Assembly (NCBI GenBank): GCA_017451525.1
Contig: JAFTOD010000002.1
Coordinates: forward strand, 254,964 to 318,963
From: Paludibacteraceae bacterium
GTDB taxonomy: Bacteria; Bacteroidota; Bacteroidia; Bacteroidales; Paludibacteraceae
Reading direction: 5' to 3'
DNA length: 64,000 nt
Below, in pieces: positions 1 through 64,000 of the stretch (position 1 is its first letter; every line of letters starts with the position of its first letter). Position numbers and translations under genes: made by a program. Under the pieces are notes generated by a model. It worked only from the letters and a program-made list of their open reading frames with translations, did not search any database and had not been told where the DNA came from.

Positions 1-1
1 T

Positions 2-1315
2 GAAAAAAATGTATATTATGCGAAATATACAAGCGATATTGACAATGTGAAGTTGGCTATTTCAGAGGTGGTTTCTTCGATGCGTACTTCATTGGAAATT
101 GAGAAGAAAGATTTGCAATACCGCATGCGCGATGTAGAGCGTGAGATTCAATCATTGCCAGAAAAGGAATTGCAGATGGTTGCCATCGAGCGTAACTACC
201 GCATTGATGACAACTATTACACTTTCTTCCTCCAAAAACGTGCTGAGGCTGAAATCCAGAAAGCAGGTAACACCCCAGATAGTGAGGTGATGGATAAAGC
301 ACGTACTACCTATGCGATGAATAGCAAGGAGAAACGCAAAAACATGATGACCTATCTGGCTATCGGTTTGATTATTCCATTGTTGCTATTGGTGCTATCT
401 GAATTGCTCAATAATAAGATTCGTACACCAAAAGAGGCTGAGAAACTGAGCGATTTTGATTTGCTGGGTAGTCTGCGTCATGTGAAATCGCAAAATCCAA
501 CTTATGCGCGTATGCATCCTCGTTCGAGTTATGCGGAGATGCTACGCACGATACGTACTCGAATTGAGTTTAAACTTCTTCGCAAGACCAATATGCTGAT
601 CACGGTCACTTCCACGCAGTCAGGTGATGGTAAGACATTTATTAGCACCAACCTTGCTTCGTTATATTCGATGAGTGGGCATCCTACCTTGCTAATGGAC
701 TTGGATATCCGCAAGCCAAACGTGCATGAGAAGTTGGGATTGCCTGCACCAGAAATAGGTGTAACCAACTATTTGATAGGTGATTGCAAACTCGATGATA
801 TTATTATCAAGAATGAGAAATTAGGCTTCGACGTGATCCCTGTGGGCACTATTCCTCCTAATCCAGGTGAATTGATTCGCAACGAGAAGCTTACAGAATT
901 GTTCAATATCTTGCGTGAGCGTTATGTATATATTGTACTGGATTCTTCGCCTGTGGGTATCGTGCCTGATGCGTTGGCATTGATTGAGCAAACCGACTTG
1001 ACACTCTTCGTGTTGCGTTGTATGGAGACCAATAAATCGTTCGCAAAGCAAACTTTGGAAACATTGGCTATTAACCATAAAGAGAAAATCAATTTGATTC
1101 TCTCTGATATACCAGTAATGAAGTCTGGTAGAGGCTATGGCTACACCTACGGTAGTTACGGTTATGGTTATGGCTATGGTTACGGCTATGGCTACGGTTA
1201 TGGCGAGGGCAAGAACAAACGTTCATATGGTGCTATTGATTATATCCGTACGCGTGTAAGCAAGCGAAAGGACGAACCTACTCATAAATATATCGACGAC
1301 GAGGAGGAAGCATAA
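2..1315 (+). CDS. Polysaccharide export tyrosine autokinase (BY-kinase), 5' end missing
   Basis: Bacterial tyrosine kinase of the Wzc/Ptk type, which controls chain length and export of capsule or exopolysaccharide at the inner membrane. The frame is open from base 2 with no stop, so the gene starts before the window; the GTG at 47 is internal. Visible in order: a coiled-coil end of the periplasmic Wzz/GNVR part, one membrane helix (about 347-410), a Walker A box SGDGKT (about 620-637), Walker A' LLMDLDIRKP (about 693-722), Walker B IVLDSSP (about 935-955). The C-terminal tyrosine cluster (about 1130-1210) is an almost pure Gly-Tyr alternation, a likely autophosphorylation tail. kdsB follows 3 bases after the stop. 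Function is well supported; the polysaccharide it serves is not known. Confidence 0.9.
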   Translation, partial: EKNVYYAKYTSDIDNVKLAISEVVSSMRTSLEIEKKDLQYRMRDVEREIQSLPEKELQMVAIERNYRIDDNYYTFFLQKRAEAEIQKAGNTPDSEVMDKARTTYAMNSKEKRKNMMTYLAIGLIIPLLLLVLSELLNNKIRTPKEAEKLSDFDLLGSLRHVKSQNPTYARMHPRSSYAEMLRTIRTRIEFKLLRKTNMLITVTSTQSGDGKTFISTNLASLYSMSGHPTLLMDLDIRKPNVHEKLGLPAPEIGVTNYLIGDCKLDDIIIKNEKLGFDVIPVGTIPPNPGELIRNEKLTELFNILRERYVYIVLDSSPVGIVPDALALIEQTDLTLFVLRCMETNKSFAKQTLETLAINHKEKINLILSDIPVMKSGRGYGYTYGSYGYGYGYGYGYGYGYGEGKNKRSYGAIDYIRTRVSKRKDEPTHKYIDDEEEA

Positions 1316-1318
1316 CAC

Positions 1319-2107
1319 GTGAAGTTTATCGGTATCATACCTGCACGCTATGCCAGTTCAAGGTTCCCTGGAAAACCATTGGCAGATTTGGGCGGTAAGC
1401 CCATGATTCAGCGTGTATATGAACAAGCTTCTAAGGCGCTTGATAATGTGATCGTTGCCACGGATGATGAGCGTATCTATCAGTGTGTAAAGTCTTTTGG
1501 TGGACATGTGGTAATGACTTCATCCGACCACGCATGCGGCACCGATCGCGTGCAAGAAGCCTATACCATTGCTCGACAAACAGCAGATTGGGTTGATCAT
1601 CAAACGGTGGTGGTAAATATCCAGGGTGACGAACCCTTTATCCAACCATCTCAGATTACTGCCTTGATGGATTGTTTCTCCGATGTTGATACTGAAATTG
1701 CGACCTTGGTGCATCCCTTCACATCGCAGAATACTTGGGATGATTTGGCTAATCCCAATTACGTAAAGGTAGTCGTTGCAGCAGATCGGAATACGTCTTT
1801 TCTTGGCAAGGCGGTGTATTTCTCGCGTAGCGTAGTGCCTTATCTGCGTGGAGTGGAGCAGGCGGAGTGGCTGCAACGTGGTCGCTATTATCGCCATATC
1901 GGTATGTATGCTTATCGGGCAGATGTGCTCATGCGTATTACGCAGTTGGCTCCTTCGCCATTGGAGCAGATGGAGTGCTTGGAGCAGTTGCGCTGGTTAG
2001 AGCACGGACTGATGATTCGGGTGGCAGAATGTCACACATTCTCTATCGGTATTGACACGCCCGAAGACCTTGCGAGAGCAATCGAATATCTACAGAAATC
2101 CGAATAA
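1319..2107 (+). CDS. kdsB: 3-deoxy-manno-octulosonate cytidylyltransferase (CMP-KDO synthetase)
   Basis: Activates KDO with CTP to give CMP-KDO for the lipid A inner core; cytoplasmic. The 262-residue length is normal for KdsB. Family marks: the N-terminal nucleotide-binding loop IPARYASSRFPGKPL, the VATDDERI segment, the TSSDHACGTDR motif, and the VNIQGDEPFI metal-site motif, all in the expected order. The start is GTG at 1319, placed after a purine-rich GAGGAGG at the end of the kinase gene; no ATG lies near the conserved N terminus. It is translated just behind the BY-kinase, so LPS-core and export genes are co-transcribed. A strong hairpin terminator follows directly. Confidence 0.95.
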   Translation: MKFIGIIPARYASSRFPGKPLADLGGKPMIQRVYEQASKALDNVIVATDDERIYQCVKSFGGHVVMTSSDHACGTDRVQEAYTIARQTADWVDHQTVVVNIQGDEPFIQPSQITALMDCFSDVDTEIATLVHPFTSQNTWDDLANPNYVKVVVAADRNTSFLGKAVYFSRSVVPYLRGVEQAEWLQRGRYYRHIGMYAYRADVLMRITQLAPSPLEQMECLEQLRWLEHGLMIRVAECHTFSIGIDTPEDLARAIEYLQKSE

Positions 2108-2121
2108 TAGATTATTTACAA

Positions 2122-2157
2122 ACAGAGCAATAGACCGTTTCTATTGCTCTGTTTTTT
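2122..2157 (+). terminator. Intrinsic terminator after kdsB
   Basis: A 13-bp perfect stem (2122-2134 with 2140-2152), a 5-base loop and six T. The leftward PCMD-like gene ends inside the right arm (stop at 2141-2143), so the convergent gene's last codons and its stop are built from the terminator stem. Confidence 0.9.
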
Positions 2158-3100
2158 CATATACAAATCTTAGGTTGTCCACCCACAGTGTGTTACCCTC
2201 GTAGGCTCGGAACACGCCTGCATCGCTGGATGAGATATACATCACGATATGCGTGGGCTCATCAAGGCTCCAGCCCACTTCTTCGATGCGCACCATCTTG
2301 CCTTTGGAGTTGCGCGTCATCATAGCGCGATTGTTCAGGCGTTCATATTCTTGATAATCGGGATCATTGGTGATGTTGCCCCATCGGATAGGAATCTCAT
2401 GATTATTCACCCATTCAGGAATACTCTCACATATTCGCTCATAGGCAGTGCCTACACGTCGAGCATAAATCTGACCAGTCTCAGGATCTTCCCAGCGGTA
2501 TTGTAGATAGATGAATATCACTGCGCAGTCGTGTCCAGCTACTACTTGTGGTTTGTTTTTCTCGGTTGTGATGAGGCTGTCGGCATCGGCTATTTTGGCT
2601 TTGTAGTCAAGCATGAGTGCCGTAGGGTGGGAGGTGAAAGGTGTACCAAAGTCGATAGCGGTGTATGGTTTGCTTTTGGCAGTGATGCCGAGTGGTTCGA
2701 GTGCTTGCCCCATGTAGATGGTGCCTGATACCATGGCGTAGATGTCGCCTACATTCACATGTGATAGCACATTGCTCATTCGGCAGCAGTAGCCATATCC
2801 GCGTCTTTCGGGCACCACAGAGCCTTCCATAGCAGTCTCAATGCCCATGAATTTGGCATAGGTAGCACTGCATCCCCACGGATTACCATCGGCTGATACG
2901 TATGCTTTGTTCTCGCGTACGGTGTCCGTAGGCGCGATGGCATAGAGTGTCTTGGTTTGTCCACCAAGCAGTTTACTCTCTTTGATATAACGCACTTGCC
3001 ATTGGTCCATATCACCATATGGAATAGGCTCAGTCCAACGTTGCTGAGCCCATATCCCATTGCCTATAGCCAATAGTCCAATAATTGCTAATAACCTCAT
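2141..3100 (-). CDS. Secreted PCMD-like protein (putative carbohydrate-metabolism domain)
   Basis: A 319-residue exported protein of unknown function. It has a signal peptide (MRLLAIIGLLAIGNGIWAQ, cleavage probably after WAQ). The body resembles the Bacteroidota PCMD family: the segment IDFGTPFTSHPTALMLDYKAK near residues 150-170, and the closing strand GNTLWVDNLRFVYE at the C terminus, typical of its jelly-roll, carbohydrate-binding-like fold. The start ATG overlaps the deoD stop (ATGA at 3097-3100), so the two are translationally coupled. PCMD proteins are often encoded beside glycan-binding lipoproteins; here the partner is a nucleoside phosphorylase, which gives no clue to the ligand. Family assignment is from memory of motifs; the function is not known. 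Confidence 0.7.
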   Translation of the reverse strand: MRLLAIIGLLAIGNGIWAQQRWTEPIPYGDMDQWQVRYIKESKLLGGQTKTLYAIAPTDTVRENKAYVSADGNPWGCSATYAKFMGIETAMEGSVVPERRGYGYCCRMSNVLSHVNVGDIYAMVSGTIYMGQALEPLGITAKSKPYTAIDFGTPFTSHPTALMLDYKAKIADADSLITTEKNKPQVVAGHDCAVIFIYLQYRWEDPETGQIYARRVGTAYERICESIPEWVNNHEIPIRWGNITNDPDYQEYERLNNRAMMTRNSKGKMVRIEEVGWSLDEPTHIVMYISSSDAGVFRAYEGNTLWVDNLRFVYEKTEQ

Positions 3101-3807
3101 ACCAGACTAAACGCTACATCCATCATGTGGGTGAAATTGTTTTGTCGTTCTTCAGCTGTAGTCGCTTCGCCTGTGAGGATATTGTCGGACACGGTGCAAA
3201 TCACAAGTGCTTTGTTGCCGCTGCGTGCTGCGTTCATATACAGCGCAGGTGCTTCCATCTCAACGGCTAATACGCCCATGTTCATCCACTTGTCGTTGTG
3301 GGCATTTTCGGTATAGAAAGTGTCGGATGAGAACACATTACCCACTTTGTACTTGTAGCCAAATTGCTCGCATGCTTCTGCTGCACGGCGGCATAGATCG
3401 AAGTCGGCGATAGGAGCATAGGTACCTGGCAACTCGTATTGTGCAGCATAATTGCTGTTAGTGCATGCGCCTTGTGCTATCACGAGGTTACCGATGTGCA
3501 GGTCAGGATGTATGCTACCTGCGCTACCTACTCGGATGATGGTTTTCACGCCATAGAAATTGTAGAGTTCGTAGCTGTAGATACCGATGGATGGTATTCC
3601 CATGCCGTGTCCCATCACGCTCACGCGTTTACCGTTGTGGGTGCCTGTAAAACCGAGCATTCCTCTTACATTATTGAATTGTACTGGGTTGTCCAGATAC
3701 TTCTCTGCCATCATTTTTGCGCGCAGTGGATCACCTGCCATGATGACGGTCTCGGCTATTTCGCCGTACTGTGCTCCGATGTGTGGTGTAGGTGTATTCA
3801 TAGTCAT
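3097..3807 (-). CDS. deoD: Purine-nucleoside phosphorylase, DeoD type
   Basis: Reversible phosphorolysis of purine (deoxy)nucleosides to base plus (deoxy)ribose-1-phosphate; cytoplasmic, hexameric in the family. At 236 residues it has the usual DeoD length. Visible motifs: phosphate-binding VIMAGDPLRAK near residue 20-30, GHGMGIPSIGIY near 66, RVGSAGSI near 90, and the purine/ribose-binding VEMEAPALYMNA near 180. Two in-frame ATGs (3807 and 3801) compete; the downstream one gives MNTPTPHIGA, the form common in the family. It is first in a two-gene operon with the PCMD-like gene and has a clear promoter at 3848-3879. Confidence 0.95.
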   Translation of the reverse strand: MTMNTPTPHIGAQYGEIAETVIMAGDPLRAKMMAEKYLDNPVQFNNVRGMLGFTGTHNGKRVSVMGHGMGIPSIGIYSYELYNFYGVKTIIRVGSAGSIHPDLHIGNLVIAQGACTNSNYAAQYELPGTYAPIADFDLCRRAAEACEQFGYKYKVGNVFSSDTFYTENAHNDKWMNMGVLAVEMEAPALYMNAARSGNKALVICTVSDNILTGEATTAEERQNNFTHMMDVAFSLV

Positions 3808-3847
3808 TTCGAATTTATAAATTATGAATGATATATAATTTCAGCGG

Positions 3848-3879
3848 CAAAGGTACAAAAAAAAACGCATAAACACAAA
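3848..3879 (-). promoter_or_regulatory. deoD: Promoter of deoD
   Basis: Read on the minus strand: TTTG (3876-3879), 20 bases, then TACCTTTG (3848-3855), the Bacteroidota sigma-ABfr consensus, about 40 bases before the deoD start. Confidence 0.8.
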
Positions 3880-3924
3880 AAAAAGAGCAAAAAGTTTACT
3901 TTTATGCGATTTTTGTGGTGTTTA

Positions 3925-4050
3925 GGCTGCGTGGAGTGGCAGTAGCTTCGAGGTGGGATTGCCGAGAGGCAATGTCGGTGCCCTCGAAGGTACAACCTTG
4001 CCACTCTACGTAAGGACGAAGTCCGTATTTGGGCTGCGTGGAGTGGCAGT
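3925..4050. repeat. 19-bp direct repeat with nested and mutually exclusive hairpins
   Basis: GGCTGCGTGGAGTGGCAGT occurs exactly at 3925-3943 and 4032-4050. Between them lie nested inverted repeats: CTTCGAGG (3946-3953) with CCTCGAAG (3982-3989), enclosing ATTGCC-GAGA-GGCAAT (3958-3973, a GNRA-type loop). TGCCACTCTACG (3999-4010) can pair, with a single G-T pair, with either copy of the direct repeat, so two alternative long stems are possible. A further GGAC-GAA-GTCC hairpin lies at 4014-4024. No gene or transcript start is evident for it. It could be a relic mobile palindromic element or a structured RNA. Confidence 0.6.
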
Positions 4051-4204
4051 TTATAGGGCTCCCGCAAAGCTTTTTTTTAGTTTCTTTCCGCTTTCTTTCT
4101 CGAAACTACCTCGTTACCACTTCGATACCAATCCATTACCATCCAATACTTTCCCCGTACTTTGCTACCTATCTCTCGGCGTTCATTCGCTGAGTATCCC
4201 CCGC

Positions 4205-4253
4205 CTCTACACCCTACACTCTACACTTTACACCCTACACCTTTCACTTTTCC
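4205..4253. repeat. Degenerate heptamer array, 7 units (CTCTACA type)
   Basis: Seven consecutive 7-bp units: CTCTACA, CCCTACA, CTCTACA, CTTTACA, CCCTACA, CCTTTCA, CTTTTCC. Intergenic, ends 10 bases before the -33 element of the promoter at 4263. One of a family of 7-bp-period arrays in this window. Confidence 0.85.
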
Positions 4254-4262
4254 CCTTAAAAA

Positions 4263-4294
4263 TTTGCATATCCGCAAATTTTGTTGTACCTTTG
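4263..4294 (+). promoter_or_regulatory. Promoter of the candidate structured RNA
   Basis: TTTG (4263-4266), 20 bases, TACCTTTG (4287-4294). Transcription should start near 4300. The next protein start (4718) is more than 400 bases away and a terminator lies between. Confidence 0.8.
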
Positions 4295-4299
4295 CACCC

Positions 4300-4662
4300 G
4301 ATTCAACCAGCCCGAAGGGATGGGTGGGTCAAGACATAATGGATTTCGTGTTTCACAAATGCCACATATTGTAGATTTGTTTCTATAACGTGTCTCATTG
4401 AGAAGCAGGAAAAGGACGTTTTCTGAACGTTATCTTCTACGATCGAACTTCGCAACTTTGGTTTACCAGAAGATATCGCAACGAAGCGTCCATGCCGGGT
4501 GTATTATACCTATATGCGAATGTGTGTCCGAGCGGATACAGCGCATATGTCATTATATAATACGCGATTGGCGTGGGCTGGCTGAGTTGCTTATCTTGGT
4601 AAAAGGCAATGCGAAGGCCAGATCGTGGGATAAGCAAGAAAGTTTCTCCCACGTCTTTTTTT
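4300..4662 (+). ncRNA. Candidate structured non-coding RNA, about 360 nt
   Basis: Bounded by a consensus promoter (4263-4294) and an intrinsic terminator (4624-4662), with no convincing ORF. Paired arms seen by eye, all exact: CCAGCCC (4307-4313) with GGGCTGG (4575-4581), a long-range closing helix; GGACG (4414-4418) with CGTCC (4487-4491), enclosing TATCTTCT (4431-4438) with AGAAGATA (4468-4475); GTATTATA (4501-4508) with TATAATAC (4556-4563), enclosing ATATGCG (4512-4518) with CGCATAT (4542-4548) and a small TCC/GGA tip; TTGCTTATC (4587-4595) with GATAAGCAA (4629-4637). That last arm overlaps the terminator's left arm by two bases. It lacks the RNase P, tmRNA and SRP signature strings I know. 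It might be a 6S-like or lineage-specific RNA; identity is unknown. Confidence 0.65.
4624..4662 (+). terminator. Terminator of the candidate RNA
   Basis: CGTGGGA (4624-4630) pairs with TCCCACG (4647-4653), followed by TC and seven T. The left arm overlaps by two bases an alternative 9-bp helix with 4587-4595, so competition between the two folds is conceivable. Confidence 0.85.
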
Positions 4663-4717
4663 GTATCCATAATCGTAGTATTAACTTTAATGCCGAAGTA
4701 GGGAGAGTGGTAGGCGA

Positions 4718-5110
4718 ATGAAGAAAACAATTATGATTGTAAAAGAAAATTTAATCTCATTTAGGGTGTTATGGGCAGGTAATTATGGTAGAGTTGTAGA
4801 TACTCAAAGAACTCTCGAATTAGTTTCTCTATGGTTGGTTAATCAGGAGGAAGATGTTCGGTTGGAATTGTGTGGAGCATCAATGGATGGTCCAATAGAC
4901 TTAGTATTTGAAAGTATTGGTAATAAGAATAAAACAAAATATTTGATAGAACTCATTACTATGTTTCGCAAAAATACTGAAGTTGAACGCATTTGGTTGA
5001 AGTGGAATGATATTACTGATGATTTCATTTGGACCGATAAAGAAGCAAAAATTGAAATGAATAAAAAAGAGTACGAAAAAAAAGATTATATATTGATACA
5101 TAAAAAATAA
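4718..5110 (+). CDS. Small hypothetical protein, 130 aa
   Basis: Not recognised with certainty. The protein is soluble, charged at the C terminus (ends KDYILIHKK), with no signal peptide or membrane segment. The middle, LIELITMFRKNTEVERIWLKWND followed by ITDD near residues 78-105, recalls the helix-strand-acidic pattern of the DUF1987/SiaC regulatory phosphoprotein family, but this is weak. It starts 55 bases after the RNA terminator and lies 12 bases upstream of the BspA-like gene, so the two may be co-transcribed. The DNA is AT-rich compared with deoD and kdsB, consistent with an accessory gene. No strong ribosome-binding site is visible. Confidence 0.6.
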   Translation: MKKTIMIVKENLISFRVLWAGNYGRVVDTQRTLELVSLWLVNQEEDVRLELCGASMDGPIDLVFESIGNKNKTKYLIELITMFRKNTEVERIWLKWNDITDDFIWTDKEAKIEMNKKEYEKKDYILIHKK

Positions 5111-5122
5111 TACACGGAAATT

Positions 5123-7015
5123 ATGAAAACAATTAAACTTTTTCTGACAACGATAGCAATGCTATTGTGCAGCGTAATGGCGAATGCCTATGATTTTGAA
5201 GTTGATGGAATGTATTACAATTTGCATTCAGCAACGGATTTAACCGTAGAAGTTACATATGGCGAAAATAGATATAGTGGAGAAGTAATTATACCTTCTA
5301 CTATTACTTATCAATCAAGGAGTTTAGCAGTGGTAGGAATATCTAGTTGGGCGTTTGGAAATGATTCCGAACTTATAAGTATCACAATCCCCCAAAGTGT
5401 TGTATTTATATACCACAATTCATTCAAAGATTGTAACTCACTGAAGCATTTATATATAGAAAATGGAGAGGAAGATATTTTGGTAAAAGGGGTGGAAAGG
5501 CAAAGTCCTTTCTGTGATTGTCCGTTAGAAAGTATCTATATAGGTCGCGACTTCACTTACGAAGGACCTACTCACGATCCGCTATTCTACCAACAAACAC
5601 AATTGAAATCACTAACTATAGGAAATGGTTTTGGTAAGATAGAAAATGACATGTTCAATGATTGTACCTCATTGGAAGAAGTGTATATTGAAGATGGAAA
5701 GTCTTCCCTTTTTTTAGGGTATAATGACGGCTATGAAGGTACTGGTGTTTTTTCAGACTGCCCTATTAAACATCTTTATTTAGGTCGTGATCTTTTCTAC
5801 ACAGCAGATGGCTATACAAAGTTTTTAGGTAGCTATAATTCTCCTTTAAGGTCACTAACGATTGGGAAATTTGTAGATGAAATAGAAAATTATACATTTT
5901 ACGAATGCGACTCAATACAAAATTTGCGTATAAATGATTGTAATAAAACTCTGAAGGTATCAAAATTTTCATTTTCTTATAATGATGATAATGGTAGCAT
6001 AGATCTCTATTTAGGACGTAACCTTGATTATTCAGGGGGAGTGTTCCCATTCTCACATACTGGCGTAGCATCACTAGTTATAGGAGATAGCGTAACAAAC
6101 ATAAATGATGACATGTTTCATAACTGTTTTTCACTTGAAAATGTCACAATAGGGAATAATGTTGTCCGTATAGGGAATAGTGCTTTTTGCCAATGTAGAG
6201 GTCTATATGACATTGGCATTACAATTCCAAATAGTGTTACATATATAGGAGAAAGTGCGTTCAAGGATTCCAGACTTGGAAGCATAACTCTCCCCAATGG
6301 TCTTACCAGTATAGAAAATAGCACCTTCTCGGGCTGCAACTTGAGAAGCATCACTATTCCAAATGGTGTTACTAGTATAGGAGATTATGCTTTTTTGGGC
6401 TGCTATTTAAAAAGAATCACTATTCCAAATGGTGTTACTAATATAGGTAGGTCTGCTTTCGCAGGTTGTGATTTTACAACTATTATCATTCCTAATAGTG
6501 TTTGCAACATAGGAGAAGGTACTTTTAATAATTGTGATAGTCTTAGAAGTATATATGTAGAAAAAGCTACTCCTATAACACTAAACAAGGATATCCTCTT
6601 AGCATCTGCTTACATCAATACAACTCTTTATGTACCAGCAGGATCACTTGCTGCTTACCAAAGTGCAGATATATGGAAAAACTTTTGGAATATTCAAGAG
6701 TATTATTTGGACAAAAAATTCTGTGTCAATTATTTTATAGATGGGGAACTTTATGCAGTAGATAGTGTTAAACATGGTGATACAATTATACCACGAGCGG
6801 AACCAATAAAAGAAGGATATACATTTAGCGGCTGGAGTGAAGTCCCTGAAATAATGCCAGCTCACGATGTGGAAATTTATGGAAACTTTATTTTCAGCAG
6901 TGTGACGGATGTGAAGATAGATCCTAAACAGTCTCAAAAAGTATTAGAAAATAATCAACTCTTCATCATTCGTCCTGATGGAAAGAAATACAATACCATA
7001 GGACAGGAATTATAA
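5123..7015 (+). CDS. BspA-like leucine-rich-repeat surface protein
   Basis: Exported LRR_5 protein of 630 residues. Order: signal peptide (about 1-22, ending VMANA); irregular then regular 23-residue LRR_5 units (about 70-500), best seen at 330-480 where TIPNGVTSIGxxAFxGC repeats; an InlB/Listeria-Bacteroides-type repeat (about 530-590, with GYTFSGW); and a short C-terminal strand block (about 600-630, QLFIIRPDGKKYNTIGQEL), a shortened type IX-like sorting tail often found on such proteins. BspA-family proteins bind host or matrix proteins; the ligand here is unknown. Two consecutive LRR units are nearly identical at DNA level with a 69-bp period (about 6348-6480), so unit number could vary by recombination. 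Confidence 0.85.
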   Translation: MKTIKLFLTTIAMLLCSVMANAYDFEVDGMYYNLHSATDLTVEVTYGENRYSGEVIIPSTITYQSRSLAVVGISSWAFGNDSELISITIPQSVVFIYHNSFKDCNSLKHLYIENGEEDILVKGVERQSPFCDCPLESIYIGRDFTYEGPTHDPLFYQQTQLKSLTIGNGFGKIENDMFNDCTSLEEVYIEDGKSSLFLGYNDGYEGTGVFSDCPIKHLYLGRDLFYTADGYTKFLGSYNSPLRSLTIGKFVDEIENYTFYECDSIQNLRINDCNKTLKVSKFSFSYNDDNGSIDLYLGRNLDYSGGVFPFSHTGVASLVIGDSVTNINDDMFHNCFSLENVTIGNNVVRIGNSAFCQCRGLYDIGITIPNSVTYIGESAFKDSRLGSITLPNGLTSIENSTFSGCNLRSITIPNGVTSIGDYAFLGCYLKRITIPNGVTNIGRSAFAGCDFTTIIIPNSVCNIGEGTFNNCDSLRSIYVEKATPITLNKDILLASAYINTTLYVPAGSLAAYQSADIWKNFWNIQEYYLDKKFCVNYFIDGELYAVDSVKHGDTIIPRAEPIKEGYTFSGWSEVPEIMPAHDVEIYGNFIFSSVTDVKIDPKQSQKVLENNQLFIIRPDGKKYNTIGQEL

Positions 7016-7087
7016 CTTCATATTAAGATACGCTCTTAAAAATGCCATCGTTTAGAGCGCGTCCTTCTGAATATGCTTTAGAGTGTA

Positions 7088-7118
7088 AGCGCGGGCAGTA
7101 ATGCCCGCGCTACTTTTT
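7088..7118 (+). terminator. Intrinsic terminator after the BspA-like gene
   Basis: AGCGCGGGC (7088-7096), six-base loop, GCCCGCGCT (7103-7111), then a five-T run. The GC-rich stem stands out from AT-rich surroundings. Confidence 0.85.
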
Positions 7119-7327
7119 ATCCCCTTCGGAAAACGAAAACCTAAAAAACGTGAGAACGGGAAACTGAGTTTCACCGAACTACCACCCATGAACCTCGCAG
7201 TGGTAATGAAGTGATTTCGAAGGGCACCGTCAGCCAGATTTCGTCTATGACTAAAGCACTTATTCCGCCAAATTTCATGCTTTTTGAACAAAAAAATACA
7301 AAAAATACACTTTTTTTGTAGCATATA

Positions 7328-7359
7328 CTTGTGTATATCAGATAATTATTGTACCTTTG
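7328..7359 (+). promoter_or_regulatory. Promoter of the DUF4143 ATPase gene
   Basis: TACCTTTG (7352-7359) preceded 20 bases upstream by CTTG (7328-7331), a one-base-off -33 element. A start near 7366 rules out the GTG at 7372 as an efficient start and favours ATG 7396. Confidence 0.65.
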
Positions 7360-7395
7360 TCCGAAAATTAAGTGCTACTTTATATTTGTCCAATT

Positions 7396-8544
7396 ATGTA
7401 CAACAGAACATTAGAAGCCGAACTGATTCGCCTGTCAGGATTTTTTAGAGTACTGACTATTACAGGACCTCGCCAATCAGGAAAAACAACACTAAGCAAA
7501 AAAGTTTTTCCAGAATATCATTATATCAATCTTGAGGATGAAACAACGCGAGCCGAATTAGAATTAGATCGCAAGGAGTATTTACATAAATATCGCAAAG
7601 GGTTGATTATAGATGAGGTACAGAATATGCCAGAGATTTTCTCTGTGGTGCAAGTGATTGTAGATGAATACAGCGATGCACACTTCGTACTTACAGGCAG
7701 CAACAACTTTCTGCTCATGCAAAAGATTACTCAATCATTGGCAGGAAGAACAGCTGTGCTTACATTGCTGCCATTCGCTATCAATGAACTAACGAAAGAA
7801 GACCGTTCTGTAGATTTATACGAGATGCTTTTGCGTGGATTCTATCCAGCTGTATGGGCGCACAATATTCCACCGCAAGACCTCTATCGCCAATATTTTT
7901 CTACATATATTCAGCGCGATATTCAGCAAGTGCTGAAGATACGCCATCTGTCAGAGTTCCGCCGCTTTGTCATCATGTGTGCTTCGCGCATCGGCACGGA
8001 GTTTAATGCACAGAGTATGTCAAACGAACTCGGAGTATCCATACCCACAATACAAGAATGGATGAATGTGTTGGAAGCATCGTATATCGCATTTAGGCTG
8101 CAACCATTTTATCGAAACATCAATAAGCGCCTCATCAAAACACCTAAAATATACTTCTACGATGTAGGGCTTGTATGTTTCTTGTTAGGTATAAAGACTG
8201 CCCAACAAGTAGAAACACATCCATTGCGAGGACAGATATTTGAGAATATGGTGGTATGTGAGTTTTTGAAACAGCAATACAATCAAGGACAGGATAATAA
8301 TCTCTATTTCTATCGAGACAAGGGACAACACGAAGTGGATTTGATTCAAGAAGATGGCATTAACCTCTCAGCATACGAGATAAAGTTATCTGCTAATATC
8401 CATACAGATTTCTATAAGAATTTGCAATACTTCCGAACGCTATTTCCACACGAAACAGTTGTTACACAGGTTATCAATACAGGTGAAAACGATAATCGCG
8501 ACTCACTACATGGACATATCAATTATTTGAATCTATTCGAGTAA
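7396..8544 (+). CDS. AAA ATPase with DUF4143 C-terminal domain
   Basis: A 382-residue single-chain ATPase of the AAA_14/DUF4143 family, common in Bacteroidota and often linked to accessory regions. Walker A is TGPRQSGKTTLSK (about 22-34), Walker B is GLIIDEVQNMP (about 73-83), with a sensor VLTGSNNF near 107. The C-terminal part is a DUF4143 winged-helix and nuclease-like domain, with EVDLI and AYEIKLS near 325-345 recalling the PD-(D/E)xK-type core of this family. The role is unknown; some are proposed to be defence or toxin-antitoxin-like. The frame opens 24 bases earlier at a GTG, but that lies within about 10 bases of the likely transcript start. It stands alone, with its own promoter. 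Confidence 0.85.
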   Translation: MYNRTLEAELIRLSGFFRVLTITGPRQSGKTTLSKKVFPEYHYINLEDETTRAELELDRKEYLHKYRKGLIIDEVQNMPEIFSVVQVIVDEYSDAHFVLTGSNNFLLMQKITQSLAGRTAVLTLLPFAINELTKEDRSVDLYEMLLRGFYPAVWAHNIPPQDLYRQYFSTYIQRDIQQVLKIRHLSEFRRFVIMCASRIGTEFNAQSMSNELGVSIPTIQEWMNVLEASYIAFRLQPFYRNINKRLIKTPKIYFYDVGLVCFLLGIKTAQQVETHPLRGQIFENMVVCEFLKQQYNQGQDNNLYFYRDKGQHEVDLIQEDGINLSAYEIKLSANIHTDFYKNLQYFRTLFPHETVVTQVINTGENDNRDSLHGHINYLNLFE

Positions 8545-8570
8545 TTATACATACAGCCAGCCACATTTAG

Positions 8571-8625
8571 CCCACAGAAAGCCCATAGATGTCCCAGAGA
8601 TCTCCTATGGTGGTCCCGAAATCTA
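8571..8625. repeat. Imperfect 11-bp-period array
   Basis: Five 11-base steps between the DUF4143 gene and nhaC: CCCACAGAAAG, CCCATAGATGT, CCCAGAGATCT, CCTATGGTGGT, CCCGAAATCTA. The leading CC(C) recurs every 11 bases. Similar CCCACAGA strings occur on the minus strand of the array at 54254-54319. Confidence 0.55.
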
Positions 8626-8649
8626 CAGAGAACTTGAAAAGGTGCTATA

Positions 8650-9816
8650 TCACTTTCTGCTTGGTATGAGGATACTGAGCAGTGCGATGAGTCCGATGAA
8701 CATCGGATAATAGAGATAAGGGATGATACTCAGGGCAGAGATACCCGCAAGCGAACTTGCCATCAGCAGTTGTGCGCCATAGGGCAACAAGCCTTGTACG
8801 GCGCACGATGTTGTGTCCAACAACGAAGCACTGCGGCGCGCATCAACACCATAATGTTTGGCAAGTTGCTTGGCTACATCACCTACACTCAGTATGGCTA
8901 CCGTGTTATTGGCAGTCAGTACATTCACTACGCCAACCAACAGACAGATACTCAGCTCTGCACCGCGCTGAGTATGTATCTTGATGGATACCAATCGCAT
9001 AAAACGTTCCATCACGCCTTGTTTGGTGATGAGCGCAAAGATACCGCCCGCCATCATGGAAATCAGTATCAATTCGCTCATACCCATGATTCCTGCGGTC
9101 AGACTAGATGTCCATTCCATAAACGTGTAACTACCATCGGCTATACCCACAATACCTGTCAGCACATTGCCCATCAGCAATACCAACATCACATTCATAC
9201 CCATCGCAGCACTTACCAACACGGCTGCGTAAGGAATAATCTTCCACCACATCACGTTGCCTGCCGCCACTTCGTCCGCACCACTACCCATCAGCAGGTA
9301 GATGATACATACCAAAATGGCCACGGGCAACACGAGGAAGAAGTTATATCTAAACTTATCGCTCTGTTTGCACCCCTGCGACTGCGTAGCTACGATGGTG
9401 GTATCGGATATGAAACTGAGGTTATCACCAAAGAATGCACCACCCACAATAGCTGCAGCCATCAGAGGTAGCGACATCTCGGTCTTATCAGCCAACGAGG
9501 CGGCAATAGGCATGAATGCTACGATGGTGCCCACGCTGGTACCCATACATAGCGACACCACGCACGCCGAGATAAACAATCCCGCCAATAGGAAGTTCGT
9601 CGGGAGCAGTTGCAAGGTCAGGTTCACCGTTGCATCCACTGCCCCCATCGCTTTGGCAGAAGCCGCAAAAGCACCTGCCAATACGAATATCCACACCATC
9701 ATCAGCAAGTCTTTTTGACCAGCACCTTTGCTAAACTCCGTGATGCGTTCACGAAATTTCATTCCCCTCGACAGGAGAATTGCCACAATCGATACTATGA
9801 TAAATATCAACAACAT
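8650..9816 (-). CDS. NhaC-family Na+/H+ antiporter-like transporter
   Basis: A polytopic inner-membrane protein of 388 residues and about ten hydrophobic segments. Family marks: MVWIFVLAGAFAASAKAMGA near residue 40, GTSVGTIVAFMPIA near 92, GGAFFGDNLSFISDTTI near 123, and NVLTANNTVAI in the C-terminal half, characteristic of the NhaC/ion-transporter superfamily. It is the last gene of the pheT operon. Relatives I recall carry some tens more residues with a further helix at the N terminus; here the start ATG lies 4 bases from a heptamer array (9820-9862), so N-terminal trimming is possible. The transported ion is inferred from family only. Confidence 0.8.
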   Translation of the reverse strand: MLLIFIIVSIVAILLSRGMKFRERITEFSKGAGQKDLLMMVWIFVLAGAFAASAKAMGAVDATVNLTLQLLPTNFLLAGLFISACVVSLCMGTSVGTIVAFMPIAASLADKTEMSLPLMAAAIVGGAFFGDNLSFISDTTIVATQSQGCKQSDKFRYNFFLVLPVAILVCIIYLLMGSGADEVAAGNVMWWKIIPYAAVLVSAAMGMNVMLVLLMGNVLTGIVGIADGSYTFMEWTSSLTAGIMGMSELILISMMAGGIFALITKQGVMERFMRLVSIKIHTQRGAELSICLLVGVVNVLTANNTVAILSVGDVAKQLAKHYGVDARRSASLLDTTSCAVQGLLPYGAQLLMASSLAGISALSIIPYLYYPMFIGLIALLSILIPSRK

Positions 9817-9819
9817 GCT

Positions 9820-9862
9820 CTAAACACTAAACAGTAGCGAAGCGTTCACTAAACACTAAACT
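9820..9862. repeat. Split heptamer array between nhaC and the acyl-CoA synthetase gene
   Basis: CTAAACA twice (9820-9833), then a 15-base spacer with AGCGAAGCGTT, then CTAAACA and CTAAACT (9849-9862). The acyl-CoA synthetase stop (9861-9863, minus strand) overlaps the last unit. The same plan, with a GAAGC...GCGTT spacer, recurs at 57448-57495. Confidence 0.8.
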
Positions 9863-11759
9863 ACAGCGAAGCCATATTCTTCTCGTTCATCAACTCCTTA
9901 CCCTCGGCCGTGTAGGCATACTCGATACGGTCGGCGTAGTATTCCTCCACTTTGCCACGTACAATCTTCATCGTAGAGTTCACCATATGGTTTTGCTCGG
10001 TGAATGCCTCTGGCAATACGGCTATCGCCTTGGGCAGCCATTGCTCAGGGAACATACCAGCGAATTTGCCATTGCGGTATTCGTTCACCTCGTCTTGAAT
10101 CTTCTGAAGCATTGCTTTCTTGCCTTCTTCGGTTGCAGGGTCTAAGCCTAAGGTCTTGACATGTTCTTTGAGCGTATCTTTGTTAGGCACGATGAGCACC
10201 ATGGTGTAAGGGTCTTGGTTGTTGTGCAGAATGACTTGCTCGATATACTTGCTACCATCGGTCAGACTATCTTCAAATCCCTCTGGGCTGTATTTCTCGC
10301 CATCGGCACTGATAAGCAATGACTTGAATCGTCCTACTACCCACAAGTAACCAGGGTGCTTGTCGGTGACATAACCCATATCGCCAGTATGCAACCAGCC
10401 ATCTACCACGGTCTTGGCTGTGGATTCAGGGTTCTTCCAATAGCCCGCCATCACGTTCTCACCACGGATAACAATCTCGCCTTTCTGACCATGAGGCACT
10501 TCGTTGCCGTTCTCATCGCAAATCTTCAGGTCGAGTGGTGTGACAATACGTCCGCTGGAACCAAAAATAGCATGTCCCATTGAGTTAGCACATATGATAG
10601 GTGTGGCTTCGCTGAGTCCATAGCCTTGGAACATAGGCATACCTACCGCGCAGAAGTAACGTTGCAACTCGATGTCGAGCAATGCTCCACCACCTACAAA
10701 GAACTTCATTCTGCCACCAAAACCTTCACGTACAGCCTTGAAGATGATTTTGTCGAACAGTTTTACCAATGGTGCACGCCATGCTTGCCAACCGCCACGG
10801 TTCCAATACTCCTTATTATATTTAATGGCATTGTTGAGTGCAAACTCATAGAGGCGTTCTACCACTTTGCCTTTGGCCTTGATGCTTGTCTCAATGCTCT
10901 TGCGGAAGTTACGCGCCAATGCAGGTACAGAGAGCATCAGCATAGGGCGTACCTCTTTGATAGCAATAGGGATGTTCTTCAGCGTTGCGATAGCGGTCTT
11001 GCCTACTGGAACTGTGGCTATGCTGCCGCCGTAGGACATCATAGTATAGAATCCTGCTACGTGTGCAAAGCAGTGGTCAAGAGGCAGAATAATGAGCATT
11101 ACATCGCCTTTGTTGCAGGATATGACACTAGCACCTTGCTCTACGTTCGCTGTATAATTGCGGTGGGTGAGCAAAATACCCTTAGGATCGGCAGTAGTAC
11201 CCGAAGTATAACTGATGTTAGCGTAATCGTCTGGCTGAACCGACTCGTAAAGAGTCTTAAACTCCTCACTATGCTCCTTCAAGTATGCCTCGCCCATAGC
11301 AATCACCTCGCTGATAGGCATCTCGTTAGGCTCATAGGAGGACAATGGGTCAAGCACAATAATCTTCTCCACTTTGGGACATTCGGCAATGATACTGCGA
11401 ATCTTAGGCAACTGCTGTTCGCTCACGATTACATAGCGCGAATCGGAGTGCTGAATGCGGAACAAGAGGTCGGTTGATTCAGTGAGTTTGATGCTCAATG
11501 GCACGTTCACTCCACCCGCATATAAGATACCCAACTCGCTGGTAATCCACAGATTCCTACCTTGAGAGAGTAGGGACACCTTGTCGCCTTTTTTCAGACC
11601 TAACTGGTGTAATCCTGCACCAATGCGATGAGCCTCCTCACGTGTCTCACGGAAACTAGTTTCGGTCCACACACCATCCACCTTTTCGCGAAGGAAGGTC
11701 AATTCACTATACTCATGCGTATATTTCTCTACGAAATCAATGATTGTTGTTTTCTTCAT
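9861..11759 (-). CDS. Long-chain acyl-CoA synthetase / AMP-binding ligase
   Basis: Activates a fatty acid with ATP through an acyl-adenylate to acyl-CoA; FadD15/ACSL-like, 632 residues. Visible: P-loop-like YTSGTTADPKG near 185, the GYGLSEATP substrate/adenylate motif near 380, the hinge GWLHTGDMG near 455, and the C-terminal lysine-bearing domain with NGKFAG near 590. No signal or membrane helix; probably peripheral to the membrane. It lies in the pheT operon, 28 bases after the aminopeptidase gene. The substrate chain length cannot be judged. Its stop codon is partly formed by the heptamer array at 9849-9862. Confidence 0.9.
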   Translation of the reverse strand: MKKTTIIDFVEKYTHEYSELTFLREKVDGVWTETSFRETREEAHRIGAGLHQLGLKKGDKVSLLSQGRNLWITSELGILYAGGVNVPLSIKLTESTDLLFRIQHSDSRYVIVSEQQLPKIRSIIAECPKVEKIIVLDPLSSYEPNEMPISEVIAMGEAYLKEHSEEFKTLYESVQPDDYANISYTSGTTADPKGILLTHRNYTANVEQGASVISCNKGDVMLIILPLDHCFAHVAGFYTMMSYGGSIATVPVGKTAIATLKNIPIAIKEVRPMLMLSVPALARNFRKSIETSIKAKGKVVERLYEFALNNAIKYNKEYWNRGGWQAWRAPLVKLFDKIIFKAVREGFGGRMKFFVGGGALLDIELQRYFCAVGMPMFQGYGLSEATPIICANSMGHAIFGSSGRIVTPLDLKICDENGNEVPHGQKGEIVIRGENVMAGYWKNPESTAKTVVDGWLHTGDMGYVTDKHPGYLWVVGRFKSLLISADGEKYSPEGFEDSLTDGSKYIEQVILHNNQDPYTMVLIVPNKDTLKEHVKTLGLDPATEEGKKAMLQKIQDEVNEYRNGKFAGMFPEQWLPKAIAVLPEAFTEQNHMVNSTMKIVRGKVEEYYADRIEYAYTAEGKELMNEKNMASL

Positions 11760-11787
11760 TGCTTGTTGTTCTTCTTTATGTAAGTGA

Positions 11788-13599
11788 TTATAATGCTTTA
11801 CATTTTTCTTTCAGCCATGCTGCTTCTTCCTCAGAGAGCAATGGCGCCACTTCGGCATATACCCATGCGTGGTAGTCGTTGACCCATTGGATTTCCTCTG
11901 CGGTCATGCGGTCGAGCTCCATCATATGGGTGTCGTATGGGCACAAGGTCAGGGTCTCAAACTCATAGAATGTTTCCCCCGTAGCATGCGCACCCAAATC
12001 TTTTGCTTCGCGCACAGCGATGAGGTTCTCAATGCGGATGCCATACTCGTTGGTTCGGTAGATACCTGGCTCGTCAGAGCAGATATTACCTACTTGCAAT
12101 GGGTTAGGATTGTTGTCGGTACGGATGTTTTGTGGTCCCTCGTGGCAACCCATGAAGTGTCCCACTCCGTGACCTGTACCATGACCATAGGTCATACCTT
12201 CTGCCCATAAGAACTGGCGAGCCAATACGTCCAATTGATTACCGCGAGTGCCTTTTGGAAAACGCGCACGAGCCAGTGCGATATGGCCTTTGAGTACGAG
12301 GGTATAGTCGCGTTTTACCGCAGCAGGAATCGTATCAGGATTGCCCACCCAAATGGTGCGAGTGATGTCGGTAGTACCGTCGAAGTATTGCCCTCCCGAA
12401 TCCAATAGCAGTACGCCATCGCCTTCTATCTTCGCACATTCTTCTGGCGTAGCATGATAGTGCACGATTGCACCGTTGCCTTTCCAGCCAGCGATGGTGC
12501 AGAAACTATCGTCGGTGTAGTTCTCACCCATCGCACGGAACTCGCCAAGTTTGGCTGCGAGGGTGATTTCTGTTTGAGGTGTCTTAAGGGCTTCCTTCTC
12601 CAGCCAATAGAAGAAACGTGTCAGCGCCACCGCATCCTTGTGCATAGCGATGCGCTCGCCTGCGAGTTCAGTGTCGTTTTTCACACTCATCATCTTCAGC
12701 ACGGGACTAGGGCTCATGTTCACGCGGCGTGCAATAGCAGGATTGATGGCCTCGTAGAGTGCTTCATTCACTTTGCCTCCATCATACATAATGCCTTCTG
12801 CCTTAATATGTTGCAGGTAATCAAATACTTGATCATAATCTTGTACGCATACATCAATACGTTGGAGGTATGCGCGTGCAGCATCATCCAGTTTGTTAGG
12901 TGCTACGAAGATGGTGCATTTATCCATCTCTACCACCACATAACTAATCAAACATGGCGTATAATCCACATCCTTGCCTCGGATATTCAGCAGCCAACCA
13001 ATCTCGTCTAGCGCAGAGATGACCAATGCCTGACAATGGCGTTCCTCTAATGCCTTGCGCACGCGTGCCAACTTACTTTCTACGCTCTCGCCTGTGTATT
13101 TCTCCTCATACTCGTAAAGCAATGAGGTAGGGATAGCAGGACGACCTTCTGTCCATAATGGCGAAATCAAATCGATTGATACGAGTGCCAGACCGCCTTC
13201 CTCTAATGTGGCTTTCAGTTCGCGATAGCCGTTTACGCTGTACATTTCAGGATTGACAGCCACTTGTGTCAACTGTAAACTGTTAACTGTCAACTGCTTA
13301 CACAGCCATTCAGGGATGGTGGGGCAGTCAATATCGCTCTCGCGCATTAGTTCTACCGTAGTGCCTTGCAACTCAGATTCTGCTTGCAAGTAGTAACGAC
13401 TATCTGTCCAAAGCAATGCTTTGTCCAAGGTAATCACTGCGGTGCCTGTCTCGCCGAGAAAGCCCGTAATCCACGACATCTCGGTCCAGTGCTCCGCCAT
13501 ATATTCACTGGCGTGTGGGTCAGTACCAGGTACGATACATGCACTCACACCCTTTTCTTTCATCAGCGCTCGTAGCGCAGCCAGTCTCTTTTGAATCAT
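11788..13599 (-). CDS. Xaa-Pro aminopeptidase (M24 family, three-domain type)
   Basis: Cytoplasmic metallopeptidase removing an N-terminal residue before proline; 603 residues, the long three-domain APP form. The catalytic pita-bread domain (about 310-540) shows the dinuclear metal ligands: DSGGQYFDGTTDITRT, GHGTGHGVGHFMGCHEGP, and DEPGIY followed by GIRIENL. The N-terminal creatinase-like domain contains an in-frame heptamer array (residues about 101-111, KQLTVNSLQLTQ), placed in a surface linker, so the family fold should be kept. It lies between nadC and the acyl-CoA synthetase gene in the pheT operon; its start is 27 bases into the gap after nadC's array. Confidence 0.92.
   Translation of the reverse strand: MIQKRLAALRALMKEKGVSACIVPGTDPHASEYMAEHWTEMSWITGFLGETGTAVITLDKALLWTDSRYYLQAESELQGTTVELMRESDIDCPTIPEWLCKQLTVNSLQLTQVAVNPEMYSVNGYRELKATLEEGGLALVSIDLISPLWTEGRPAIPTSLLYEYEEKYTGESVESKLARVRKALEERHCQALVISALDEIGWLLNIRGKDVDYTPCLISYVVVEMDKCTIFVAPNKLDDAARAYLQRIDVCVQDYDQVFDYLQHIKAEGIMYDGGKVNEALYEAINPAIARRVNMSPSPVLKMMSVKNDTELAGERIAMHKDAVALTRFFYWLEKEALKTPQTEITLAAKLGEFRAMGENYTDDSFCTIAGWKGNGAIVHYHATPEECAKIEGDGVLLLDSGGQYFDGTTDITRTIWVGNPDTIPAAVKRDYTLVLKGHIALARARFPKGTRGNQLDVLARQFLWAEGMTYGHGTGHGVGHFMGCHEGPQNIRTDNNPNPLQVGNICSDEPGIYRTNEYGIRIENLIAVREAKDLGAHATGETFYEFETLTLCPYDTHMMELDRMTAEEIQWVNDYHAWVYAEVAPLLSEEEAAWLKEKCKAL
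13270..13297. repeat. In-frame heptamer array inside aminopeptidase P (CAACTGT type)
   Basis: CAACTGT, AAACTGT, TAACTGT, CAACTGC, four consecutive 7-bp units in frame in the N-terminal domain. The adjoining TGT on the left suggests a partial fifth unit. Confidence 0.85.
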
Positions 13600-13604
13600 T
13601 TTCT

Positions 13605-13632
13605 CTAAACACTAAACTCTAAACACTAAACT
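13605..13632. repeat. Heptamer array at the nadC 3' end (CTAAACW type)
   Basis: CTAAACA, CTAAACT, CTAAACA, CTAAACT. Its last base is the first base of the nadC stop (13632-13634, minus strand). It fills nearly the whole gap between pepP-like and nadC genes. Confidence 0.85.
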
Positions 13633-14498
13633 CACTTCACTGCCTTAAACGACATATCCAGACTCTTAATCGAGTGGGTCAATGCGCCTACGCTCACAAA
13701 GTCCACGCCTGTCTCGGCATAGCTGCGGATGGTGTCGATGGTGATACCGCCGCTAGACTCAATCTCGATATGCCTGCCATGCTCTTTCTCCCATGTGCGG
13801 ATGATCTCCACCGCACCTTTGGTGCGCTCTGGCGAGAAGTTATCTAGCATAATACGATCGGGGATATTGGTCGCCAATGCTTCGCGTATCTCCTCCTCGT
13901 TGCGAGTTTCAATCTCGATGCGCAGGTCTTTGCCTTTCTCCTCGCAGTAGTTCTTTGCACGTGTCAGTGCTGCGGTGATACCGCCTGAGAAATCCACGTG
14001 ATTATCTTTGAGCAGGATCATATCAAACAATCCAATACGGTGGTTCATACCGCCACCAATCAGCACTGCCTCTTTCTCCAGATAGCGCAAACCTGGGGTA
14101 GTCTTGCGGGTGTCCAAGACGTGGCAACCAGTGCCTTCAATCAGACTCTGATACTTATGTGCGGTTGTCGCTACGCCTGACATGCGTTGCATCACATTGA
14201 GCATGGTGCGCTCAATTTGCAAGAGACTCAACTCCTTGCCATACACGCGAAAGGCAATATCGCCTGGCTTTACATGTGTGCCATCTTCGATGAGTTGTTC
14301 CATGCGGCACTCAGGGTCAAAGTAAGCGATGATTTGTTTCGCCACTTCGATACCTGCGATGATGCCTTCCTCTTTCACAATCAGTTGTTGGCAACCCATC
14401 TCTGTTTCGGGAATACAACTCAGCGATGTATGATCGCCATCGCGGATATCTTCCTCAAACCAGATGGCGATGAGTTTTTGTAATTCTTTTGTATCCAT
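13632..14498 (-). CDS. nadC: Nicotinate-nucleotide pyrophosphorylase (carboxylating)
   Basis: Quinolinate phosphoribosyltransferase: quinolinate plus PRPP gives nicotinate mononucleotide, CO2 and PPi in de novo NAD synthesis. At 288 residues it is the usual length. Signature DTRKTTPGLR near 132, GGGMNHRIGLFDMILLKDNH near 150-170, EIETRNEEE near 197, and IESSGGIT near 247 with the active-site strand ending. It lies 4 bases after bcp in the pheT operon. nadA and nadB are not in the window. The heptamer array just past the stop is the only oddity. Confidence 0.96.
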   Translation of the reverse strand: MDTKELQKLIAIWFEEDIRDGDHTSLSCIPETEMGCQQLIVKEEGIIAGIEVAKQIIAYFDPECRMEQLIEDGTHVKPGDIAFRVYGKELSLLQIERTMLNVMQRMSGVATTAHKYQSLIEGTGCHVLDTRKTTPGLRYLEKEAVLIGGGMNHRIGLFDMILLKDNHVDFSGGITAALTRAKNYCEEKGKDLRIEIETRNEEEIREALATNIPDRIMLDNFSPERTKGAVEIIRTWEKEHGRHIEIESSGGITIDTIRSYAETGVDFVSVGALTHSIKSLDMSFKAVK

Positions 14499-14502
14499 AG
14501 TC

Positions 14503-14946
14503 TTATAATATTTGCTCTGTATGATTTTTGGTGTCCACTTTTTCGATTATTTGTACGAGTGTTCCTTGCTCGTCAAAGACGAAGGTCTTGCGCAGGGTGC
14601 CTACACAGGTCTTGCCGCACATCTTCTTCTCGCCCCATGCTCCGAAGGCTTGCAGCATCTCGGTACTTGGGTCGGAGAGCAATGGGAAGGGCAACTCGTA
14701 TTTTGTAATGAAGTTCTGGTGCGACTTCTGGCTATCCTTGCTCACGCCATACACTTGATAGCCCGCCGCCAAAAAACGCTCGTAGTTATCGCGCAGATTG
14801 CATGCCTCGGCGGTGCAACCTGGGGTGCTGTCTTTTGGATAGAAATAGATGACTGTCTTTTTGCCCAAGAGTTGCTCATGGGTCACGGTATTGCCGTTGT
14901 GGTCTGCCACGCTAAACGCAGGCATTTTGTCTCCGATAGTTAGCAT
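14503..14946 (-). CDS. bcp: Thioredoxin-dependent thiol peroxidase (Bcp/PrxQ)
   Basis: Peroxiredoxin reducing hydroperoxides with thioredoxin; 147 residues, typical. FYPKDSTPGCTAEAC holds the peroxidatic Cys (PGCT) and a resolving Cys five residues later, the atypical two-Cys PrxQ arrangement. No signal peptide, so cytoplasmic. It sits 10 bases after purN and 4 bases before nadC; the operon mixes oxidative defence with cofactor and nucleotide synthesis without an obvious theme. Confidence 0.93.
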   Translation of the reverse strand: MLTIGDKMPAFSVADHNGNTVTHEQLLGKKTVIYFYPKDSTPGCTAEACNLRDNYERFLAAGYQVYGVSKDSQKSHQNFITKYELPFPLLSDPSTEMLQAFGAWGEKKMCGKTCVGTLRKTFVFDEQGTLVQIIEKVDTKNHTEQIL

Positions 14947-14956
14947 AGTATTCTAT

Positions 14957-15514
14957 TTATAGATTGATTGATAATTCTCCAATAATGCGTGGTAAGAGTT
15001 TTTTCTCTTCTGCTTGCACACGTTGTGATAGGGTCTCGGGGGTATCATCAGGCAGCACCTCCACAGTGGCTTGTGCGATGATACTACCGCCGTCCACCTC
15101 GGTGCTCACGTAATGCACCGTACAGCCCGCTTCTGTATCGCCAGCTGCCAATACAGCCTCTTGCACATGGATGCCATACATGCCTTTGCCGCCATGTTTG
15201 GGCAAGAGCGAGGGGTGGATATTGATGATGCGTTGTGCCCATTTCTGGCATATCCACTCGGGTAGGATGGCTAAGAAGCCTGCCAGTACGATGAGCTGTA
15301 CGTGGTTGTCCGTCAGTGCTTGGTCTATCGCTTCCCAGTCTTTGGATTGTAGGGTAGGGATAGCTGCTGCTTGTGCACGTTCGAGGGCTGTGCATGGGCG
15401 ATTAGCAACGACCAACGCCACATGGTAGCCATGTAGCGCTTGGTTGTCTATCAGGGCTTGCAGCGTAGTGCCAGTGCCCGAAGCCAGTACTGCTATGTTA
15501 AAAAGGGTTTTCAC
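14957..15514 (-). CDS. purN: Phosphoribosylglycinamide formyltransferase
   Basis: Transfers a formyl group from 10-formyl-THF to GAR, the third step of de novo purine synthesis. 185 residues. LASGTGTTLQALID at the N terminus binds the phosphate; INIHPSLLPKHGG near 105-118 is the catalytic signature, followed by the conserved H and GCTVHYV near 140. The start is GTG at 15514, overlapping the stop of the small upstream gene as TAGTG, which implies translational coupling; no nearer ATG exists before the conserved ASGTG loop. Confidence 0.93.
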   Translation of the reverse strand: MKTLFNIAVLASGTGTTLQALIDNQALHGYHVALVVANRPCTALERAQAAAIPTLQSKDWEAIDQALTDNHVQLIVLAGFLAILPEWICQKWAQRIINIHPSLLPKHGGKGMYGIHVQEAVLAAGDTEAGCTVHYVSTEVDGGSIIAQATVEVLPDDTPETLSQRVQAEEKKLLPRIIGELSINL

Positions 15515-15627
15515 TAATGTCCACGTACAAATACGCCTTCGGCTTGATTCTCAACAAAGCAACATTCATCCGAATGATCTTCAGCGAATGCTGTTTGCTG
15601 TTCTTGTATGTATTCCTCGTAGGTCAT
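15514..15627 (-). CDS. Very small acidic protein, 37 aa, between pheT and purN
   Basis: Not recognised. An open frame from ATG 15627 to TAG 15514 whose start overlaps the pheT stop (TGATG) and whose stop overlaps the purN GTG start (TAGTG). Both junctions have the exact coupling geometry seen elsewhere in this operon, which makes chance less likely. The product starts MTYEEYIQEQQ, is strongly acidic, contains adjacent cysteines (DECCF) and ends VFVRGH; no signal or membrane segment. It may be a real small protein, or merely a translated link that keeps ribosomes moving from pheT to purN. Confidence 0.6.
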   Translation of the reverse strand: MTYEEYIQEQQTAFAEDHSDECCFVENQAEGVFVRGH

Positions 15628-18143
15628 CAACGCAATTTTGCTCCGAATTTCTCCTCGAAGGTCTTGAGCAGTTTCGCCATGATGGCCTCGATCTGCTTAT
15701 CCTTGAGGGTGTTCTCTGTGTCTTGCAAGATGAATGAGAGAGCATAGCTCTTCTTGCCTGCTTCGAGGTTCTTGCCTTCATAGACGTCGAAGAGGTTGAC
15801 TGCCTTCAATAGCTTCTTCTCGGCTACCAAGGCGGCTTTAGCCAAATCAGCGAACTTCACAGACTTGTCCACGAGGAGTGCAAAGTCGCGTTTCACCTCA
15901 GGGAACTTAGGCAGGTCGTTGATTACTGGCTTGTATTGCTTGTTGAGCTTGAGCAGCATGTTCCAATCCAAATCTGCGTAATACACTGGGTTGTCGATGT
16001 CGAACGCCTTGAGCAACTTACCATTGACTATACCCATAAAACCAATCTGCTTGCCGTTTGGTGCTTTAATCACTAAGCCGTCGGAACATAGTTCATTCTC
16101 CAGTGGTTCGAGTGTGCAGTTTGCTATATTCACGCCCAGACGACGGAGCACATTATTTACGTATGCATGCAGGGTGTAGAAGCTAGTCTTCTCCTCTTTT
16201 TGCACCCATGATTGTGCTGATTTGTTACCTGTCAACCACAATGCCAAGTGTGGCTCTTCGCTATAGGCGTAGAGTGGGTCATACACCCAGTGTGGGTCTT
16301 TGGCTTGACGGTCAGCAATCTTCTGTGCGTTGTAGTGGTAGCAGTTGCCAAACTCATAGAACTTCAGATCGGCGTTCTTGCGGTTAGCATTGCGTTGGAT
16401 ACTCTCCAAACCACCAAAGAGCAAGGTCTGACGCATCACGCCCAGGTCTTGGCTCAGTGGGTTCATAATCTTCACGCAGGTAGCCAACGATAATCCTTCT
16501 AATGGCTCGTAGTACGATACCTTGGTGAGCGAGTTATTCAATATCTCATTGAATCCTTGAGCAGTCAGTTGCTCGGATATACGGATCTGCAATGCCACTG
16601 GGTTAGGCTTTGGATTGTAGCTGAGCGAGGTGTTGAGTTTCTCTGGGAACTCCACGTTGTTGTAGCCGTAGATACGCAGGATATCCTCCACCACGTCGCA
16701 CTCGCGTTGTACATCCACGCGGTAGCGAGGTACGCCCAGTTGCCATGTCTTGCCTTCTTTGCTGTAAATCTCTACCTCCATTGCGCGGAGAATGTGCTCA
16801 ATCAATTCCTCGCCAATCTCTTTACCAATGAGTGCATTGACACGGTCAATATTCAACTCTACTGGGAATGGCTCAAAGTACTTCTCACCTTTAATCTCTA
16901 ATCTCTCACCTTTAACCTGATCCACAATCTCCATAGCGATCTCACCACCTGCTACCTCTTGGATGAGGAGTGCGCAGCGTTTGAGCACATAGAGGGTGTT
17001 GTTTGGGTCGCAACCGCGCTCATAGCGGAAGCTAGCGTCGGTAGAGAGTTGATAACGACGTGCGGTCTTGCGGATGTTCACTGGGTCGAAGTAGGCGCTC
17101 TCCAAGAAGACATTGGTAGTGGTCTCAGAGATACCTGAGCCTTGTCCGCCAAATACACCTGCGATACACATTGGTTCCTCCGCGTTGCAGATCATCAGGT
17201 CTGCTGCGGATAGGGTACGCTCTACGCCATCGAGGGTCACGAACTTCTGTCCTTCGGTAGCCTTCTTCACGATGACCTTATTGCCTTTGATCTTGTCGGC
17301 GTCGAAGGAGTGGAGTGCTTGTCCCATCTCATGCAGTACGAAATTGGTGACGTCCACTACGTTGTTGATTGGGCGAATACCGATGGTGTTGAGGGCTTTC
17401 TTGAGCCAGTCTGGCGACTCCTTGATCGTCACACCCTTGATACTCACGCCCGTGTAGCGTGGGCATGCTTCAGCGTTCTCCACCACTACCTCAATAGGCA
17501 AGGCATGGCTTTGTACTTGGAATGCTTCTACCGATGGTTTGGTGAGTTGGATATCGATACCTTTCGCCTGATAATATGCGTATAGGTCGCGGGCTACGCC
17601 ATAGTGACTGGCGCCGTCTGCACGGTTAGGGGTGATGTCCACCTCAATGAGGGTGTCGTCTTCCACTCCAAAATACTCTTTAGCAGGCATACCTACTGGT
17701 GTGTCGGCTGGCAATACCATGATACCGTCGTGACTGGTACCTACGCCAATCTCATCTTCGGCACAGATCATACCGAGTGACTCCTCGCCGCGGATCTTAC
17801 CACGTTTGATGGTGAACTTCTCATCGCCGTCGTAGAGCACAGTGCCTACGGTAGCCACGATTACTTTCTGTCCAGCAGCTACGTTGGGTGCGCCGCAAAC
17901 GATTTGCAATGGCTCTGCCTCGGGTGCTACGCGTGTGGTAGTGATATGTAGGTGGTCGGAGTTGGGGTGATCCACGCAGGTGATGACTTCGCCTACTACG
18001 AGGCCTTCCAATCCGCCTTTAATGGTTTGTACTTGCTCTACTTTGCCTACTTCCAATCCGATGGAAGTCAAGATTTGTGCTACTTGCTCAGCGCTGTCTG
18101 TGAGCGCGATGTAGCGTTTTAACCAGTTGTACGATATATTCAT
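15627..18143 (-). CDS. pheT: Phenylalanyl-tRNA synthetase beta subunit
   Basis: The large subunit of the alpha2-beta2 PheRS. At 838 residues it is slightly longer than usual. Order: N-terminal B1 with the tRNA-binding (EMAP-like) domain (about 40-150), B3/B4 editing domain (about 200-400), B5 helix-turn-helix domain, the catalytic-like core (about 480-680), and the C-terminal anticodon-binding FDX-ACB domain (about 745-838, ending in FEEKFGAKLR). An in-frame heptamer array encodes residues about 408-421 (QVKGERLEIKGEKYFE) at the B3/B4 to B5 boundary. It is first in a long leftward operon with its own promoter. pheS is not adjacent. Confidence 0.96.
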   Translation of the reverse strand: MNISYNWLKRYIALTDSAEQVAQILTSIGLEVGKVEQVQTIKGGLEGLVVGEVITCVDHPNSDHLHITTTRVAPEAEPLQIVCGAPNVAAGQKVIVATVGTVLYDGDEKFTIKRGKIRGEESLGMICAEDEIGVGTSHDGIMVLPADTPVGMPAKEYFGVEDDTLIEVDITPNRADGASHYGVARDLYAYYQAKGIDIQLTKPSVEAFQVQSHALPIEVVVENAEACPRYTGVSIKGVTIKESPDWLKKALNTIGIRPINNVVDVTNFVLHEMGQALHSFDADKIKGNKVIVKKATEGQKFVTLDGVERTLSAADLMICNAEEPMCIAGVFGGQGSGISETTTNVFLESAYFDPVNIRKTARRYQLSTDASFRYERGCDPNNTLYVLKRCALLIQEVAGGEIAMEIVDQVKGERLEIKGEKYFEPFPVELNIDRVNALIGKEIGEELIEHILRAMEVEIYSKEGKTWQLGVPRYRVDVQRECDVVEDILRIYGYNNVEFPEKLNTSLSYNPKPNPVALQIRISEQLTAQGFNEILNNSLTKVSYYEPLEGLSLATCVKIMNPLSQDLGVMRQTLLFGGLESIQRNANRKNADLKFYEFGNCYHYNAQKIADRQAKDPHWVYDPLYAYSEEPHLALWLTGNKSAQSWVQKEEKTSFYTLHAYVNNVLRRLGVNIANCTLEPLENELCSDGLVIKAPNGKQIGFMGIVNGKLLKAFDIDNPVYYADLDWNMLLKLNKQYKPVINDLPKFPEVKRDFALLVDKSVKFADLAKAALVAEKKLLKAVNLFDVYEGKNLEAGKKSYALSFILQDTENTLKDKQIEAIMAKLLKTFEEKFGAKLR
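16881..16915. repeat. In-frame heptamer array inside pheT (CCTTTAA/TCTCTAA type)
   Basis: CTTCTCA, CCTTTAA, TCTCTAA, TCTCTCA, CCTTTAA: five 7-bp units, read on the coding strand as VKGERLEIKGE. Confidence 0.85.
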
Positions 18144-18189
18144 AATGATTCAATTTTGCAGTTTAATTATCCATAATTAATTTAGCGCA

Positions 18190-18221
18190 CAAAGTTACTG
18201 CTTTTTTTTCAAATATACAAA
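18190..18221 (-). promoter_or_regulatory. pheT: Promoter of the pheT operon
   Basis: On the minus strand: TTTG (18218-18221), 20 bases, TAACTTTG (18190-18197), about 45 bases before the pheT start. Confidence 0.75.
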
Positions 18222-18240
18222 TATAAAAGTGATTTTATAG

Positions 18241-18264
18241 AAAAAAGCAGCTTGTGGCTGCTTT
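18241..18264 (-). terminator. Terminator of the prmA-to-ABC-F operon
   Basis: On the minus strand, AAAGCAGC and GCTGCTTT form an 8-bp stem with a five-base loop, ending in a six-U run (18241-18246). It lies just past the ABC-F stop. Confidence 0.8.
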
Positions 18265-18270
18265 CTTCTT

Positions 18271-20082
18271 CTATCCTTCTTCACTGAGTATCTCCCACTC
18301 GTAGAGACGTTGCTCCATCTCACGCTTGATATGGTCGTAGCGTTGGAAATTCTCCGATGTTTGGTGTGCTACATCGGCTAGAAGTGCCTCGATGTCTTGT
18401 TGCTCTTGCTCTAATTTAGCAATGGCAGCTTCGATATCAGCAATTTGCTTCTCTTTCTTGCGGCGCGCTGCTGCGGCTGCCTTCTGCGCTGCATAATCCA
18501 ACTTCGCAGAAGTAACCTCGCCTTTCACCTCTAATTTTTCATCTTTTACCTCTTGATTCTTTCTCTCCAATTCTTGTAACGAATCAATCCGCTTGCTGCG
18601 CAGGAAATCGTAGATTCCGCCTAAGTGTTCTTTCACTTTGCCACCGCCGAACTCATACACTTTTTCTACCAATCCATCCAAGAAATCGCGGTCGTGGCTC
18701 ACGCATATCACGGTACCGTTAAACTCTTTCAACGCGGCTTTCAATACGTCTTTTGACTGCATGTCAAGGTGGTTGGTGGGCTCGTCAAGAATAAGTAGGT
18801 TACAAGGCTCTAATAGCAGGCGAATCATTGCTAAACGGCTACGCTCACCGCCCGAAAGCACTTTCACTTTCTTTTCCGATGCTTCGCCACCGAACATGAA
18901 TGCACCTAATATATTGCGTATTTGTGTGCGGATGTCGCCCACGGCAACGTTGTCAATAGTTTGGAAAACAGTCAGTTCGCCATCCAATAGCGCAGCTTGG
19001 TTTTGTGCAAAATAGCCAATTTTGACATTATGCCCAATCTTGAGTGTACCCATGTAATCCAGTTGCCCCATGATACAACGCACAAGGGTGGTTTTTCCTT
19101 CGCCGTTCTTACCCACAAACGCCACTTTCTCGCCACGTCGGATTGTGAAGGTAGCATTTTGAAATACCATATGTTCGCCAAAATCCTTACGCAAGTCCTC
19201 TACGATTAGCGGAAAATCTCCACTGCGAGGGGCTGGTGGAAAACGCAAACTCAATCGTGAGTTGTCCTCTATATCTACTTCCAAACGCTCTAGTTTCTCC
19301 AGTTGCTTGATACGCGATTGCACTTGCACCGCTTTGGTGGCCTTATAGCGAAAACGTTCGATGAACTCTTCGGTCTCCTGAATCATCTTCTGCTGATTCT
19401 GATACGCACGCACTTGTTGCTCATGGCGCTCTTGGCGCAGTACCTTAAACTGGGTGTAAGGCACGTTATAATCGTATATGCGCCCAAGAGTAATCTCTAT
19501 TGTGCGTGTGGTTACATTGTCAAGGAATGCGCGGTCGTGGCTAACTAATACCAATGCACTACCATTGGTCTTGAGAAACTCCTCCAACCATTGAATGGAC
19601 TCAATGTCAAGGTGGTTGGTTGGCTCGTCAAGTAGCAGCAAATCAGGGTGTTGCAGCAGTATCTTTGCCAACTCAATACGCATGCGCCATCCGCCCGAGA
19701 ACTCCGAACAAGGGCGGTCAAAGTCCTTGCGCTCAAAGCCCAAACCAATGATAGTACGATCCATCTCAGCAATAAACCGTGCCTCTCCGCCAATGTCAGT
19801 TGTCAACTGTGAACTGTAAACTGACATCACATCCTCCCTCAATGTCTTGCCATCCACGTGCATCATCACCTGTGGCAGGTAGCCGATGGTCAAGTCGCCC
19901 ATTTTACTGATACGTCCTGCGGTAGGAGTCTCCACACCAGCCAACAGACGGAGTAGAGTAGTCTTGCCCGCACCATTCTTACCCACCAGCGCAATACGGT
20001 CGCGGGGATTGATAAGGAAGGTGATATCGTCCAATATCGGACGTGAAGAGAATTCTATGCTGAGATGTTCAACGGAAATCAT
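18271..20082 (-). CDS. ABC-F family ATPase (ribosome-associated type)
   Basis: A soluble protein with two ABC domains and no membrane part, 603 residues; ABC-F proteins act on ribosomes in translation control or antibiotic resistance. Domain 1: Walker A VGKNGAGKTT near 35, signature FSGGWRMR near 148, Walker B LLLLDEPTNH near 170. Domain 2: Walker A VGKNGEGKTT near 322, signature SGGERSR near 420, Walker B LLILDEPTNH. Linker KATKAVQVQSRIKQLEKL between them, and a C-terminal coiled coil (about 500-600). Two in-frame heptamer arrays: residues about 87-96 and about 510-521. Nearest to the YheS/Uup-like groups; the exact subfamily is uncertain. Confidence 0.92.
   Translation of the reverse strand: MISVEHLSIEFSSRPILDDITFLINPRDRIALVGKNGAGKTTLLRLLAGVETPTAGRISKMGDLTIGYLPQVMMHVDGKTLREDVMSVYSSQLTTDIGGEARFIAEMDRTIIGLGFERKDFDRPCSEFSGGWRMRIELAKILLQHPDLLLLDEPTNHLDIESIQWLEEFLKTNGSALVLVSHDRAFLDNVTTRTIEITLGRIYDYNVPYTQFKVLRQERHEQQVRAYQNQQKMIQETEEFIERFRYKATKAVQVQSRIKQLEKLERLEVDIEDNSRLSLRFPPAPRSGDFPLIVEDLRKDFGEHMVFQNATFTIRRGEKVAFVGKNGEGKTTLVRCIMGQLDYMGTLKIGHNVKIGYFAQNQAALLDGELTVFQTIDNVAVGDIRTQIRNILGAFMFGGEASEKKVKVLSGGERSRLAMIRLLLEPCNLLILDEPTNHLDMQSKDVLKAALKEFNGTVICVSHDRDFLDGLVEKVYEFGGGKVKEHLGGIYDFLRSKRIDSLQELERKNQEVKDEKLEVKGEVTSAKLDYAAQKAAAAARRKKEKQIADIEAAIAKLEQEQQDIEALLADVAHQTSENFQRYDHIKREMEQRLYEWEILSEEG
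18521..18555. repeat. In-frame heptamer array in ABC-F C-terminal linker
   Basis: CCTTTCA, CCTCTAA, TTTTTCA, TCTTTTA, CCTCTTG: five degenerate units encoding part of NQEVKDEKLEVKGEV before the coiled coil. Confidence 0.75.
19796..19824. repeat. In-frame heptamer array in ABC-F domain 1 (GTCAACT type)
   Basis: GTCAGTT, GTCAACT, GTGAACT, GTAAACT: four units encoding about YSSQLTTD near residue 90. The unit type matches the array inside aminopeptidase P (13270-13297). Confidence 0.75.
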
Positions 20083-20101
20083 ATCTTATCACCAATCACT
20101 C

Positions 20102-21004
20102 TTATAATACATTCAATACTTGCTCTTTGATTTGCTCAAGGATATCCTTCATTTTTACCACGATAATCTGCATCTCGCTTTGATTGCTCTTGCTGCCAAG
20201 GGTGTTAATCTCACGTCCCATCTCTTGAGCAATGAATCCGAGTTTCTTGCCCACACCAGAGCCCTCGTTATCCATCGTCTCGCGGAAATACTTCAGGTGG
20301 TTAGTGAGGCGCACTTTCTCCTCGGTGATGTCCAACTTCTCGAGGTAGAAGATCATCTCTTGTTCTAAGCGATTACGATCGATTGCTTGTTGAGTAGCAG
20401 CACTGAGTTGCTCCAGATTAGCTTCGATGCGTGATTTGATCTTCTCTACACGCCCTTGCTCGTAAGGTTCTACCTCAGCCAACAGCCCTGCGATAGTATC
20501 CAATTTCTTGCTGAACATCTGGTAGAGCGATGTGCCCTCTTGTTCGCGGAAAGCATTGAATTGCACGATAGCCGCTTCTATGGTTTGTAGCACTACAGCC
20601 CATTCCTCATTGCTCACATCGCCGCAGTCTTGCACTTTCGTTACATCGGGCATGCGCAAGATAGCAGAAACAATATCTTGGTGGTTAGTCCAGCCCAATT
20701 CCTGTTGCAGGGCGGTTAGTTCCTTATAATAATAAGCAAAGGCCTCGCGGTTGATAGGCGCAAAAGTGGCAGTATTCTCGCCTTGTGCAGCATCTTGGTA
20801 GTAGATGCTTAGGTCGATTTTTCCGCGTTCGAGGCGTTGCGCAATCAGCGTGCGAATATCCAACTCCTTGCTGCGCAATTGTGGGGCTATACGCACACTG
20901 AGGTCCATAGATTTGGAATTCAAACTGCGTATCTCTACCACGAGTTTTTTATTGTTCGCTACTTGGTTCTCGGCCTTGCCGTAACCTGTCATGGAATATA
21001 TCAT
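20102..21004 (-). CDS. yicC: YicC family protein (stress-induced RNase-like)
   Basis: A 300-residue protein with the YicC N-terminal opening MIYSMTGYGKAE and the DUF1732 C-terminal block (HLKYFRETM near 237, GKKLGFIAQEMGREINTLGSK near 250-275). The family is a cytoplasmic endoribonuclease in E. coli. The start codon overlaps the stop of the small lipoprotein gene (21001-21004, ATGA). It belongs to the prmA-mnmE operon and is 19 bases ahead of the ABC-F gene. Confidence 0.92.
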   Translation of the reverse strand: MIYSMTGYGKAENQVANNKKLVVEIRSLNSKSMDLSVRIAPQLRSKELDIRTLIAQRLERGKIDLSIYYQDAAQGENTATFAPINREAFAYYYKELTALQQELGWTNHQDIVSAILRMPDVTKVQDCGDVSNEEWAVVLQTIEAAIVQFNAFREQEGTSLYQMFSKKLDTIAGLLAEVEPYEQGRVEKIKSRIEANLEQLSAATQQAIDRNRLEQEMIFYLEKLDITEEKVRLTNHLKYFRETMDNEGSGVGKKLGFIAQEMGREINTLGSKSNQSEMQIIVVKMKDILEQIKEQVLNVL

Positions 21005-21231
21005 AATGATTTACTATTTTTTGGTATCTCTACCTTGTTTTGTTGGAATGTGTTGGGTGGAGTTCGTCGGTCGTCATTCTTAATGGTGTCCTTAACTTGC
21101 TCGTGGAACACAGCAGGCGGACCATACAATACCATAACCTTCTCGTTTTGCAAAGGTATATCTTTGGGGCTTTTGCACCCACTCAACAGTGCAATCAATG
21201 CACCTAATATTAAATTGATTTTTGTTCTCAT
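21001..21231 (-). CDS. Small lipoprotein, 76 aa
   Basis: No family recognised. It has a lipoprotein signal, with the lipobox LLSGC at residues 15-19, so the mature form is about 58 residues anchored by Cys19. The mature part is hydrophilic and Pro/Lys/Asn-rich with no further features. Both ends overlap neighbours (mnmE stop and yicC start, each ATGA), which strongly supports that it is translated. Its role is unknown. Confidence 0.75.
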   Translation of the reverse strand: MRTKINLILGALIALLSGCKSPKDIPLQNEKVMVLYGPPAVFHEQVKDTIKNDDRRTPPNTFQQNKVEIPKNSKSL

Positions 21232-22589
21232 TTTCCGATACAGAATTTACTAAAGATATTATTTAGTACCTCTTGCGAGGTGATTTGTCCTGTTATTTCG
21301 CCAAGTGCAGTAAGGCAGTCTTGCAAATCCATACTAAGGAACTCGCCGCTGATTTGCATGCTCAATCCGTCTTGTACGCGGTGTATGGCTTCTTGTGCAC
21401 GCACTAACGATTCGTAATGCCGTGTATTGCTGATAGTTACGGCATTTCTTGTGTTGAACTGCTCTTTTGCGAATGATATAAGCTGTTCTTTTACACTACC
21501 CACTTCGCCATTCTTCGCGGAGATATAAATAGCATTTTCTGGCGGAGTGAACGAAGGCAGAATATCAGCCTTGTTAAAGACGTGAATAATCTTCTTTTCT
21601 TGTATATCGGGGAGCGAGGATAGTATGTCGCTCGCGTCTTGTGTAGGGTCTTGCAAATGGATGATTATTGCAGCTCGTTGTGCAGCTTGGCGACTGCGCT
21701 CAATTCCTAAATTTTCTATTGTGTCATTCGTCACGCGCATGCCCGCGGTGTCAATAAAACGGAATAGCATACCGCCCAGAACAAGGGTGTCTTCTATGGT
21801 GTCGCGCGTGGTACCTTGTATGTCACTTACGATGGCGCGTTCTTCGCCAAGCAGGGCATTGAGTAGGGTAGATTTGCCTACATTGGGCGCGCCGATAATT
21901 GCCACAGGAATACCTTGTTTGATGGCATTGCCCGTCTTGAATGAGGAAACTAGCGCACCGATAGTGCTGTCAATTTCGTTGGCGAGAGCATTGAGTTGTG
22001 TGCGGTCGGCAAACTCCAATTCCTCGTGATCGGCAAAATCCAATTCCAACTCGATGAGCGAAGTGAAGGTCAGTAGTCGTTCGCGCAATGCTGCCAACTC
22101 GTTGGATATTCCACCACGCAACTGGCTGAGTGCCAAGTCTTTTTCGGCTTTGGTTTGTGCGGCAATCAGGTCGGCTACGGCTTCTGCTTCGGTCAGATCC
22201 ATCTTGCCATTAAGGAAGGCGCGTTGGGTAAACTCGCCTGCTTTAGCCAATTGGCAACCTGCGTCCACGAGCCATTGCAGAAGCGTTTGCTGGATATACA
22301 TGCTGCCGTGGCAGGCAATCTCTACTACATCTTCGCCCGTGAACGAATGTGGCGCACGAAAGACACTTGCAAGTACTTGGTCGAGTACCTCATACTTTTC
22401 ACCTTTCACCTTTCCGTTTTCACCTTTCACAATCTCCCCGTAATGCACGGTGTATGCTGCGGCTTCCGCAAGCGATTTCCGCCCACGAAACAAGGTGTCC
22501 ACAATTGCAATGGCATCCTCTCCGCTCACGCGGATGACGGCTATTCCTCCACTGCCGTAAGGTGTTGATATGGCGCAAATTGTGTTCAT
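21228..22589 (-). CDS. mnmE: tRNA modification GTPase MnmE
   Basis: With MnmG it makes the cmnm5 modification at U34 of certain tRNAs. 453 residues. N-terminal folate-binding domain; G domain inserted at about 215-380 with GAPNVGKSTLLN, the switch GTTRDTIED and DTAGM, and NKAD; the C terminus ends FCIGK, the family hallmark with the essential Cys. An in-frame heptamer array makes residues about 54-65 (KGENGKVKGEKYE) within the N-terminal domain. It overlaps prmA (22586-22589) and the small lipoprotein gene. MnmG is not in the window. Confidence 0.96.
   Translation of the reverse strand: MNTICAISTPYGSGGIAVIRVSGEDAIAIVDTLFRGRKSLAEAAAYTVHYGEIVKGENGKVKGEKYEVLDQVLASVFRAPHSFTGEDVVEIACHGSMYIQQTLLQWLVDAGCQLAKAGEFTQRAFLNGKMDLTEAEAVADLIAAQTKAEKDLALSQLRGGISNELAALRERLLTFTSLIELELDFADHEELEFADRTQLNALANEIDSTIGALVSSFKTGNAIKQGIPVAIIGAPNVGKSTLLNALLGEERAIVSDIQGTTRDTIEDTLVLGGMLFRFIDTAGMRVTNDTIENLGIERSRQAAQRAAIIIHLQDPTQDASDILSSLPDIQEKKIIHVFNKADILPSFTPPENAIYISAKNGEVGSVKEQLISFAKEQFNTRNAVTISNTRHYESLVRAQEAIHRVQDGLSMQISGEFLSMDLQDCLTALGEITGQITSQEVLNNIFSKFCIGK
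22395..22429. repeat. In-frame heptamer array inside mnmE (CCTTTCA type)
   Basis: CTTTTCA, CCTTTCA, CCTTTCC, GTTTTCA, CCTTTCA: five units in the folate-binding domain. Confidence 0.88.
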
Positions 22590-23362
22590 TTCTTTAGTCT
22601 AATCCATTGCCATTCGTTCTTGCTTCGTGTCTCAACATGCTGTAGTCCTACAGCTTCTGCCGCTTCCATTAGGTATGGGATATCGTCTGCGTAGAAACCG
22701 CTCAACCAAACTTCTCCGCCATGTTTTAGATATTGGGCATACAAAGGTATTTGTGCGACTAGAATATTTCGGTGGATATTGGCAAGGATGAAATGATATT
22801 CTCCTGCGGGAGGTGTGTCGCCTAATCGCACATCCAGTTTCACATGATTAGCTGCGGCATTTTCCAATGTGTTGGTGACACTCTTGTCATCTATATCCAC
22901 AGCAACCACATGTGCTGCGCCACATTTCTTTGCCATGATGCCCAGCACACCCGTGCCACAACCCATGTCTAATACCAACGCGTTTCGATCCAGTCGATAG
23001 TCTTCAGCAGCTTCCAGCAATGCTTCTATCATCATACTGGTTGTTTCATGATGCCCTGCGCCAAAGGCGCAATGAGGCGTAATGCGTACACCAAAAGGCA
23101 GTTCTTCGACCTCGTGTTCTGCTTCCCATGCAGCATTCCAATTGATGTCTTCACATTCTTCAATACCAAGCATTTCGACCCCCTCTGTGTCCGCAATTAA
23201 GGTGTTCAATAGGGCTTTGTTGGCCCTCAATACACTGGTTTGAATATAGGCGTTGGATTGGTCGAAAACTTCAAAACCAATATCGCACATTGCCTGCTCA
23301 AACACGTCTTGTTGCCAGGGCTCTTCGAATTGATATGTCAGATGTACAACGGAGTATTGCAT
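22586..23362 (-). CDS. prmA: Ribosomal protein L11 methyltransferase
   Basis: SAM-dependent methylation of ribosomal protein L11; cytoplasmic. 258 residues, shorter than the E. coli enzyme but usual for Bacteroidota. The SAM-binding loop LDMGCGTGVLGIMAKKCGA lies near 148-166, preceded by FGAGHHETTSMMIEAL near 117 and followed by NIHRNILV near 213 (post-I NPPF-like position). First gene of the operon prmA, mnmE, lipoprotein, yicC, ABC-F, with a promoter at 23384-23415. Confidence 0.92.
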   Translation of the reverse strand: MQYSVVHLTYQFEEPWQQDVFEQAMCDIGFEVFDQSNAYIQTSVLRANKALLNTLIADTEGVEMLGIEECEDINWNAAWEAEHEVEELPFGVRITPHCAFGAGHHETTSMMIEALLEAAEDYRLDRNALVLDMGCGTGVLGIMAKKCGAAHVVAVDIDDKSVTNTLENAAANHVKLDVRLGDTPPAGEYHFILANIHRNILVAQIPLYAQYLKHGGEVWLSGFYADDIPYLMEAAEAVGLQHVETRSKNEWQWIRLKK

Positions 23363-23383
23363 ATTTCAAGGCAAAATTTCCCG

Positions 23384-23415
23384 CAAAGGTACAAAAAAAA
23401 ATGCAATTGTGCAAA
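23384..23415 (-). promoter_or_regulatory. prmA: Promoter of the prmA operon
   Basis: On the minus strand: TTTG (23412-23415), 20 bases, TACCTTTG (23384-23391), about 22 bases before the prmA start. Confidence 0.8.
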
Positions 23416-23494
23416 TGAAAAGAAGCAGGAAGTTCTGTTTCTTTGTGAGATTACTTGTTTTTTTGCTTCGGCATAGCTTCGAGATAGACTGCTA

Positions 23495-23560
23495 TATCAT
23501 ACGTTTATCATACGTTTATCATACGTATATGTTACGTATATCCTACGTATATCATACGTA
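23495..23560. repeat. Six tandem 11-bp units with ACGT core
   Basis: TATCATACGTT twice, TATCATACGTA, TATGTTACGTA, TATCCTACGTA, TATCATACGTA, perfectly phased at 11 bases. Each unit contains TACGT, so protein sites would fall on one face of the helix. It lies about 190-250 bases upstream of the rfbA -33 element and about 80 bases upstream of the prmA promoter. Confidence 0.9.
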
Positions 23561-23747
23561 ACTAACAAGTGATAGATAGGGAATATCAATGGGGGTAAAA
23601 TGATGTGAAAATATATTTTTGAGATGGTAATTGGAGGAGAAAAATATTATCAATGTATATAAGTTGCTGATAATGAGTTGGTTATATCTCTGGGGGGGGG
23701 TAATAATCGTTTTGAAATAATAAAATGCCTTTTATTTTTCTTAAAAA

Positions 23748-23779
23748 TTTGCATAAGTCGAAAAAAAGTCGTACCTTTG
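23748..23779 (+). promoter_or_regulatory. rfbA: Promoter of the glycan locus (rfbA)
   Basis: TTTG (23748-23751), 20 bases, TACCTTTG (23772-23779); start near 23786, leaving a leader of about 45 bases to the rfbA ATG. Confidence 0.85.
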
Positions 23780-23829
23780 CAGACTTTTTAAATCCGCCTC
23801 AATAGCGGAACGTATAAAATTTTAATTTT

Positions 23830-24735
23830 ATGAAGGGAATTGTATTAGCAGGAGGTTCGGGAACACGTTTGTACCCTATCACCAAAGGAATCAGTAAACA
23901 ATTGATGCCTATTTATGACAAACCAATGGTTTATTACCCTATCAGCGTGCTGATGTTGGCAGGTATTCGTGATATATTGATTATCTCCACACCATACGAT
24001 TTGCCTGGATTTAAGCGTTTGCTGGGCGATGGCAGTGATTATGGTGTGAACTTCACCTATGCGGAACAACCTTCACCAGACGGTTTGGCGCAAGCATTTA
24101 CCATTGGGCGTGAGTTCATTGGTGACGATAGTGCATGCTTGGTTTTGGGTGATAATATCTTCCATGGTTCGGGCTTTACGCAAATGCTTCGTGATGCTGT
24201 CCGTACAGCAGATGAGGAGAAAAAAGCGACTGTGTTTGGTTACTGGGTGAGCGATCCAGAGCGTTATGGTGTAGCGGAGTTTGACAAAGAGGGCAACTGC
24301 TTGAGTATTGAGGAGAAACCACAAAATCCTAAGAGCAATTATGCGGTAGTGGGATTGTATTTCTACCCAAATAAAGTGGTGGATGTGGCAGCAAACATCA
24401 AGCCATCGGCTCGCGGAGAATATGAGATTACGACTGTGAATCAGGAGTTTTTGAAGGATGGCGAGTTGAAAGTGCAAACTCTAGGTCGTGGCTTTGCGTG
24501 GTTGGATACGGGTACGCATGATTCATTGTCGGAGGCTAGTACATATATTGAAGTACTGGAAAAACGTCAGGGTTTGAAAGTGGCATGCTTGGAGGGTATT
24601 GCATACCGTCAAGGCTGGATCACAGAAGAGCGTATGCGTGAGTTGGCACAACCGATGTTGAAGAACCAGTATGGACAGTACCTGTTGAAGGTGATTGACG
24701 AAGTGAAAGAAACGGGTAAGGCGAATTTGGATTGA
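23830..24735 (+). CDS. rfbA: Glucose-1-phosphate thymidylyltransferase
   Basis: Makes dTDP-glucose from Glc-1-P and dTTP, the first step to dTDP-deoxysugars. 301 residues with [18 protein letters not shown] at the N terminus (nucleotide-binding), [10 protein letters not shown] near 98, [19 protein letters not shown] near 160-180, and [13 protein letters not shown] near 220: the RmlA signatures. First gene behind the locus promoter; the stop overlaps the region of the rfbC start. rfbB, the next enzyme of the dTDP-rhamnose pathway, is not in the window. Confidence 0.96.
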
Positions 24736-24737
24736 TT

Positions 24738-25304
24738 ATGGAAGTTGTAAAGACGGCGATAGAAGGTGTCTATGTGATTGAACCAAAGGTGTTTGGTGAT
24801 GCACGTGGGTATTTCTTTGAGAGTTTCTCGGAGAGAGAGTTCAAGGAGAAAGTAGGGGATATACACTTTGTGCAAGACAACGAGAGCATGTCTAAATATG
24901 GCGTAATGCGTGGTTTGCATTTCCAACGCCCACCTTATGCGCAAAGCAAATTGGTACGTTGCGTAAAAGGCAAGGTGATAGATGTTGTTGTGGATATTCG
25001 TAAGGGGAGTCCGACTTATGGACAACATGTAGCGGCATTGCTGACTGAGGAAAATCATCGCCAATTCTTTATCCCTCAAGGGTTTGCACATGGTTTTGCC
25101 GTTTTGAGCGAGAGTGCTGTATTCCAATACAAATGTGACAACTTCTATCATCCTGAGGCAGATGGTGGTATTTCGATATTGGATGAGTCGCTTGGTATTG
25201 ATTGGGGATTGACAATGGAAGAGGCATTGTTGAGCGAGAAGGATACAAAACATCCGAAGTTAGCAGAGTTTGATTCGCCATTTGTTTATAAAGAGAATTG
25301 CTGA
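24738..25304 (+). CDS. rfbC: dTDP-4-dehydrorhamnose 3,5-epimerase
   Basis: Epimerises dTDP-4-keto-6-deoxyglucose at C3 and C5. About 188 residues, a cupin-type RmlC: FFESFSEREF near 28, VQDNESMSKYGVMRGLHFQ near 47-65 with the catalytic H in LHFQ, the FFIPQGFAHGFAVLS segment near 112-125, and YxCDNFYHPEADGG near 135. The ATG at 24738 lies two bases beyond the rfbA stop; a TTG two codons earlier is a less likely start. Confidence 0.95.
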   Translation: MEVVKTAIEGVYVIEPKVFGDARGYFFESFSEREFKEKVGDIHFVQDNESMSKYGVMRGLHFQRPPYAQSKLVRCVKGKVIDVVVDIRKGSPTYGQHVAALLTEENHRQFFIPQGFAHGFAVLSESAVFQYKCDNFYHPEADGGISILDESLGIDWGLTMEEALLSEKDTKHPKLAEFDSPFVYKENC

Positions 25305-25306
25305 TT

Positions 25307-26191
25307 ATGAATATACTGGTAACAGGCGCAAACGGACAACTCGGCAACGAGATTCGTATAGTGGCTAAGGATAGTCGCGATACCTACATATATACCGACG
25401 TGGTGGAAGTAGAAGGAGTGGAAACCACTCTACTAGATATTACGTCGTTGGAGGCGGTGCGTAAGATGGTGCAAGAGAATGATGTAAAGTGCATCATCAA
25501 CTGTGCAGCTTATACCAATGTGGATAAGGCTGAGACGGATGAAGCATTTTGCGAATTGCTAAATGCGAAAGCGGTGGAGAATCTGGCTGTTGCGATGAAA
25601 GAAGTAGATGGATTGTTGGTCCATGTGTCCACCGATTATGTATTTGGCGGCGACCCATACAATACCCCATGTAAGGAAGACCAGAAAGGAACTCCAACGG
25701 GTGTGTATGGTAAGACGAAACTGCAAGGAGAGAACAATATCATAGCATCATGTTGCCATCATATAATCATCCGTACCGCATGGCTGTATAGCGAGTTTGG
25801 TAAGAACTTTGTGAAGACAATGCTAAACTTGACCGCTACGAAGCCACAGTTGAAGGTGGTCTTTGATCAAGTGGGAACACCAACCTATGCGTATGACTTG
25901 GCAGCGGCGATATACGAGATTGTTAGCGAGCGCAAGTACGAGGGAAACGACGGTGTATATCACTTTAGTAATGAAGGAGTTTGTAGTTGGTATGACTTCA
26001 CAAAATTGATTGCAGAATACGCAGGACATACGGAGTGTGACATTCAGCCATGCCATAGCGATGAGTTCCCATCACCAGTTAAAAGACCTTCTTACTCGGT
26101 ATTGGACAAGACAAAAATTAAAGAGACTTTTGGCGTCAAGGTACCTTATTGGACGGAGTCACTGAAGGTGTGTTTGGAAAAGATAATGTAG
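25307..26191 (+). CDS. rfbD: dTDP-4-dehydrorhamnose reductase
   Basis: NAD(P)H-dependent reduction to dTDP-L-rhamnose. 294 residues, SDR fold: NILVTGANGQLGNEI at the N terminus (nucleotide-binding), CAAYTNVDKAE near 65, STDYVFGGD near 105, YGKTKLQGE near 128 (YxxxK). Final step of the rhamnose pathway, following rfbC after 2 bases. The locus therefore should supply dTDP-rhamnose, given an rfbB elsewhere. Confidence 0.95.
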   Translation: MNILVTGANGQLGNEIRIVAKDSRDTYIYTDVVEVEGVETTLLDITSLEAVRKMVQENDVKCIINCAAYTNVDKAETDEAFCELLNAKAVENLAVAMKEVDGLLVHVSTDYVFGGDPYNTPCKEDQKGTPTGVYGKTKLQGENNIIASCCHHIIIRTAWLYSEFGKNFVKTMLNLTATKPQLKVVFDQVGTPTYAYDLAAAIYEIVSERKYEGNDGVYHFSNEGVCSWYDFTKLIAEYAGHTECDIQPCHSDEFPSPVKRPSYSVLDKTKIKETFGVKVPYWTESLKVCLEKIM

Positions 26192-26194
26192 TGT

Positions 26195-27655
26195 ATGGTT
26201 GAGCCATCCTTGAAAAATAAAGCAGTAAATGGAGTCGGCTGGAGTGCAGCGGACGCGATATTGGGACAAGGAGTCACATTCCTTGTAGGTATTGTTTTAG
26301 CACGCTTATTATCTCCGACTGAATATGGTTTGATTGGAATCATATCCATATTCATTGTTGTACTTAACGGAGTGGTTGACAGCGGTTTCTCTAATGCTAT
26401 CATTCGCAAGCAAGATACCACTAATGATGATTACAACACGATGTTCTTTACGAATATGGGATTTAGTCTATTATTGTATGTCGGATTATATTTTTCGGCC
26501 CCTGCGATAGCTACTTTTTTCGGCAGAGAAGAGTTAGTCGCCTTAACACGAGCAATGGGCACAATATTGATAATCAATGCATTATCCATAACCCAAGTCA
26601 CAATATTAACTAAAAAGGTAGATTTCAAGACAAAGACAAAAGCATCGCTGACATCAGCTGTTATTAGCGGTTTCATTGGTATTATCTTAGCATATTGTGG
26701 CTATGGAGTATGGTCTTTGGTGGCGCAACAAATCACCAAACAACTATTATATACACTATGCCTCTGGGTACTGAACAAATGGGTTCCTACATTAAAATTT
26801 TCTTTACAAAGTTTTAAATACATGTGGGGATTCGGTTGGAAAATGATGGTATCAGGTTTACTAAATAACATATGGAATCAGCTATATCAAGTAGTGGTCG
26901 GCAAGTTTTACTCTCCAGCCACTCTTGGTCAGTATTCTCGTTCCAAAGAATATGCCAACATTTTGTCTGCAAATTTTACTGCGATTATTCAACGTGTCAG
27001 TTATCCAATTTTGTCAGAATTACAAGGTAATCCAGAACGAATGGTTAATGGATACAGAAAGATTATCAAGTTGACAATGTTTGTAACTGCCATATCAATG
27101 ATTTTCATGGGGGCAGTAGCAGAACCTTTGATCTACTGTTTAATTGGACCACAATGGAAAGAGGCTGCCACCTATCTACCTTTAATATGTATTTCTATGT
27201 CCCTTTATCCCATTCATGCAATAAACTTGAACATGCTGCAAGTGCAAGGACGGAGTGACATCTTTTTGATTCTTGAAATTATCAAAAAAATCATCGCTGT
27301 TGGTCCTATATGCTTAGGTATATTTGTAGGCATACAATGGATGTTAATTGGTTCGATTGTTACGGGTATCGTATCATTCTTCTTAAATTCCTATTACACA
27401 GGAAAGAAATTACATTATACTTCGTGGATGCAATTACGCGATATTGCACCTTCCTATGCAATTGCATTGGTGATTGCATTATCTGTATACTTTTTTAAAT
27501 TATTACCCTTATCTTATTTTGCCATATTACCTATCCAAATAGTAGTTGGTACATGTGTTGGTCTGCTATTGTGTAAGATATGTAACCTTCCTGAATACAA
27601 TGATTTAAAACGAATTATTATAGAAAAAGTTAATGGATATAAAAAACATAAGTAA
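26195..27655 (+). CDS. Wzx-type lipopolysaccharide flippase
   Basis: A 486-residue integral membrane protein with about 12-14 hydrophobic segments, of the MOP superfamily polysaccharide-transporter group (WzxC-like). N-terminal GVGWSAADAILGQGVTFLVG and LLSPTEYGLIGIISIF near 40-55 are the family opening. It moves undecaprenyl-linked repeat units across the inner membrane. It lies 3 bases after rfbD and 2 bases before a DegT aminotransferase gene. From about here to 43.3 kb the DNA is visibly AT-richer than the flanks, as often in horizontally exchanged glycan loci. Confidence 0.9.
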   Translation: MVEPSLKNKAVNGVGWSAADAILGQGVTFLVGIVLARLLSPTEYGLIGIISIFIVVLNGVVDSGFSNAIIRKQDTTNDDYNTMFFTNMGFSLLLYVGLYFSAPAIATFFGREELVALTRAMGTILIINALSITQVTILTKKVDFKTKTKASLTSAVISGFIGIILAYCGYGVWSLVAQQITKQLLYTLCLWVLNKWVPTLKFSLQSFKYMWGFGWKMMVSGLLNNIWNQLYQVVVGKFYSPATLGQYSRSKEYANILSANFTAIIQRVSYPILSELQGNPERMVNGYRKIIKLTMFVTAISMIFMGAVAEPLIYCLIGPQWKEAATYLPLICISMSLYPIHAINLNMLQVQGRSDIFLILEIIKKIIAVGPICLGIFVGIQWMLIGSIVTGIVSFFLNSYYTGKKLHYTSWMQLRDIAPSYAIALVIALSVYFFKLLPLSYFAILPIQIVVGTCVGLLLCKICNLPEYNDLKRIIIEKVNGYKKHK

Positions 27656-27657
27656 TT

Positions 27658-28767
27658 ATGAATAAAGATATTATTACAGTTACCAGTCCGTTGTTACCAG
27701 ATCTGAATGATTTTCATGCAGAACTGCAAAAAATATGGGATAGTAAGTGGATTACAAATAACGGTGCATACCACAAAAAATTAGAAGGAGCTCTCGCAGA
27801 GTATTTGGGCGTGCCTTATGTGAGTTTATTTACAAATGGAACACTACCTCTAATTACGGCACTACAAGCATTGCGTATCACGGGCGAAGTAATTACTACA
27901 CCATATAGTTTTGTAGCCACAACTCACGCATTATGGTGGAATGGAATAAAACCCGTTTTTGTGGATATTGACCCTGCCACTGGAAATATCGATCCCGATA
28001 AAGTAGAGGCAGCGATTACTCCAAAGACGACAGCCATCATGCCTGTACACGTATATGGGAAACCCTGTGATACACAACGTATTCAAGAGATTGCAGATCG
28101 CTATGGTTTAAAAGTAATTTATGATGCCGCACATGCGTTTGGGGTAAAAGTAAATGGTGAGAGTATTTTGAATGCAGGAGACATGAGCACACTGAGTTTT
28201 CATGCCACTAAAGTATATAACACCATTGAAGGTGGTGCGATGATAATGCACGATGAGAAAATAAAACAACGTATTGATTACTTGAAGAACTTTGGCTTTG
28301 CCAATGAGACTACCATCATGGGACCTGGTATCAACTCTAAGATGGATGAAGTGCGTGCCGCATACGGATTGTTGACTCTCAAGCAAGTGGATAGTGCGAT
28401 TGAAGCACGTCATCAAGTAGCAGTAGCTTATCGAAACGCATTGAGAGAGGTCGAAGGAATAACATTCTTTGATGATATGCCAGGTGTCACTCATAACTAC
28501 AGTTATTTTCCCATCTTTGTGGATACTAAGAAATACGGCATGAGTCGTGATGAATTATACTTCCACATGAAGTCACAAAATGTATATGGCAGAAGGTATT
28601 TTTATCCTCTCATAAGCGAGTTCTCTACCTATCGAGGTTTGGAGAGTGCAAAGCCAGAGAATCTGCCTAAAGCACATCAAATGGCAAATAGCGTTATTTG
28701 TTTGCCAATGCATCACGCACTAACAGAAAATGACATACAACGTACTATTGAATGCATTATTAAGTAA
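27658..28767 (+). CDS. DegT/DnrJ/EryC1 family sugar aminotransferase
   Basis: PLP-dependent enzyme, 369 residues, that usually transaminates a nucleotide-linked keto-sugar. Marks: TNGTLPLITAL near 59-69, TTPYSFVATTHA near 80 (cofactor phosphate side), IYDAAHAFG near 154-162 (D-x-A-H), and the Schiff-base lysine in SFHATKVYNTIEGG near 186. Resembles VioA/FdtB-type transaminases making 4- or 3-amino-6-deoxy sugars; the substrate cannot be fixed from sequence. Stands directly after wzx and 5 bases before the first ATP-grasp gene, so it may act on a sugar that is then coupled to an amino acid. Confidence 0.9.
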   Translation: MNKDIITVTSPLLPDLNDFHAELQKIWDSKWITNNGAYHKKLEGALAEYLGVPYVSLFTNGTLPLITALQALRITGEVITTPYSFVATTHALWWNGIKPVFVDIDPATGNIDPDKVEAAITPKTTAIMPVHVYGKPCDTQRIQEIADRYGLKVIYDAAHAFGVKVNGESILNAGDMSTLSFHATKVYNTIEGGAMIMHDEKIKQRIDYLKNFGFANETTIMGPGINSKMDEVRAAYGLLTLKQVDSAIEARHQVAVAYRNALREVEGITFFDDMPGVTHNYSYFPIFVDTKKYGMSRDELYFHMKSQNVYGRRYFYPLISEFSTYRGLESAKPENLPKAHQMANSVICLPMHHALTENDIQRTIECIIK

Positions 28768-28772
28768 ATGAC

Positions 28773-29978
28773 ATGAGCAAACAAAAGAAAATAATGCTAT
28801 TAGGTGGTATTCACTACCTACTGCCAGTGATTAAAGCTGCGCATGAGCAAGGTTATTATGTAATAACTGCTGACTATCTACCAGAGAACATTGCTCATCG
28901 GTATTCGGACGAATATTGCAATGTTAATATTGTGGATAAAGAAGCTGTATTGCAAGCAGCAAGAGAGAGAGAGATTGATGGAATCATTTCTTTTGGTGTA
29001 GATCCTGGAGTTGTTGCAGCAGCGTATGTACAAGAAAAAATGAGCTTACCTCAAATGGGACCATACGAATCAGTACGTATTCTCCAAAACAAAGATTTAT
29101 TCCGCAAATTCCTAAAAGACAACTATTTTAACGTTCCTGAAGCCAGAAGTTACACAAAGAAAGAAGTTGCACTATCCGATACCATTTGGTTAAAATTCCC
29201 AATGATTGTCAAACCTACCGATTCTGCAGGAAGCAAAGGAGTTACTAGGATTGACAACATTGAAGAATATGCTGCCGCATTGGATTACGCATTTGACAAG
29301 TCAATCTCAGGAACGGTAATCGTAGAGGAGTTTGTAGATAAAGTGGGGTGCAGTTCTGACACGGATAGTTTCTTGCTTAACGGAGAGCTTAAGTTCGTTT
29401 CATTTAATGCTCAGCATTTCGATGAGAATGCAGCCAATCCTTATACTCCAGCAGCCTACAGTTGGCCATCCACATTCATAGAACACGAAGAATATCTTAA
29501 GACTGAACTTCAACGTCTGTTGACATTATTAAACATGCAAACTTCGGTGTTTAATATTGAAACACGTGTCTCAAGTAATGGAAAGCCATATATTATGGAG
29601 TGTACTCCACGTGGTGGCGGAAATAGATTGTGCGAGATGTTGCGCTATGCAACAGGTGTAGATTTAATCACGGCCCAAGTTCGCGCTGCCGTTGGTGATA
29701 CGGTAAATGGTATTGAGCAAAAACCATATGATGGACATTGGGCAGAGATTATTTTGCACGCAGACAGAGACGGGGAGTTCAAGGATTTAAAAATATCTCC
29801 AGATATTCCCGCCCAAATTATAGAACAAGATTTATGGATTAATACAGGTGATATCGTACATGCATTTCATGGAGCTAATGATGCTATCGGTACATTGGTA
29901 TTGAGGTTTGAATGTGAAGAGAATCTTAAAGAGGTGCTATATCATCAAAAGAATTGGATTGAAGTAATTGTAAAATGA
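28773..29978 (+). CDS. ATP-grasp ligase (first of two)
   Basis: A 401-residue ATP-grasp enzyme of the carbamoyl-phosphate-synthase-like group. N-terminal Rossmann-like domain (IMLLGGIHYLLPVI), ATP-grasp domain with MIVKPTDSAGSKGV near 143-156, VIVEEFVDKVG near 187, and FNIETR followed by PYIMECTPRGGGNRLCEM near 262-290 (Mg/ATP ligands). Such enzymes form amide bonds through an acyl-phosphate; amino-acid or sugar-acid substrates are typical. No recognisable carrier domain. Its stop overlaps the next start (ATGA at 29975), so it is tightly coupled to the DegT-like protein. The real substrate is unknown. Confidence 0.85.
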   Translation: MSKQKKIMLLGGIHYLLPVIKAAHEQGYYVITADYLPENIAHRYSDEYCNVNIVDKEAVLQAAREREIDGIISFGVDPGVVAAAYVQEKMSLPQMGPYESVRILQNKDLFRKFLKDNYFNVPEARSYTKKEVALSDTIWLKFPMIVKPTDSAGSKGVTRIDNIEEYAAALDYAFDKSISGTVIVEEFVDKVGCSSDTDSFLLNGELKFVSFNAQHFDENAANPYTPAAYSWPSTFIEHEEYLKTELQRLLTLLNMQTSVFNIETRVSSNGKPYIMECTPRGGGNRLCEMLRYATGVDLITAQVRAAVGDTVNGIEQKPYDGHWAEIILHADRDGEFKDLKISPDIPAQIIEQDLWINTGDIVHAFHGANDAIGTLVLRFECEENLKEVLYHQKNWIEVIVK

Positions 29979-30922
29979 TTGAGGCAATAGGTGGATATCC
30001 AGAATTAGAATTGCGCAAAGGCGAACATTATCATAAAGACGCATTACGGCTCAATACTGCTCGAAACTGCTTCGAGTATGTACTGCGTGCGCGCGGATAC
30101 ACGAAGGTGTACATACCCTACTACACCTGCGAAGTAATGCTCGAACCGCTCATGAAATGCAGTGTAGAGTATGAGTTTTATCATATTAATGAGCAATTAG
30201 AACCAGTTGAGACTATTCGGTTGAAAACATCAGAAGCATTTCTCTACACCAACTACTATGGATTAAAGCAACAATGTGTAGCTCGATTGGCACAAACCTA
30301 TGGCAAGCAACTAATTGTAGATAATGCACAAGCTTTTTTTGCCTCTCCTATTGAAGGTATTGATACCTTTTATTCTGCTCGTAAATTCTTTGGAGTTGCC
30401 GATGGAGCATATCTATATACAGATCAACTATTGGATATGGAACTAGAGCAAGATCAGTCTTATGAGCGTATGTCTCATCTATTAATCCGTGCTGACATTG
30501 GCGCAGAAGCGGGATATAATGAGTTTAGAAAAAATGATGACTCGCTAATTGGTGAACCAATAAAAAAGATGTCACAATTGACAGAAAAAATATTATGCTC
30601 TATAGACTATGAAGCATGTAAGGCGGTACGAAGGAGGAATTATCAGGAATATGAGGATTCGCTAGGAAAGATAAACAAAATACAAGTACTTCTACAACAA
30701 AATGCTATTCCATTAGCATACCCATTCCAAACGGATTCCATTGATTTGCGTAAATTATTGATCCAACATCGCATATATGTACCTCATTACTGGCCTAACG
30801 TGATTTACAAAACTGATTTTCAGACAGAAGAACATATTTCCAATACTCTTTTACCGCTCATTTGCGATCAAAGATACGAAAAAAAAGATATACTACGAAT
30901 TTTAGAAATTATTAACATATGA
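29975..30922 (+). CDS. Divergent DegT-like PLP-fold protein
   Basis: A 315-residue protein that is probably a shortened member of the DegT aminotransferase fold. Reasons: IPYYTCEVMLEPL near 48-60 (like the start of the large domain), LIVDNAQAFF near 110-118 (matching the D-x-A-H/Q element) and FYSARKFFGVADGAYLY near 126-142, where K in SARKFFG sits at the Schiff-base position. The usual glycine-rich T-G-T near the cofactor phosphate is not obvious. It may be an active transaminase of unusual substrate, or a partner subunit. Overlaps both ATP-grasp genes (ATGA at 29975 and 30919), so all three should be made together. Confidence 0.6.
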   Translation: MIEAIGGYPELELRKGEHYHKDALRLNTARNCFEYVLRARGYTKVYIPYYTCEVMLEPLMKCSVEYEFYHINEQLEPVETIRLKTSEAFLYTNYYGLKQQCVARLAQTYGKQLIVDNAQAFFASPIEGIDTFYSARKFFGVADGAYLYTDQLLDMELEQDQSYERMSHLLIRADIGAEAGYNEFRKNDDSLIGEPIKKMSQLTEKILCSIDYEACKAVRRRNYQEYEDSLGKINKIQVLLQQNAIPLAYPFQTDSIDLRKLLIQHRIYVPHYWPNVIYKTDFQTEEHISNTLLPLICDQRYEKKDILRILEIINI

Positions 30923-32208
30923 AGACACAAGATTTAAAAGGTAAAAAGCTCCTAGTCTTAGGAGGAACAGCTCTGGTTTGTGACATTGTAGCCAAAGCCA
31001 AAGACATGGGTATTTACACTATCGTTACGGATTGGAATGATCCATCTGCATCACCTGCAAAAAAAATTGCAGATGAATACTGGATGGAAAGTATTTCTAA
31101 CACAACAAAACTTGCACAATTAATCAAAGAGAATAATATAGATGGCATTATAACAAACTACACTGATTCTTACTTACCTTTTTACGCACGCCTTTGTGAA
31201 TCAACAGGGTTACCATGCCTCGCTACCGAAAAACAAATGGAAGTTATCAGCAACAAAGAACTTTCTAAAAAGTTATGTATAAAGCATGGTATCTCTGTAT
31301 CTAAGCGATATGAAGTTTCGTCTGTTGAAGACATTGATAATCTCACTGACGTAAGATATCCAGTATTAACTAAGCCCGTTGACAATAGCGGTCAACGAGG
31401 CATTTACGTTTGTCTTGATAAAGACGAATTGAAAAGGCTCTACACGACATCCCTACAATTCTCTCAATCAAAAAATGTTATGATTGAGGAATATGTTCAA
31501 GGTGACTACACAGTAATGTTCTACACAATCCAAAATGGAGTAGTAACCCTCTCTACAATGTCAGACAAACCTGTCATTGGAGAGTTTGTTAATAATTTGC
31601 CAAAACTTCCACAAGGGTACATTCTACCATCTAAATACGTAAATTTATGTAAAGAAATTATGCTTCCTAAAGTACAGGCCCTTGTTAAGGATTTGAACAT
31701 TCAAAATGGAATTATTGGGATAGAAGCAGTTGTAAAAGATGATGATATATTCGTCTTTGAAATGCAATTTCGACTAGGAGGCATGAAGCACCATAACTTC
31801 GTATTAAAAGAAAACAAGATGGATTTATTAGCGATGCTAGTTCGTTTTGCCATAACTGGTCAATTTAGCGGATGGGATATTTCTGAATACGATAATCCAA
31901 ACTTTAAAAATGTATATTGTTCGTTAAACATTCTTATTCAACCAGATACAGTATCAAAAATCGAAGGTTTGGAAATAGCCCTATCACTCCCACAAGTAAC
32001 AAATTTTACACAAATGATGGAGATTGGAGAGTCCGTCAAACTACCTGGAACTGTTCAGCAAATTCTTTTTAAATTTTCATTGGTAGAAAATAATTTGCAT
32101 AATCTAAAGCAAACTATTTTAACCATATACAACACTCTTAAAGTATATAATAATCAAGGAGAAAATATTATTATAAATCCCACATTCCTTGATGAGTTGG
32201 ACGCATAA
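30919..32208 (+). CDS. ATP-grasp ligase (second)
   Basis: A 429-residue ATP-grasp enzyme, distinct from the first. LLVLGGTALVCDIVAKAKDMG opens the preATP-grasp domain; YPVLTKPVDNSGQRGIY near 150-166 binds ATP; VMIEEYVQGDYTVMFY near 188-203; and IGIEAVV followed by IFVFEMQFRLGGMKHH near 270-292 carries the metal ligands. PurD/PurK-like in outline, but position in a glycan locus points to ligation of an amino acid or other carboxylate to a sugar or carrier. The start overlaps the preceding stop; the 3' end overlaps the opening frame of the next gene. Confidence 0.85.
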   Translation: MKTQDLKGKKLLVLGGTALVCDIVAKAKDMGIYTIVTDWNDPSASPAKKIADEYWMESISNTTKLAQLIKENNIDGIITNYTDSYLPFYARLCESTGLPCLATEKQMEVISNKELSKKLCIKHGISVSKRYEVSSVEDIDNLTDVRYPVLTKPVDNSGQRGIYVCLDKDELKRLYTTSLQFSQSKNVMIEEYVQGDYTVMFYTIQNGVVTLSTMSDKPVIGEFVNNLPKLPQGYILPSKYVNLCKEIMLPKVQALVKDLNIQNGIIGIEAVVKDDDIFVFEMQFRLGGMKHHNFVLKENKMDLLAMLVRFAITGQFSGWDISEYDNPNFKNVYCSLNILIQPDTVSKIEGLEIALSLPQVTNFTQMMEIGESVKLPGTVQQILFKFSLVENNLHNLKQTILTIYNTLKVYNNQGENIIINPTFLDELDA

Positions 32209-32236
32209 GGTATATTTATATGAATACATTAAAACT

Positions 32237-33313
32237 ATGAAATTTGCAATTATTGGAGCAGGAAATGGTGGACAAGCCATCGCTGGTTATTTAGGAAATA
32301 TTGGGCACGACGTTTCAATATACGATATTGACGTTAATCGTATTGATAAAATACAGCAAAGAGGAGGTATACAATTACAGGGGAGATTACAAGGTTTTGG
32401 TAGAATAAATTGTGCTACCACAAAATTGTCTGAAACGGTACACCATGCAGAAGTCATCATGATTACTACCACAGCTAATGCCCATCAAACAGTAGCAGAA
32501 AATATCGCCCCATATTTGGAAGAAGGGCAAGTTATCATACTCAATCCAGGGAGAACATGTGGTGCATTAGTATTCAAACAGACTCTTGATAAAATGCAAG
32601 TTAATGTACGTTATTTCTTAGCAGAAGCACAAACATTGATATATGCTTGTCGTATAATAGAAGATGGGATAGTAAACATTATCGGCATTAAAGACGAAGT
32701 ATATTTAGCAGGACTACCATCATGTGACACACAACATATTTTGAATATCATCCGCCCCATATACCCTAGCTTTAAAGAAGTACCAAACGTATTGCATACT
32801 AGTCTGGAAAATATTGGTGCCATTTTCCATCCATGCATTTGCCTGATGAATGCGGCAACGATAGAACGTCAAGACGAATTTTGGTTTTATCGCGACATGA
32901 CAGAAAGAGTAGCCGATTTTATTGAGCAATGTGACAATGAGAGATTAGCAGTAGGTAGAGCATACGGAATAGACCTTGTTGGTGTAAAAGACTGGATTAA
33001 AGTTGCTTATAAAGACACGATTGGAGAAACTTTATGTGAACGAATGAAAAATAATCCTGCCTATCACGACATTAAAGCACCTGGTTCTATCTTTACACGC
33101 CAATTAACCGAGGATATCCCCACTGGTGTTCTTCCTATTGTTGAGTTAGGGCAAGTAGCAGGAATAGCTACTCCATTGTTATCATCCATTGTTGCCATCT
33201 CACAAGCACTGCTCAATATGGATTTCTACACAAGAGGAAGAACATTAGCGAACATGGGATTGTCTAATAAAACTCCAAAGCAAATTATAGAATATATCGA
33301 ATTAGGATTTTAG
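32237..33313 (+). CDS. Octopine/nopaline (opine) dehydrogenase family protein
   Basis: About 358 residues. N-terminal NAD(P)-binding Rossmann domain with FAIIGAGNGGQAIAGYLG and an acidic strand end SIYDID near 30. The C-terminal helical domain has the opine-dehydrogenase pattern (NIGAIFHPCICLMNAATIE near 195-212, with the conserved H, then YRDMTERVADFIEQCD). Opine dehydrogenases reductively couple an amino acid's amino group to a 2-keto acid. The frame opens at 32189, but ATG 32237 fits the Rossmann start and leaves a 28-base gap after the ATP-grasp gene. Here it may modify the amino acid made or altered by the B12 protein next door; that is inference. Confidence 0.8.
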   Translation: MKFAIIGAGNGGQAIAGYLGNIGHDVSIYDIDVNRIDKIQQRGGIQLQGRLQGFGRINCATTKLSETVHHAEVIMITTTANAHQTVAENIAPYLEEGQVIILNPGRTCGALVFKQTLDKMQVNVRYFLAEAQTLIYACRIIEDGIVNIIGIKDEVYLAGLPSCDTQHILNIIRPIYPSFKEVPNVLHTSLENIGAIFHPCICLMNAATIERQDEFWFYRDMTERVADFIEQCDNERLAVGRAYGIDLVGVKDWIKVAYKDTIGETLCERMKNNPAYHDIKAPGSIFTRQLTEDIPTGVLPIVELGQVAGIATPLLSSIVAISQALLNMDFYTRGRTLANMGLSNKTPKQIIEYIELGF

Positions 33314-33316
33314 TAT

Positions 33317-35164
33317 ATGGAAACAGATAAAATTTTTGGATTTGTTAAGCCATTAGTAGATGTACATACCATGGGTCTACACACCATGGCCAATTTGGTG
33401 CGTGAGTGCGGTTATCAAGCTATTATTGCATCTCCAGAAATAAACTCTGCACTTGAGCAAATACAGAAAATAAACAATTACAGTCTTGTCAAAGCGTGGA
33501 TTATAAACAACCATATAACACATTTGTGTTTTAGCTATAGATTGGATCCGATGGATGCATGTAATCATTTCATGCAATTATATGAAAGACTCCTTGGAGA
33601 CCACATGGCTTCTGCAACAGGAGGAATTATTCAAGCATTCTCTTTTGCAGGACTACCAGAAGCATGCCAGTTGATAGCCGAGAAAACCAAAAATCAGGTT
33701 ATACTATTTCCCGGCAGCGAAACGCCTATTGAATCGTTAGAGCGATACAATATTCCTCCAGAAAAAATACAAAAAGGTTTACAGACGGATAACGAATATG
33801 ATAATTTGCGTATAGCATTCGCAAAAAAGATTATTGAGTCAGAATCGTATAAGAATGTTATTCCACAAGATCACTATGGCTATTCCACATGCGGAACAGA
33901 CAACGATACATACGTAGACCGACTTAATTATGCAAAAGCAAAAGGAGCGCTTCCTATTATCCGCACACACTCTGGTCCATATAATCCAAACAGGATGGAG
34001 GCAATAAAGGAATACAATTCATGGGTAGAAGATTTAGCCAAATCTAAACTATTGGATATATTGTCCATTGGATCTTCACAGTTGACACAATCAAATTTTG
34101 GTGAAAATTGGGAAGGTTTACAGAACGGAGGAGGTGTACCCATTAACTCTCCATTGGAATATCGCGTAATACACGAAAAAGCCAAACCCATGTTGACACG
34201 CACTTATTCTGGCACAAAAGACGTACCAACGTTAGCAAAGATTCATGAAGAGAGTTTAAATATTTCCTGGCATGCATTATCATTCTGGTGGTTTAATGAG
34301 TTAGATGGACGCGGTAAAAACACGTTATTAGAGAATCTCAAAGAACACTTTGAGGCAGTACGCTATATCATCTCAACAGGGAAACCTGTTGAACCAAATG
34401 TCCCACATCACTTTGCTTTTAGGGGAGCAGATGATATCACCTATATCATCAGTGGATTTTTAGCAGCAAAAGCATGTAAACTACTCGGTGTACGCCATTT
34501 GATTCTACAAAACATGCTAAATACTCCGAAGAACACTATCGGGATTCAAGATTTAGCGAAAGGTCGTGCTATGCTACGTTTAATCAAAGAATTGGAAGAC
34601 CATTCATTCTCTGTAAGTTTACAAACCAGAGTCGGTCTAGATTATTTCTCCACTGATTTAGAGCAGGCAAAAGTTCAACTATCTGCAGCAACCTGCTTAA
34701 TGGATGATTTGGAACCTAACAACCCAAATAGTCCAGAGATTGTACATGTCGTTAATTATAGCGAAGCAGTACGTTTGGCCACACCTGATATCATTTGCGA
34801 AAGCATCAAAATCACATTGGAAACACTCAAAGAATACAGGACAGCTAAAATGCTCGGTAGAATTCCTAATATGGAGCATGACTACGAAACTAATTACCGA
34901 ACAGAGCAACTATACACTGAAGCAAAAGAAGCGATAGATTTCTTGGAAAACAACATCCCTAATTTATATACACCTGAGGGATTCTACTATATATTTGCTC
35001 ATGGTTTTTTACCAGTCCCTTATTTAATGGATTATGAAAGCAAATATCCCAAAGCCAAAATGTGGCAAACTGCATTTAAGAATGGTGGAATCGTAGTAGT
35101 TGACAACGATAATAAACCTATATATACTCTACAACGATATAAAAAAATAATGCAATCACTATGA
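33317..35164 (+). CDS. Fused B12-dependent mutase resembling glutamate mutase (GlmS-like plus GlmE-like)
   Basis: A 615-residue protein. The N terminus is a cobalamin-binding domain: D15-V-H17-T-M-G20 matches DxHxxG, H17 being the expected cobalt ligand, with SYRL (73-76) at the SxL position, GG at 102-103 and PGSETP at 132-137 near the GlmS-type end. The rest (about 150-570) looks like the GlmE barrel of methylaspartate mutase; the stretch IVHVVNYSEAVRLATPDIICESIK near 490-512 parallels GlmE's late barrel strands. Glutamate mutase rearranges glutamate to 3-methylaspartate. A single-chain form in a glycan locus beside an opine dehydrogenase and ATP-grasp ligases suggests it makes a branched amino acid for surface-sugar decoration. 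Domain call fairly firm, reaction inferred. Confidence 0.7.
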   Translation: METDKIFGFVKPLVDVHTMGLHTMANLVRECGYQAIIASPEINSALEQIQKINNYSLVKAWIINNHITHLCFSYRLDPMDACNHFMQLYERLLGDHMASATGGIIQAFSFAGLPEACQLIAEKTKNQVILFPGSETPIESLERYNIPPEKIQKGLQTDNEYDNLRIAFAKKIIESESYKNVIPQDHYGYSTCGTDNDTYVDRLNYAKAKGALPIIRTHSGPYNPNRMEAIKEYNSWVEDLAKSKLLDILSIGSSQLTQSNFGENWEGLQNGGGVPINSPLEYRVIHEKAKPMLTRTYSGTKDVPTLAKIHEESLNISWHALSFWWFNELDGRGKNTLLENLKEHFEAVRYIISTGKPVEPNVPHHFAFRGADDITYIISGFLAAKACKLLGVRHLILQNMLNTPKNTIGIQDLAKGRAMLRLIKELEDHSFSVSLQTRVGLDYFSTDLEQAKVQLSAATCLMDDLEPNNPNSPEIVHVVNYSEAVRLATPDIICESIKITLETLKEYRTAKMLGRIPNMEHDYETNYRTEQLYTEAKEAIDFLENNIPNLYTPEGFYYIFAHGFLPVPYLMDYESKYPKAKMWQTAFKNGGIVVVDNDNKPIYTLQRYKKIMQSL

Positions 35165-36096
35165 ATAAAGAGCCCAAATTCACAGATACTCAGAAGCCAT
35201 TGGTAGCAATTCACTGCATGGTTTACAATCATGCTCTTTATTTACGAGAGTGCTTCGAAGGATTTGTTATGCAACAAACTAGTTTTCCATTCGTTGCGAT
35301 TGTACATGATGATGCATCTACAGATAATTCAGCAGAAATCATTCGTGAATATGAAGCAAAATACCCACATATCTTCAAGCCCATTTATCAAATAGAGAAC
35401 CAACACTCAAAACAAGGAGTTTCGGTTGTACGCTTGATTAATGAGGCCATCCTGAAAACAGGAGCAAAATACATTGCTATGTGTGAAGGAGATGATTATT
35501 GGACAGATCCTATGAAACTACAAAGACAAGTTGATTTTTTAGAAGAAAATCCAGACTATAGCTTATCTGCAGAAAATGCGACTCGTCTATATATTGGATC
35601 TAATAAAACGGAATTATTTTCGACATTGCCTAGTAGGGATATTACAATAAGCGAAATGATTATAACGCGCCAATTTGCGACAGCATCCGTGGTTTATAGA
35701 AGTGGCATAAATATTCCTTCGTCTGTAAAAAGGATTTACGATACATTACTCTGGTGTATTATAGCACAATATGGCAAGGTTCATTATGAAAACATTATCT
35801 CCTCTATATATAGAATTGGAGCTGGTGTCACGCAAGTCGACAAAGTAGCATGGGCACATAAGATAATAGAGTTAAATAACTTGTTGTACGCAACTATAAA
35901 AATAGACAAAAAAACATGTGTTCTACACGACAAAGAAATGCTTGCCATATTATTAGCAGGAATACGCGAGGCATTACGCAAAAAAAAATACGCTGATGTT
36001 CGCTCATTAGGAGTCTATATATTAACAATAGGAATTGTTCCATGGATATTACTTATAAAACAAGTAGTTGACTATAAAATATTTCAACGTAGATAA
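35161..36096 (+). CDS. Glycosyltransferase family 2
   Basis: A GT-A fold transferase of 311 residues. VAIHCMVYNHALYLRECFEG opens the nucleotide-sugar domain, VHDDASTDNSAEII near 50-63 holds the DD metal/UDP site, and CEGDDYWTDPMKLQRQVDFLEENP near 105-128 holds the second acidic motif (GDDYW). Cytoplasmic face, adding one sugar to the lipid-linked repeat. Start overlaps the mutase stop (ATGA at 35161). The donor and acceptor are unknown. Confidence 0.9.
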   Translation: MNKEPKFTDTQKPLVAIHCMVYNHALYLRECFEGFVMQQTSFPFVAIVHDDASTDNSAEIIREYEAKYPHIFKPIYQIENQHSKQGVSVVRLINEAILKTGAKYIAMCEGDDYWTDPMKLQRQVDFLEENPDYSLSAENATRLYIGSNKTELFSTLPSRDITISEMIITRQFATASVVYRSGINIPSSVKRIYDTLLWCIIAQYGKVHYENIISSIYRIGAGVTQVDKVAWAHKIIELNNLLYATIKIDKKTCVLHDKEMLAILLAGIREALRKKKYADVRSLGVYILTIGIVPWILLIKQVVDYKIFQRR

Positions 36097-36101
36097 TTGT
36101 T

Positions 36102-37274
36102 ATGATGTTTCAACTACAGACCATATTAGTATATACCCTTTTGGCTATAATAATGTATATCTTTGCTCAAAAAGCATCTCTCACGCAAAGAGCAAGTTAT
36201 CATATAGTTCCGATCATCGCGTTTATCTTGGTATTTGGACTTAGATATAGTGTTGGTATTGATTGGGAAAACTACAGAGCAATCTATGAAGAAGAACTCT
36301 ATGGGTTGTCCTTTTCAGAAATGTTAGAAACGCGATATGAGGTGGGATTCTTGTTTATAATATATTTATGCCACCTATTCCAATTACCAACGTATATGCT
36401 ATTTGTATGTATAGCAGCCATTCAAATAATATTCCTATATCTTGCTCTTAAAGAAGAACACGGGATTTTACCATATGTCTATTTAGCTTTTATCCTGTCT
36501 GGAATAGCAATACAAGGTTTTTGCAACGTGATGAGACAAGATATCGCATTCTGTATATTTCTATATGCTTTAAAATATGTTAAGAAAGATAAAATTATAA
36601 AGTATTTCCTCTTATGCGCGCTAGCCTTGTGTTTCCACAAATCAGCAGTCATATTATTCCCAATATGTTTTTTGTGGGTAAGAAAAAATAGTTTCTTTAG
36701 TAATCAAAGCATACAATGCATCCTATTTTTAGCATGCGTTTTCTTACCATTTTTAAATCCTGTAGAATATATATTAAACATATCAAACGACTTAATAGTA
36801 GCAGTGGGTTATGAAGACTATATAGAAAGTACACTTGATTTAACGACTAATAATAAAATCGGACTAACTCGAATTATAATGATAATAGCACACCTTACTA
36901 TTATACTGAATAGTAAGAACATTAAAGCTTTTTACGACAATAACATGGTGAATAAAATATACGACTTATATTTTATTGGTATATGTTGTTACTTCCTATT
37001 CTTAGGTAATATGATGTTTGGACGAATAACATTGTATTTTACCAATATTGCATTTATTATGAATGGATATGCATTGCACTATCTAATACAACAATCTAAA
37101 ACAGTAAAACATTTGGCTATCTTGAGTATAATAAGTCTAACACTATTGACCAGTTATGCAAGTATGTTGTACAATTGTACAAAAAACACAGATGCATATG
37201 TATCTTATTTTCAAGAAGAATTACATGTTATTAAAGATAATCAACGTAGCAACATGTTTGATACTCGTCCATAA
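36102..37274 (+). CDS. EpsG/Wzy-type polysaccharide polymerase
   Basis: A 390-residue polytopic membrane protein with about ten hydrophobic segments, of the EpsG family. RYSVGIDWENYRAIYEE near 48-64 is the characteristic loop after the second helix, followed by the EVGFLFI region. In Wzx/Wzy systems such proteins join repeat units on the periplasmic side. Only one polymerase candidate is in the locus, and a Wzx is present at 26195, so a Wzx/Wzy pathway is expected, with the BY-kinase at the window start as a possible co-polymerase. Confidence 0.85.
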   Translation: MMFQLQTILVYTLLAIIMYIFAQKASLTQRASYHIVPIIAFILVFGLRYSVGIDWENYRAIYEEELYGLSFSEMLETRYEVGFLFIIYLCHLFQLPTYMLFVCIAAIQIIFLYLALKEEHGILPYVYLAFILSGIAIQGFCNVMRQDIAFCIFLYALKYVKKDKIIKYFLLCALALCFHKSAVILFPICFLWVRKNSFFSNQSIQCILFLACVFLPFLNPVEYILNISNDLIVAVGYEDYIESTLDLTTNNKIGLTRIIMIIAHLTIILNSKNIKAFYDNNMVNKIYDLYFIGICCYFLFLGNMMFGRITLYFTNIAFIMNGYALHYLIQQSKTVKHLAILSIISLTLLTSYASMLYNCTKNTDAYVSYFQEELHVIKDNQRSNMFDTRP

Positions 37275-37290
37275 AACATAATAGAATAGT

Positions 37291-38451
37291 ATGAATATAT
37301 TTATTATATCTAGAGGATACCCTACAAAGCAAGAACCTACGTGGGGATGTTTTGAGAAAGATCAGGCCGAGGCTCTCGCACAATTAGGACATCAAGTTAC
37401 CATTTTGAGTGTGGATACGCGCTTTCGTTTCTATTGGCGAAAATTGGGCATACAATGTGGTATGCAAAATAATATCGCTACATTCAACATCTTTCTTCTA
37501 CCATATGCATTGCTATTCTTCCTACCGAAAAAGATGAAAGACTGGTTTTATGCTTGGCAGTTAGAGTTGATATATAAGTGCGCTACATCTCAACAAGGGA
37601 CTCCCGATGTATTATATTCCCATTATTTACACACCACACAAAAGTCAATACGCATACACAAAAAATACAACATCCCGTTGGTAGGAATAGAGCATTGGAG
37701 TCAAATGGCACTTTTGCCTATTTCTAGAAATAATCTTTCCACTGCTTGGGAAGTATATTCATCCATTGATCAACTAATTACGGTTTCATCTTCTTTAAGA
37801 AAAAATATTTTGGAACAAATGGGACTTGACTCTATTGTACTACCCAATATTGTTGGTAACGAATTTTATTATACAAATCCCACCTGCAAGAATCAGGTAT
37901 TTACAATGGTTTCTGTTGGCAGATTAGACCATGGAAAAGGGTTTGATTTATTGATACAAGCTCTATTCGAAATCAAAGATCAACTGCCGAAAAATTGGCA
38001 AACGAAAATAATTGGAAGCGGAGAATTGAAAGATACATTACAACACAAGATCAACACCTACAATCTACAAGACAACATTATCCTTCTTGGAAAAAAAAGC
38101 AAAGAAGATATTGTTCCATTATTACAACAAAGTGATCTTTTCATTTTACCATCACGTAGCGAGACATTTGGTGTAGCATATATAGAAGCCATGGCATGTG
38201 GATTACCTATCATTGCTACAGATTGTGGAGGTCCGCGTGATATCGTAACTGAATATAACGGATTATTAATTCCAAATGAAGATGTAGATGCCTTGAGCGC
38301 TGCAATACTTTACATGGCTAAGAATATTAACAAATATGATCGCAAAGCCATTGCAGAAGACTGTCAAGCACGTTTTTCTCCAGAAGTAATAGCGAGACAA
38401 TTGACCAAAATTTTTAAAGAAACAATAAAAAAACATAAAGAACAAGAATAA
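37291..38451 (+). CDS. Glycosyltransferase family 4
   Basis: A GT-B transferase of 386 residues. N-terminal FIISRGYPTKQEPTWGCFEKDQAEAL (acceptor domain), then SVGRLDHGKGFDLLIQAL near 209 and the family EX7E motif in SETFGVAYIEAMACG near 290-304. Retaining transferase of the repeat-unit pathway. No membrane segment beyond a hydrophobic stretch near 75. Separated by 16 bases from the polymerase gene. The downstream gene has its own promoter, overlapping this gene's end. Confidence 0.9.
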   Translation: MNIFIISRGYPTKQEPTWGCFEKDQAEALAQLGHQVTILSVDTRFRFYWRKLGIQCGMQNNIATFNIFLLPYALLFFLPKKMKDWFYAWQLELIYKCATSQQGTPDVLYSHYLHTTQKSIRIHKKYNIPLVGIEHWSQMALLPISRNNLSTAWEVYSSIDQLITVSSSLRKNILEQMGLDSIVLPNIVGNEFYYTNPTCKNQVFTMVSVGRLDHGKGFDLLIQALFEIKDQLPKNWQTKIIGSGELKDTLQHKINTYNLQDNIILLGKKSKEDIVPLLQQSDLFILPSRSETFGVAYIEAMACGLPIIATDCGGPRDIVTEYNGLLIPNEDVDALSAAILYMAKNINKYDRKAIAEDCQARFSPEVIARQLTKIFKETIKKHKEQE

Positions 38452-38483
38452 TTTGCATAATCAAAAAAAAAGTTGTATCTTTG
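38452..38483 (+). promoter_or_regulatory. Internal promoter before the acyl-modification block
   Basis: TTTG (38452-38455), 20 bases, TATCTTTG (38476-38483). Start near 38490, about 20 bases before the NeuD-type ATG at 38510, which fixes that start against the longer open frame from 38453. Confidence 0.8.
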
Positions 38484-38509
38484 CAGCACATAAATGCTAC
38501 ACACACGAA

Positions 38510-39160
38510 ATGAAAGATCTCATAATATATGGAGCAGGTGGCTTTGGAAGAGAAGTTGCGGCATTGATTAAGAGAATTAACACAATAAATCCTATTTGGA
38601 ATTTGTTAGGATTTGTTGATGATAATCAACAACTATACCCTATTGGGTGCAAGAACGAATACGGTTCTATATTGGGAGATGTTAGTTTTTTAAACAACTA
38701 TAATCAACCTGTATATGTTATATTGGGCCTCGGAAAACCGAATGCTCTCAAAGCGGTACACAACAAAATTTGTAACCCATTTGTAAGTTTTCCCAACATT
38801 ATAGGTCCGGAAGCAAAAATATTAGACGAAGATAACTTCAGCATGGGGCAAGGTAATATAATTTGCTCGTATGCTACGATGAGTTGCAATGTCAAACTTG
38901 GAGATTTCAACATCTTCAATAATCGTTGTTCTGTGGGACACGATGCTCAAATTGGAAATTTTAATACTTTTATGACTGCCACACGCATAAGCGGTGATAC
39001 GTTAATTGGAGAAAAGAATTTCTTTGGCGTAGGTTCCATACTCTTGCAAGGCATGAAAGTGGGTAATAATACAACTATTGCAGCAGGTGCTGTAGTAATG
39101 AGAAATACGAAAGATAACGCCTTATATATAGGGAATCCAGCAAAAAAAATGGAATTATAA
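38510..39160 (+). CDS. NeuD/PglD-type sugar O/N-acyltransferase
   Basis: About 216 residues. A small Rossmann-like N-terminal part (LIIYGAGGFGREVAALI), followed by a left-handed beta-helix with hexapeptide repeats (about 100-215) ending GAVVMRNTKDNALYIGNPAKK. PglD relatives acetylate the 4-amino group of UDP-4-amino-4,6-dideoxy-GlcNAc, and the locus has matching PglE, PglF and PglC homologues further on. First gene behind an internal promoter and just ahead of two acyl carrier proteins, so the acyl donor might be acyl-ACP instead of acetyl-CoA; that is inference. Confidence 0.85.
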   Translation: MKDLIIYGAGGFGREVAALIKRINTINPIWNLLGFVDDNQQLYPIGCKNEYGSILGDVSFLNNYNQPVYVILGLGKPNALKAVHNKICNPFVSFPNIIGPEAKILDEDNFSMGQGNIICSYATMSCNVKLGDFNIFNNRCSVGHDAQIGNFNTFMTATRISGDTLIGEKNFFGVGSILLQGMKVGNNTTIAAGAVVMRNTKDNALYIGNPAKKMEL

Positions 39161-39188
39161 AACAAATATTAATTAAAATTAAAGAATT

Positions 39189-39413
39189 ATGGTAACTATT
39201 GAAAAATTTATCGAATTATTTGAAGAACAATTTGACGAGACTCCATCTGTAGAATTGAAACCAGAAACCCGCTTTAGAGAATTGCCAGAATGGAGTTCAC
39301 TTGTTGCATTGTCGGTTCTATCTATGATAGATGATGAACTAAATGCAAATATCACGGCACCAGAGATGCGTACAGCACAAACTATTGAAGAATTATACAA
39401 CAAAATACACTAA
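39189..39413 (+). CDS. Acyl carrier protein 1
   Basis: A 74-residue acidic four-helix carrier. The attachment serine lies in PEWSSLVALSVLSMIDDEL near residue 38-40, where most ACPs have DSL. Helix 2 following it and the C-terminal EELYNKI fit the PP-binding fold. It carries an acyl group as a phosphopantetheine thioester. Followed 7 bases later by a second, different carrier protein, then by the ligase that probably loads one of them. Confidence 0.85.
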   Translation: MVTIEKFIELFEEQFDETPSVELKPETRFRELPEWSSLVALSVLSMIDDELNANITAPEMRTAQTIEELYNKIH

Positions 39414-39420
39414 TTAACGA

Positions 39421-39666
39421 ATGAATTCTAATCTTATTAAATATAATGGTATATTTTGTGATGTATTCTGTGTTACAGATCCATCACAGTTACCACTTTT
39501 ACAACTAAAAGTTAGTCAACAATGGGATTCTGTAGGACATATTGGATTAATCTCTGCATTAGAAGAAGCTTTTGATATAGATATTGAGCCAGATGATATG
39601 TTTGAAATCACGTCATATTTGATAGGTATAGAAGTCTTAAAGGATAAATATAATATTGATCTTTAA
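39421..39666 (+). CDS. Acyl carrier protein 2
   Basis: An 81-residue carrier protein. QQWDSVGHIGLISALEEAFDIDI near 33-55 contains the DSxxH/L attachment motif (serine in WDSVGH) and a good helix 2; the region DDMFEITSYLIGIEVLKDK forms the last helices. Two successive carriers suggest separate loading and extension stations or a heterogeneous pair. The last base of its TAA stop is the first base of the ligase ATG (39666). Confidence 0.85.
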   Translation: MNSNLIKYNGIFCDVFCVTDPSQLPLLQLKVSQQWDSVGHIGLISALEEAFDIDIEPDDMFEITSYLIGIEVLKDKYNIDL

Positions 39667-41072
39667 TGTTTAATTTTTCTGCACATATAGACAATATTGC
39701 TTGCGTAACACCATTAGGAGAAAAACTCACTTATGGTGAATTAGAGCAACGCAGCTATGAATTAAGTCAGCATATTAGACTAGGCAGTCTATCGTTCATA
39801 CTTTGTTCCAACACAATATCTTCTTTAGTTGGTTATGTTGCAGCAACAAAGTTGCATAGTGCATGCCTTCTACTTAGTGCAGAAACACCATTAGACTCAT
39901 TATTAAACCTAATTGAAACTTATCAACCACAACAAATATGGCTTCCTAGTGAATATTGCACAAGGTATCAATTTGAACTATACACTAGAATCTTTAGTGA
40001 TCACGAATATTCCTTACTCCAAAACAACAACGATATATACACAGCACTCCCAAAAGAGTTAAAAGTCCTTTTAACTACCTCAGGAAGTACTGGCTCACCA
40101 AAATTGGTACGCCTTTCAGAAACAAACATAATGCATAACGCGGCATCAATATGCGAATATTTGCAGATTGATTCATCAGAACGGCCAATTACATCGTTAC
40201 CAATGCACTATTCATATGGGTTATCAATTATAAATAGTCATTTAGTAGCAGGGGCCACATTATTACTAACCAATGCGTCCTATATAGAAAAAACTTTTTG
40301 GGAGTTTGCAGCAAATGAAAAAGCCACGTCATTTGCTGGTGTACCATATACATATGAAATTCTAAAAAAACTGAAATTCTTCCATAGAGATTTACCCTAT
40401 CTAAAAACATTAACACAAGCTGGAGGAAAATTAAGTAAGGAATTGATTGAGTATTTTGTTACCAACTCTATTGCACATTCTAAACGCTTCATCGTTATGT
40501 ATGGACAAACAGAAGCAACGGCACGAATGAGCTATGTTCCTGAATATGCTTCAATACGTAAAGTTGGCTCAATTGGAATCCCTATCCCAAATGGTACGTT
40601 CAAAATTTTTCAAGACGGAATGGAGGTTCTCGATTCTAATCAATCAGGTGAACTCGTATATTATGGTACAAATGTTTCATTGGGATATGCGGAATGCTTA
40701 GATGATCTTTACTTAGGAGATGTGAACAATGGAATACTATATACAGGAGACATTGCATACAAAGACGAAGATGGTTTCTTCTATATTGTAGGAAGACTAA
40801 AGCGATTTTTAAAATTATTTGGAAACCGCATCAGTTTAGATTATACAGAATCATTACTAAAAGGAAGATATAATGGAGATTATGTGTGCGTCGGTACAGA
40901 TAACAAGATGATTATTTATACAGATAACTTACAGCCAAATTATTCTGACGTCATCAAATATATTTGTGAGTTCACACATATTCAACATAGTGCATTTGAA
41001 ATTAGACACATAGAACGTATTCCACGTTCTGCATCAGGAAAAATATTGTATCATCAACTATTAAATGAATAA
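39666..41072 (+). CDS. AMP-dependent acyl/amino-acid ligase, carrier-protein loading
   Basis: A 468-residue ANL-superfamily adenylating enzyme. LLTTSGSTGSPKLVRLSE near 136-153 is the phosphate loop, YGQTEATARM near 279, LYTGDIAYKDEDG near 358, IVGRLKRFLKLFGNRIS near 373, and PRSASGKILYH near 453 with the catalytic lysine. Shorter than usual acyl-CoA synthetases. With two neighbouring ACPs it likely adenylates a short acid and loads it onto a carrier. The acid cannot be named from sequence. Confidence 0.88.
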   Translation: MFNFSAHIDNIACVTPLGEKLTYGELEQRSYELSQHIRLGSLSFILCSNTISSLVGYVAATKLHSACLLLSAETPLDSLLNLIETYQPQQIWLPSEYCTRYQFELYTRIFSDHEYSLLQNNNDIYTALPKELKVLLTTSGSTGSPKLVRLSETNIMHNAASICEYLQIDSSERPITSLPMHYSYGLSIINSHLVAGATLLLTNASYIEKTFWEFAANEKATSFAGVPYTYEILKKLKFFHRDLPYLKTLTQAGGKLSKELIEYFVTNSIAHSKRFIVMYGQTEATARMSYVPEYASIRKVGSIGIPIPNGTFKIFQDGMEVLDSNQSGELVYYGTNVSLGYAECLDDLYLGDVNNGILYTGDIAYKDEDGFFYIVGRLKRFLKLFGNRISLDYTESLLKGRYNGDYVCVGTDNKMIIYTDNLQPNYSDVIKYICEFTHIQHSAFEIRHIERIPRSASGKILYHQLLNE

Positions 41073-41074
41073 AT

Positions 41075-42139
41075 ATGGCAGGTTTTAATATTGATAATAT
41101 ATCCATTCGTGGTATTGTTTCATGTACCCCAAAAACTATTGAGGAAAACATCAACTATCCTATATTTCAAGAGGGGGAAGCAGAAAAAGTCATTGCTTCT
41201 ACTGGTATTGAAAGAAGACGTGTAGCAGATAACACCACTACCGCTGGTGATTTATGCTACCATGCAGCCCACCACCTCATTAAACAGTTAAATTGGGAAA
41301 AGGAAAGTATTGATTGTATTATTTTTGTAAGTCAAACTCCCGATTACAAATTACCAGCAACATCCTGCATTATTCAAGGGAAACTAGGGTTACCTGTGCA
41401 TTGTTTTGCAATGGATATTAGTTATGGGTGTCCAGGATGGGTGTATGGATTAAGCGTTATAGCATCTATGATTTCTGCAGGAAATCTCAAACGAGGTTTA
41501 TTATTAGTAGGTGATACTCCCACAAAATTTAAAAACAGAAATGATAAAACCTCGTGGCCTCTGTTCGGTGATGCAGGATCTGCTACTGCAATTGAATTTG
41601 ACAATACTGCAAAACCAATGTACTTTAACCTACAAACTGACGGAAGTTCGCATCAAGCAATCATCATAACAGATGGAGGTGCACGTAATCCTATAACAAT
41701 GGAATCATTACAGGAAAAACAAATTGAACCAGGAATAGCCCGAAGAGCTATAGATAGTAATATGGATGGTTTAGCGGTATTCCAATTTGGTATAAAAAGA
41801 GGACCTTCTATCACACAACAATTATTAGAAGAAACTAATAACACGGTAGATGATGTTGATGTATTTGTTTTTCATCAAGCGAATCAATACATGAATGAAA
41901 AAATTCGTAAAAAATTACATATTGACTCTAATAAAGTTCCCTATAGTCTTAAAGATTATGGGAATACTAGTTGCGTTACTATCCCACTAACGATGACAGT
42001 AGCGTGTGAAAATTATGATTTAATGAACAAAAATAATACTATAGTAGCGACTGCATTTGGGGTTGGTTTATCATGGGGTAGCGTATTAATTCATCAAGCT
42101 CCTTTAAAATATTTAGCACATATTGATTATGAAGGATAA
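41075..42139 (+). CDS. Ketoacyl-ACP synthase III (FabH-like)
   Basis: A 354-residue thiolase-fold enzyme. The full Cys-His-Asn triad is visible: C in ISYGCPGWVYGL near 119, H in FVFHQANQYMNEKI near 264, N in DYGNTSCVTIPL near 295. KAS III condenses an acyl starter with malonyl-ACP. With the ligase, ACPs and SDR next to it, it could build a short 3-keto then 3-hydroxy acyl chain. The stop lies inside the first codons of the SDR gene (overlap near 42129-42139). An intact triad argues for an active condensing enzyme and against an acyltransferase-only relative. Confidence 0.9.
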   Translation: MAGFNIDNISIRGIVSCTPKTIEENINYPIFQEGEAEKVIASTGIERRRVADNTTTAGDLCYHAAHHLIKQLNWEKESIDCIIFVSQTPDYKLPATSCIIQGKLGLPVHCFAMDISYGCPGWVYGLSVIASMISAGNLKRGLLLVGDTPTKFKNRNDKTSWPLFGDAGSATAIEFDNTAKPMYFNLQTDGSSHQAIIITDGGARNPITMESLQEKQIEPGIARRAIDSNMDGLAVFQFGIKRGPSITQQLLEETNNTVDDVDVFVFHQANQYMNEKIRKKLHIDSNKVPYSLKDYGNTSCVTIPLTMTVACENYDLMNKNNTIVATAFGVGLSWGSVLIHQAPLKYLAHIDYEG

Positions 42140-42881
42140 TCCATTTTCTTTGTCTGGAAAAACAATTCTTATTACGGGAGCAGCTTCGGGTATTGGAAAA
42201 TCAGTATCCATTGTTGCATCAACACTAGGCGCAACATTAATTCTTGTAGATATCAATAATGAGAATCTACAACTGCTCGTAAAAGAGTTGAATAATAACA
42301 AACACGTTGCATATTGTCTTGACTTGACAAATTCGACAGCTACCACTGATTATATTAAGGAAAATTTTCCGTTACTGGACGGTATCGTACATTGTGCAGG
42401 AGTAGGCATTACTCTTCCTTTCAAGTTCTGTAATGAGAATGAATTAAGAAGAATTATGGATATCAACTTCTTTGCGCCAATATTGTTAACACAACAACTC
42501 CTTAAACAGAAAAAAATCAATATAGGAGCATCTATTGTTTATATGACCTCAATAGATGGTACAGTTTGTGGACATATTGGAAATTCAATGTATGCGTCTT
42601 CAAAAGGTGCCATCATGGGATCTGTTCGTAGTCAGGCGTTGGAATTGGCACCTCGTAAAATTCGTGTAAATTGTGTTTCTCCAGCTCGCGTAAATACACC
42701 TCTCATCCATAGAGACAATATCTCTCAAGAAGAAGTTGCTGAAAATATCAAGCTTTATCCAATGAAAAGATATGCTGAACCAGAAGAAATTGCATACTAC
42801 ATAATTTACCTCTTATCTGATACAAGTACCTATACGACAGGTTCTAATCTTATCATAGATGGAGGATTTACTCTATCCTAG
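42129..42881 (+). CDS. Short-chain dehydrogenase/reductase (FabG-like)
   Basis: About 250 residues. TILITGAASGIGKSV binds the cofactor (TGxxxGIG), the catalytic S in YMTSIDG near 140 and Y/K in SMYASSKGAI near 153-157 (YxxxK) complete the active site, and YTTGSNLIIDGGFTLS closes the chain as in FabG. Likely reduces a 3-ketoacyl-ACP from the KAS III neighbour. ATG 42129 fits the family start; the frame opens two codons earlier. Overlaps the KAS III stop. Confidence 0.9.
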   Translation: MKDNPFSLSGKTILITGAASGIGKSVSIVASTLGATLILVDINNENLQLLVKELNNNKHVAYCLDLTNSTATTDYIKENFPLLDGIVHCAGVGITLPFKFCNENELRRIMDINFFAPILLTQQLLKQKKINIGASIVYMTSIDGTVCGHIGNSMYASSKGAIMGSVRSQALELAPRKIRVNCVSPARVNTPLIHRDNISQEEVAENIKLYPMKRYAEPEEIAYYIIYLLSDTSTYTTGSNLIIDGGFTLS

Positions 42882-42913
42882 TGAAACATAAATAACTTTA
42901 CCTATCTTGCAAA

Positions 42914-43333
42914 ATGAAAATTCGAATGATATTGTGGTCCATTGCCACCAACTTATATCCTGCATTGTTGCGCAAAGTCTATAAAATGGATTTAGGCATA
43001 GGCGTGCGTATTGCGCACAAAGCACATCTAGACAAAAGCGTTAATCCAAAAGGGGTACATATAGGAGACCGGACATGGATATTAAATGGCGCATTCATCA
43101 TGGCACACGACCATTGTCGTAGTTTGCGCATAGATACATATATTGGTAAAGATTGTGTAATTGGAGTTAATGCCATTATTATGCCTGGCGTTAAGATAGG
43201 CAACGAAGTGATTATTGGTAGTGGGTCTGTAGTAACAAAAGACATTCCTGATAATTGTATTGCTGTAGGTAATCCTGCGAAAGTAATAAAAACAAACATT
43301 CAAGTTCACAACGGAAAGATACAAGATGTATAA
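42914..43333 (+). CDS. Hexapeptide-repeat acyltransferase
   Basis: A 139-residue left-handed beta-helix transferase (LbH, CatB/Maa-like). Hexapeptide turns run from about 40 to 125 with the histidine of AHDHCRS near 57 as probable active base, and the C-terminal GNPAKVIK cap. Likely O-acetylates the glycan or a precursor. It overlaps the PglC-type gene by 8 bases, so the two are coupled. A short hydrophobic N terminus may place it at the membrane. Confidence 0.85.
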   Translation: MKIRMILWSIATNLYPALLRKVYKMDLGIGVRIAHKAHLDKSVNPKGVHIGDRTWILNGAFIMAHDHCRSLRIDTYIGKDCVIGVNAIIMPGVKIGNEVIIGSGSVVTKDIPDNCIAVGNPAKVIKTNIQVHNGKIQDV

Positions 43334-43934
43334 ACATTTCTTCAAACGATTAATTGATTTTACCATTGCATTGATAGCACTATTGTGCTTATCCCCAATC
43401 TTATTGGTAGTTACCATTTGGTTGCATTTCGCCAACAAAGGAGCAGGGGCATTCTTCACACAAGAACGTCCGGGTAAAGATGCCAAAGTGTTTCGCGTCA
43501 TCAAGTTCAAGACAATGACCGATGAACGAGATGCCGATGGTAAACTATTACCTGATGCTCAACGCCTTACCAAAGTAGGAAGAATTGTTCGATCTACATC
43601 ATTAGATGAGTTGCCACAGTTATTTAACGTTCTTAAAGGTGATATGGCATTGATAGGTCCTCGTCCATTATTGGTAAAATACTTACCTCTCTATACCCCA
43701 ACACAAATGCGACGTCATGAGGTTCGTCCAGGAATCACTGGTTGGGCTCAGGTGAATGGAAGAAATGCTATCACACATACTAAGAAATTTGAATACGATG
43801 TGTGGTATGTTGATCATTTATCTTTTGCATTGGATTTGAAAATAATTTTCATGACCATTAATAATGTGCTACATCGCAAAGACATTTCTACAGAAGGACA
43901 AGCGACTGCACCTACTTTTGATGGGACAAACTAA
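43326..43934 (+). CDS. Initiating sugar-phosphate transferase (PglC/WcaJ small form)
   Basis: Monotopic phosphoglycosyl transferase, 202 residues, close to the PglC length. N-terminal re-entrant helix (FTIALIALLCLSPILLVV near 12-29), RPGKDAKVFRVIKFKTM near 48-63, the catalytic DE pair in STSLDELPQLFNVLKGDMALIGPRPL near 90-115, and the GITGWAQVNGRN motif near 136. It transfers sugar-phosphate from a UDP-sugar to undecaprenyl phosphate and starts repeat-unit assembly. With PglE- and PglF-type genes beside it, the first sugar is probably a UDP-bacillosamine-like 4-amino sugar derivative. Confidence 0.93.
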   Translation: MYKHFFKRLIDFTIALIALLCLSPILLVVTIWLHFANKGAGAFFTQERPGKDAKVFRVIKFKTMTDERDADGKLLPDAQRLTKVGRIVRSTSLDELPQLFNVLKGDMALIGPRPLLVKYLPLYTPTQMRRHEVRPGITGWAQVNGRNAITHTKKFEYDVWYVDHLSFALDLKIIFMTINNVLHRKDISTEGQATAPTFDGTN

Positions 43935-43983
43935 TAGATTTTTAATCTTATAGATAGTTATACTAATCATTAAAGAATTAACT

Positions 43984-45258
43984 ATGAGCAACGAACGAAA
44001 AATGATTTACCTCTGTTTGGCACATATGTCAGACGAGGGATTAGAGCAGAAATATATCAAAGAGGCATTTGACACCAATTGGGTAGTGCCTTTGGGACCA
44101 AACGTAAATGCTTTTGAGGATGACCTCAAGCAATTCGTTGGTAAAGACCAACAAGGTCAAGAAAAAGAGGTAGTGGCGCTCTCAGCAGGTACTGCTGCTG
44201 TACATTTGGCATTGATTGCTTGCGGTGTGAAAGCAGGTGATGAGGTATGTGTGCAATCGTTCACATTCTGTGCTTCGTCCCATCCGATTACATATCTTGG
44301 TGCAACACCCGTATTTATTGATTCTGAACCAGGTACGTGGAATATGGACCCAGACTTGTTGGAGAAAGCTATCTTGGATCGTATCGAAAAAACAGGCAAG
44401 AAACCAAAAGCAATCGTACCTGTGGCCTTATATGGTATGCCATATGATTGCGAGCGCATCATGGCAGTAGCAGAGAAATATGACATTCCTGTGATTGAAG
44501 ATGCTGCTGAAGGATTCGGCTCTAAGTTCAGAGGACAAGTATTAGGAACCTTTGGCAAGTTTGGTGTGCTTTCCTTCAATGGTAACAAGATGATTACCAC
44601 ATCTGGAGGCGGTGCATTGGTATGCGAAAATGCTGAACTCAAAAATAAAGTGATGTGGTATGCGACTCAAGCACGTGAAGCATATCCTTACTATCAACAC
44701 GAAGAGGTTGGTTACAACTATCGCATGTCTAATATTTGTGCGGGTATTGGTCGTGGACAAATGACTATCGTAAACGATCATATTGCTCATCACAAGCATG
44801 TGCAAGCACTTTATGAAGAATTACTCGCTGATGTAGAGGGAGTTACAGTACATAAAGCACCATCAGAGAAGTATGATTCCAACTACTGGTTGTGTACTAT
44901 CGAATTAGACCCTACTTTGCGCATCAAAGACCAAGAGAATGCCTATAAAGAAGTTATCAAAACAGCCGTAGGTGGCGCAGCAGGTGTTATTCATGCTGTA
45001 GATACCGCAGTAACTGATTGTCAGCCAAATGATAACGTAGAAGCTCTGCGAGTATATATGCTCAATGCAAAGATTGAGGCACGCCCAGTTTGGAAACCTA
45101 TGCACAAGCAACCAGTCTATAAGAATGCACCAGCATATGTGAATGGAATAAGCGAAGCAATATTTAAAGTGGGAATGTGCTTGCCTGCTGGACCATACGT
45201 ATCGGATGAAGATGTTCGCTACATCGTAGAGACTATCAAGTCTGCAATTATTCGATAA
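43984..45258 (+). CDS. PglE-type UDP-4-amino-sugar aminotransferase (DegT family)
   Basis: A 424-residue PLP enzyme. IYLCLAHMSDEGLEQKYIKEAFDTNWVVPLGP opens it, as in PglE/LegC-like relatives. SAGTAAVHLALIACG near 62-76, VIEDAAEGFGS near 162-172, and the Schiff-base lysine in SFNGNKMITTSGGG near 195. It should aminate the 4-keto sugar made by the PglF homologue encoded next. Stands 49 bases after the initiating transferase. Codon usage and base composition return to those of the flanking genome from here on. Confidence 0.92.
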   Translation: MSNERKMIYLCLAHMSDEGLEQKYIKEAFDTNWVVPLGPNVNAFEDDLKQFVGKDQQGQEKEVVALSAGTAAVHLALIACGVKAGDEVCVQSFTFCASSHPITYLGATPVFIDSEPGTWNMDPDLLEKAILDRIEKTGKKPKAIVPVALYGMPYDCERIMAVAEKYDIPVIEDAAEGFGSKFRGQVLGTFGKFGVLSFNGNKMITTSGGGALVCENAELKNKVMWYATQAREAYPYYQHEEVGYNYRMSNICAGIGRGQMTIVNDHIAHHKHVQALYEELLADVEGVTVHKAPSEKYDSNYWLCTIELDPTLRIKDQENAYKEVIKTAVGGAAGVIHAVDTAVTDCQPNDNVEALRVYMLNAKIEARPVWKPMHKQPVYKNAPAYVNGISEAIFKVGMCLPAGPYVSDEDVRYIVETIKSAIIR

Positions 45259-45311
45259 AGATTCATTATCCCTTTTGGGGAGAGAGTGTCAAACACATAA
45301 ATACTGAGATT

Positions 45312-47273
45312 ATGAAACGAAATAGGGAAATATTAAAAACTGATATGTTTTCACATTGGATTAACATTGGTTATCTTCCTCGTTGGGGAGTGCTGTTATT
45401 GGACTTATTAATCGTGTTGATTGCTTTTGTGGTAAGTTATTTGATTGGTAGTGGATTACTAACTTATGACTTGACGATGCGTCTGCCATTATGGGGGCAA
45501 ACTTTGGCTGTAGTTGGTTTGCAGGTACTATCTTTTTGGGCGTTTCATACATATTCTGGTATCTTGCGCTATTCAACCTTCGTTGATACATTGAAGGTTG
45601 CATGTTCAGTAGGCGTGACGGGAATAGTCTTGTTGATAGTCAACCTTACTATCAAATATGGTACGGATATTTCTAATCCACCATTCTTAACGTCCATTTT
45701 AGTTATATATATATTTGTCGCAATAACGTTGTTGTTTGGTTGGCGAGTGACTATTAAAACAGTTTTTGAACATATTTCACATACATCGAGAGGTGTAGAA
45801 AAAGTGTTGATATATGGTACAAAATCGGCAGGGTTATCTATCGCAAAAATGCTACAGTCAAATATGGACAGTAAATATCGTCCTGTAGGTTTTATTGCTG
45901 ACCAAAATGATGATGCTCATCATAGTTTGCTCACATTGAAAGTGTATAAGCTGAATCAAGAGGTGATTGATATGATGAAGAAAAATCGTATTAAATATGT
46001 GATTGTTTCTCCAATCAAGATGAAAGAAATTAATCCAATGAAGGATTTGAAAATTTTTATAGATAATAAAATTCAAATTCTAACTACTCCTCATTTTACT
46101 GATTTTGATATAATAAATAATCAGTCTCTTGATGATACAGAACGCGTTGTGGGACGCATAGAGTCTATTCGGGTAGAAGATTTGTTGGAACGTCCTGTTA
46201 TTGATATTGATACGGACAATGTAGTAACCATCTTGAAGGACCAAACGGTGATGGTAACGGGTGCTGCGGGTAGTATTGGTAGCGAAATTGTACGCCAAGT
46301 GGCAGCATTCAAACCACAGACAATCGTTCTATTCGAAATGGCAGAGTCGCCTCTGCATGATTTGACTGTTGATTTACGCAAAGAGTTCCCTAATCAGCAA
46401 TTTGTACCAGTAATTGCGGATGTGAGAAATGTGGATATGGTAGAAGAGGTCTTTGAGGAGTATCATCCTCATGTTGTGTTTCATGCAGCAGCTTATAAGC
46501 ATGTGCCATTGATGGAGGATTTCCCAGCGCAAGCGATATTAGCTAACGTGCAAGGCTCTAAGAATGTCGCAGATATGGCAATTAAATACAAAGCGAAACG
46601 TTTTGTAATGGTATCTACTGATAAAGCAGTGAATCCAACAAACGTGATGGGAGCGTCGAAGCGTATCGCAGAGATTTATGTTCAATCACTATTCTTGCAA
46701 AAGGCAAAAGATAATGCTGATTGTACGAAATTTATTACTACACGTTTTGGCAATGTGTTAGGTAGTAATGGTTCGGTGGTACCTTATTTTAAAAAGCAAA
46801 TTGCAGAAGGTGGACCTGTTACAGTAACGCATCCTGACATTATTCGCTATTTTATGACGATACCTGAAGCAAGTTGTTTAGTATTGGAAGCTGCAACATT
46901 AGGCAATGGCGGAGAAATTTTCTGTTTCGATATGGGGCAACCAGTCAAGATTGCAGATTTAGCGAAGAATATGATTCGTTTAGCGGGTTTTGAACCTGGT
47001 AAGGACATCGAAATCACATATACGGGCTTGCGTCCTGGTGAAAAATTATATGAGGAATTGCTGAATCAAAAAGAAACAACGATTCCTACAAAGAATAAGA
47101 AAATCCTTGTGGCAAAAGTGCGTGAATACGATTATAAAGAAGTAGCATCGCAAATTGAATCATTGATTAAGTTGGCGCAAGATGGTAAAGTATTTCCTAC
47201 AGTGAAATTGATGAAGCAAATTGTACCTGAATTTAAGAGCAAGAACTCTGTATATGAAGAGTTGGATGCATAA
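45312..47273 (+). CDS. UDP-GlcNAc 4,6-dehydratase, membrane form (PglF/WbpM/CapD type)
   Basis: A 653-residue protein with four or five N-terminal membrane helices (about 15-145), a first Rossmann-like domain (about 165-290), and a catalytic SDR domain (from about 315: VTGAAGSIGSEIVRQV). The active-site pattern is VSTDKAVNPTNVMGASKRIAEIY near 435-457, with M replacing the usual Tyr of YxxxK, as in this family. Makes the UDP-4-keto-6-deoxy sugar for the aminotransferase upstream. ftsY follows after 12 bases, which ties a housekeeping gene to the end of the glycan locus. Confidence 0.93.
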   Translation: MKRNREILKTDMFSHWINIGYLPRWGVLLLDLLIVLIAFVVSYLIGSGLLTYDLTMRLPLWGQTLAVVGLQVLSFWAFHTYSGILRYSTFVDTLKVACSVGVTGIVLLIVNLTIKYGTDISNPPFLTSILVIYIFVAITLLFGWRVTIKTVFEHISHTSRGVEKVLIYGTKSAGLSIAKMLQSNMDSKYRPVGFIADQNDDAHHSLLTLKVYKLNQEVIDMMKKNRIKYVIVSPIKMKEINPMKDLKIFIDNKIQILTTPHFTDFDIINNQSLDDTERVVGRIESIRVEDLLERPVIDIDTDNVVTILKDQTVMVTGAAGSIGSEIVRQVAAFKPQTIVLFEMAESPLHDLTVDLRKEFPNQQFVPVIADVRNVDMVEEVFEEYHPHVVFHAAAYKHVPLMEDFPAQAILANVQGSKNVADMAIKYKAKRFVMVSTDKAVNPTNVMGASKRIAEIYVQSLFLQKAKDNADCTKFITTRFGNVLGSNGSVVPYFKKQIAEGGPVTVTHPDIIRYFMTIPEASCLVLEAATLGNGGEIFCFDMGQPVKIADLAKNMIRLAGFEPGKDIEITYTGLRPGEKLYEELLNQKETTIPTKNKKILVAKVREYDYKEVASQIESLIKLAQDGKVFPTVKLMKQIVPEFKSKNSVYEELDA

Positions 47274-47285
47274 AAAGATAATTAT

Positions 47286-48248
47286 ATGGCGTTTTTTGGA
47301 TTATTTGGAAAAGAAAAGAAAGAAACATTAGATAAAGGTCTTGAAAAGACTAAAGAATCTGTACTCAGCAAGATTAGTCATGCAATTGCTGGCAAATCAA
47401 CTGTGGACGATGATGTTTTGGACAACTTAGAAGAAGCCCTTATCACATCTGATGTAGGTGTGGAAACCACATTGCGCATTATTGAACGTATTCAGGAACG
47501 TGTAAAGCGTGATAAGTATATCGGAACAAAGGAACTTAATGCCATTTTGGTGGACGAAGTAGCATCGTTGCTGGCTGAAAACAATAGTACGCAAGTAATA
47601 GATTTCGCCGACCCATTACCATGCAAACCGTATGTTATTATGGTTGTGGGAGTTAATGGAGTAGGTAAAACTACTACTATCGGTAAATTGGCTTACCAAT
47701 ACAAGCAGGCGGGCAAAAAGGTGTATTTAGGCGCAGCAGATACGTTTCGTGCTGCAGCTGTGGAGCAACTGTGTATATGGAGCGAGCGAGTAGGAGTACC
47801 TGTGGTAAAACAGCAACAAGGTTCTGATCCTGCAAGTGTAGCATTTGATACGATTTCGAGTGCGAAGGCAAATGATGCGGATGTGGTATTGATTGATACA
47901 GCAGGACGCTTACATAATAAGATCAACTTAATGAATGAGTTGACCAAGATCAAAAATGTGATGCAGAAAATAGTACCTGACGCACCACATGATGTAATGC
48001 TTGTTTTGGATGGAAGTACGGGGCAGAATGCTTTTGAACAAGCGAAGCAATTTACCAAAGCTACTCAAGTTAGTTCCTTGGCTATCACTAAATTAGATGG
48101 AACGGCAAAGGGTGGAGTAGTGATTGGCATAAGTGATCAGTTTAAGATACCAGTTCGTTATATTGGTTTGGGAGAACAAATGACTGATTTGCAAGTGTTT
48201 AATCGTGAAGAGTTTGTTAAATCTCTGCTTGGAGTGAAACTCGATTAA
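47286..48248 (+). CDS. ftsY: Signal recognition particle receptor FtsY
   Basis: SRP receptor GTPase that docks ribosome-SRP complexes at the inner membrane. 320 residues, a short form without the long acidic A domain. N-terminal basic/helical stretch (FGLFGKEKKETLDKGLEKTK), G1 GVNGVGKTTTIGKLA near 118-132, DTFRAAAVEQL near 151, DTAGRLHNK near 201, TKLDGTAKGG near 262, and GLGEQMTDLQVF near the end. Ends at a bidirectional terminator shared with the convergent TlpA-like gene. Confidence 0.96.
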   Translation: MAFFGLFGKEKKETLDKGLEKTKESVLSKISHAIAGKSTVDDDVLDNLEEALITSDVGVETTLRIIERIQERVKRDKYIGTKELNAILVDEVASLLAENNSTQVIDFADPLPCKPYVIMVVGVNGVGKTTTIGKLAYQYKQAGKKVYLGAADTFRAAAVEQLCIWSERVGVPVVKQQQGSDPASVAFDTISSAKANDADVVLIDTAGRLHNKINLMNELTKIKNVMQKIVPDAPHDVMLVLDGSTGQNAFEQAKQFTKATQVSSLAITKLDGTAKGGVVIGISDQFKIPVRYIGLGEQMTDLQVFNREEFVKSLLGVKLD

Positions 48249-48257
48249 TACGCTATA

Positions 48258-48289
48258 AAAAAGAGGATTGCATGCAATCCTCTTTTTTA
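48258..48289. terminator. Bidirectional terminator between ftsY and the TlpA-like gene
   Basis: A perfect 20-bp palindrome (48264-48283, centre GCATGC) flanked by six A on the left and six T on the right, so it works for both converging genes. Confidence 0.93.
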
Positions 48290-48306
48290 TGATATGAAGC
48301 AAAGTA

Positions 48307-49080
48307 TTATTGTACTTCAGCCAATATACTTTCAAGTTCAGCTTCGTTAAGATTGCGCCCAACGATTACACCATTGCGATCAATGAGAATGGTAGTTGGA
48401 ATCGCAGAAATACCATACTTGTCGCATGGATTGTATTGCTCGGTACGTTGATCACGAATATGATACCATGGCAACTCATCTTCTTCAATGGCTTTGAGCC
48501 ATTCTGCCTCATCGCGGTCGCAACTCACGCCTAAAATTTCCAACTTACCAGATGGGTGATAGGACTCGTATAATTCCTTCAATACTGGCATCAGTCGGCG
48601 GCAAGGACCGCACCATGAAGCCCAGAAGTCTACCAATACATAGTCGGTTTTCCCTACCAATTCGCTCAGTGCCAACGCGGTGCCGTCTGCCTTCAGCGAT
48701 ACGATGTCGATGTATGGATTGCCCGCTGAGGTGAGCAACTCAATTTGGTATTCCTTGTACACGAGCTTTAGGAGAGGCGTCTCCCAGCGCTCTGCTGGAA
48801 TGGCTGCAATGAGCTCTGCTTTCTGCTCAGGGGTGAGCATATAGAAATGTGACAATACGATAGAGTCACTGGTCACGTCCTCAACGTTCTCCATGATGAG
48901 GGTATAACCTTGTGCAACAAATTCCTCAATGAGTGAGTCTTTCGCAGCACGGTCTTCTACGGTTTCTAACTGTGCTTCCAAATCATTGTACAATTCGGTA
49001 TATTGTTCGTATGCCGTTTTCTTTGGCGTACATGCTACCAAGCATCCTAATGCCAGTAGCGAAATAAAAATCTTTTTCAT
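48307..49080 (-). CDS. TlpA-like thioredoxin-fold lipoprotein
   Basis: About 257 residues. Signal with lipobox (LLALGCLVAC; mature Cys near residue 17), an N-terminal helical DUF-like part (about 20-130), and a thioredoxin domain (about 135-257) with WASWCGPCRRLM near 157-168 holding the CxxC. Likely a periplasm-facing thiol-disulfide reductase. ATG 49080 sits four codons inside the open frame and one base beyond the ferritin stop, and gives a proper signal peptide (MKKIFISLLALG). Co-transcribed with ferritin. Confidence 0.9.
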   Translation of the reverse strand: MKKIFISLLALGCLVACTPKKTAYEQYTELYNDLEAQLETVEDRAAKDSLIEEFVAQGYTLIMENVEDVTSDSIVLSHFYMLTPEQKAELIAAIPAERWETPLLKLVYKEYQIELLTSAGNPYIDIVSLKADGTALALSELVGKTDYVLVDFWASWCGPCRRLMPVLKELYESYHPSGKLEILGVSCDRDEAEWLKAIEEDELPWYHIRDQRTEQYNPCDKYGISAIPTTILIDRNGVIVGRNLNEAELESILAEVQ

Positions 49081-49081
49081 A

Positions 49082-49603
49082 TTATTCGGCATTTGCTAAT
49101 GGGCTTGCTTGAGTATATACGCGGGTTGCCAACTCTTGATCAAGCTGATAGAGACCGTAGCCATTGTTGCCAATAAGTCGGAGTTTGTGTACCAAGTCTG
49201 TTGCGTTTTCTTCTTCTTCCACTTGTTCATCTACGAACCAATTGAGACGACTTTGCAATGCAAAATCTTTCTCCTCTACGGCAAGTGCCATGAGGTTATT
49301 GATGAGGGATGTCACTTTACCTTCGTGCTCAAGGGTGTTCTCAAATGCAGCCAAAGGACTAGCCCATTCGGTAGGAACTTCTGCGATAGGTGCGAGCAAT
49401 ACGCGTCCACCACGACTTTGCAGGTAATTCAGCAGAATCATAGCATGGTCTTGCTCCTCTTTGAATTGGATAGCAAACCAGTTTGCCATACCAGGCAATC
49501 CTGCGTCTTGGCAGTATGCTGACATACTCAAGTATAAATATGCTGACCACATTTCAGCATTAATTTGGGCATTGATAGCCCCTTCTAATTTCTTCGAAAT
49601 CAT
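49082..49603 (-). CDS. Ferritin (non-heme)
   Basis: A 173-residue four-helix-bundle ferritin (FtnA-like). Ferroxidase-site residues are recognisable: E in NAEMWSAYLYLSMSAY near 17, E and H in FKEEQDHAMILL near 50-54, and a later E in the VEEKDF/QVEEEEN helices. It stores iron and protects from oxidative stress, in the cytoplasm. First gene of a pair with the TlpA-like lipoprotein. Divergent from the lipoate ligase-like gene across a 159-base AT-rich spacer. Confidence 0.94.
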   Translation of the reverse strand: MISKKLEGAINAQINAEMWSAYLYLSMSAYCQDAGLPGMANWFAIQFKEEQDHAMILLNYLQSRGGRVLLAPIAEVPTEWASPLAAFENTLEHEGKVTSLINNLMALAVEEKDFALQSRLNWFVDEQVEEEENATDLVHKLRLIGNNGYGLYQLDQELATRVYTQASPLANAE

Positions 49604-49699
49604 AATAGCTGTTTTAGTTAAAAAATGTTGTTAATAGTTCTAAAATTTTATAATATTTTGTACAAAAACTATGCCAATAAATGTTTTTTTATAAAATAT

Positions 49700-49730
49700 T
49701 TTGCAATAATAGAAAAAAGTAGTATCTTTG
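49700..49730 (+). promoter_or_regulatory. Promoter of the lipoate ligase-like gene
   Basis: TTTG (49700-49703), 19 bases, TATCTTTG (49723-49730), about 33 bases before ATG 49763. No clear minus-strand counterpart for ferritin was found. Confidence 0.7.
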
Positions 49731-49762
49731 CACATATTTTGTAAGATTCTTATTTTTATTGA

Positions 49763-50539
49763 ATGATAAATCTCTTAATTCATATTCCAAGAGGTAAACG
49801 CCTAGTATGGTATCTAGCAGCGGAGGAATATTTCGCCAAGAATATTCATCCCCTTCGGCAAAGGTTTGGCAAAGGTTCGGAGAATACCAACAAAGATATA
49901 AGTGGTCTTCTCTTTACATGGATAGTACCCCCTACAGTCATCTTTGGCAGACATCAAGTGATGGCTAACGAGGTGAACATAGATTACTGCCAAGCCAATA
50001 ATATTGCTATGTATCGCCGCAAGAGTGGGGGAGGGTGTGTGTATGCCGATGAAGGAAATGTGATGATTAGCTATATCGCTCCTTCGTCGCATAGTGAACA
50101 AGTATTCCAATCCTATCTTGATAAAATGTCTGATACCTTGTGTCAGTTGGGTTACGATGCAGTAAAATCAACGCATAATGATATTATGGTAGGAGAATAT
50201 AAGGTGTCAGGTAATGCCTGCTTCGCCATGCCTAATGCTACTATCGTACATGGCACGATGCTCTATGATGTTAATTTTGAGGTACTGCAACAAGCCATTA
50301 CGCCCTCGCAAGAGAAACTAGCTAAGCATGGTGTAGAGTCGGTTCGCCAACGAGTGATGAATCTGAAAGAAGTATCAAGAGGTATCAAAGGTTTAGAATT
50401 TCAAAGTGTGGAGCAATTTGCAGACCGAATAAAGGAACTGTGGTGTAACCAGACTTACATACCCACAGACAACGATATACACGAAATTGATAAGATAGAG
50501 CAAGAATATCTCGATCCAACCTTTATATTTCGCCTTTAA
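49763..50539 (+). CDS. Lipoate--protein ligase A-like enzyme
   Basis: A 258-residue protein of the BPL/LplA/LipB catalytic fold. FGRHQVMANEVNIDY near 58-72, the RRKSGGGCVYADEGNVMISY stretch near 80-100 (lipoyl-AMP loop with RRxSGGG), and the lysine-bearing HNDIMVGEYKVSGNA near 136-150. Attaches lipoate or octanoate to carrier domains of 2-oxoacid dehydrogenases or the glycine-cleavage H protein. A C-terminal accessory domain is short. Its TAA stop (50537-50539) lies inside the first unit of the heptamer array that follows. Confidence 0.88.
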   Translation: MINLLIHIPRGKRLVWYLAAEEYFAKNIHPLRQRFGKGSENTNKDISGLLFTWIVPPTVIFGRHQVMANEVNIDYCQANNIAMYRRKSGGGCVYADEGNVMISYIAPSSHSEQVFQSYLDKMSDTLCQLGYDAVKSTHNDIMVGEYKVSGNACFAMPNATIVHGTMLYDVNFEVLQQAITPSQEKLAKHGVESVRQRVMNLKEVSRGIKGLEFQSVEQFADRIKELWCNQTYIPTDNDIHEIDKIEQEYLDPTFIFRL

Positions 50540-50581
50540 CCTTTCGCCTCTCGCCTTTAGCCTTTAACCTCTAACCTTTAA
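50533..50581. repeat. Heptamer array between lipoate ligase and ABC-F genes (CCTTTAA type)
   Basis: Seven perfect-period units: CCTTTAA, CCTTTCG, CCTCTCG, CCTTTAG, CCTTTAA, CCTCTAA, CCTTTAA, followed by decayed CCTACAC and CCTAACC. The first supplies the lipoate-ligase stop codon; the array ends 9 bases before the convergent ABC-F stop. Confidence 0.92.
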
Positions 50582-50589
50582 CCTACACC

Positions 50590-52326
50590 CTAACCAATCT
50601 CGCTAAGTTCTAGCCACCGCATTTCTGCTTCATCCAATTGCTCTTGCACCTCTTGGTAGCGAGCGGATGCTTTGGCTATTTCATCTGGATTCGTTGCACC
50701 ACCTGATAGCAGTGCTTCTAATTGTGCTTTCTCTGCTTCTAATAAGGGCATTTGCTGCTCTAGTTGCTCTAGTTCACGCTTTTCTTTGAAACTCAATCGG
50801 CGCTTCTGCTCGGTTTTGATCTTTTCTGTTTTGGTATCTTGACCGGTTGGTCTTTGCTCCTTGTTCTTGGTCCCTTGTTCCAATCTATACTGTGTGTAGT
50901 TGCCAGGAAAATCTTGCACATTGCCCTCACCATGGAATACAAAGATATGGTCCACTACTTTGTCCATGAAATAGCGATCGTGGCTGACTACAATTAGGCA
51001 TCCTTGAAAATTCTTTAGGTATTCTTCTAATACATTCAACGTGGGGATATCTAAGTCATTGGTCGGCTCATCCAATATCAAGAAATTTGGACTGCGCATG
51101 AGAACGGTACATAAATGTAAGCGTTGCTTCTCTCCACCTGATAGTTTGCTCACAAAGTCATATTGCTGATTGGGTGAAAAGAGAAACATTTGCAGAAACT
51201 GACTGGCAGTCATCTTCTGCCCATTGCCTAAATCTACAGTTTCGGCTATATCGCGGACAATGTCAATCACCTTTTTACTTTCGTCAAACTGCAACCCAGT
51301 TTGTGCATAATAGCCAAATCGCACGGTAGTTCCTACATCCCAACAGCCGCTATCTATGGGTATTTCGCCAAGCAGTAGCTTGATAAAAGTGCTTTTTCCT
51401 GTGCCATTATTACCAATAATCCCCAACTTCTCATAGCGAGAGAAAACATAATTGAAATGATCAAGAATCACTTTCTTCTCACCTGTAGAGGGCGATGTAA
51501 ACGCTTTGCATACATCCTTTGCTTCGAAGATTTTATTGCCGATATACCCTGATTTTACGGTCAATCGTATGTCCGATTCATTGCGTTGTTGTTTCGCTTT
51601 CTTTTCGAGTTCGTAGAAGTTATCAATGCGGTACTGTGCTTTGTGTGCACGTGCCTGTGGCATACGGCGCATCCACTCTAGTTCGGTGCGATAGAGGTTG
51701 CGCGCTTTCTCTACTTCTGCATTCTGTGCCTCGATACGTTCTGCACGCTTTTCGATATAGTACGTGTAATTGCCATGATAGGCATACAGACTATGCTCAT
51801 CCAGTTCAAAGATATCGGTGCTAACACTGTCTAGAAAATATCGATCGTGCGTTACCATGAGTATGGTCAATGCTTTCTCGCCTCTGGTGGTGCGGTTGTT
51901 GAGGTATTCTTCTAACCACACTACAGTGTCCAGATCCAAATGGTTGGTGGGCTCATCCAGTAGCAGGATATCGGGTTCGTCATCCAGCACTTGCTGCAAA
52001 AGTAGTTTCTTCTGTTGTCCACCGCTCAGTTTTTGAAAATCTTCTATACTTGCCTTGTGGCCTAATAGCCTTATCGCCTCATTATCTACCATCTTTTGTG
52101 GCAAATACTTGACTTTTAGGTCATTTCGCCATGTTATTTTACCACTATCGTAATCGGTTTTGCCCATCAATATATCAAGCAGGGTGCTCTTGCCTATACC
52201 ATTACGTGCAATAAGAGCAATACGCTGCCCTTTGTTCAGCGCAAAACTGATATTGCTAAACAGCACTTTCGATCCCACAGATTTAGTGAGATTCTCAACC
52301 AATAGATATGGAGTAACAGTAGCCAC
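50590..52326 (-). CDS. ABC-F family ATPase (Uup-like)
   Basis: A second two-domain soluble ABC-F protein, 578 residues. Domain 1 Walker A IARNGIGKSTLLD near 38, signature LSGGQQKKLLL near 99, Walker B ILLLDEPTNHLD near 117. Domain 2 Walker A IGNNGTGKSTFIK near 305, LSGGEKQRLHL near 400, LILDEPTNDLD near 420. C-terminal coiled coil (about 505-578). An in-frame heptamer array makes residues about 482-493. Start is GTG 52326 overlapping the DUF4837 stop as TAGTG, so it is translationally coupled. Confidence 0.92.
   Translation of the reverse strand: MATVTPYLLVENLTKSVGSKVLFSNISFALNKGQRIALIARNGIGKSTLLDILMGKTDYDSGKITWRNDLKVKYLPQKMVDNEAIRLLGHKASIEDFQKLSGGQQKKLLLQQVLDDEPDILLLDEPTNHLDLDTVVWLEEYLNNRTTRGEKALTILMVTHDRYFLDSVSTDIFELDEHSLYAYHGNYTYYIEKRAERIEAQNAEVEKARNLYRTELEWMRRMPQARAHKAQYRIDNFYELEKKAKQQRNESDIRLTVKSGYIGNKIFEAKDVCKAFTSPSTGEKKVILDHFNYVFSRYEKLGIIGNNGTGKSTFIKLLLGEIPIDSGCWDVGTTVRFGYYAQTGLQFDESKKVIDIVRDIAETVDLGNGQKMTASQFLQMFLFSPNQQYDFVSKLSGGEKQRLHLCTVLMRSPNFLILDEPTNDLDIPTLNVLEEYLKNFQGCLIVVSHDRYFMDKVVDHIFVFHGEGNVQDFPGNYTQYRLEQGTKNKEQRPTGQDTKTEKIKTEQKRRLSFKEKRELEQLEQQMPLLEAEKAQLEALLSGGATNPDEIAKASARYQEVQEQLDEAEMRWLELSEIG
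50849..50883. repeat. In-frame heptamer array inside the Uup-like ABC-F gene
   Basis: GGTCTTT, GCTCCTT, GTTCTTG, GTCCCTT, GTTCCAA: five degenerate units encoding about EQGTKNKEQRPT just before the C-terminal coiled coil. Confidence 0.75.
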
Positions 52327-53456
52327 TATTTAATAGTGTCTTGTGGCAGTTGCAGCGTATAGAGAATAGCTTCTGCTTGGCGCAAAGCGCTACGCTTCTT
52401 TTGTCCAGCAGCATAGAGGAATGTTTCAGCTGTCACTACGCGTCCATTCACTTGATCCAAGCGTGTGTGGCTTACATATGGACCGCCCATAGCTTCTCCA
52501 TCAAGTATCTTCCACAAACCGCGTACCTCAGTAGCATATTCGTCCTCTTGCACTGTGATAGCACGCATTTGAGGAGGAAATACCTTATATTCGGTTCCCA
52601 TGTATGAGCCGTCAACACTAGCAGTTACTACACGACTTAGCACGGCATCACGCTTAGCATTCAGATAATCTAATGTAAAAGTATTTTCATCCGTATATGG
52701 ATAATTATATACCACAATGTCACGGCGCATGCTGCCCTTGTTGTTGCAGCACCATAGGAGTCGTACCTCTGGCGCTACCGTGATAGGGTTGCGCAAACTA
52801 TAGGTAGTAGCGCCTCCTAAAGTAGTGTCCATAATCACAATATAATCTTCAGGAATCAGCATATCATATCCTTGCTTTTGCAATATAGTGCGTGCCTCTT
52901 TGTTGGTGCTGGCACGATAGAATTTCATTTGTCGTTTGATTTCCTGATTGACAAACCATTCGCGGATTTCTGTACCATGCTCCAACCAGTAAGCTACAAA
53001 TTCCTCTTCTGAGGGCGATTGAATGCGGCAAATGGCCTGTGGAGTGGACCAATAGTCGTTAGACACTTTGGCTTTCAACTGTGTATATTTCTGTGGGTTT
53101 ATGTCCACAAAGAGGATGTTACGAGTAGGCTTGAACATATCATCGAATTGCGCAGTTGGTACATGCGTCAATCGGAAGTATGGCTCTACCTGTGGCATAC
53201 AAGGCATATCAGCAGCCATTACTGCTTCTACTAAGTCGTAGGTGGTGGTGACGGGTTCTGTATATCCAGAAGCCTCATTAACCAATGACAATTTAGCTAC
53301 TTCATTGAGTTGCTCTTGCGAAAGAGGATTGTCATTCATCACTACAAGACATTCATAGATAGATCCTGTTGCGGATGTCAGTGTGCGACCAGTACCTTTG
53401 CTGCAAGCTGCGAGTATAATGGCAAGCAAGCAGAGAATTACGTGTAATCTTTTCAT
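52326..53456 (-). CDS. DUF4837 family lipoprotein
   Basis: About 376 residues. The signal peptide has the lipobox ILAAC, so the mature protein is lipid-anchored. The mature part is a DUF4837 domain, Bacteroidota-specific and of unknown function; typical stretches are YECLVVMND near 34, TRNILFVDINPQKYTQLKAKVSNDYWSTPQAIC near 108-140 and GLWKILDGEAMGGPYVSHT near 305-325. The start at 53456 is chosen because it begins the signal peptide and follows a consensus promoter; the frame extends 67 codons further upstream through that promoter. Confidence 0.88.
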   Translation of the reverse strand: MKRLHVILCLLAIILAACSKGTGRTLTSATGSIYECLVVMNDNPLSQEQLNEVAKLSLVNEASGYTEPVTTTYDLVEAVMAADMPCMPQVEPYFRLTHVPTAQFDDMFKPTRNILFVDINPQKYTQLKAKVSNDYWSTPQAICRIQSPSEEEFVAYWLEHGTEIREWFVNQEIKRQMKFYRASTNKEARTILQKQGYDMLIPEDYIVIMDTTLGGATTYSLRNPITVAPEVRLLWCCNNKGSMRRDIVVYNYPYTDENTFTLDYLNAKRDAVLSRVVTASVDGSYMGTEYKVFPPQMRAITVQEDEYATEVRGLWKILDGEAMGGPYVSHTRLDQVNGRVVTAETFLYAAGQKKRSALRQAEAILYTLQLPQDTIK

Positions 53457-53480
53457 TGTTACATTTATTTGAATACGTTG

Positions 53481-53512
53481 CAAAATTACTATATTTTTTG
53501 CACATATGCAAA
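53481..53512 (-). promoter_or_regulatory. Promoter of the DUF4837 / ABC-F operon
   Basis: On the minus strand: TTTG (53509-53512), 20 bases, TAATTTTG (53481-53488). Overlaps the rightward promoter at 53497-53528 by 16 bases. Confidence 0.75.
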
Positions 53513-53528
53513 TTTTTTTGTACTTTTG
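53497..53528 (+). promoter_or_regulatory. Promoter of the O-methyltransferase gene
   Basis: TTTG (53497-53500), 20 bases, TACTTTTG (53521-53528), interlocked with the divergent DUF4837 promoter. Confidence 0.8.
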
Positions 53529-53556
53529 CACCCATAATTCACAATTCATACGGACT

Positions 53557-54198
53557 ATGCCACTAACTGAATATATTGAACAGCATTCTTCTCCAGAGAA
53601 TGAGGCTCTCCAGCTCATTACCCATCGTACACATCTGCGTGTAATCAATCCGCGCATGCTCTCTGGGCATATACAAGGGCGTGTACTAAGTATGATTAGC
53701 CAAATGATTCATCCCCACCGTATTTTGGAGTTGGGAACTTTCACAGGCTACTCTGCCTTGTGTTTAGCAGAAGGGCTGACTGACGATGGCACTCTGCTGA
53801 CTATTGAGCACAACGATGAGATGGAGGATTTTATTCGCGAGAATCTTGCTCTTTCTCCTTTGGGGGAGAAGATCAATCTCGTCATCACCGATGCCAAGGA
53901 ATATCTTTCTACCTTTAATGCTGCTGAAACTACCCAATTTGATTTGGTATTTATTGATGCGGATAAGAAGGAGTATTGTGATTATCTGGATTTGGTATTA
54001 CCTTTGATGCGCAAAGGAGGTTGGATTTTGGCGGATAATACGTTGTGGGACGGTCATATCATTGATCCTGCATATGATAAAGACCGTCAAACGGTGGCTT
54101 TGCGTGCCTTCAATGATAAGGTAGCACAAGACCCACGTCTTGAAAAAGTCATCTTGCCTCTCCGCGATGGTCTGACGATTATTCGGGTAAAGAGCTAA
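53557..54198 (+). CDS. Class I SAM-dependent O-methyltransferase (catechol/caffeoyl-CoA type)
   Basis: About 213 residues. The SAM-binding loop RILELGTFTGYSALCLAEGL near 60-80, IEHNDEMEDFIREN near 94 (acidic residue binding the ribose), and the metal-binding FDLVFIDADKKEYCDYLDLVLPL near 130-152, followed by GGWILADNTLWDG near 160. These metal-binding D and N match the COMT-like Methyltransf_3 family. Substrate unknown. The frame opens at 53506 but that ATG lies inside the promoter; ATG 53557 (MPLTEYIEQ) is the credible start. Confidence 0.9.
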   Translation: MPLTEYIEQHSSPENEALQLITHRTHLRVINPRMLSGHIQGRVLSMISQMIHPHRILELGTFTGYSALCLAEGLTDDGTLLTIEHNDEMEDFIRENLALSPLGEKINLVITDAKEYLSTFNAAETTQFDLVFIDADKKEYCDYLDLVLPLMRKGGWILADNTLWDGHIIDPAYDKDRQTVALRAFNDKVAQDPRLEKVILPLRDGLTIIRVKS

Positions 54199-54253
54199 CT
54201 ATTGCGCACCAAAGATTGTGTTGAAAGTTATACAACAAGTTCTCTGCTGGCTA

Positions 54254-54319
54254 CGCGACCACTTCGCGACCACAAATGCCTATCTGTGGCATCGTTTTGC
54301 CCTATCTGTGGGCTGTGAT
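54254..54319. repeat. Paired 11-bp-period array with twin hairpins
   Basis: CGCGACCACTT and CGCGACCACAA, then two 22-base units, ATGCCTATCTG-TGGCATCGTTT and TGCCCTATCTG-TGGGCTGTGAT. Each 22-mer folds: ATGCC/GGCAT and GCCC/GGGC around an identical TATCTGT loop. Between two convergent genes, so it may also act as a transcription stop, though without a T-run. Confidence 0.65.
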
Positions 54320-54324
54320 AAATC

Positions 54325-55638
54325 TTATAAATGTTGCAAGGATAGCGCCTCGCCAACGACATAGTTGCTACCTCCGATGAAGATAATGTCTTCGTTGGAG
54401 GCTTCTTTTTGTGCAGCATTGATGGCTGTTGCAACAGAATCAAAGCAATGGCATGCTTGATGCGCAGGATGGAGTGATTGCCATCGCGCGAGCAATTGGC
54501 TGGCAGGTAGAGCGCGTGATGTGGCTGGTTGCGTGAAATAATACACAGCCTCTTCTGGCAGCATACTCAACACCACATCAATATCTTTGTCTGCTACCAT
54601 ACCAAATACAATATGCAGCTTCCCATTCTCAGTTTCCCGTTTTCCGTTTTCAGTTTTCAGTTGCTCCACCACATACCGAATACCATGGGAGTTATGCCCC
54701 GTATCGCAGATGGTGAGTGGCGATTCGGATAAGATTTCCCATCTACCACGTAAACCAGTCAATGTGCATACTTGAGCAAAGCCAGTGGCAATCGCTTCAG
54801 TACTTATTTTAATATTACAATGGTTACGCAGCACTTGCAGAGCTACAAAAGCCGTTTGTTGGTTTTTCTCCTGATAGCAGCCTTGTAACTGACATACGGG
54901 TGCTTCTTTCAAGCGGCGACGGCGCATAAAACCACATTGGTCGGCAAACCATATTCGGCACTCTGTAGTCTCTAATCCATCACCTAATATATCGCACTCA
55001 CGTGCGCGGTTGAGAAATACCTCTTGCGTCTCGGGGTGTGTTTCGCCAATGACACAAGGTATGTGCGACTTGATGATACCCGCTTTTTCATTGGCGATTT
55101 GTGCTAATGTGGTACCAAGAAACTCTGTATGGTCTATGCCGATATTCGTGATGACAGAGAGTATGGGAGTGAGGATGTTGGTGCTATCTAATCTGCCACC
55201 CAATCCTACTTCAATTACTGCTATATCCACTTGCTGCTCTGCGAAATACCAAAATGCCAATGCCATCGTTGTTTCGAAAAATGATGGACGTACTTCATCC
55301 AAGAAAGCATGGTTGTTTTCCACAAACTCTATGACTATTTCTTCTGGAATCATTTCTCCAGAGATACGGATACGCTCACGAAAATCCACCAAGTGTGGCG
55401 AGGTGAATAACCCCACTTTGTAGCCTTGTGCTTGCAATGCTGCTGCAATGAGATGGGAGGTTGAGCCCTTACCATTAGTGCCTGCGATATGCACTGCACG
55501 TAACCGTTCGTGCGGATTACCAAGATGCGCCATGAGGCGATAGGTGTTGTCTAATCCTGGCTTGTAGGCTGCTGCTCCAACAAGATGAAATGCTGGTTGC
55601 GATGCGTAGAGATATTGTATTGTTTCTTGATAGGTCAT
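54325..55638 (-). CDS. folC: Folylpolyglutamate synthase / dihydrofolate synthase
   Basis: Mur-ligase-like enzyme adding glutamate to folates (and to dihydropteroate in bifunctional forms). 437 residues. P-loop HIAGTNGKGSTSHLIAAAL near 50-68, omega-loop SPHLVDFRERIRISG near 80, EVGLGGRLDSTN near 143-154, TNIGIDHTEFLG near 163, and CDTGHNSHG near 310. An in-frame heptamer array makes residues about 327-340 (KTENGKRETENGKL) just after the DTGHN motif. The start overlaps the BASS transporter stop (ATGA). Confidence 0.95.
   Translation of the reverse strand: MTYQETIQYLYASQPAFHLVGAAAYKPGLDNTYRLMAHLGNPHERLRAVHIAGTNGKGSTSHLIAAALQAQGYKVGLFTSPHLVDFRERIRISGEMIPEEIVIEFVENNHAFLDEVRPSFFETTMALAFWYFAEQQVDIAVIEVGLGGRLDSTNILTPILSVITNIGIDHTEFLGTTLAQIANEKAGIIKSHIPCVIGETHPETQEVFLNRARECDILGDGLETTECRIWFADQCGFMRRRRLKEAPVCQLQGCYQEKNQQTAFVALQVLRNHCNIKISTEAIATGFAQVCTLTGLRGRWEILSESPLTICDTGHNSHGIRYVVEQLKTENGKRETENGKLHIVFGMVADKDIDVVLSMLPEEAVYYFTQPATSRALPASQLLARWQSLHPAHQACHCFDSVATAINAAQKEASNEDIIFIGGSNYVVGEALSLQHL
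54619..54660. repeat. In-frame heptamer array inside folC (TTTTCAG/TTTTCCG type)
   Basis: CTTCCCA, TTCTCAG, TTTCCCG, TTTTCCG, TTTTCAG, TTTTCAG: six units, 42 bases or exactly 14 codons. Confidence 0.88.
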
Positions 55639-56675
55639 TGCTTACGAGATTGTTTACCGGCGTGCCATAGTTGAAACGAGTTGAGCAAATTCTGCCATAT
55701 GATATACGCTGCGGGACCAATTGATGCCAATGGCAATAGGTATGCCTGCGCCATCCACACACCGAGTGCCGTGTTCTTCTGACCAAATGCTTGTCCCGCT
55801 GTAATACGGCTGCGTTGATTGACTGTATATTCTGCTGCGGCAGGATTGATTAGTATATCGTGATAGTCGGTGCCATGACTGGTTGCTGGGAAGTGGAATC
55901 CAATCCATCTGCCCAATGCAAACTGCAACAAACATGCCACTAGCGAGCCACCGCATAGCACAGCAATTGACCAACCCGAATATTCCTGTGTAATGAGCGT
56001 GTAGGTAATGCGAGCAATCAGTACCACTAGTAGTACTACCCATAGGTAGAATGGCATAGAAGCCCAAGTAGGTGTCAGTGCAAATGCTCGCGTTTCTCCT
56101 TTGCTGCGATAATAACCTTCGTATGCCAAACGTAATGCCCATGCTGCGAGGAATGGTCCCAATAGCATTGGAGCTACCTTACGCAATATCAGCCACATAG
56201 CGGGCACAAACGATATATCTGCCGATGGGTTAACAATTGGGAAGAAGGCTGGCACAAGGATGGCAGTAGCGATATTGCTCAGTAGGCTGAATGTAGTAAG
56301 ATTTTGAATACTACCGCCCAATTTTCCCGCAATGATAGGTGCTGCTGTGGCTGTAGGCATAATCACACAAACCATCAATCCTTGAGAGATGATGGCTACG
56401 TCGGTTGGTGAAAGTTGATTGCTGAACGCTGAAAAGAGAAACGTACAACCATAATAGACTACGACAGTCAGCAACAACTGCACGCCCAATACCAACCAAT
56501 GCCATGCACGTAGGCGCAAATCCAGTGGATTGATTTTGCAAAACGTGAAAAAAAGCATGAAGAATATCAGCGGAGGCAATAGCCAATCCAAATGCCTAAA
56601 CCAAGGATAGCCTACCGCACCAATAAGCATAGCGATGATAAGCGCGTATCGATCTAGAAAGAGGCGTAATTTCAT
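55635..56675 (-). CDS. BASS-family (bile acid:sodium symporter-like) transporter
   Basis: A 346-residue inner-membrane protein with about nine or ten helices. LLPPLIFFMLFFTFCKINPLDLRLRAW near 31-58 and GLMVCVIMPTATAAPIIAGKLGG near 103-125 recall the SBF domain's first repeat; GQAFGQKNTALGVWMAQAYLLPLASIGPAAYIIWQN near 295-330 matches the second, with the polar GQKNTAL crossing. Substrate unknown (small organic anions in relatives). Overlaps folC and follows the outer-membrane protein gene by 5 bases. Confidence 0.8.
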   Translation of the reverse strand: MKLRLFLDRYALIIAMLIGAVGYPWFRHLDWLLPPLIFFMLFFTFCKINPLDLRLRAWHWLVLGVQLLLTVVVYYGCTFLFSAFSNQLSPTDVAIISQGLMVCVIMPTATAAPIIAGKLGGSIQNLTTFSLLSNIATAILVPAFFPIVNPSADISFVPAMWLILRKVAPMLLGPFLAAWALRLAYEGYYRSKGETRAFALTPTWASMPFYLWVVLLVVLIARITYTLITQEYSGWSIAVLCGGSLVACLLQFALGRWIGFHFPATSHGTDYHDILINPAAAEYTVNQRSRITAGQAFGQKNTALGVWMAQAYLLPLASIGPAAYIIWQNLLNSFQLWHAGKQSRKQ

Positions 56676-56680
56676 AGGAA

Positions 56681-57442
56681 TTAGTTAAAGAATAACGACA
56701 AACCAATAGAGAAAGTGAGTGGCCCCGATGGATGTTGAATCTTGCCTTGCTTTTGTGCCGCTTGTTCGATGAGAGTGGGCATCAAGTGTTGGGTGTAGGC
56801 GGCCTCAGCAAAGACTGCGAAATTATGGAAGATAAACCATTCCACACCTGCTGAGAAACGCAGGGTAGGTACGATATGGTCAATATTGGTCATCTCATAG
56901 GAGGTATTATCTTCCATCAGCGTCGCATTTTTAACCGTAGCGATTGACACACCAGGTTGCATGCTGATATAGAAGTCCCATGGATGGAAATATGGATTCT
57001 CGTAGAATGCCTTGATATCCTTTACCAAGGGGAAGCGATAACCTACGCTCATGCCAATCTCGTTGTACCATACCTCAGCATTGCGGAAATTAGAACCTGC
57101 AAATTGCAAATCTAGGTCCTCGTAGGTATTACTATGAGTGTCATAGGTAATATATACGAAAGTACCATAATTCTTGTGGTGACGCCACCCCAGTCGCATA
57201 GCAGAATTAAAGGTAGCACCTTCAATTCCATTAGGTGTAATGCCAACTCCCAGCACAGTGGGTAAATCCAGTGCATCAAAGAAATCGCCGAAGGTGTATT
57301 TCTGTTTTGCTTCGCTCTGGTCGTTGCCTGTCGCGTTATTGGTTGCTGGTTGTTGGTTTGCTTCGCTCACGTTGCTGTTTTGAGCAAAAAGTCCCATACT
57401 CATTGCTGAGCACAGGACCAATATTGCGAATATCGTTTTCAT
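56681..57442 (-). CDS. Predicted outer-membrane beta-barrel protein, 253 aa
   Basis: No named family recognised. Signal peptide (MKTIFAILVLCSAMSMGLFAQ), a polar N/Q-rich linker (about 22-48), then alternating amphipathic strands with aromatic ends (for example GIGMSVGYRFPLV-like and YISMQPGVSIATV), and a C terminus GPLTFSIGLSLFFN ending in an aromatic-rich final strand as in barrel proteins. The terminal residue is Asn after FF, a small deviation from the usual aromatic last residue. Likely located in the outer membrane. Between yidC and the BASS transporter gene, with a heptamer array upstream. Confidence 0.7.
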   Translation of the reverse strand: MKTIFAILVLCSAMSMGLFAQNSNVSEANQQPATNNATGNDQSEAKQKYTFGDFFDALDLPTVLGVGITPNGIEGATFNSAMRLGWRHHKNYGTFVYITYDTHSNTYEDLDLQFAGSNFRNAEVWYNEIGMSVGYRFPLVKDIKAFYENPYFHPWDFYISMQPGVSIATVKNATLMEDNTSYEMTNIDHIVPTLRFSAGVEWFIFHNFAVFAEAAYTQHLMPTLIEQAAQKQGKIQHPSGPLTFSIGLSLFFN

Positions 57443-57447
57443 ATTTT

Positions 57448-57495
57448 CTAAACTCTAAACGAAGCCGTATAAAGGCGTTCGCTAAACACTTATCG
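57448..57495. repeat. Split heptamer array at the yidC 3' end
   Basis: CTAAACT, CTAAACG (57448-57461), a spacer with GAAGC...GCGTT, then CTAAACA and CTTATCG (57482-57495). The yidC stop (57490-57492, minus strand) lies in the last unit. Same plan as 9820-9862. Confidence 0.75.
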
Positions 57496-59415
57496 TCTCA
57501 TTTGTGCTTTCGCATTTTCGCGTGCGAGGCGTTGTTGCTCACGTTGCATAGCCTCAAGGCGTGCTGCGAAACCTGACTTTTTCTGATTGCCTTTCTTCTT
57601 GGCATTAGCTTCCATCTCTGCCAACACTTTCTTGTCATCGATTGCCCAACGGAAAATCATGGTTTGAAGAATGGTCATCAAAAGGCTCACAAAATAGTAG
57701 TAGCTCAAGCCTGCTGCGTAATCGTTGAAGAAGAAGAGGAACATCAGTGGCATGAGATACATCATCCATTTCATCATCTTCATCTCTTGACCGCCACCTT
57801 GCGTTTGCATGGTGAGGTGGGTGTAAACAATATTTACCACAGTCATGAGCAAGCAGAAGAGGCTCAAGTGTGTCCAGCCGAGTAGAGGTAGTGGAGTGTT
57901 CCATGATAAGATGGCGTCGTAGGTTGATAGGTCGTCAGCCCAGAAGAGCGACTGACCGCGTAACTCAATAGCGGTAGGCAAGAACCAGAACATAGCCATC
58001 AACACAGGGAATTGGAAGAGCATTGGCAGACAGCCCGACATTGGGCTTACGCCTGCTTTTTGGTATAGCGCCATAGTGGCTTGCTGACGCTCTTGCATCT
58101 TCTCTGGTGGGTATTTCTCGTTAATCTCATCAAGTTGTGGCTTCAATACACGCATTTTTGCGCTTGATTTATACGATGCAAACACAAATGGCAAGATGAT
58201 GAGTTTGATTACCAAAGTCATCAACAGAATCACGATACCGATATGCAATCCCCACGAACTGAAGAGGTCAAACATAGGAATCACCAATGCCTTGTTAATC
58301 CATGCTACAATCTTCCAACCCAGTGGCACTAACTCATTGAGGTGTAGTCTTTCGCTCTTTTCCACATCCTTGTCATAGGCTTTGAGTGTATTGTAGTGGT
58401 TAGGACCGAAATAGTACTTCAAATCCACATTCTTTTTGCCAGTGATGTCAAATGGCAAGCTCGCTGTGGTCTTATACTCTTTGATATGACGGCTCAGTGC
58501 GTTCATCGGAGTGGACTCCATTTGTGTGGATTCGAATGCGTCACTAGCAATCAATACTGTGGAGAAGAATTGATCTTTATAGGCAATCCACTTTAGTTGA
58601 GCAGACTCTTTTGCTCGGTCGGCTTTCATTTCGGATAGTTTCTCAATGTCGCCACCCACGAACATATATTGCAATTGCGCGTATTTCTCCTCGAATTTAC
58701 GTCCTTTCTCTTGTTGTGGGATGAGTTGGTTCCATTGCATTTCTAACGACGACATATTTTGCGCCAAAGCCCATTGCATATTGTGTGGCTGAATACTCAT
58801 ATCCACCATGTAATCATCTGCAGCTAAGGTATAGACGAAGTCCATATAGCAGTCCTCAATATTCGTATTGAGGCGCATGGCTAGAGTGGTAGTACCTTCG
58901 TTGTCGGTGCTTTGGCTAACAACAGTAAAATAGAGGTTCTCAGTGGAGAGAATACGGCTATTGTTGGTAATGAGCGTAAAGCTGAGGTTACTCTCTTCGC
59001 CTTGGAAAAGACAGAGATTGTTGACACTATCGCCGTAGGCCTTATATTCTTTGAGTTCGGCTTTTGCTATGCGACCACCGCGTAGGGCAATTTCTAAACG
59101 TACTTTCTCGTTTTCGATGGTGATAGTACCCTCTTCGCCTTGAGCAGATGGGGCAAACGGACCATATAAGGCTGCCACTTGCTCAGCCAATGCGTTTGCA
59201 TTCTGGGGGGTAGTGCCCTGTTGAGCTTGTGCCTGCTCTGCTGCTATTTGCTCAGAGAGTAATATGGCTTCTTGCTCCATAGCTCGTATAGTAGCTATAG
59301 AATCTTGTATGCGCTGACGCTCAGCCAATTCCTCTTTAGAAGGGCGATTGATAAATGAAAATCCTACAATAATTGCGGCTATCAAAAGAAAGCCAATCCA
59401 CGTGTTTTTATCCAT
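57490..59415 (-). CDS. yidC: Membrane protein insertase YidC
   Basis: Inserts and folds inner-membrane proteins, alone or with SecYEG. About 641 residues, the long Bacteroidota type. N-terminal anchor helix (TWIGFLLIAAIIVGFSFI), an Ala/Gln-rich linker (about 40-75), the periplasmic P1 beta-sandwich (about 85-355), and the conserved C-terminal five-helix domain (from about 380) with KPQLDEINEKYP near 470 and GCLPMLFQFPVLMAMFWFLP near 505. Cationic C-terminal tail. The start is set at 59415 (MDKNTWIGF); the open frame upstream runs through the promoter. Confidence 0.95.
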   Translation of the reverse strand: MDKNTWIGFLLIAAIIVGFSFINRPSKEELAERQRIQDSIATIRAMEQEAILLSEQIAAEQAQAQQGTTPQNANALAEQVAALYGPFAPSAQGEEGTITIENEKVRLEIALRGGRIAKAELKEYKAYGDSVNNLCLFQGEESNLSFTLITNNSRILSTENLYFTVVSQSTDNEGTTTLAMRLNTNIEDCYMDFVYTLAADDYMVDMSIQPHNMQWALAQNMSSLEMQWNQLIPQQEKGRKFEEKYAQLQYMFVGGDIEKLSEMKADRAKESAQLKWIAYKDQFFSTVLIASDAFESTQMESTPMNALSRHIKEYKTTASLPFDITGKKNVDLKYYFGPNHYNTLKAYDKDVEKSERLHLNELVPLGWKIVAWINKALVIPMFDLFSSWGLHIGIVILLMTLVIKLIILPFVFASYKSSAKMRVLKPQLDEINEKYPPEKMQERQQATMALYQKAGVSPMSGCLPMLFQFPVLMAMFWFLPTAIELRGQSLFWADDLSTYDAILSWNTPLPLLGWTHLSLFCLLMTVVNIVYTHLTMQTQGGGQEMKMMKWMMYLMPLMFLFFFNDYAAGLSYYYFVSLLMTILQTMIFRWAIDDKKVLAEMEANAKKKGNQKKSGFAARLEAMQREQQRLARENAKAQMRR

Positions 59416-59444
59416 ATATTTTATACCTAAATTAAATTTGCCTG

Positions 59445-59476
59445 CAAAGGTACTATATTTTTCTGGAATATGCAAC
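59445..59476 (-). promoter_or_regulatory. yidC: Promoter of the yidC operon
   Basis: On the minus strand: GTTG (59473-59476, one mismatch to TTTG), 20 bases, TACCTTTG (59445-59452), about 35 bases before the yidC start. Confidence 0.7.
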
Positions 59477-59532
59477 CACAACAAGTCTTTTTTGCATAAA
59501 ATGCAAGAATACCGCAAGTATATCAATAGATA

Positions 59533-59564
59533 CTTGCTTGTTTCAAATATTTTTTGTACCTTTG
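59533..59564 (+). promoter_or_regulatory. Promoter of the DUF2723 gene
   Basis: CTTG (59533-59536, one mismatch), 20 bases, TACCTTTG (59557-59564), about 54 bases before ATG 59618. Confidence 0.7.
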
Positions 59565-59617
59565 CAGCCAAATAGATTGAATAAATGCTTTAGGGTACAT
59601 AAGTAAAATACAACAAT

Positions 59618-62600
59618 ATGAAGAATTTCAAACTATGGAATGCGGTTTGCGGATGGCTTGCCTTTGCTATAGCCGCTGCAACCTATCTTTTGACAATGGA
59701 GCCAACAGCCTCATTTTGGGACTGTGGTGAGTTTATTGTGAGTGCACATAAATTGAACGTAGGTCACCCACCTGGGGCACCATTTTTTATGCTTTTAGGT
59801 CATTTCTTCTCGCTTTTTGCGAGTGATACTGCGCATGTGGCCATGTGCGTGAATGCAATGTCAGCATTGGCTTCGGCCTTCACTATTTTGTTCCTCTTCT
59901 GGACTATCACCGCCTTGGGACGTAAGTTAATGCGCCCCGACACCTTGGCCAAAGGAATCGGATTGCTTGGTGCTGGTTTGGTGGGTGCATTGGCATACAC
60001 ATTCTCTGACACGTTTTGGTTCTCAGCAGTGGAAGGTGAAGTATATGCATTGTCGTCTTTGTTTACGGCAGTGGTGTTTTGGCTTATCTTGAAATGGGAC
60101 GAACATGCAGATGAGGAAGGGTCAGATAAGTGGCTGATACTGATTGCCTATTTGATGGGACTCAGTATCGGTACGCACTTGTTGAACTTATTGACTATCC
60201 CTGCCATTGTGCTGGTATATTACTTCCGTCGCCACGAGTTTTCATGGAAAGGCGTATGCGCTGCGTTTGGTGTATCGGTGGCTATATTGGCAGTAATTCT
60301 ATATGGCATTATTCCAGGTGTGCCAACCATCGCAGGATGGTTTGAGTTGCTGTTTACCAACGTGTTAGGTTGTCCATTCAATACAGGTTTGGCAGTCTAT
60401 CTCGTGCTGATGGCTGCGACATTCGTTTGGGCAATTTGGGAGAGTTACACCGTGATAGAGAAGGAAACTACTATCAATACACGCACCATAATCTCTTTCG
60501 TATTGGCAATGGCGCTCGCAGGCGTACCATTTATCAAAGAGAGTGCTGTGATTGGCATAGTGCTGATTATCATTATGTTGGTGGTACTCTTCCTCAAGAA
60601 AGACGTTATCTCTGCGCGTTGGCTGAATACTATTGCCATGATGGTGACAGTCGTTGTGATTGGCTACGCGAGTTATGCAGCGATTGTTATCCGTTCTTCT
60701 GCGGATACCCCAATGGATCAGAACTCGCCCGATAATGTCTTCTCACTGAAGTACTATCTCAACCGCGAGCAGTATGGCGATACGCCACTCTTCTACGGAC
60801 AGACATACAATGCGCCTGTGAAACTGGAGGTGAAGGGCAATATGTGTATTCCTGTAGAGAAACAAGGTCATGCACAATATGCTCCAGCAGCAAAGGTAGA
60901 GGGTGAAAAAGACCGTTATGTAGTAACAGGATATAAGAATTCATACGAGTATATGGACGAATTTAAGATGCTCTTCCCTCGTATGCATTCTTCGCAATCG
61001 CACCATGTGGATGCCTACAAGTCGTGGGCGAATGTCAAAGGCAAGAAAGTGCGCTATGACTACTGTGGACAAACTAAAACGGACTATTGCCCAACTTTTG
61101 GTGAGAACCTCCGCTTCTTCTTTAGTTATCAGGTAAACTTTATGTATTGGCGTTACTTCATGTGGAACTTCGCCGGTCGTCAGAACGACCTTCAATCGCA
61201 TGGTGAACTCACCAAGGGTCGTTGGATATCGGGTATTCCATTCCTTGACAATATGATGTATGGCGACCAATCTAAACTTCCTTCAGAACTCCGTGAAAAT
61301 AAGGGACATAATGTGTACTACATGTTGCCGCTTCTTTTAGGTTTGATTGGTATGTTCTGGCAACTTGGCAAGCGTCAGAACGAGGGTAAAAACAAAGAAG
61401 GAGTTCGTTCGTTCGCAATAGTCTTCTTGTTGTTTTTCCTTACAGGTTTGGCTATTGTGGTCTATTTGAATCAGACACCTTATCAACCACGCGAGCGCGA
61501 CTACGCGTACGCGGGTTCGTTCTATGCGTTCTGTATATGGATTGGTTTGGGCGTGATGGCACTCATGGATATGCTCAATCGCGTAGTGAAAAATGATAAA
61601 GTGCGTACCGCTATGGCTGCGGTAGTGGTGCTTGCAACATTGCTAGTTCCTGCACAAATGGCTTCGCAAAACTGGGATGACCATGATCGTTCGAACCGCT
61701 ATGCAGCACGTGACTTTGGTGCGAACTACTTGAAATCTTGCGACAAAGAAGCAATCATCTTCTGCAATGGCGACAACGATACTTTCCCTCTTTGGTACAA
61801 TCTGGAGGTGGAGCAGGAGCGTGATGATGTGCGTGCATGCAACCTCTCTTACCTGCAAACGGATTGGTATATCAGTCAAATGAAGCGACCATACTACAAC
61901 TCGCCTGGTCTGCCTATCTCGTGGGAAGAGAAGGACTATATGCCTGGTAAGAACGAAGTGGTATGGGTGGAGAACCGCCTTAATGCTCCATTGGAAGTTA
62001 AAAAGGCATTCCAATTCTTGCACTCAGATGACCCACGCACCAAGCGTGACGGCGAGGGATATATCCCAAGCGACCAACTATATGTTCTTTCTCCTGATAG
62101 TCAAAAAATTATGTTTAAGAAAGCTCGCCGCTTTACTCGTTCGGAGATGATGGTGATGGAGATGCTTTCGACCAACGAGTGGCAACGACCCATGTACTTC
62201 GCTGTAACTATCGGCAACGACTATCATTTGGGTCTTGACCCATACCTTGAACTCACTGGTTTGGCATACCGTATTACACCAGAACGTAGTGCAGATGGAC
62301 GTCCACGAGTAAATACAGAGGTAATGTATGACAATATGCTCCACAAATTCAAATACGGCAATATGAATATTCCAGGTATCTATATTGATGAGAATACTAT
62401 GCGTATGTGTCGTACCCATCGTATGATGTTTATGGAGCTTGTTGAGGCGCTTTATAACGAGGGTAAGCATGATAAGTGTCTTGAGACATTGGATTTTGCG
62501 GAGAAGATGTTGCCTGGTTATAATATCCCATACGACTATACATCTGCGACCATGGCATCCTACTACTATCAGTTAGGCGAGATGGAGAAGGGTAATGCTA

Positions 62601-62833
62601 TTATGACAAAGGTAGCAGATAATTGTGTCGAATATATGGAGTGGGGTGCATCGTTGCTTAAGGAGCAACGTGCCTCTTCACAGCCTAAGGAGCAACGTGC
62701 TTCTTCACAAAGTATGTTAGGTTATCAGATGAAAGTGCTTGGTTACGTGCTCCAAAACTTCGAACGCTACGAGCAAAAAGAGTTGTTTAATTATTATTAC
62801 GATATCTACGCTCAATATGCTTCAGTGCGATAA
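59618..62833 (+). CDS. DUF2723 membrane protein (PMT-like glycosyltransferase family)
   Basis: A 1071-residue protein with about 11 or 12 N-terminal and central helices, then a large soluble C-terminal part (about 660-1071). FWDCGEFIVSAHKLNVGHPPG near 33-53 carries acidic residues in the first loop, as in O-mannosyltransferase-like GT-C enzymes; the family relates to TMEM260. Bacteroidota members are suspected in protein O-glycosylation, unproven here. Odd: a 27-bp tandem duplication at 62660-62713 gives KEQRASSQP then KEQRASSQS. The CobW-like gene starts inside its last codons (62817). Confidence 0.85.
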   Translation: MKNFKLWNAVCGWLAFAIAAATYLLTMEPTASFWDCGEFIVSAHKLNVGHPPGAPFFMLLGHFFSLFASDTAHVAMCVNAMSALASAFTILFLFWTITALGRKLMRPDTLAKGIGLLGAGLVGALAYTFSDTFWFSAVEGEVYALSSLFTAVVFWLILKWDEHADEEGSDKWLILIAYLMGLSIGTHLLNLLTIPAIVLVYYFRRHEFSWKGVCAAFGVSVAILAVILYGIIPGVPTIAGWFELLFTNVLGCPFNTGLAVYLVLMAATFVWAIWESYTVIEKETTINTRTIISFVLAMALAGVPFIKESAVIGIVLIIIMLVVLFLKKDVISARWLNTIAMMVTVVVIGYASYAAIVIRSSADTPMDQNSPDNVFSLKYYLNREQYGDTPLFYGQTYNAPVKLEVKGNMCIPVEKQGHAQYAPAAKVEGEKDRYVVTGYKNSYEYMDEFKMLFPRMHSSQSHHVDAYKSWANVKGKKVRYDYCGQTKTDYCPTFGENLRFFFSYQVNFMYWRYFMWNFAGRQNDLQSHGELTKGRWISGIPFLDNMMYGDQSKLPSELRENKGHNVYYMLPLLLGLIGMFWQLGKRQNEGKNKEGVRSFAIVFLLFFLTGLAIVVYLNQTPYQPRERDYAYAGSFYAFCIWIGLGVMALMDMLNRVVKNDKVRTAMAAVVVLATLLVPAQMASQNWDDHDRSNRYAARDFGANYLKSCDKEAIIFCNGDNDTFPLWYNLEVEQERDDVRACNLSYLQTDWYISQMKRPYYNSPGLPISWEEKDYMPGKNEVVWVENRLNAPLEVKKAFQFLHSDDPRTKRDGEGYIPSDQLYVLSPDSQKIMFKKARRFTRSEMMVMEMLSTNEWQRPMYFAVTIGNDYHLGLDPYLELTGLAYRITPERSADGRPRVNTEVMYDNMLHKFKYGNMNIPGIYIDENTMRMCRTHRMMFMELVEALYNEGKHDKCLETLDFAEKMLPGYNIPYDYTSATMASYYYQLGEMEKGNAIMTKVADNCVEYMEWGASLLKEQRASSQPKEQRASSQSMLGYQMKVLGYVLQNFERYEQKELFNYYYDIYAQYASVR
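62660..62713 (+). repeat. 27-bp tandem duplication inside the DUF2723 gene
   Basis: Two nine-codon copies, AAGGAGCAACGTGC at 62660 and again at 62687, differing at a few positions. Encodes KEQRASSQP/KEQRASSQS near residue 1015-1032, outside the membrane part. Confidence 0.85.
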
Positions 62834-64000
62834 CATTCCCGTGTTGCTGCTGACGGGTTATCTTGGCAGTGGCAAAACGACTTTATTAAATAGAATATTG
62901 ACCAATCGCCGCGGCATACGCTTCGCGGTGATTGTCAATGATATTGGAGAAGTCAATATTGATGCGGAACTCATACAGAAGGGTGGAGTAGTGGCGCAAC
63001 AAGACGACAACTTGGTTGCCTTGCAAAATGGTTGTATCTGTTGTTCACTTAAGATGGATCTTGTGCAACAACTCCACGACTTGTGTGCTGCCAATGCCTT
63101 TGACTATATTGTTATTGAGGCATCGGGCATCTGCGAACCTGCGCCTATTGCGCAAACTATCTGCTCTTATACCAGCCTTATTGCCTCATCACCTAATAGC
63201 CCTTCGCCTAAATTGGACGCTATTATCACAGTGGTGGATGCGTTGCGCATGAGGGATGAGTTCGTGGAGAGATTGTCCAGCGTCGAGAGTCGGGAGTCGG
63301 GACATGGGAGTCGGGATACTGACTTAGGGAACGATAACCTCGCTTCGCTCGTCATTGAGCAAATAGAGTTCTGCAACCTTATATTATTAAATAAGGTGTC
63401 GGAGGTAAGTGCAGAGGAACGCGAACACATCCGTGCTATTCTGTGCGCTATTCAGCCCAAAGCCAAGATTATTGACTGCGATTATTGCGATGTGCCTTTT
63501 TGTGAGATGCTGGATACTAATCTCTTTGATTTTGAAGCGGTAGCCACCTCTGCTGCATGGATTCAAGGCGTAGAAGGTGACGTAGAAGAACATGAGCACC
63601 ATCACGCACATCATCATCACGATGAGCACGAACATCATCATCATGAGCACGAGCATGAGTGCAATGATCCGCATTGCCATTGTCATGACCAAGATCATGA
63701 GTGCGATGACCCACATTGCCATTGCCATAACCACGGCGATGAGTATGGCATAACGACCTTCGTGTATTACCGTCGCCCACCCTTCGACCTCAATCGCTTT
63801 GATGAGTTTGTGGCGCGTCATTGGGACAAAGGTATTATTCGTTGCAAAGGAATGTGCTATTTCGAGGAGGAGTATGATATGTGCTACCTTTTTGAGCAGG
63901 CAGGCAAGCAGTTCAACCTCAAGCAAGCAGGCACTTTCTATGCCACTATGCCCGAGGAAGAACTTATGCAACTCATGGCGCGTGACCCTATGCTCCAACG
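62817..64000 (+). CDS. G3E-family GTPase (CobW/YeiR/ZNG1-like), 3' end missing
   Basis: A P-loop GTPase of the metal-chaperone CobW group, open to the window end (394 complete codons). Walker A LLTGYLGSGKTTLLNR near 10-25, the metal-binding GCICCSLK near 70-77 (CxCC), IEASGICEPAPI near 100, a divergent guanine-specificity region (LNKVSE) near 196. A His/Asp/Glu-rich loop (about 257-310) includes two copies of HEC(N/D)DPHCHCH. The CobW_C domain begins near 315. Such proteins load zinc or cobalt into clients. ATG 62817 overlaps the DUF2723 end by 17 bases. An in-frame heptamer array lies at residues about 156-168. Confidence 0.9.
   Translation, partial: MLQCDNIPVLLLTGYLGSGKTTLLNRILTNRRGIRFAVIVNDIGEVNIDAELIQKGGVVAQQDDNLVALQNGCICCSLKMDLVQQLHDLCAANAFDYIVIEASGICEPAPIAQTICSYTSLIASSPNSPSPKLDAIITVVDALRMRDEFVERLSSVESRESGHGSRDTDLGNDNLASLVIEQIEFCNLILLNKVSEVSAEEREHIRAILCAIQPKAKIIDCDYCDVPFCEMLDTNLFDFEAVATSAAWIQGVEGDVEEHEHHHAHHHHDEHEHHHHEHEHECNDPHCHCHDQDHECDDPHCHCHNHGDEYGITTFVYYRRPPFDLNRFDEFVARHWDKGIIRCKGMCYFEEEYDMCYLFEQAGKQFNLKQAGTFYATMPEEELMQLMARDPMLQ
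63284..63318. repeat. In-frame heptamer array inside the CobW-like gene (CGGGAGT type)
   Basis: CGAGAGT, CGGGAGT, CGGGACA, TGGGAGT, CGGGATA: five units encoding VESRESGHGSRD, between the P-loop and guanine-specificity motifs. Confidence 0.85.

Follow-up and report, generated by a model that had tools for sequence, protein, structure and literature searches.

A candidate single-chain B12-dependent mutase paired with an opine dehydrogenase in a Bacteroidales glycan locus

Gene content of the locus and the opine dehydrogenase

The window analysed in this study, a 64,000-nt stretch of DNA of a Paludibacteraceae bacterium, contains a Wzx/EpsG glycan locus whose genes, described below, all lie on the + strand. 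An opine dehydrogenase gene (32237..33313; 358 aa) is followed, after three bases, by an open reading frame of 615 codons (33317..35164) for a candidate single-chain B12-dependent mutase, with a B12 domain at approximately residues 1-135 and a barrel at approximately 205-600. Both reading frames had been proposed in the initial annotation, and both were found in this arrangement. Directly upstream of the dehydrogenase lies an ATP-grasp ligase (30919..32208; PF13535, 32.4 bits, cut-off 27), a candidate for coupling the product of the pair to an amine. It is preceded by a 315-aa protein of unknown family (29975..30922), which matches no Pfam or NCBIfam family and has orthologues in two related loci (L007, 72%; L024, 55% by BLAST), a second ATP-grasp ligase (28773..29978; PF13535, 43.2 bits, cut-off 27), a DegT-type sugar aminotransferase (27658..28767; PF01041, E 4.9e-101) and a Wzx-type flippase (26195..27655; PF13440, E 6.4e-86). 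The top NCBIfam model of the aminotransferase is PLP_DesI (315.6 bits, under its cut-off of 650), and its product is probably a nucleotide 4-amino-4,6-dideoxy sugar. Downstream, a family 2 glycosyltransferase (35161..36096; PF00535, E 1.7e-13) shares its first 4 bases with the end of the mutase gene, and is followed by an EpsG-family protein, the likely polymerase (36102..37274; PF14897, E 8.4e-42), and by an initiating sugar transferase (43326..43934; PF02397, E 2.6e-62).

The identity of the dehydrogenase, as initially annotated, was confirmed by matches to the Octopine_DH family (PF02317; E 8.1e-41, 140 bits, cut-off 30) and to the solved structure of N-(1-D-carboxylethyl)-L-norvaline dehydrogenase (1bg6; query residues 3-349, E 5.9e-69). 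The NAD-binding glycine motif reads GAGNGG, and the catalytic His (ArODH 202) is present in 22 of 22 aligned dehydrogenases. Residues R106 and G194 of the window enzyme correspond to ArODH positions 111 and 198 (numbering counted by hand on the 1bg6 alignment). The Arg111/Gly198 pair was present in all 23 readable mutase-linked dehydrogenases and in none of 12 unlinked ones from near relatives; this signature of the mutase-linked enzymes is a new observation. According to the excerpt of PMC10787698 used here, experiments tie the pair to acidic amino acids, it switches the use of Phe and Asp, and mODHs carrying it accept Asp and Glu along with pyruvate; the enzymes of those experiments were other than mutase-linked dehydrogenases. 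Among open reading frames of at least 100 aa beside the unlinked dehydrogenases, no divergent mutase was found in L090-L098 (best E 0.15) or in L099-L101 (best E 0.47). A weak likeness to MATE/flippase proteins was seen in two long open reading frames, in L090 and L096, that have no Pfam match.

The B12-binding domain and the putative barrel

When searched alone, the window 615-aa protein matched no Pfam or NCBIfam family at E 0.1, and its two PDB matches (E 0.037 and 0.13) are both chance. The relationship became visible through its relatives, which form a near and a distant clade. B12-binding (PF02310) was matched by 10 of 10 distant relatives scanned, in four of them (L020, L021, L046, L050) over the curated cut-off, and by none of the four near-clade proteins scanned singly, the window protein among them. 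A PDB search with the distant-clade profile finds the glutamate mutase subunit GlmS (1be1).

The motif residues reported in the initial annotation, i.e. D15, H17, G20, SYRL (S73-L76), GG (102-103) and PGSETP, are all found in the window protein. Their conservation was read from an alignment of 23 sequences (13 near and 10 distant, the window included; G779 was left out, as a contig end truncates it). H17, the proposed axial cobalt ligand (codon 33365..33367, + strand), is kept in 23 of 23 sequences, as are G20, S73, R75 and L76; the constancy of H17 speaks for the interpretation in the initial annotation. With respect to the motif DxHxxG...SxL...GG, the His and Gly are present in all 23, SYRL takes the place of SxL, and the Asp occurs in 13 of 23: D15 is kept in all 13 near sequences but in none of the 10 distant ones, which have Cys two residues before the His. 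The GG at 102-103 is probably not that of the domain, since the distant-clade GG column aligns to A111-G112 of the window protein; G112 is present in 23 of 23 sequences, preceded by A, S or G. The distance from G to S is 41 residues in 10 of 10 distant sequences, which we take to be the canonical B12-motif spacing, and 52 in the 11 near sequences (of 13) read for spacing, i.e. an 11-residue insertion. The five invariant residues and the spacing of the distant clade place the motif beyond chance, and the presence of a B12-binding domain in the 615-aa protein is well supported by these comparisons.

The resemblance to the GlmE barrel that the initial annotation had noted could not be demonstrated from the window protein alone. 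Met_asp_mut_E (PF06368) matched neither this protein nor any of 120 relatives of the window, and among the 10 distant proteins it matched only L020 (20.7 bits, under the cut-off of 26.6). A joint profile of the whole family aligned with GlmE collinearly over 338 columns with a score of 34.0, at an hhalign probability of only 9.8%; the best of 60 shuffles reached 26.7 and the reversed profile 22.3. GlmE is missed by the near-clade profile on its own (19.5), and the distant-clade profile gives a long alignment only as its second match (27.3). A glutamate-mutase-like barrel is therefore supported, though weakly. In this alignment the residue corresponding to GlmE E330, which contacts the cofactor, is the invariant E483. 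The claw arginines with which glutamate mutase grips its substrate (R66, R100 and R149; PMC9545868) align with H218, Q258 and Y297, invariant in 23 of 23 sequences, in a weak alignment with a one-residue gap beside Y297; other arginines near these positions are invariant. Because the claw positions are occupied in this way, the substrate may be a compound other than glutamate.

Distribution of the gene pair

The partnership of mutase and opine dehydrogenase, already pointed out in the initial annotation, proved constant: the two genes adjoin in all 24 genomes found, from Bacteroidota and Erysipelotrichales (the sampling covered Bacteroidota and one order of Bacillota), and in 23 of 24 loci the dehydrogenase gene precedes that of the mutase. 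Prevotella sp. MGM1 (L008) is one of the carriers. In trees of the two proteins, each of 22 rows, recent groups agree but L018 and the Erysipelotrichales take different positions, and long branches were flagged. Neither the window protein nor L020 had a match in plasmids, and viral contigs contained no relative of the mutase candidate.

The glycan setting on which the initial annotation built is shared by the window with eight related loci, and in each of these nine an ATP-grasp gene precedes the dehydrogenase gene at a distance of one or two genes, but the setting is not general. In 15 of the 24 loci nothing resembling the glycan genes of the window occurred within the stretch examined; here an asparagine-synthetase-like gene follows the pair, or the pair lies in a small operon. 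Occurrence outside glycan loci does not connect the pair with a known pathway in the literature searched, where we found no description of it and no paper containing both 'opine dehydrogenase' and 'glutamate mutase'. An amide-forming enzyme was found near the pair in 19 of 24 loci (ATP-grasp in 11, asparagine-synthetase-like in 8). An adenosyltransferase (PF01923 or PF02572) is encoded in 21 of the 22 carrying genomes examined (of 24), G093 having neither. Since PF01923 is present in 91 of 101 relatives anyway, adenosylcobalamin supply is only compatible with the proposed function.

Proposed pathway and comparison with known systems

Our preferred explanation, held tentatively and at slightly less than an even chance as a whole, is that a branched N-carboxyalkyl acid, subsequently amide-linked, is the joint product of an adenosylcobalamin-dependent mutase and an opine dehydrogenase specific for acidic amino acids. 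The 615-aa protein would be a carbon-skeleton mutase that unites in one chain the B12 domain and barrel which glutamate mutase has on separate subunits. The dehydrogenase is predicted, from two specificity residues whose role was tested in other enzymes, to join an acidic amino acid reductively with a 2-oxo acid, pyruvate being the likeliest. The glutamate skeleton would thereby become a methyl-branched aspartate-type acid with an N-carboxyalkyl group, such as N-(1-carboxyethyl)-3-methylaspartate. The order dehydrogenase first, mutase second is slightly favoured, because the weak alignment puts other residues at the positions of the three claw arginines, whereas there are different, invariant arginines close by. 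Judging from the neighbouring genes, a carboxyl of the product would be activated to form an amide. In the window locus the ATP-grasp ligase may link the acid to the 4-amino sugar nucleotide made by the DegT-type enzyme, for use in the Wzx/EpsG glycan; in other loci this step may be performed by an asparagine-synthetase-like or D-Ala-D-Ala-ligase-like enzyme. The unusual amino acid product of the initial annotation remains likely, its substrate and step order being our deduction.

The same end product can be reached if the mutase acts first, as a one-chain glutamate mutase converting glutamate to 3-methylaspartate, which the acid-specific dehydrogenase then condenses with pyruvate. The glutamate-mutase-like barrel (the L020 match and the family profile), the acidic amino acid signature, the use of Asp and Glu by mODHs with these residues, and a third gene of asparagine-synthetase type, fitting an aspartyl-type acid, agree with this order. 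We nevertheless consider it rather unlikely, given the lack of the claw arginines at their aligned positions and the presence in G643 of a conventional GlmE, beside which a single-chain version would be redundant; the position of the dehydrogenase gene ahead of the mutase gene is weak evidence in the same direction.

Less probable still is a corrinoid-binding enzyme other than a radical mutase, e.g. one of methyltransferase type that adds a methyl group to an opine-like acid or removes one. The N-terminus of the distant clade has as its best PDB matches 4jgi (a putative uncharacterized protein) and 7xcn (a trimethylamine methyltransferase corrinoid protein), above GlmS, the MtgC corrinoid model gives a weak match to L020 as well, and the barrel evidence is weak. 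These matches are, however, confined to the cobalamin domain, which is common to mutases and methyltransferases, and the barrel region, compared with GlmE and with shuffled controls, matches GlmE at a score that no shuffle attained.

It is very improbable that in the distant loci the trio builds a beta-lactam, an amine shift converting the opine into an N-(2-carboxyethyl) amino acid before ring closure by a beta-lactam-synthetase-like enzyme: five of the eight asparagine-synthetase-like proteins lack Cys2 together with some of the glutaminase domain, as beta-lactam synthetase does, and PDB matches include CarA and beta-lactam synthetase, yet three of eight keep the full domain, asparagine synthetases match far better (E 2.4e-44 vs 2.6e-19 for CarA), and, to our knowledge, the enzymes of B12 amine shifts need PLP. 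This reading of the third gene is disfavoured by one position, which we take to be asparagine synthetase Glu348 and Tyr in beta-lactam synthetase: all eight keep the Glu (SGEG, TGEG or SGES), while CarA, the sequence used for this comparison, has Tyr (TGYG).

Returning to the preferred explanation, a broader version is possible, on balance doubtful: a new single-chain adenosylcobalamin family acting on opines, with the pair as a branched-opine module and various ligases linking its products to ammonia, to sugars of glycans or to further amines. We know of no B12 enzyme whose substrates are N-carboxyalkyl amino acids. Only a small number of adenosylcobalamin-dependent carbon-skeleton mutases are known, with well-defined substrates; a family that no Pfam or NCBIfam model describes and that keeps to a single partner across two phyla would contribute a pathway at the least and perhaps a reaction. 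It also yields a concrete chemical prediction for the surface glycans of some gut Bacteroidales; if this is true, vitamin B12 supply could shape the cell surface. The reaction order and substrates are directly testable with two purified proteins.

The mutase candidate resembles glutamate mutase (GlmES; 1cb7/1ccw) in its His-bearing B12 domain, its weakly similar, collinear barrel and the Glu aligned with E330. In contrast to GlmES, it is one chain instead of two, with an added stretch between the domains; the claw arginines are absent at the aligned positions, no methylaspartate lyase was recognised adjoining its gene, and its family falls under the PF06368 cut-off or has no match. In the pyrrolysine pathway, a radical mutase (PylB, a radical SAM enzyme), an ATP-grasp ligase (PylC) and a dehydrogenase (PylD) likewise build an unusual amino acid. 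The window genes are similar in outline, but their mutase candidate is predicted to be B12-dependent, and the window ATP-grasp scores only 41.9 bits on the PylC model (cut-off 248.3). The dehydrogenase shares with ArODH and the mODHs (PF02317; 1bg6; PMC10787698) the Octopine_DH fold family, the catalytic His and, within a conserved ED motif, the Asp, and with the acid-specific mODHs also Arg111/Gly198; unlike the window type, constantly paired with a mutase, mODHs are described in the excerpt of that source without such a partner. An opine on a 4-amino sugar has a precedent in the O-antigen of Providencia alcalifaciens O35, in which, according to the excerpt of PMC10609480 used here, alanopine is carried on Qui4N. 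There, as is proposed for the window locus, an N-(1-carboxyethyl) amino acid is amide-linked to a 4-amino-4,6-dideoxy sugar; the O35 acid, in contrast, is based on alanine and so needs no carbon-skeleton mutase.

The putative mutase-dehydrogenase gene pair

The two reading frames of the initial annotation, an opine dehydrogenase (358 aa; 32237-33313, plus strand) and a 615-aa protein (33317-35164, plus strand), are present in the window, a part of contig C1; the genome (1.84 Mb, 84% complete) belongs to the genus of genome G014. Relatives of the 615-aa protein were found in 5 of 101 near-relative genomes, 5 of 395 sampled across the phylum, 25 of 245 from another class of this phylum (full-length in 9, N-terminal part only in 16) and 5 of 196 from the order to which the Erysipelotrichaceae record L012 belongs; 6 loci came from scanning genome contigs. 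These sets share members and count the window's own genome, and when merged they contain 24 distinct carrier genomes. The proposed pairing recurs in all 24: the dehydrogenase gene adjoins the mutase gene on the same strand, including at L012/L059, where the dehydrogenase gene is cut by a contig end. The dehydrogenase gene comes first in the window and in 22 of 23 tabulated loci (exception, L018). In one Erysipelotrichaceae genome the single-chain enzyme coexists with a gene for a conventional glutamate mutase E (L065, G643:C19:10160-11476).

At E 0.1, neither Pfam nor NCBIfam has a family that matches the 615-aa protein searched alone; PDB gave only two chance matches, and the profile of its near clade (A1) retrieved no PDB chain at E 1. 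The predicted B12-binding domain was recovered by HMM in the more distant relatives, all 10 of which match PF02310 (E 2e-10 to 5.4e-5; 4 exceed the curated cut-off), but in none of 4 near-clade proteins scanned singly. A profile built from four distant relatives matches corrinoid proteins and GlmS (1be1, E 2.8e-4). Four distant relatives aligned with the window protein share 28-29% identity with it over its full length. H17, the proposed cobalamin ligand, is kept in all 23 aligned sequences (the truncated G779 left out), as are G20, S73, R75 and L76.

Among the 101 near relatives, Octopine_DH has 17 matches in 16 genomes, and the five mutase-adjacent proteins are the five top scorers. Enzymes described as preferring Asp and Glu with pyruvate carry Arg and Gly at ArODH positions 111 and 198, respectively, and swapping this pair exchanges Phe and Asp use (PMC10787698). 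All 22 aligned mutase-linked enzymes have both residues, as does that of L063, and both are absent from 12 of 12 unlinked enzymes of near relatives; at L059/L012 Gly198 is visible, but the contig end cuts off position 111. From these residues the linked dehydrogenase is predicted to use acidic amino acids, the class from which glutamate mutase also takes its substrates.

Unlinked dehydrogenases in the window's genus lie within or near glycan-type genes (L090, L093, L096), so decoration by a dehydrogenase that lacks a mutase partner is probably the simpler kind. Two unlinked genes stand beside a fused nucleotidyltransferase-aminotransferase (L093, 8482-11291; L098, 9743-12570), and ORFs alike by size alone adjoin those of L091, L092, L094, L095, L097 and L099; such a combination may represent a second opine-type decoration system.

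The probable C-terminal barrel and its claw positions

The GlmE-like barrel of the initial annotation was supported, though weakly. The 23-sequence family profile aligns collinearly with 14 GlmE sequences over 338 columns (score 34.0, E 0.0032, probability 9.8%), above the best of 60 column shuffles (26.7), the reversed profile (22.3) and the dehydrogenase (20.6) and asparagine-synthetase-like (16.6) families. Either clade by itself is weak, however: the near clade scores 19.5, and for the distant clade the top match covers 20 columns (30.8), a long alignment being second (27.3). Only L020 matches Met_asp_mut_E, at 20.7 bits, below the cut-off of 26.6; the other nine distant relatives have no match at the thresholds applied. 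Homology to the GlmE barrel is thus likely.

Glutamate mutase has an arginine claw described as R66, R100 and R149 (PMC9545868), a numbering confirmed on 1cb7. The positions aligned with these arginines are occupied by H218, Q258 and Y297, which are invariant in 23 of 23 sequences together with R216, R295, R332, R369 and R438. E483, likewise invariant, aligns with glutamate mutase E330, a residue in contact with the cofactor. The changed claw suggests that plain glutamate is not the mutase's substrate, and an opine would be the simplest candidate.

Glycan setting and third partners

In the window, the glycan locus encodes a Wzx-type flippase, a DegT aminotransferase, two ATP-grasp proteins flanking a 315-aa protein without a family, the dehydrogenase and mutase, glycosyltransferases, an EpsG-family protein and an initiating sugar transferase, as well as RmlA, RmlC and RmlD homologues. 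The 315-aa protein (29975-30922) has no Pfam or NCBIfam match, its sequence by eye recalls a DegT-like PLP fold, and its orthologues adjoin the pair in L007 and L024. Genes of the same locus for an AMP-binding ligase, a KAS III and a short-chain dehydrogenase (39666-42881) have counterparts of about 40% identity in L007, pointing to a second acyl decoration that may be exchangeable.

The glycan setting of the pair holds for the window and eight related loci (L007-L011, L022-L024), but in the 15 distant and Erysipelotrichales loci no genes resembling the window's glycan genes came up within the stretches examined, some of them short (4 to 20 kb) and with most other neighbours unannotated. All nine glycan loci have an ATP-grasp gene one or two positions upstream of the dehydrogenase, identified by Pfam for the window, L007 and L010 and through BLAST similarity for the remaining six. 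Six of the nine, counting the window, have a close DegT orthologue (at least 73%).

An asparagine-synthetase-like gene lies 3' of the mutase in 8 of 10 distant loci; of the remaining two, L050 runs to the edge of its contig, and in L018 two sulfotransferase genes take its place. At the position where CarA has Tyr, all eight proteins retain the Glu of asparagine synthetase, and L019 passes the asparagine synthase B cut-off (573 versus 499). Cys2 and the glutaminase domain are kept in three, whereas five have lost Cys2 and part of this domain (L020, 10373-11728; L021, 4964-6304; L046, 9751-11085; L047, 8003-9316; L048, 7038-8396). Among the five Erysipelotrichales genomes, L060 (by Pfam) and L063 (by 88% identity) have a D-Ala-D-Ala-ligase-like ATP-grasp gene upstream, two others have an aminoacyl-tRNA-editing-type gene downstream, and the fifth has neither type. 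The editing-type genes (PF04073, YbaK-like, below the YbaK cut-off; L059, 9803-10309; L061, 3792-4280) begin within about 30 bases after the mutase and could protect against mischarging by the pathway product. Altogether, 19 of 24 loci have an amide-forming enzyme nearby.

Proposed pathway and known systems

The genes and their pairing are established, as are the two specificity residues and the occurrence of a B12 domain in relatives. Beyond this, we propose that the dehydrogenase would couple a 2-oxo acid with an acidic amino acid, that AdoCbl radical chemistry by the 615-aa mutase would form a methyl-branched aspartate skeleton, and that the product would be amide-linked. The presence of an asparagine-synthetase-like enzyme points to an acid of aspartyl type, such as glutamate mutase forms as its product. 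The initial observations stand, their interpretation being partly supported and sharpened.

A literature search, to which most subscription papers were out of reach, returned no description of a B12 mutase paired with an opine dehydrogenase. Opine decoration of 4-amino sugars is on record, one example being the alanopine that Qui4N bears in Providencia alcalifaciens O35 (PMC10609480). The window protein differs from glutamate mutase in not reaching the PF06368 cut-off and in its altered claw, and we therefore class it as a candidate AdoCbl mutase rather than as a glutamate mutase, although it may nonetheless work like one.
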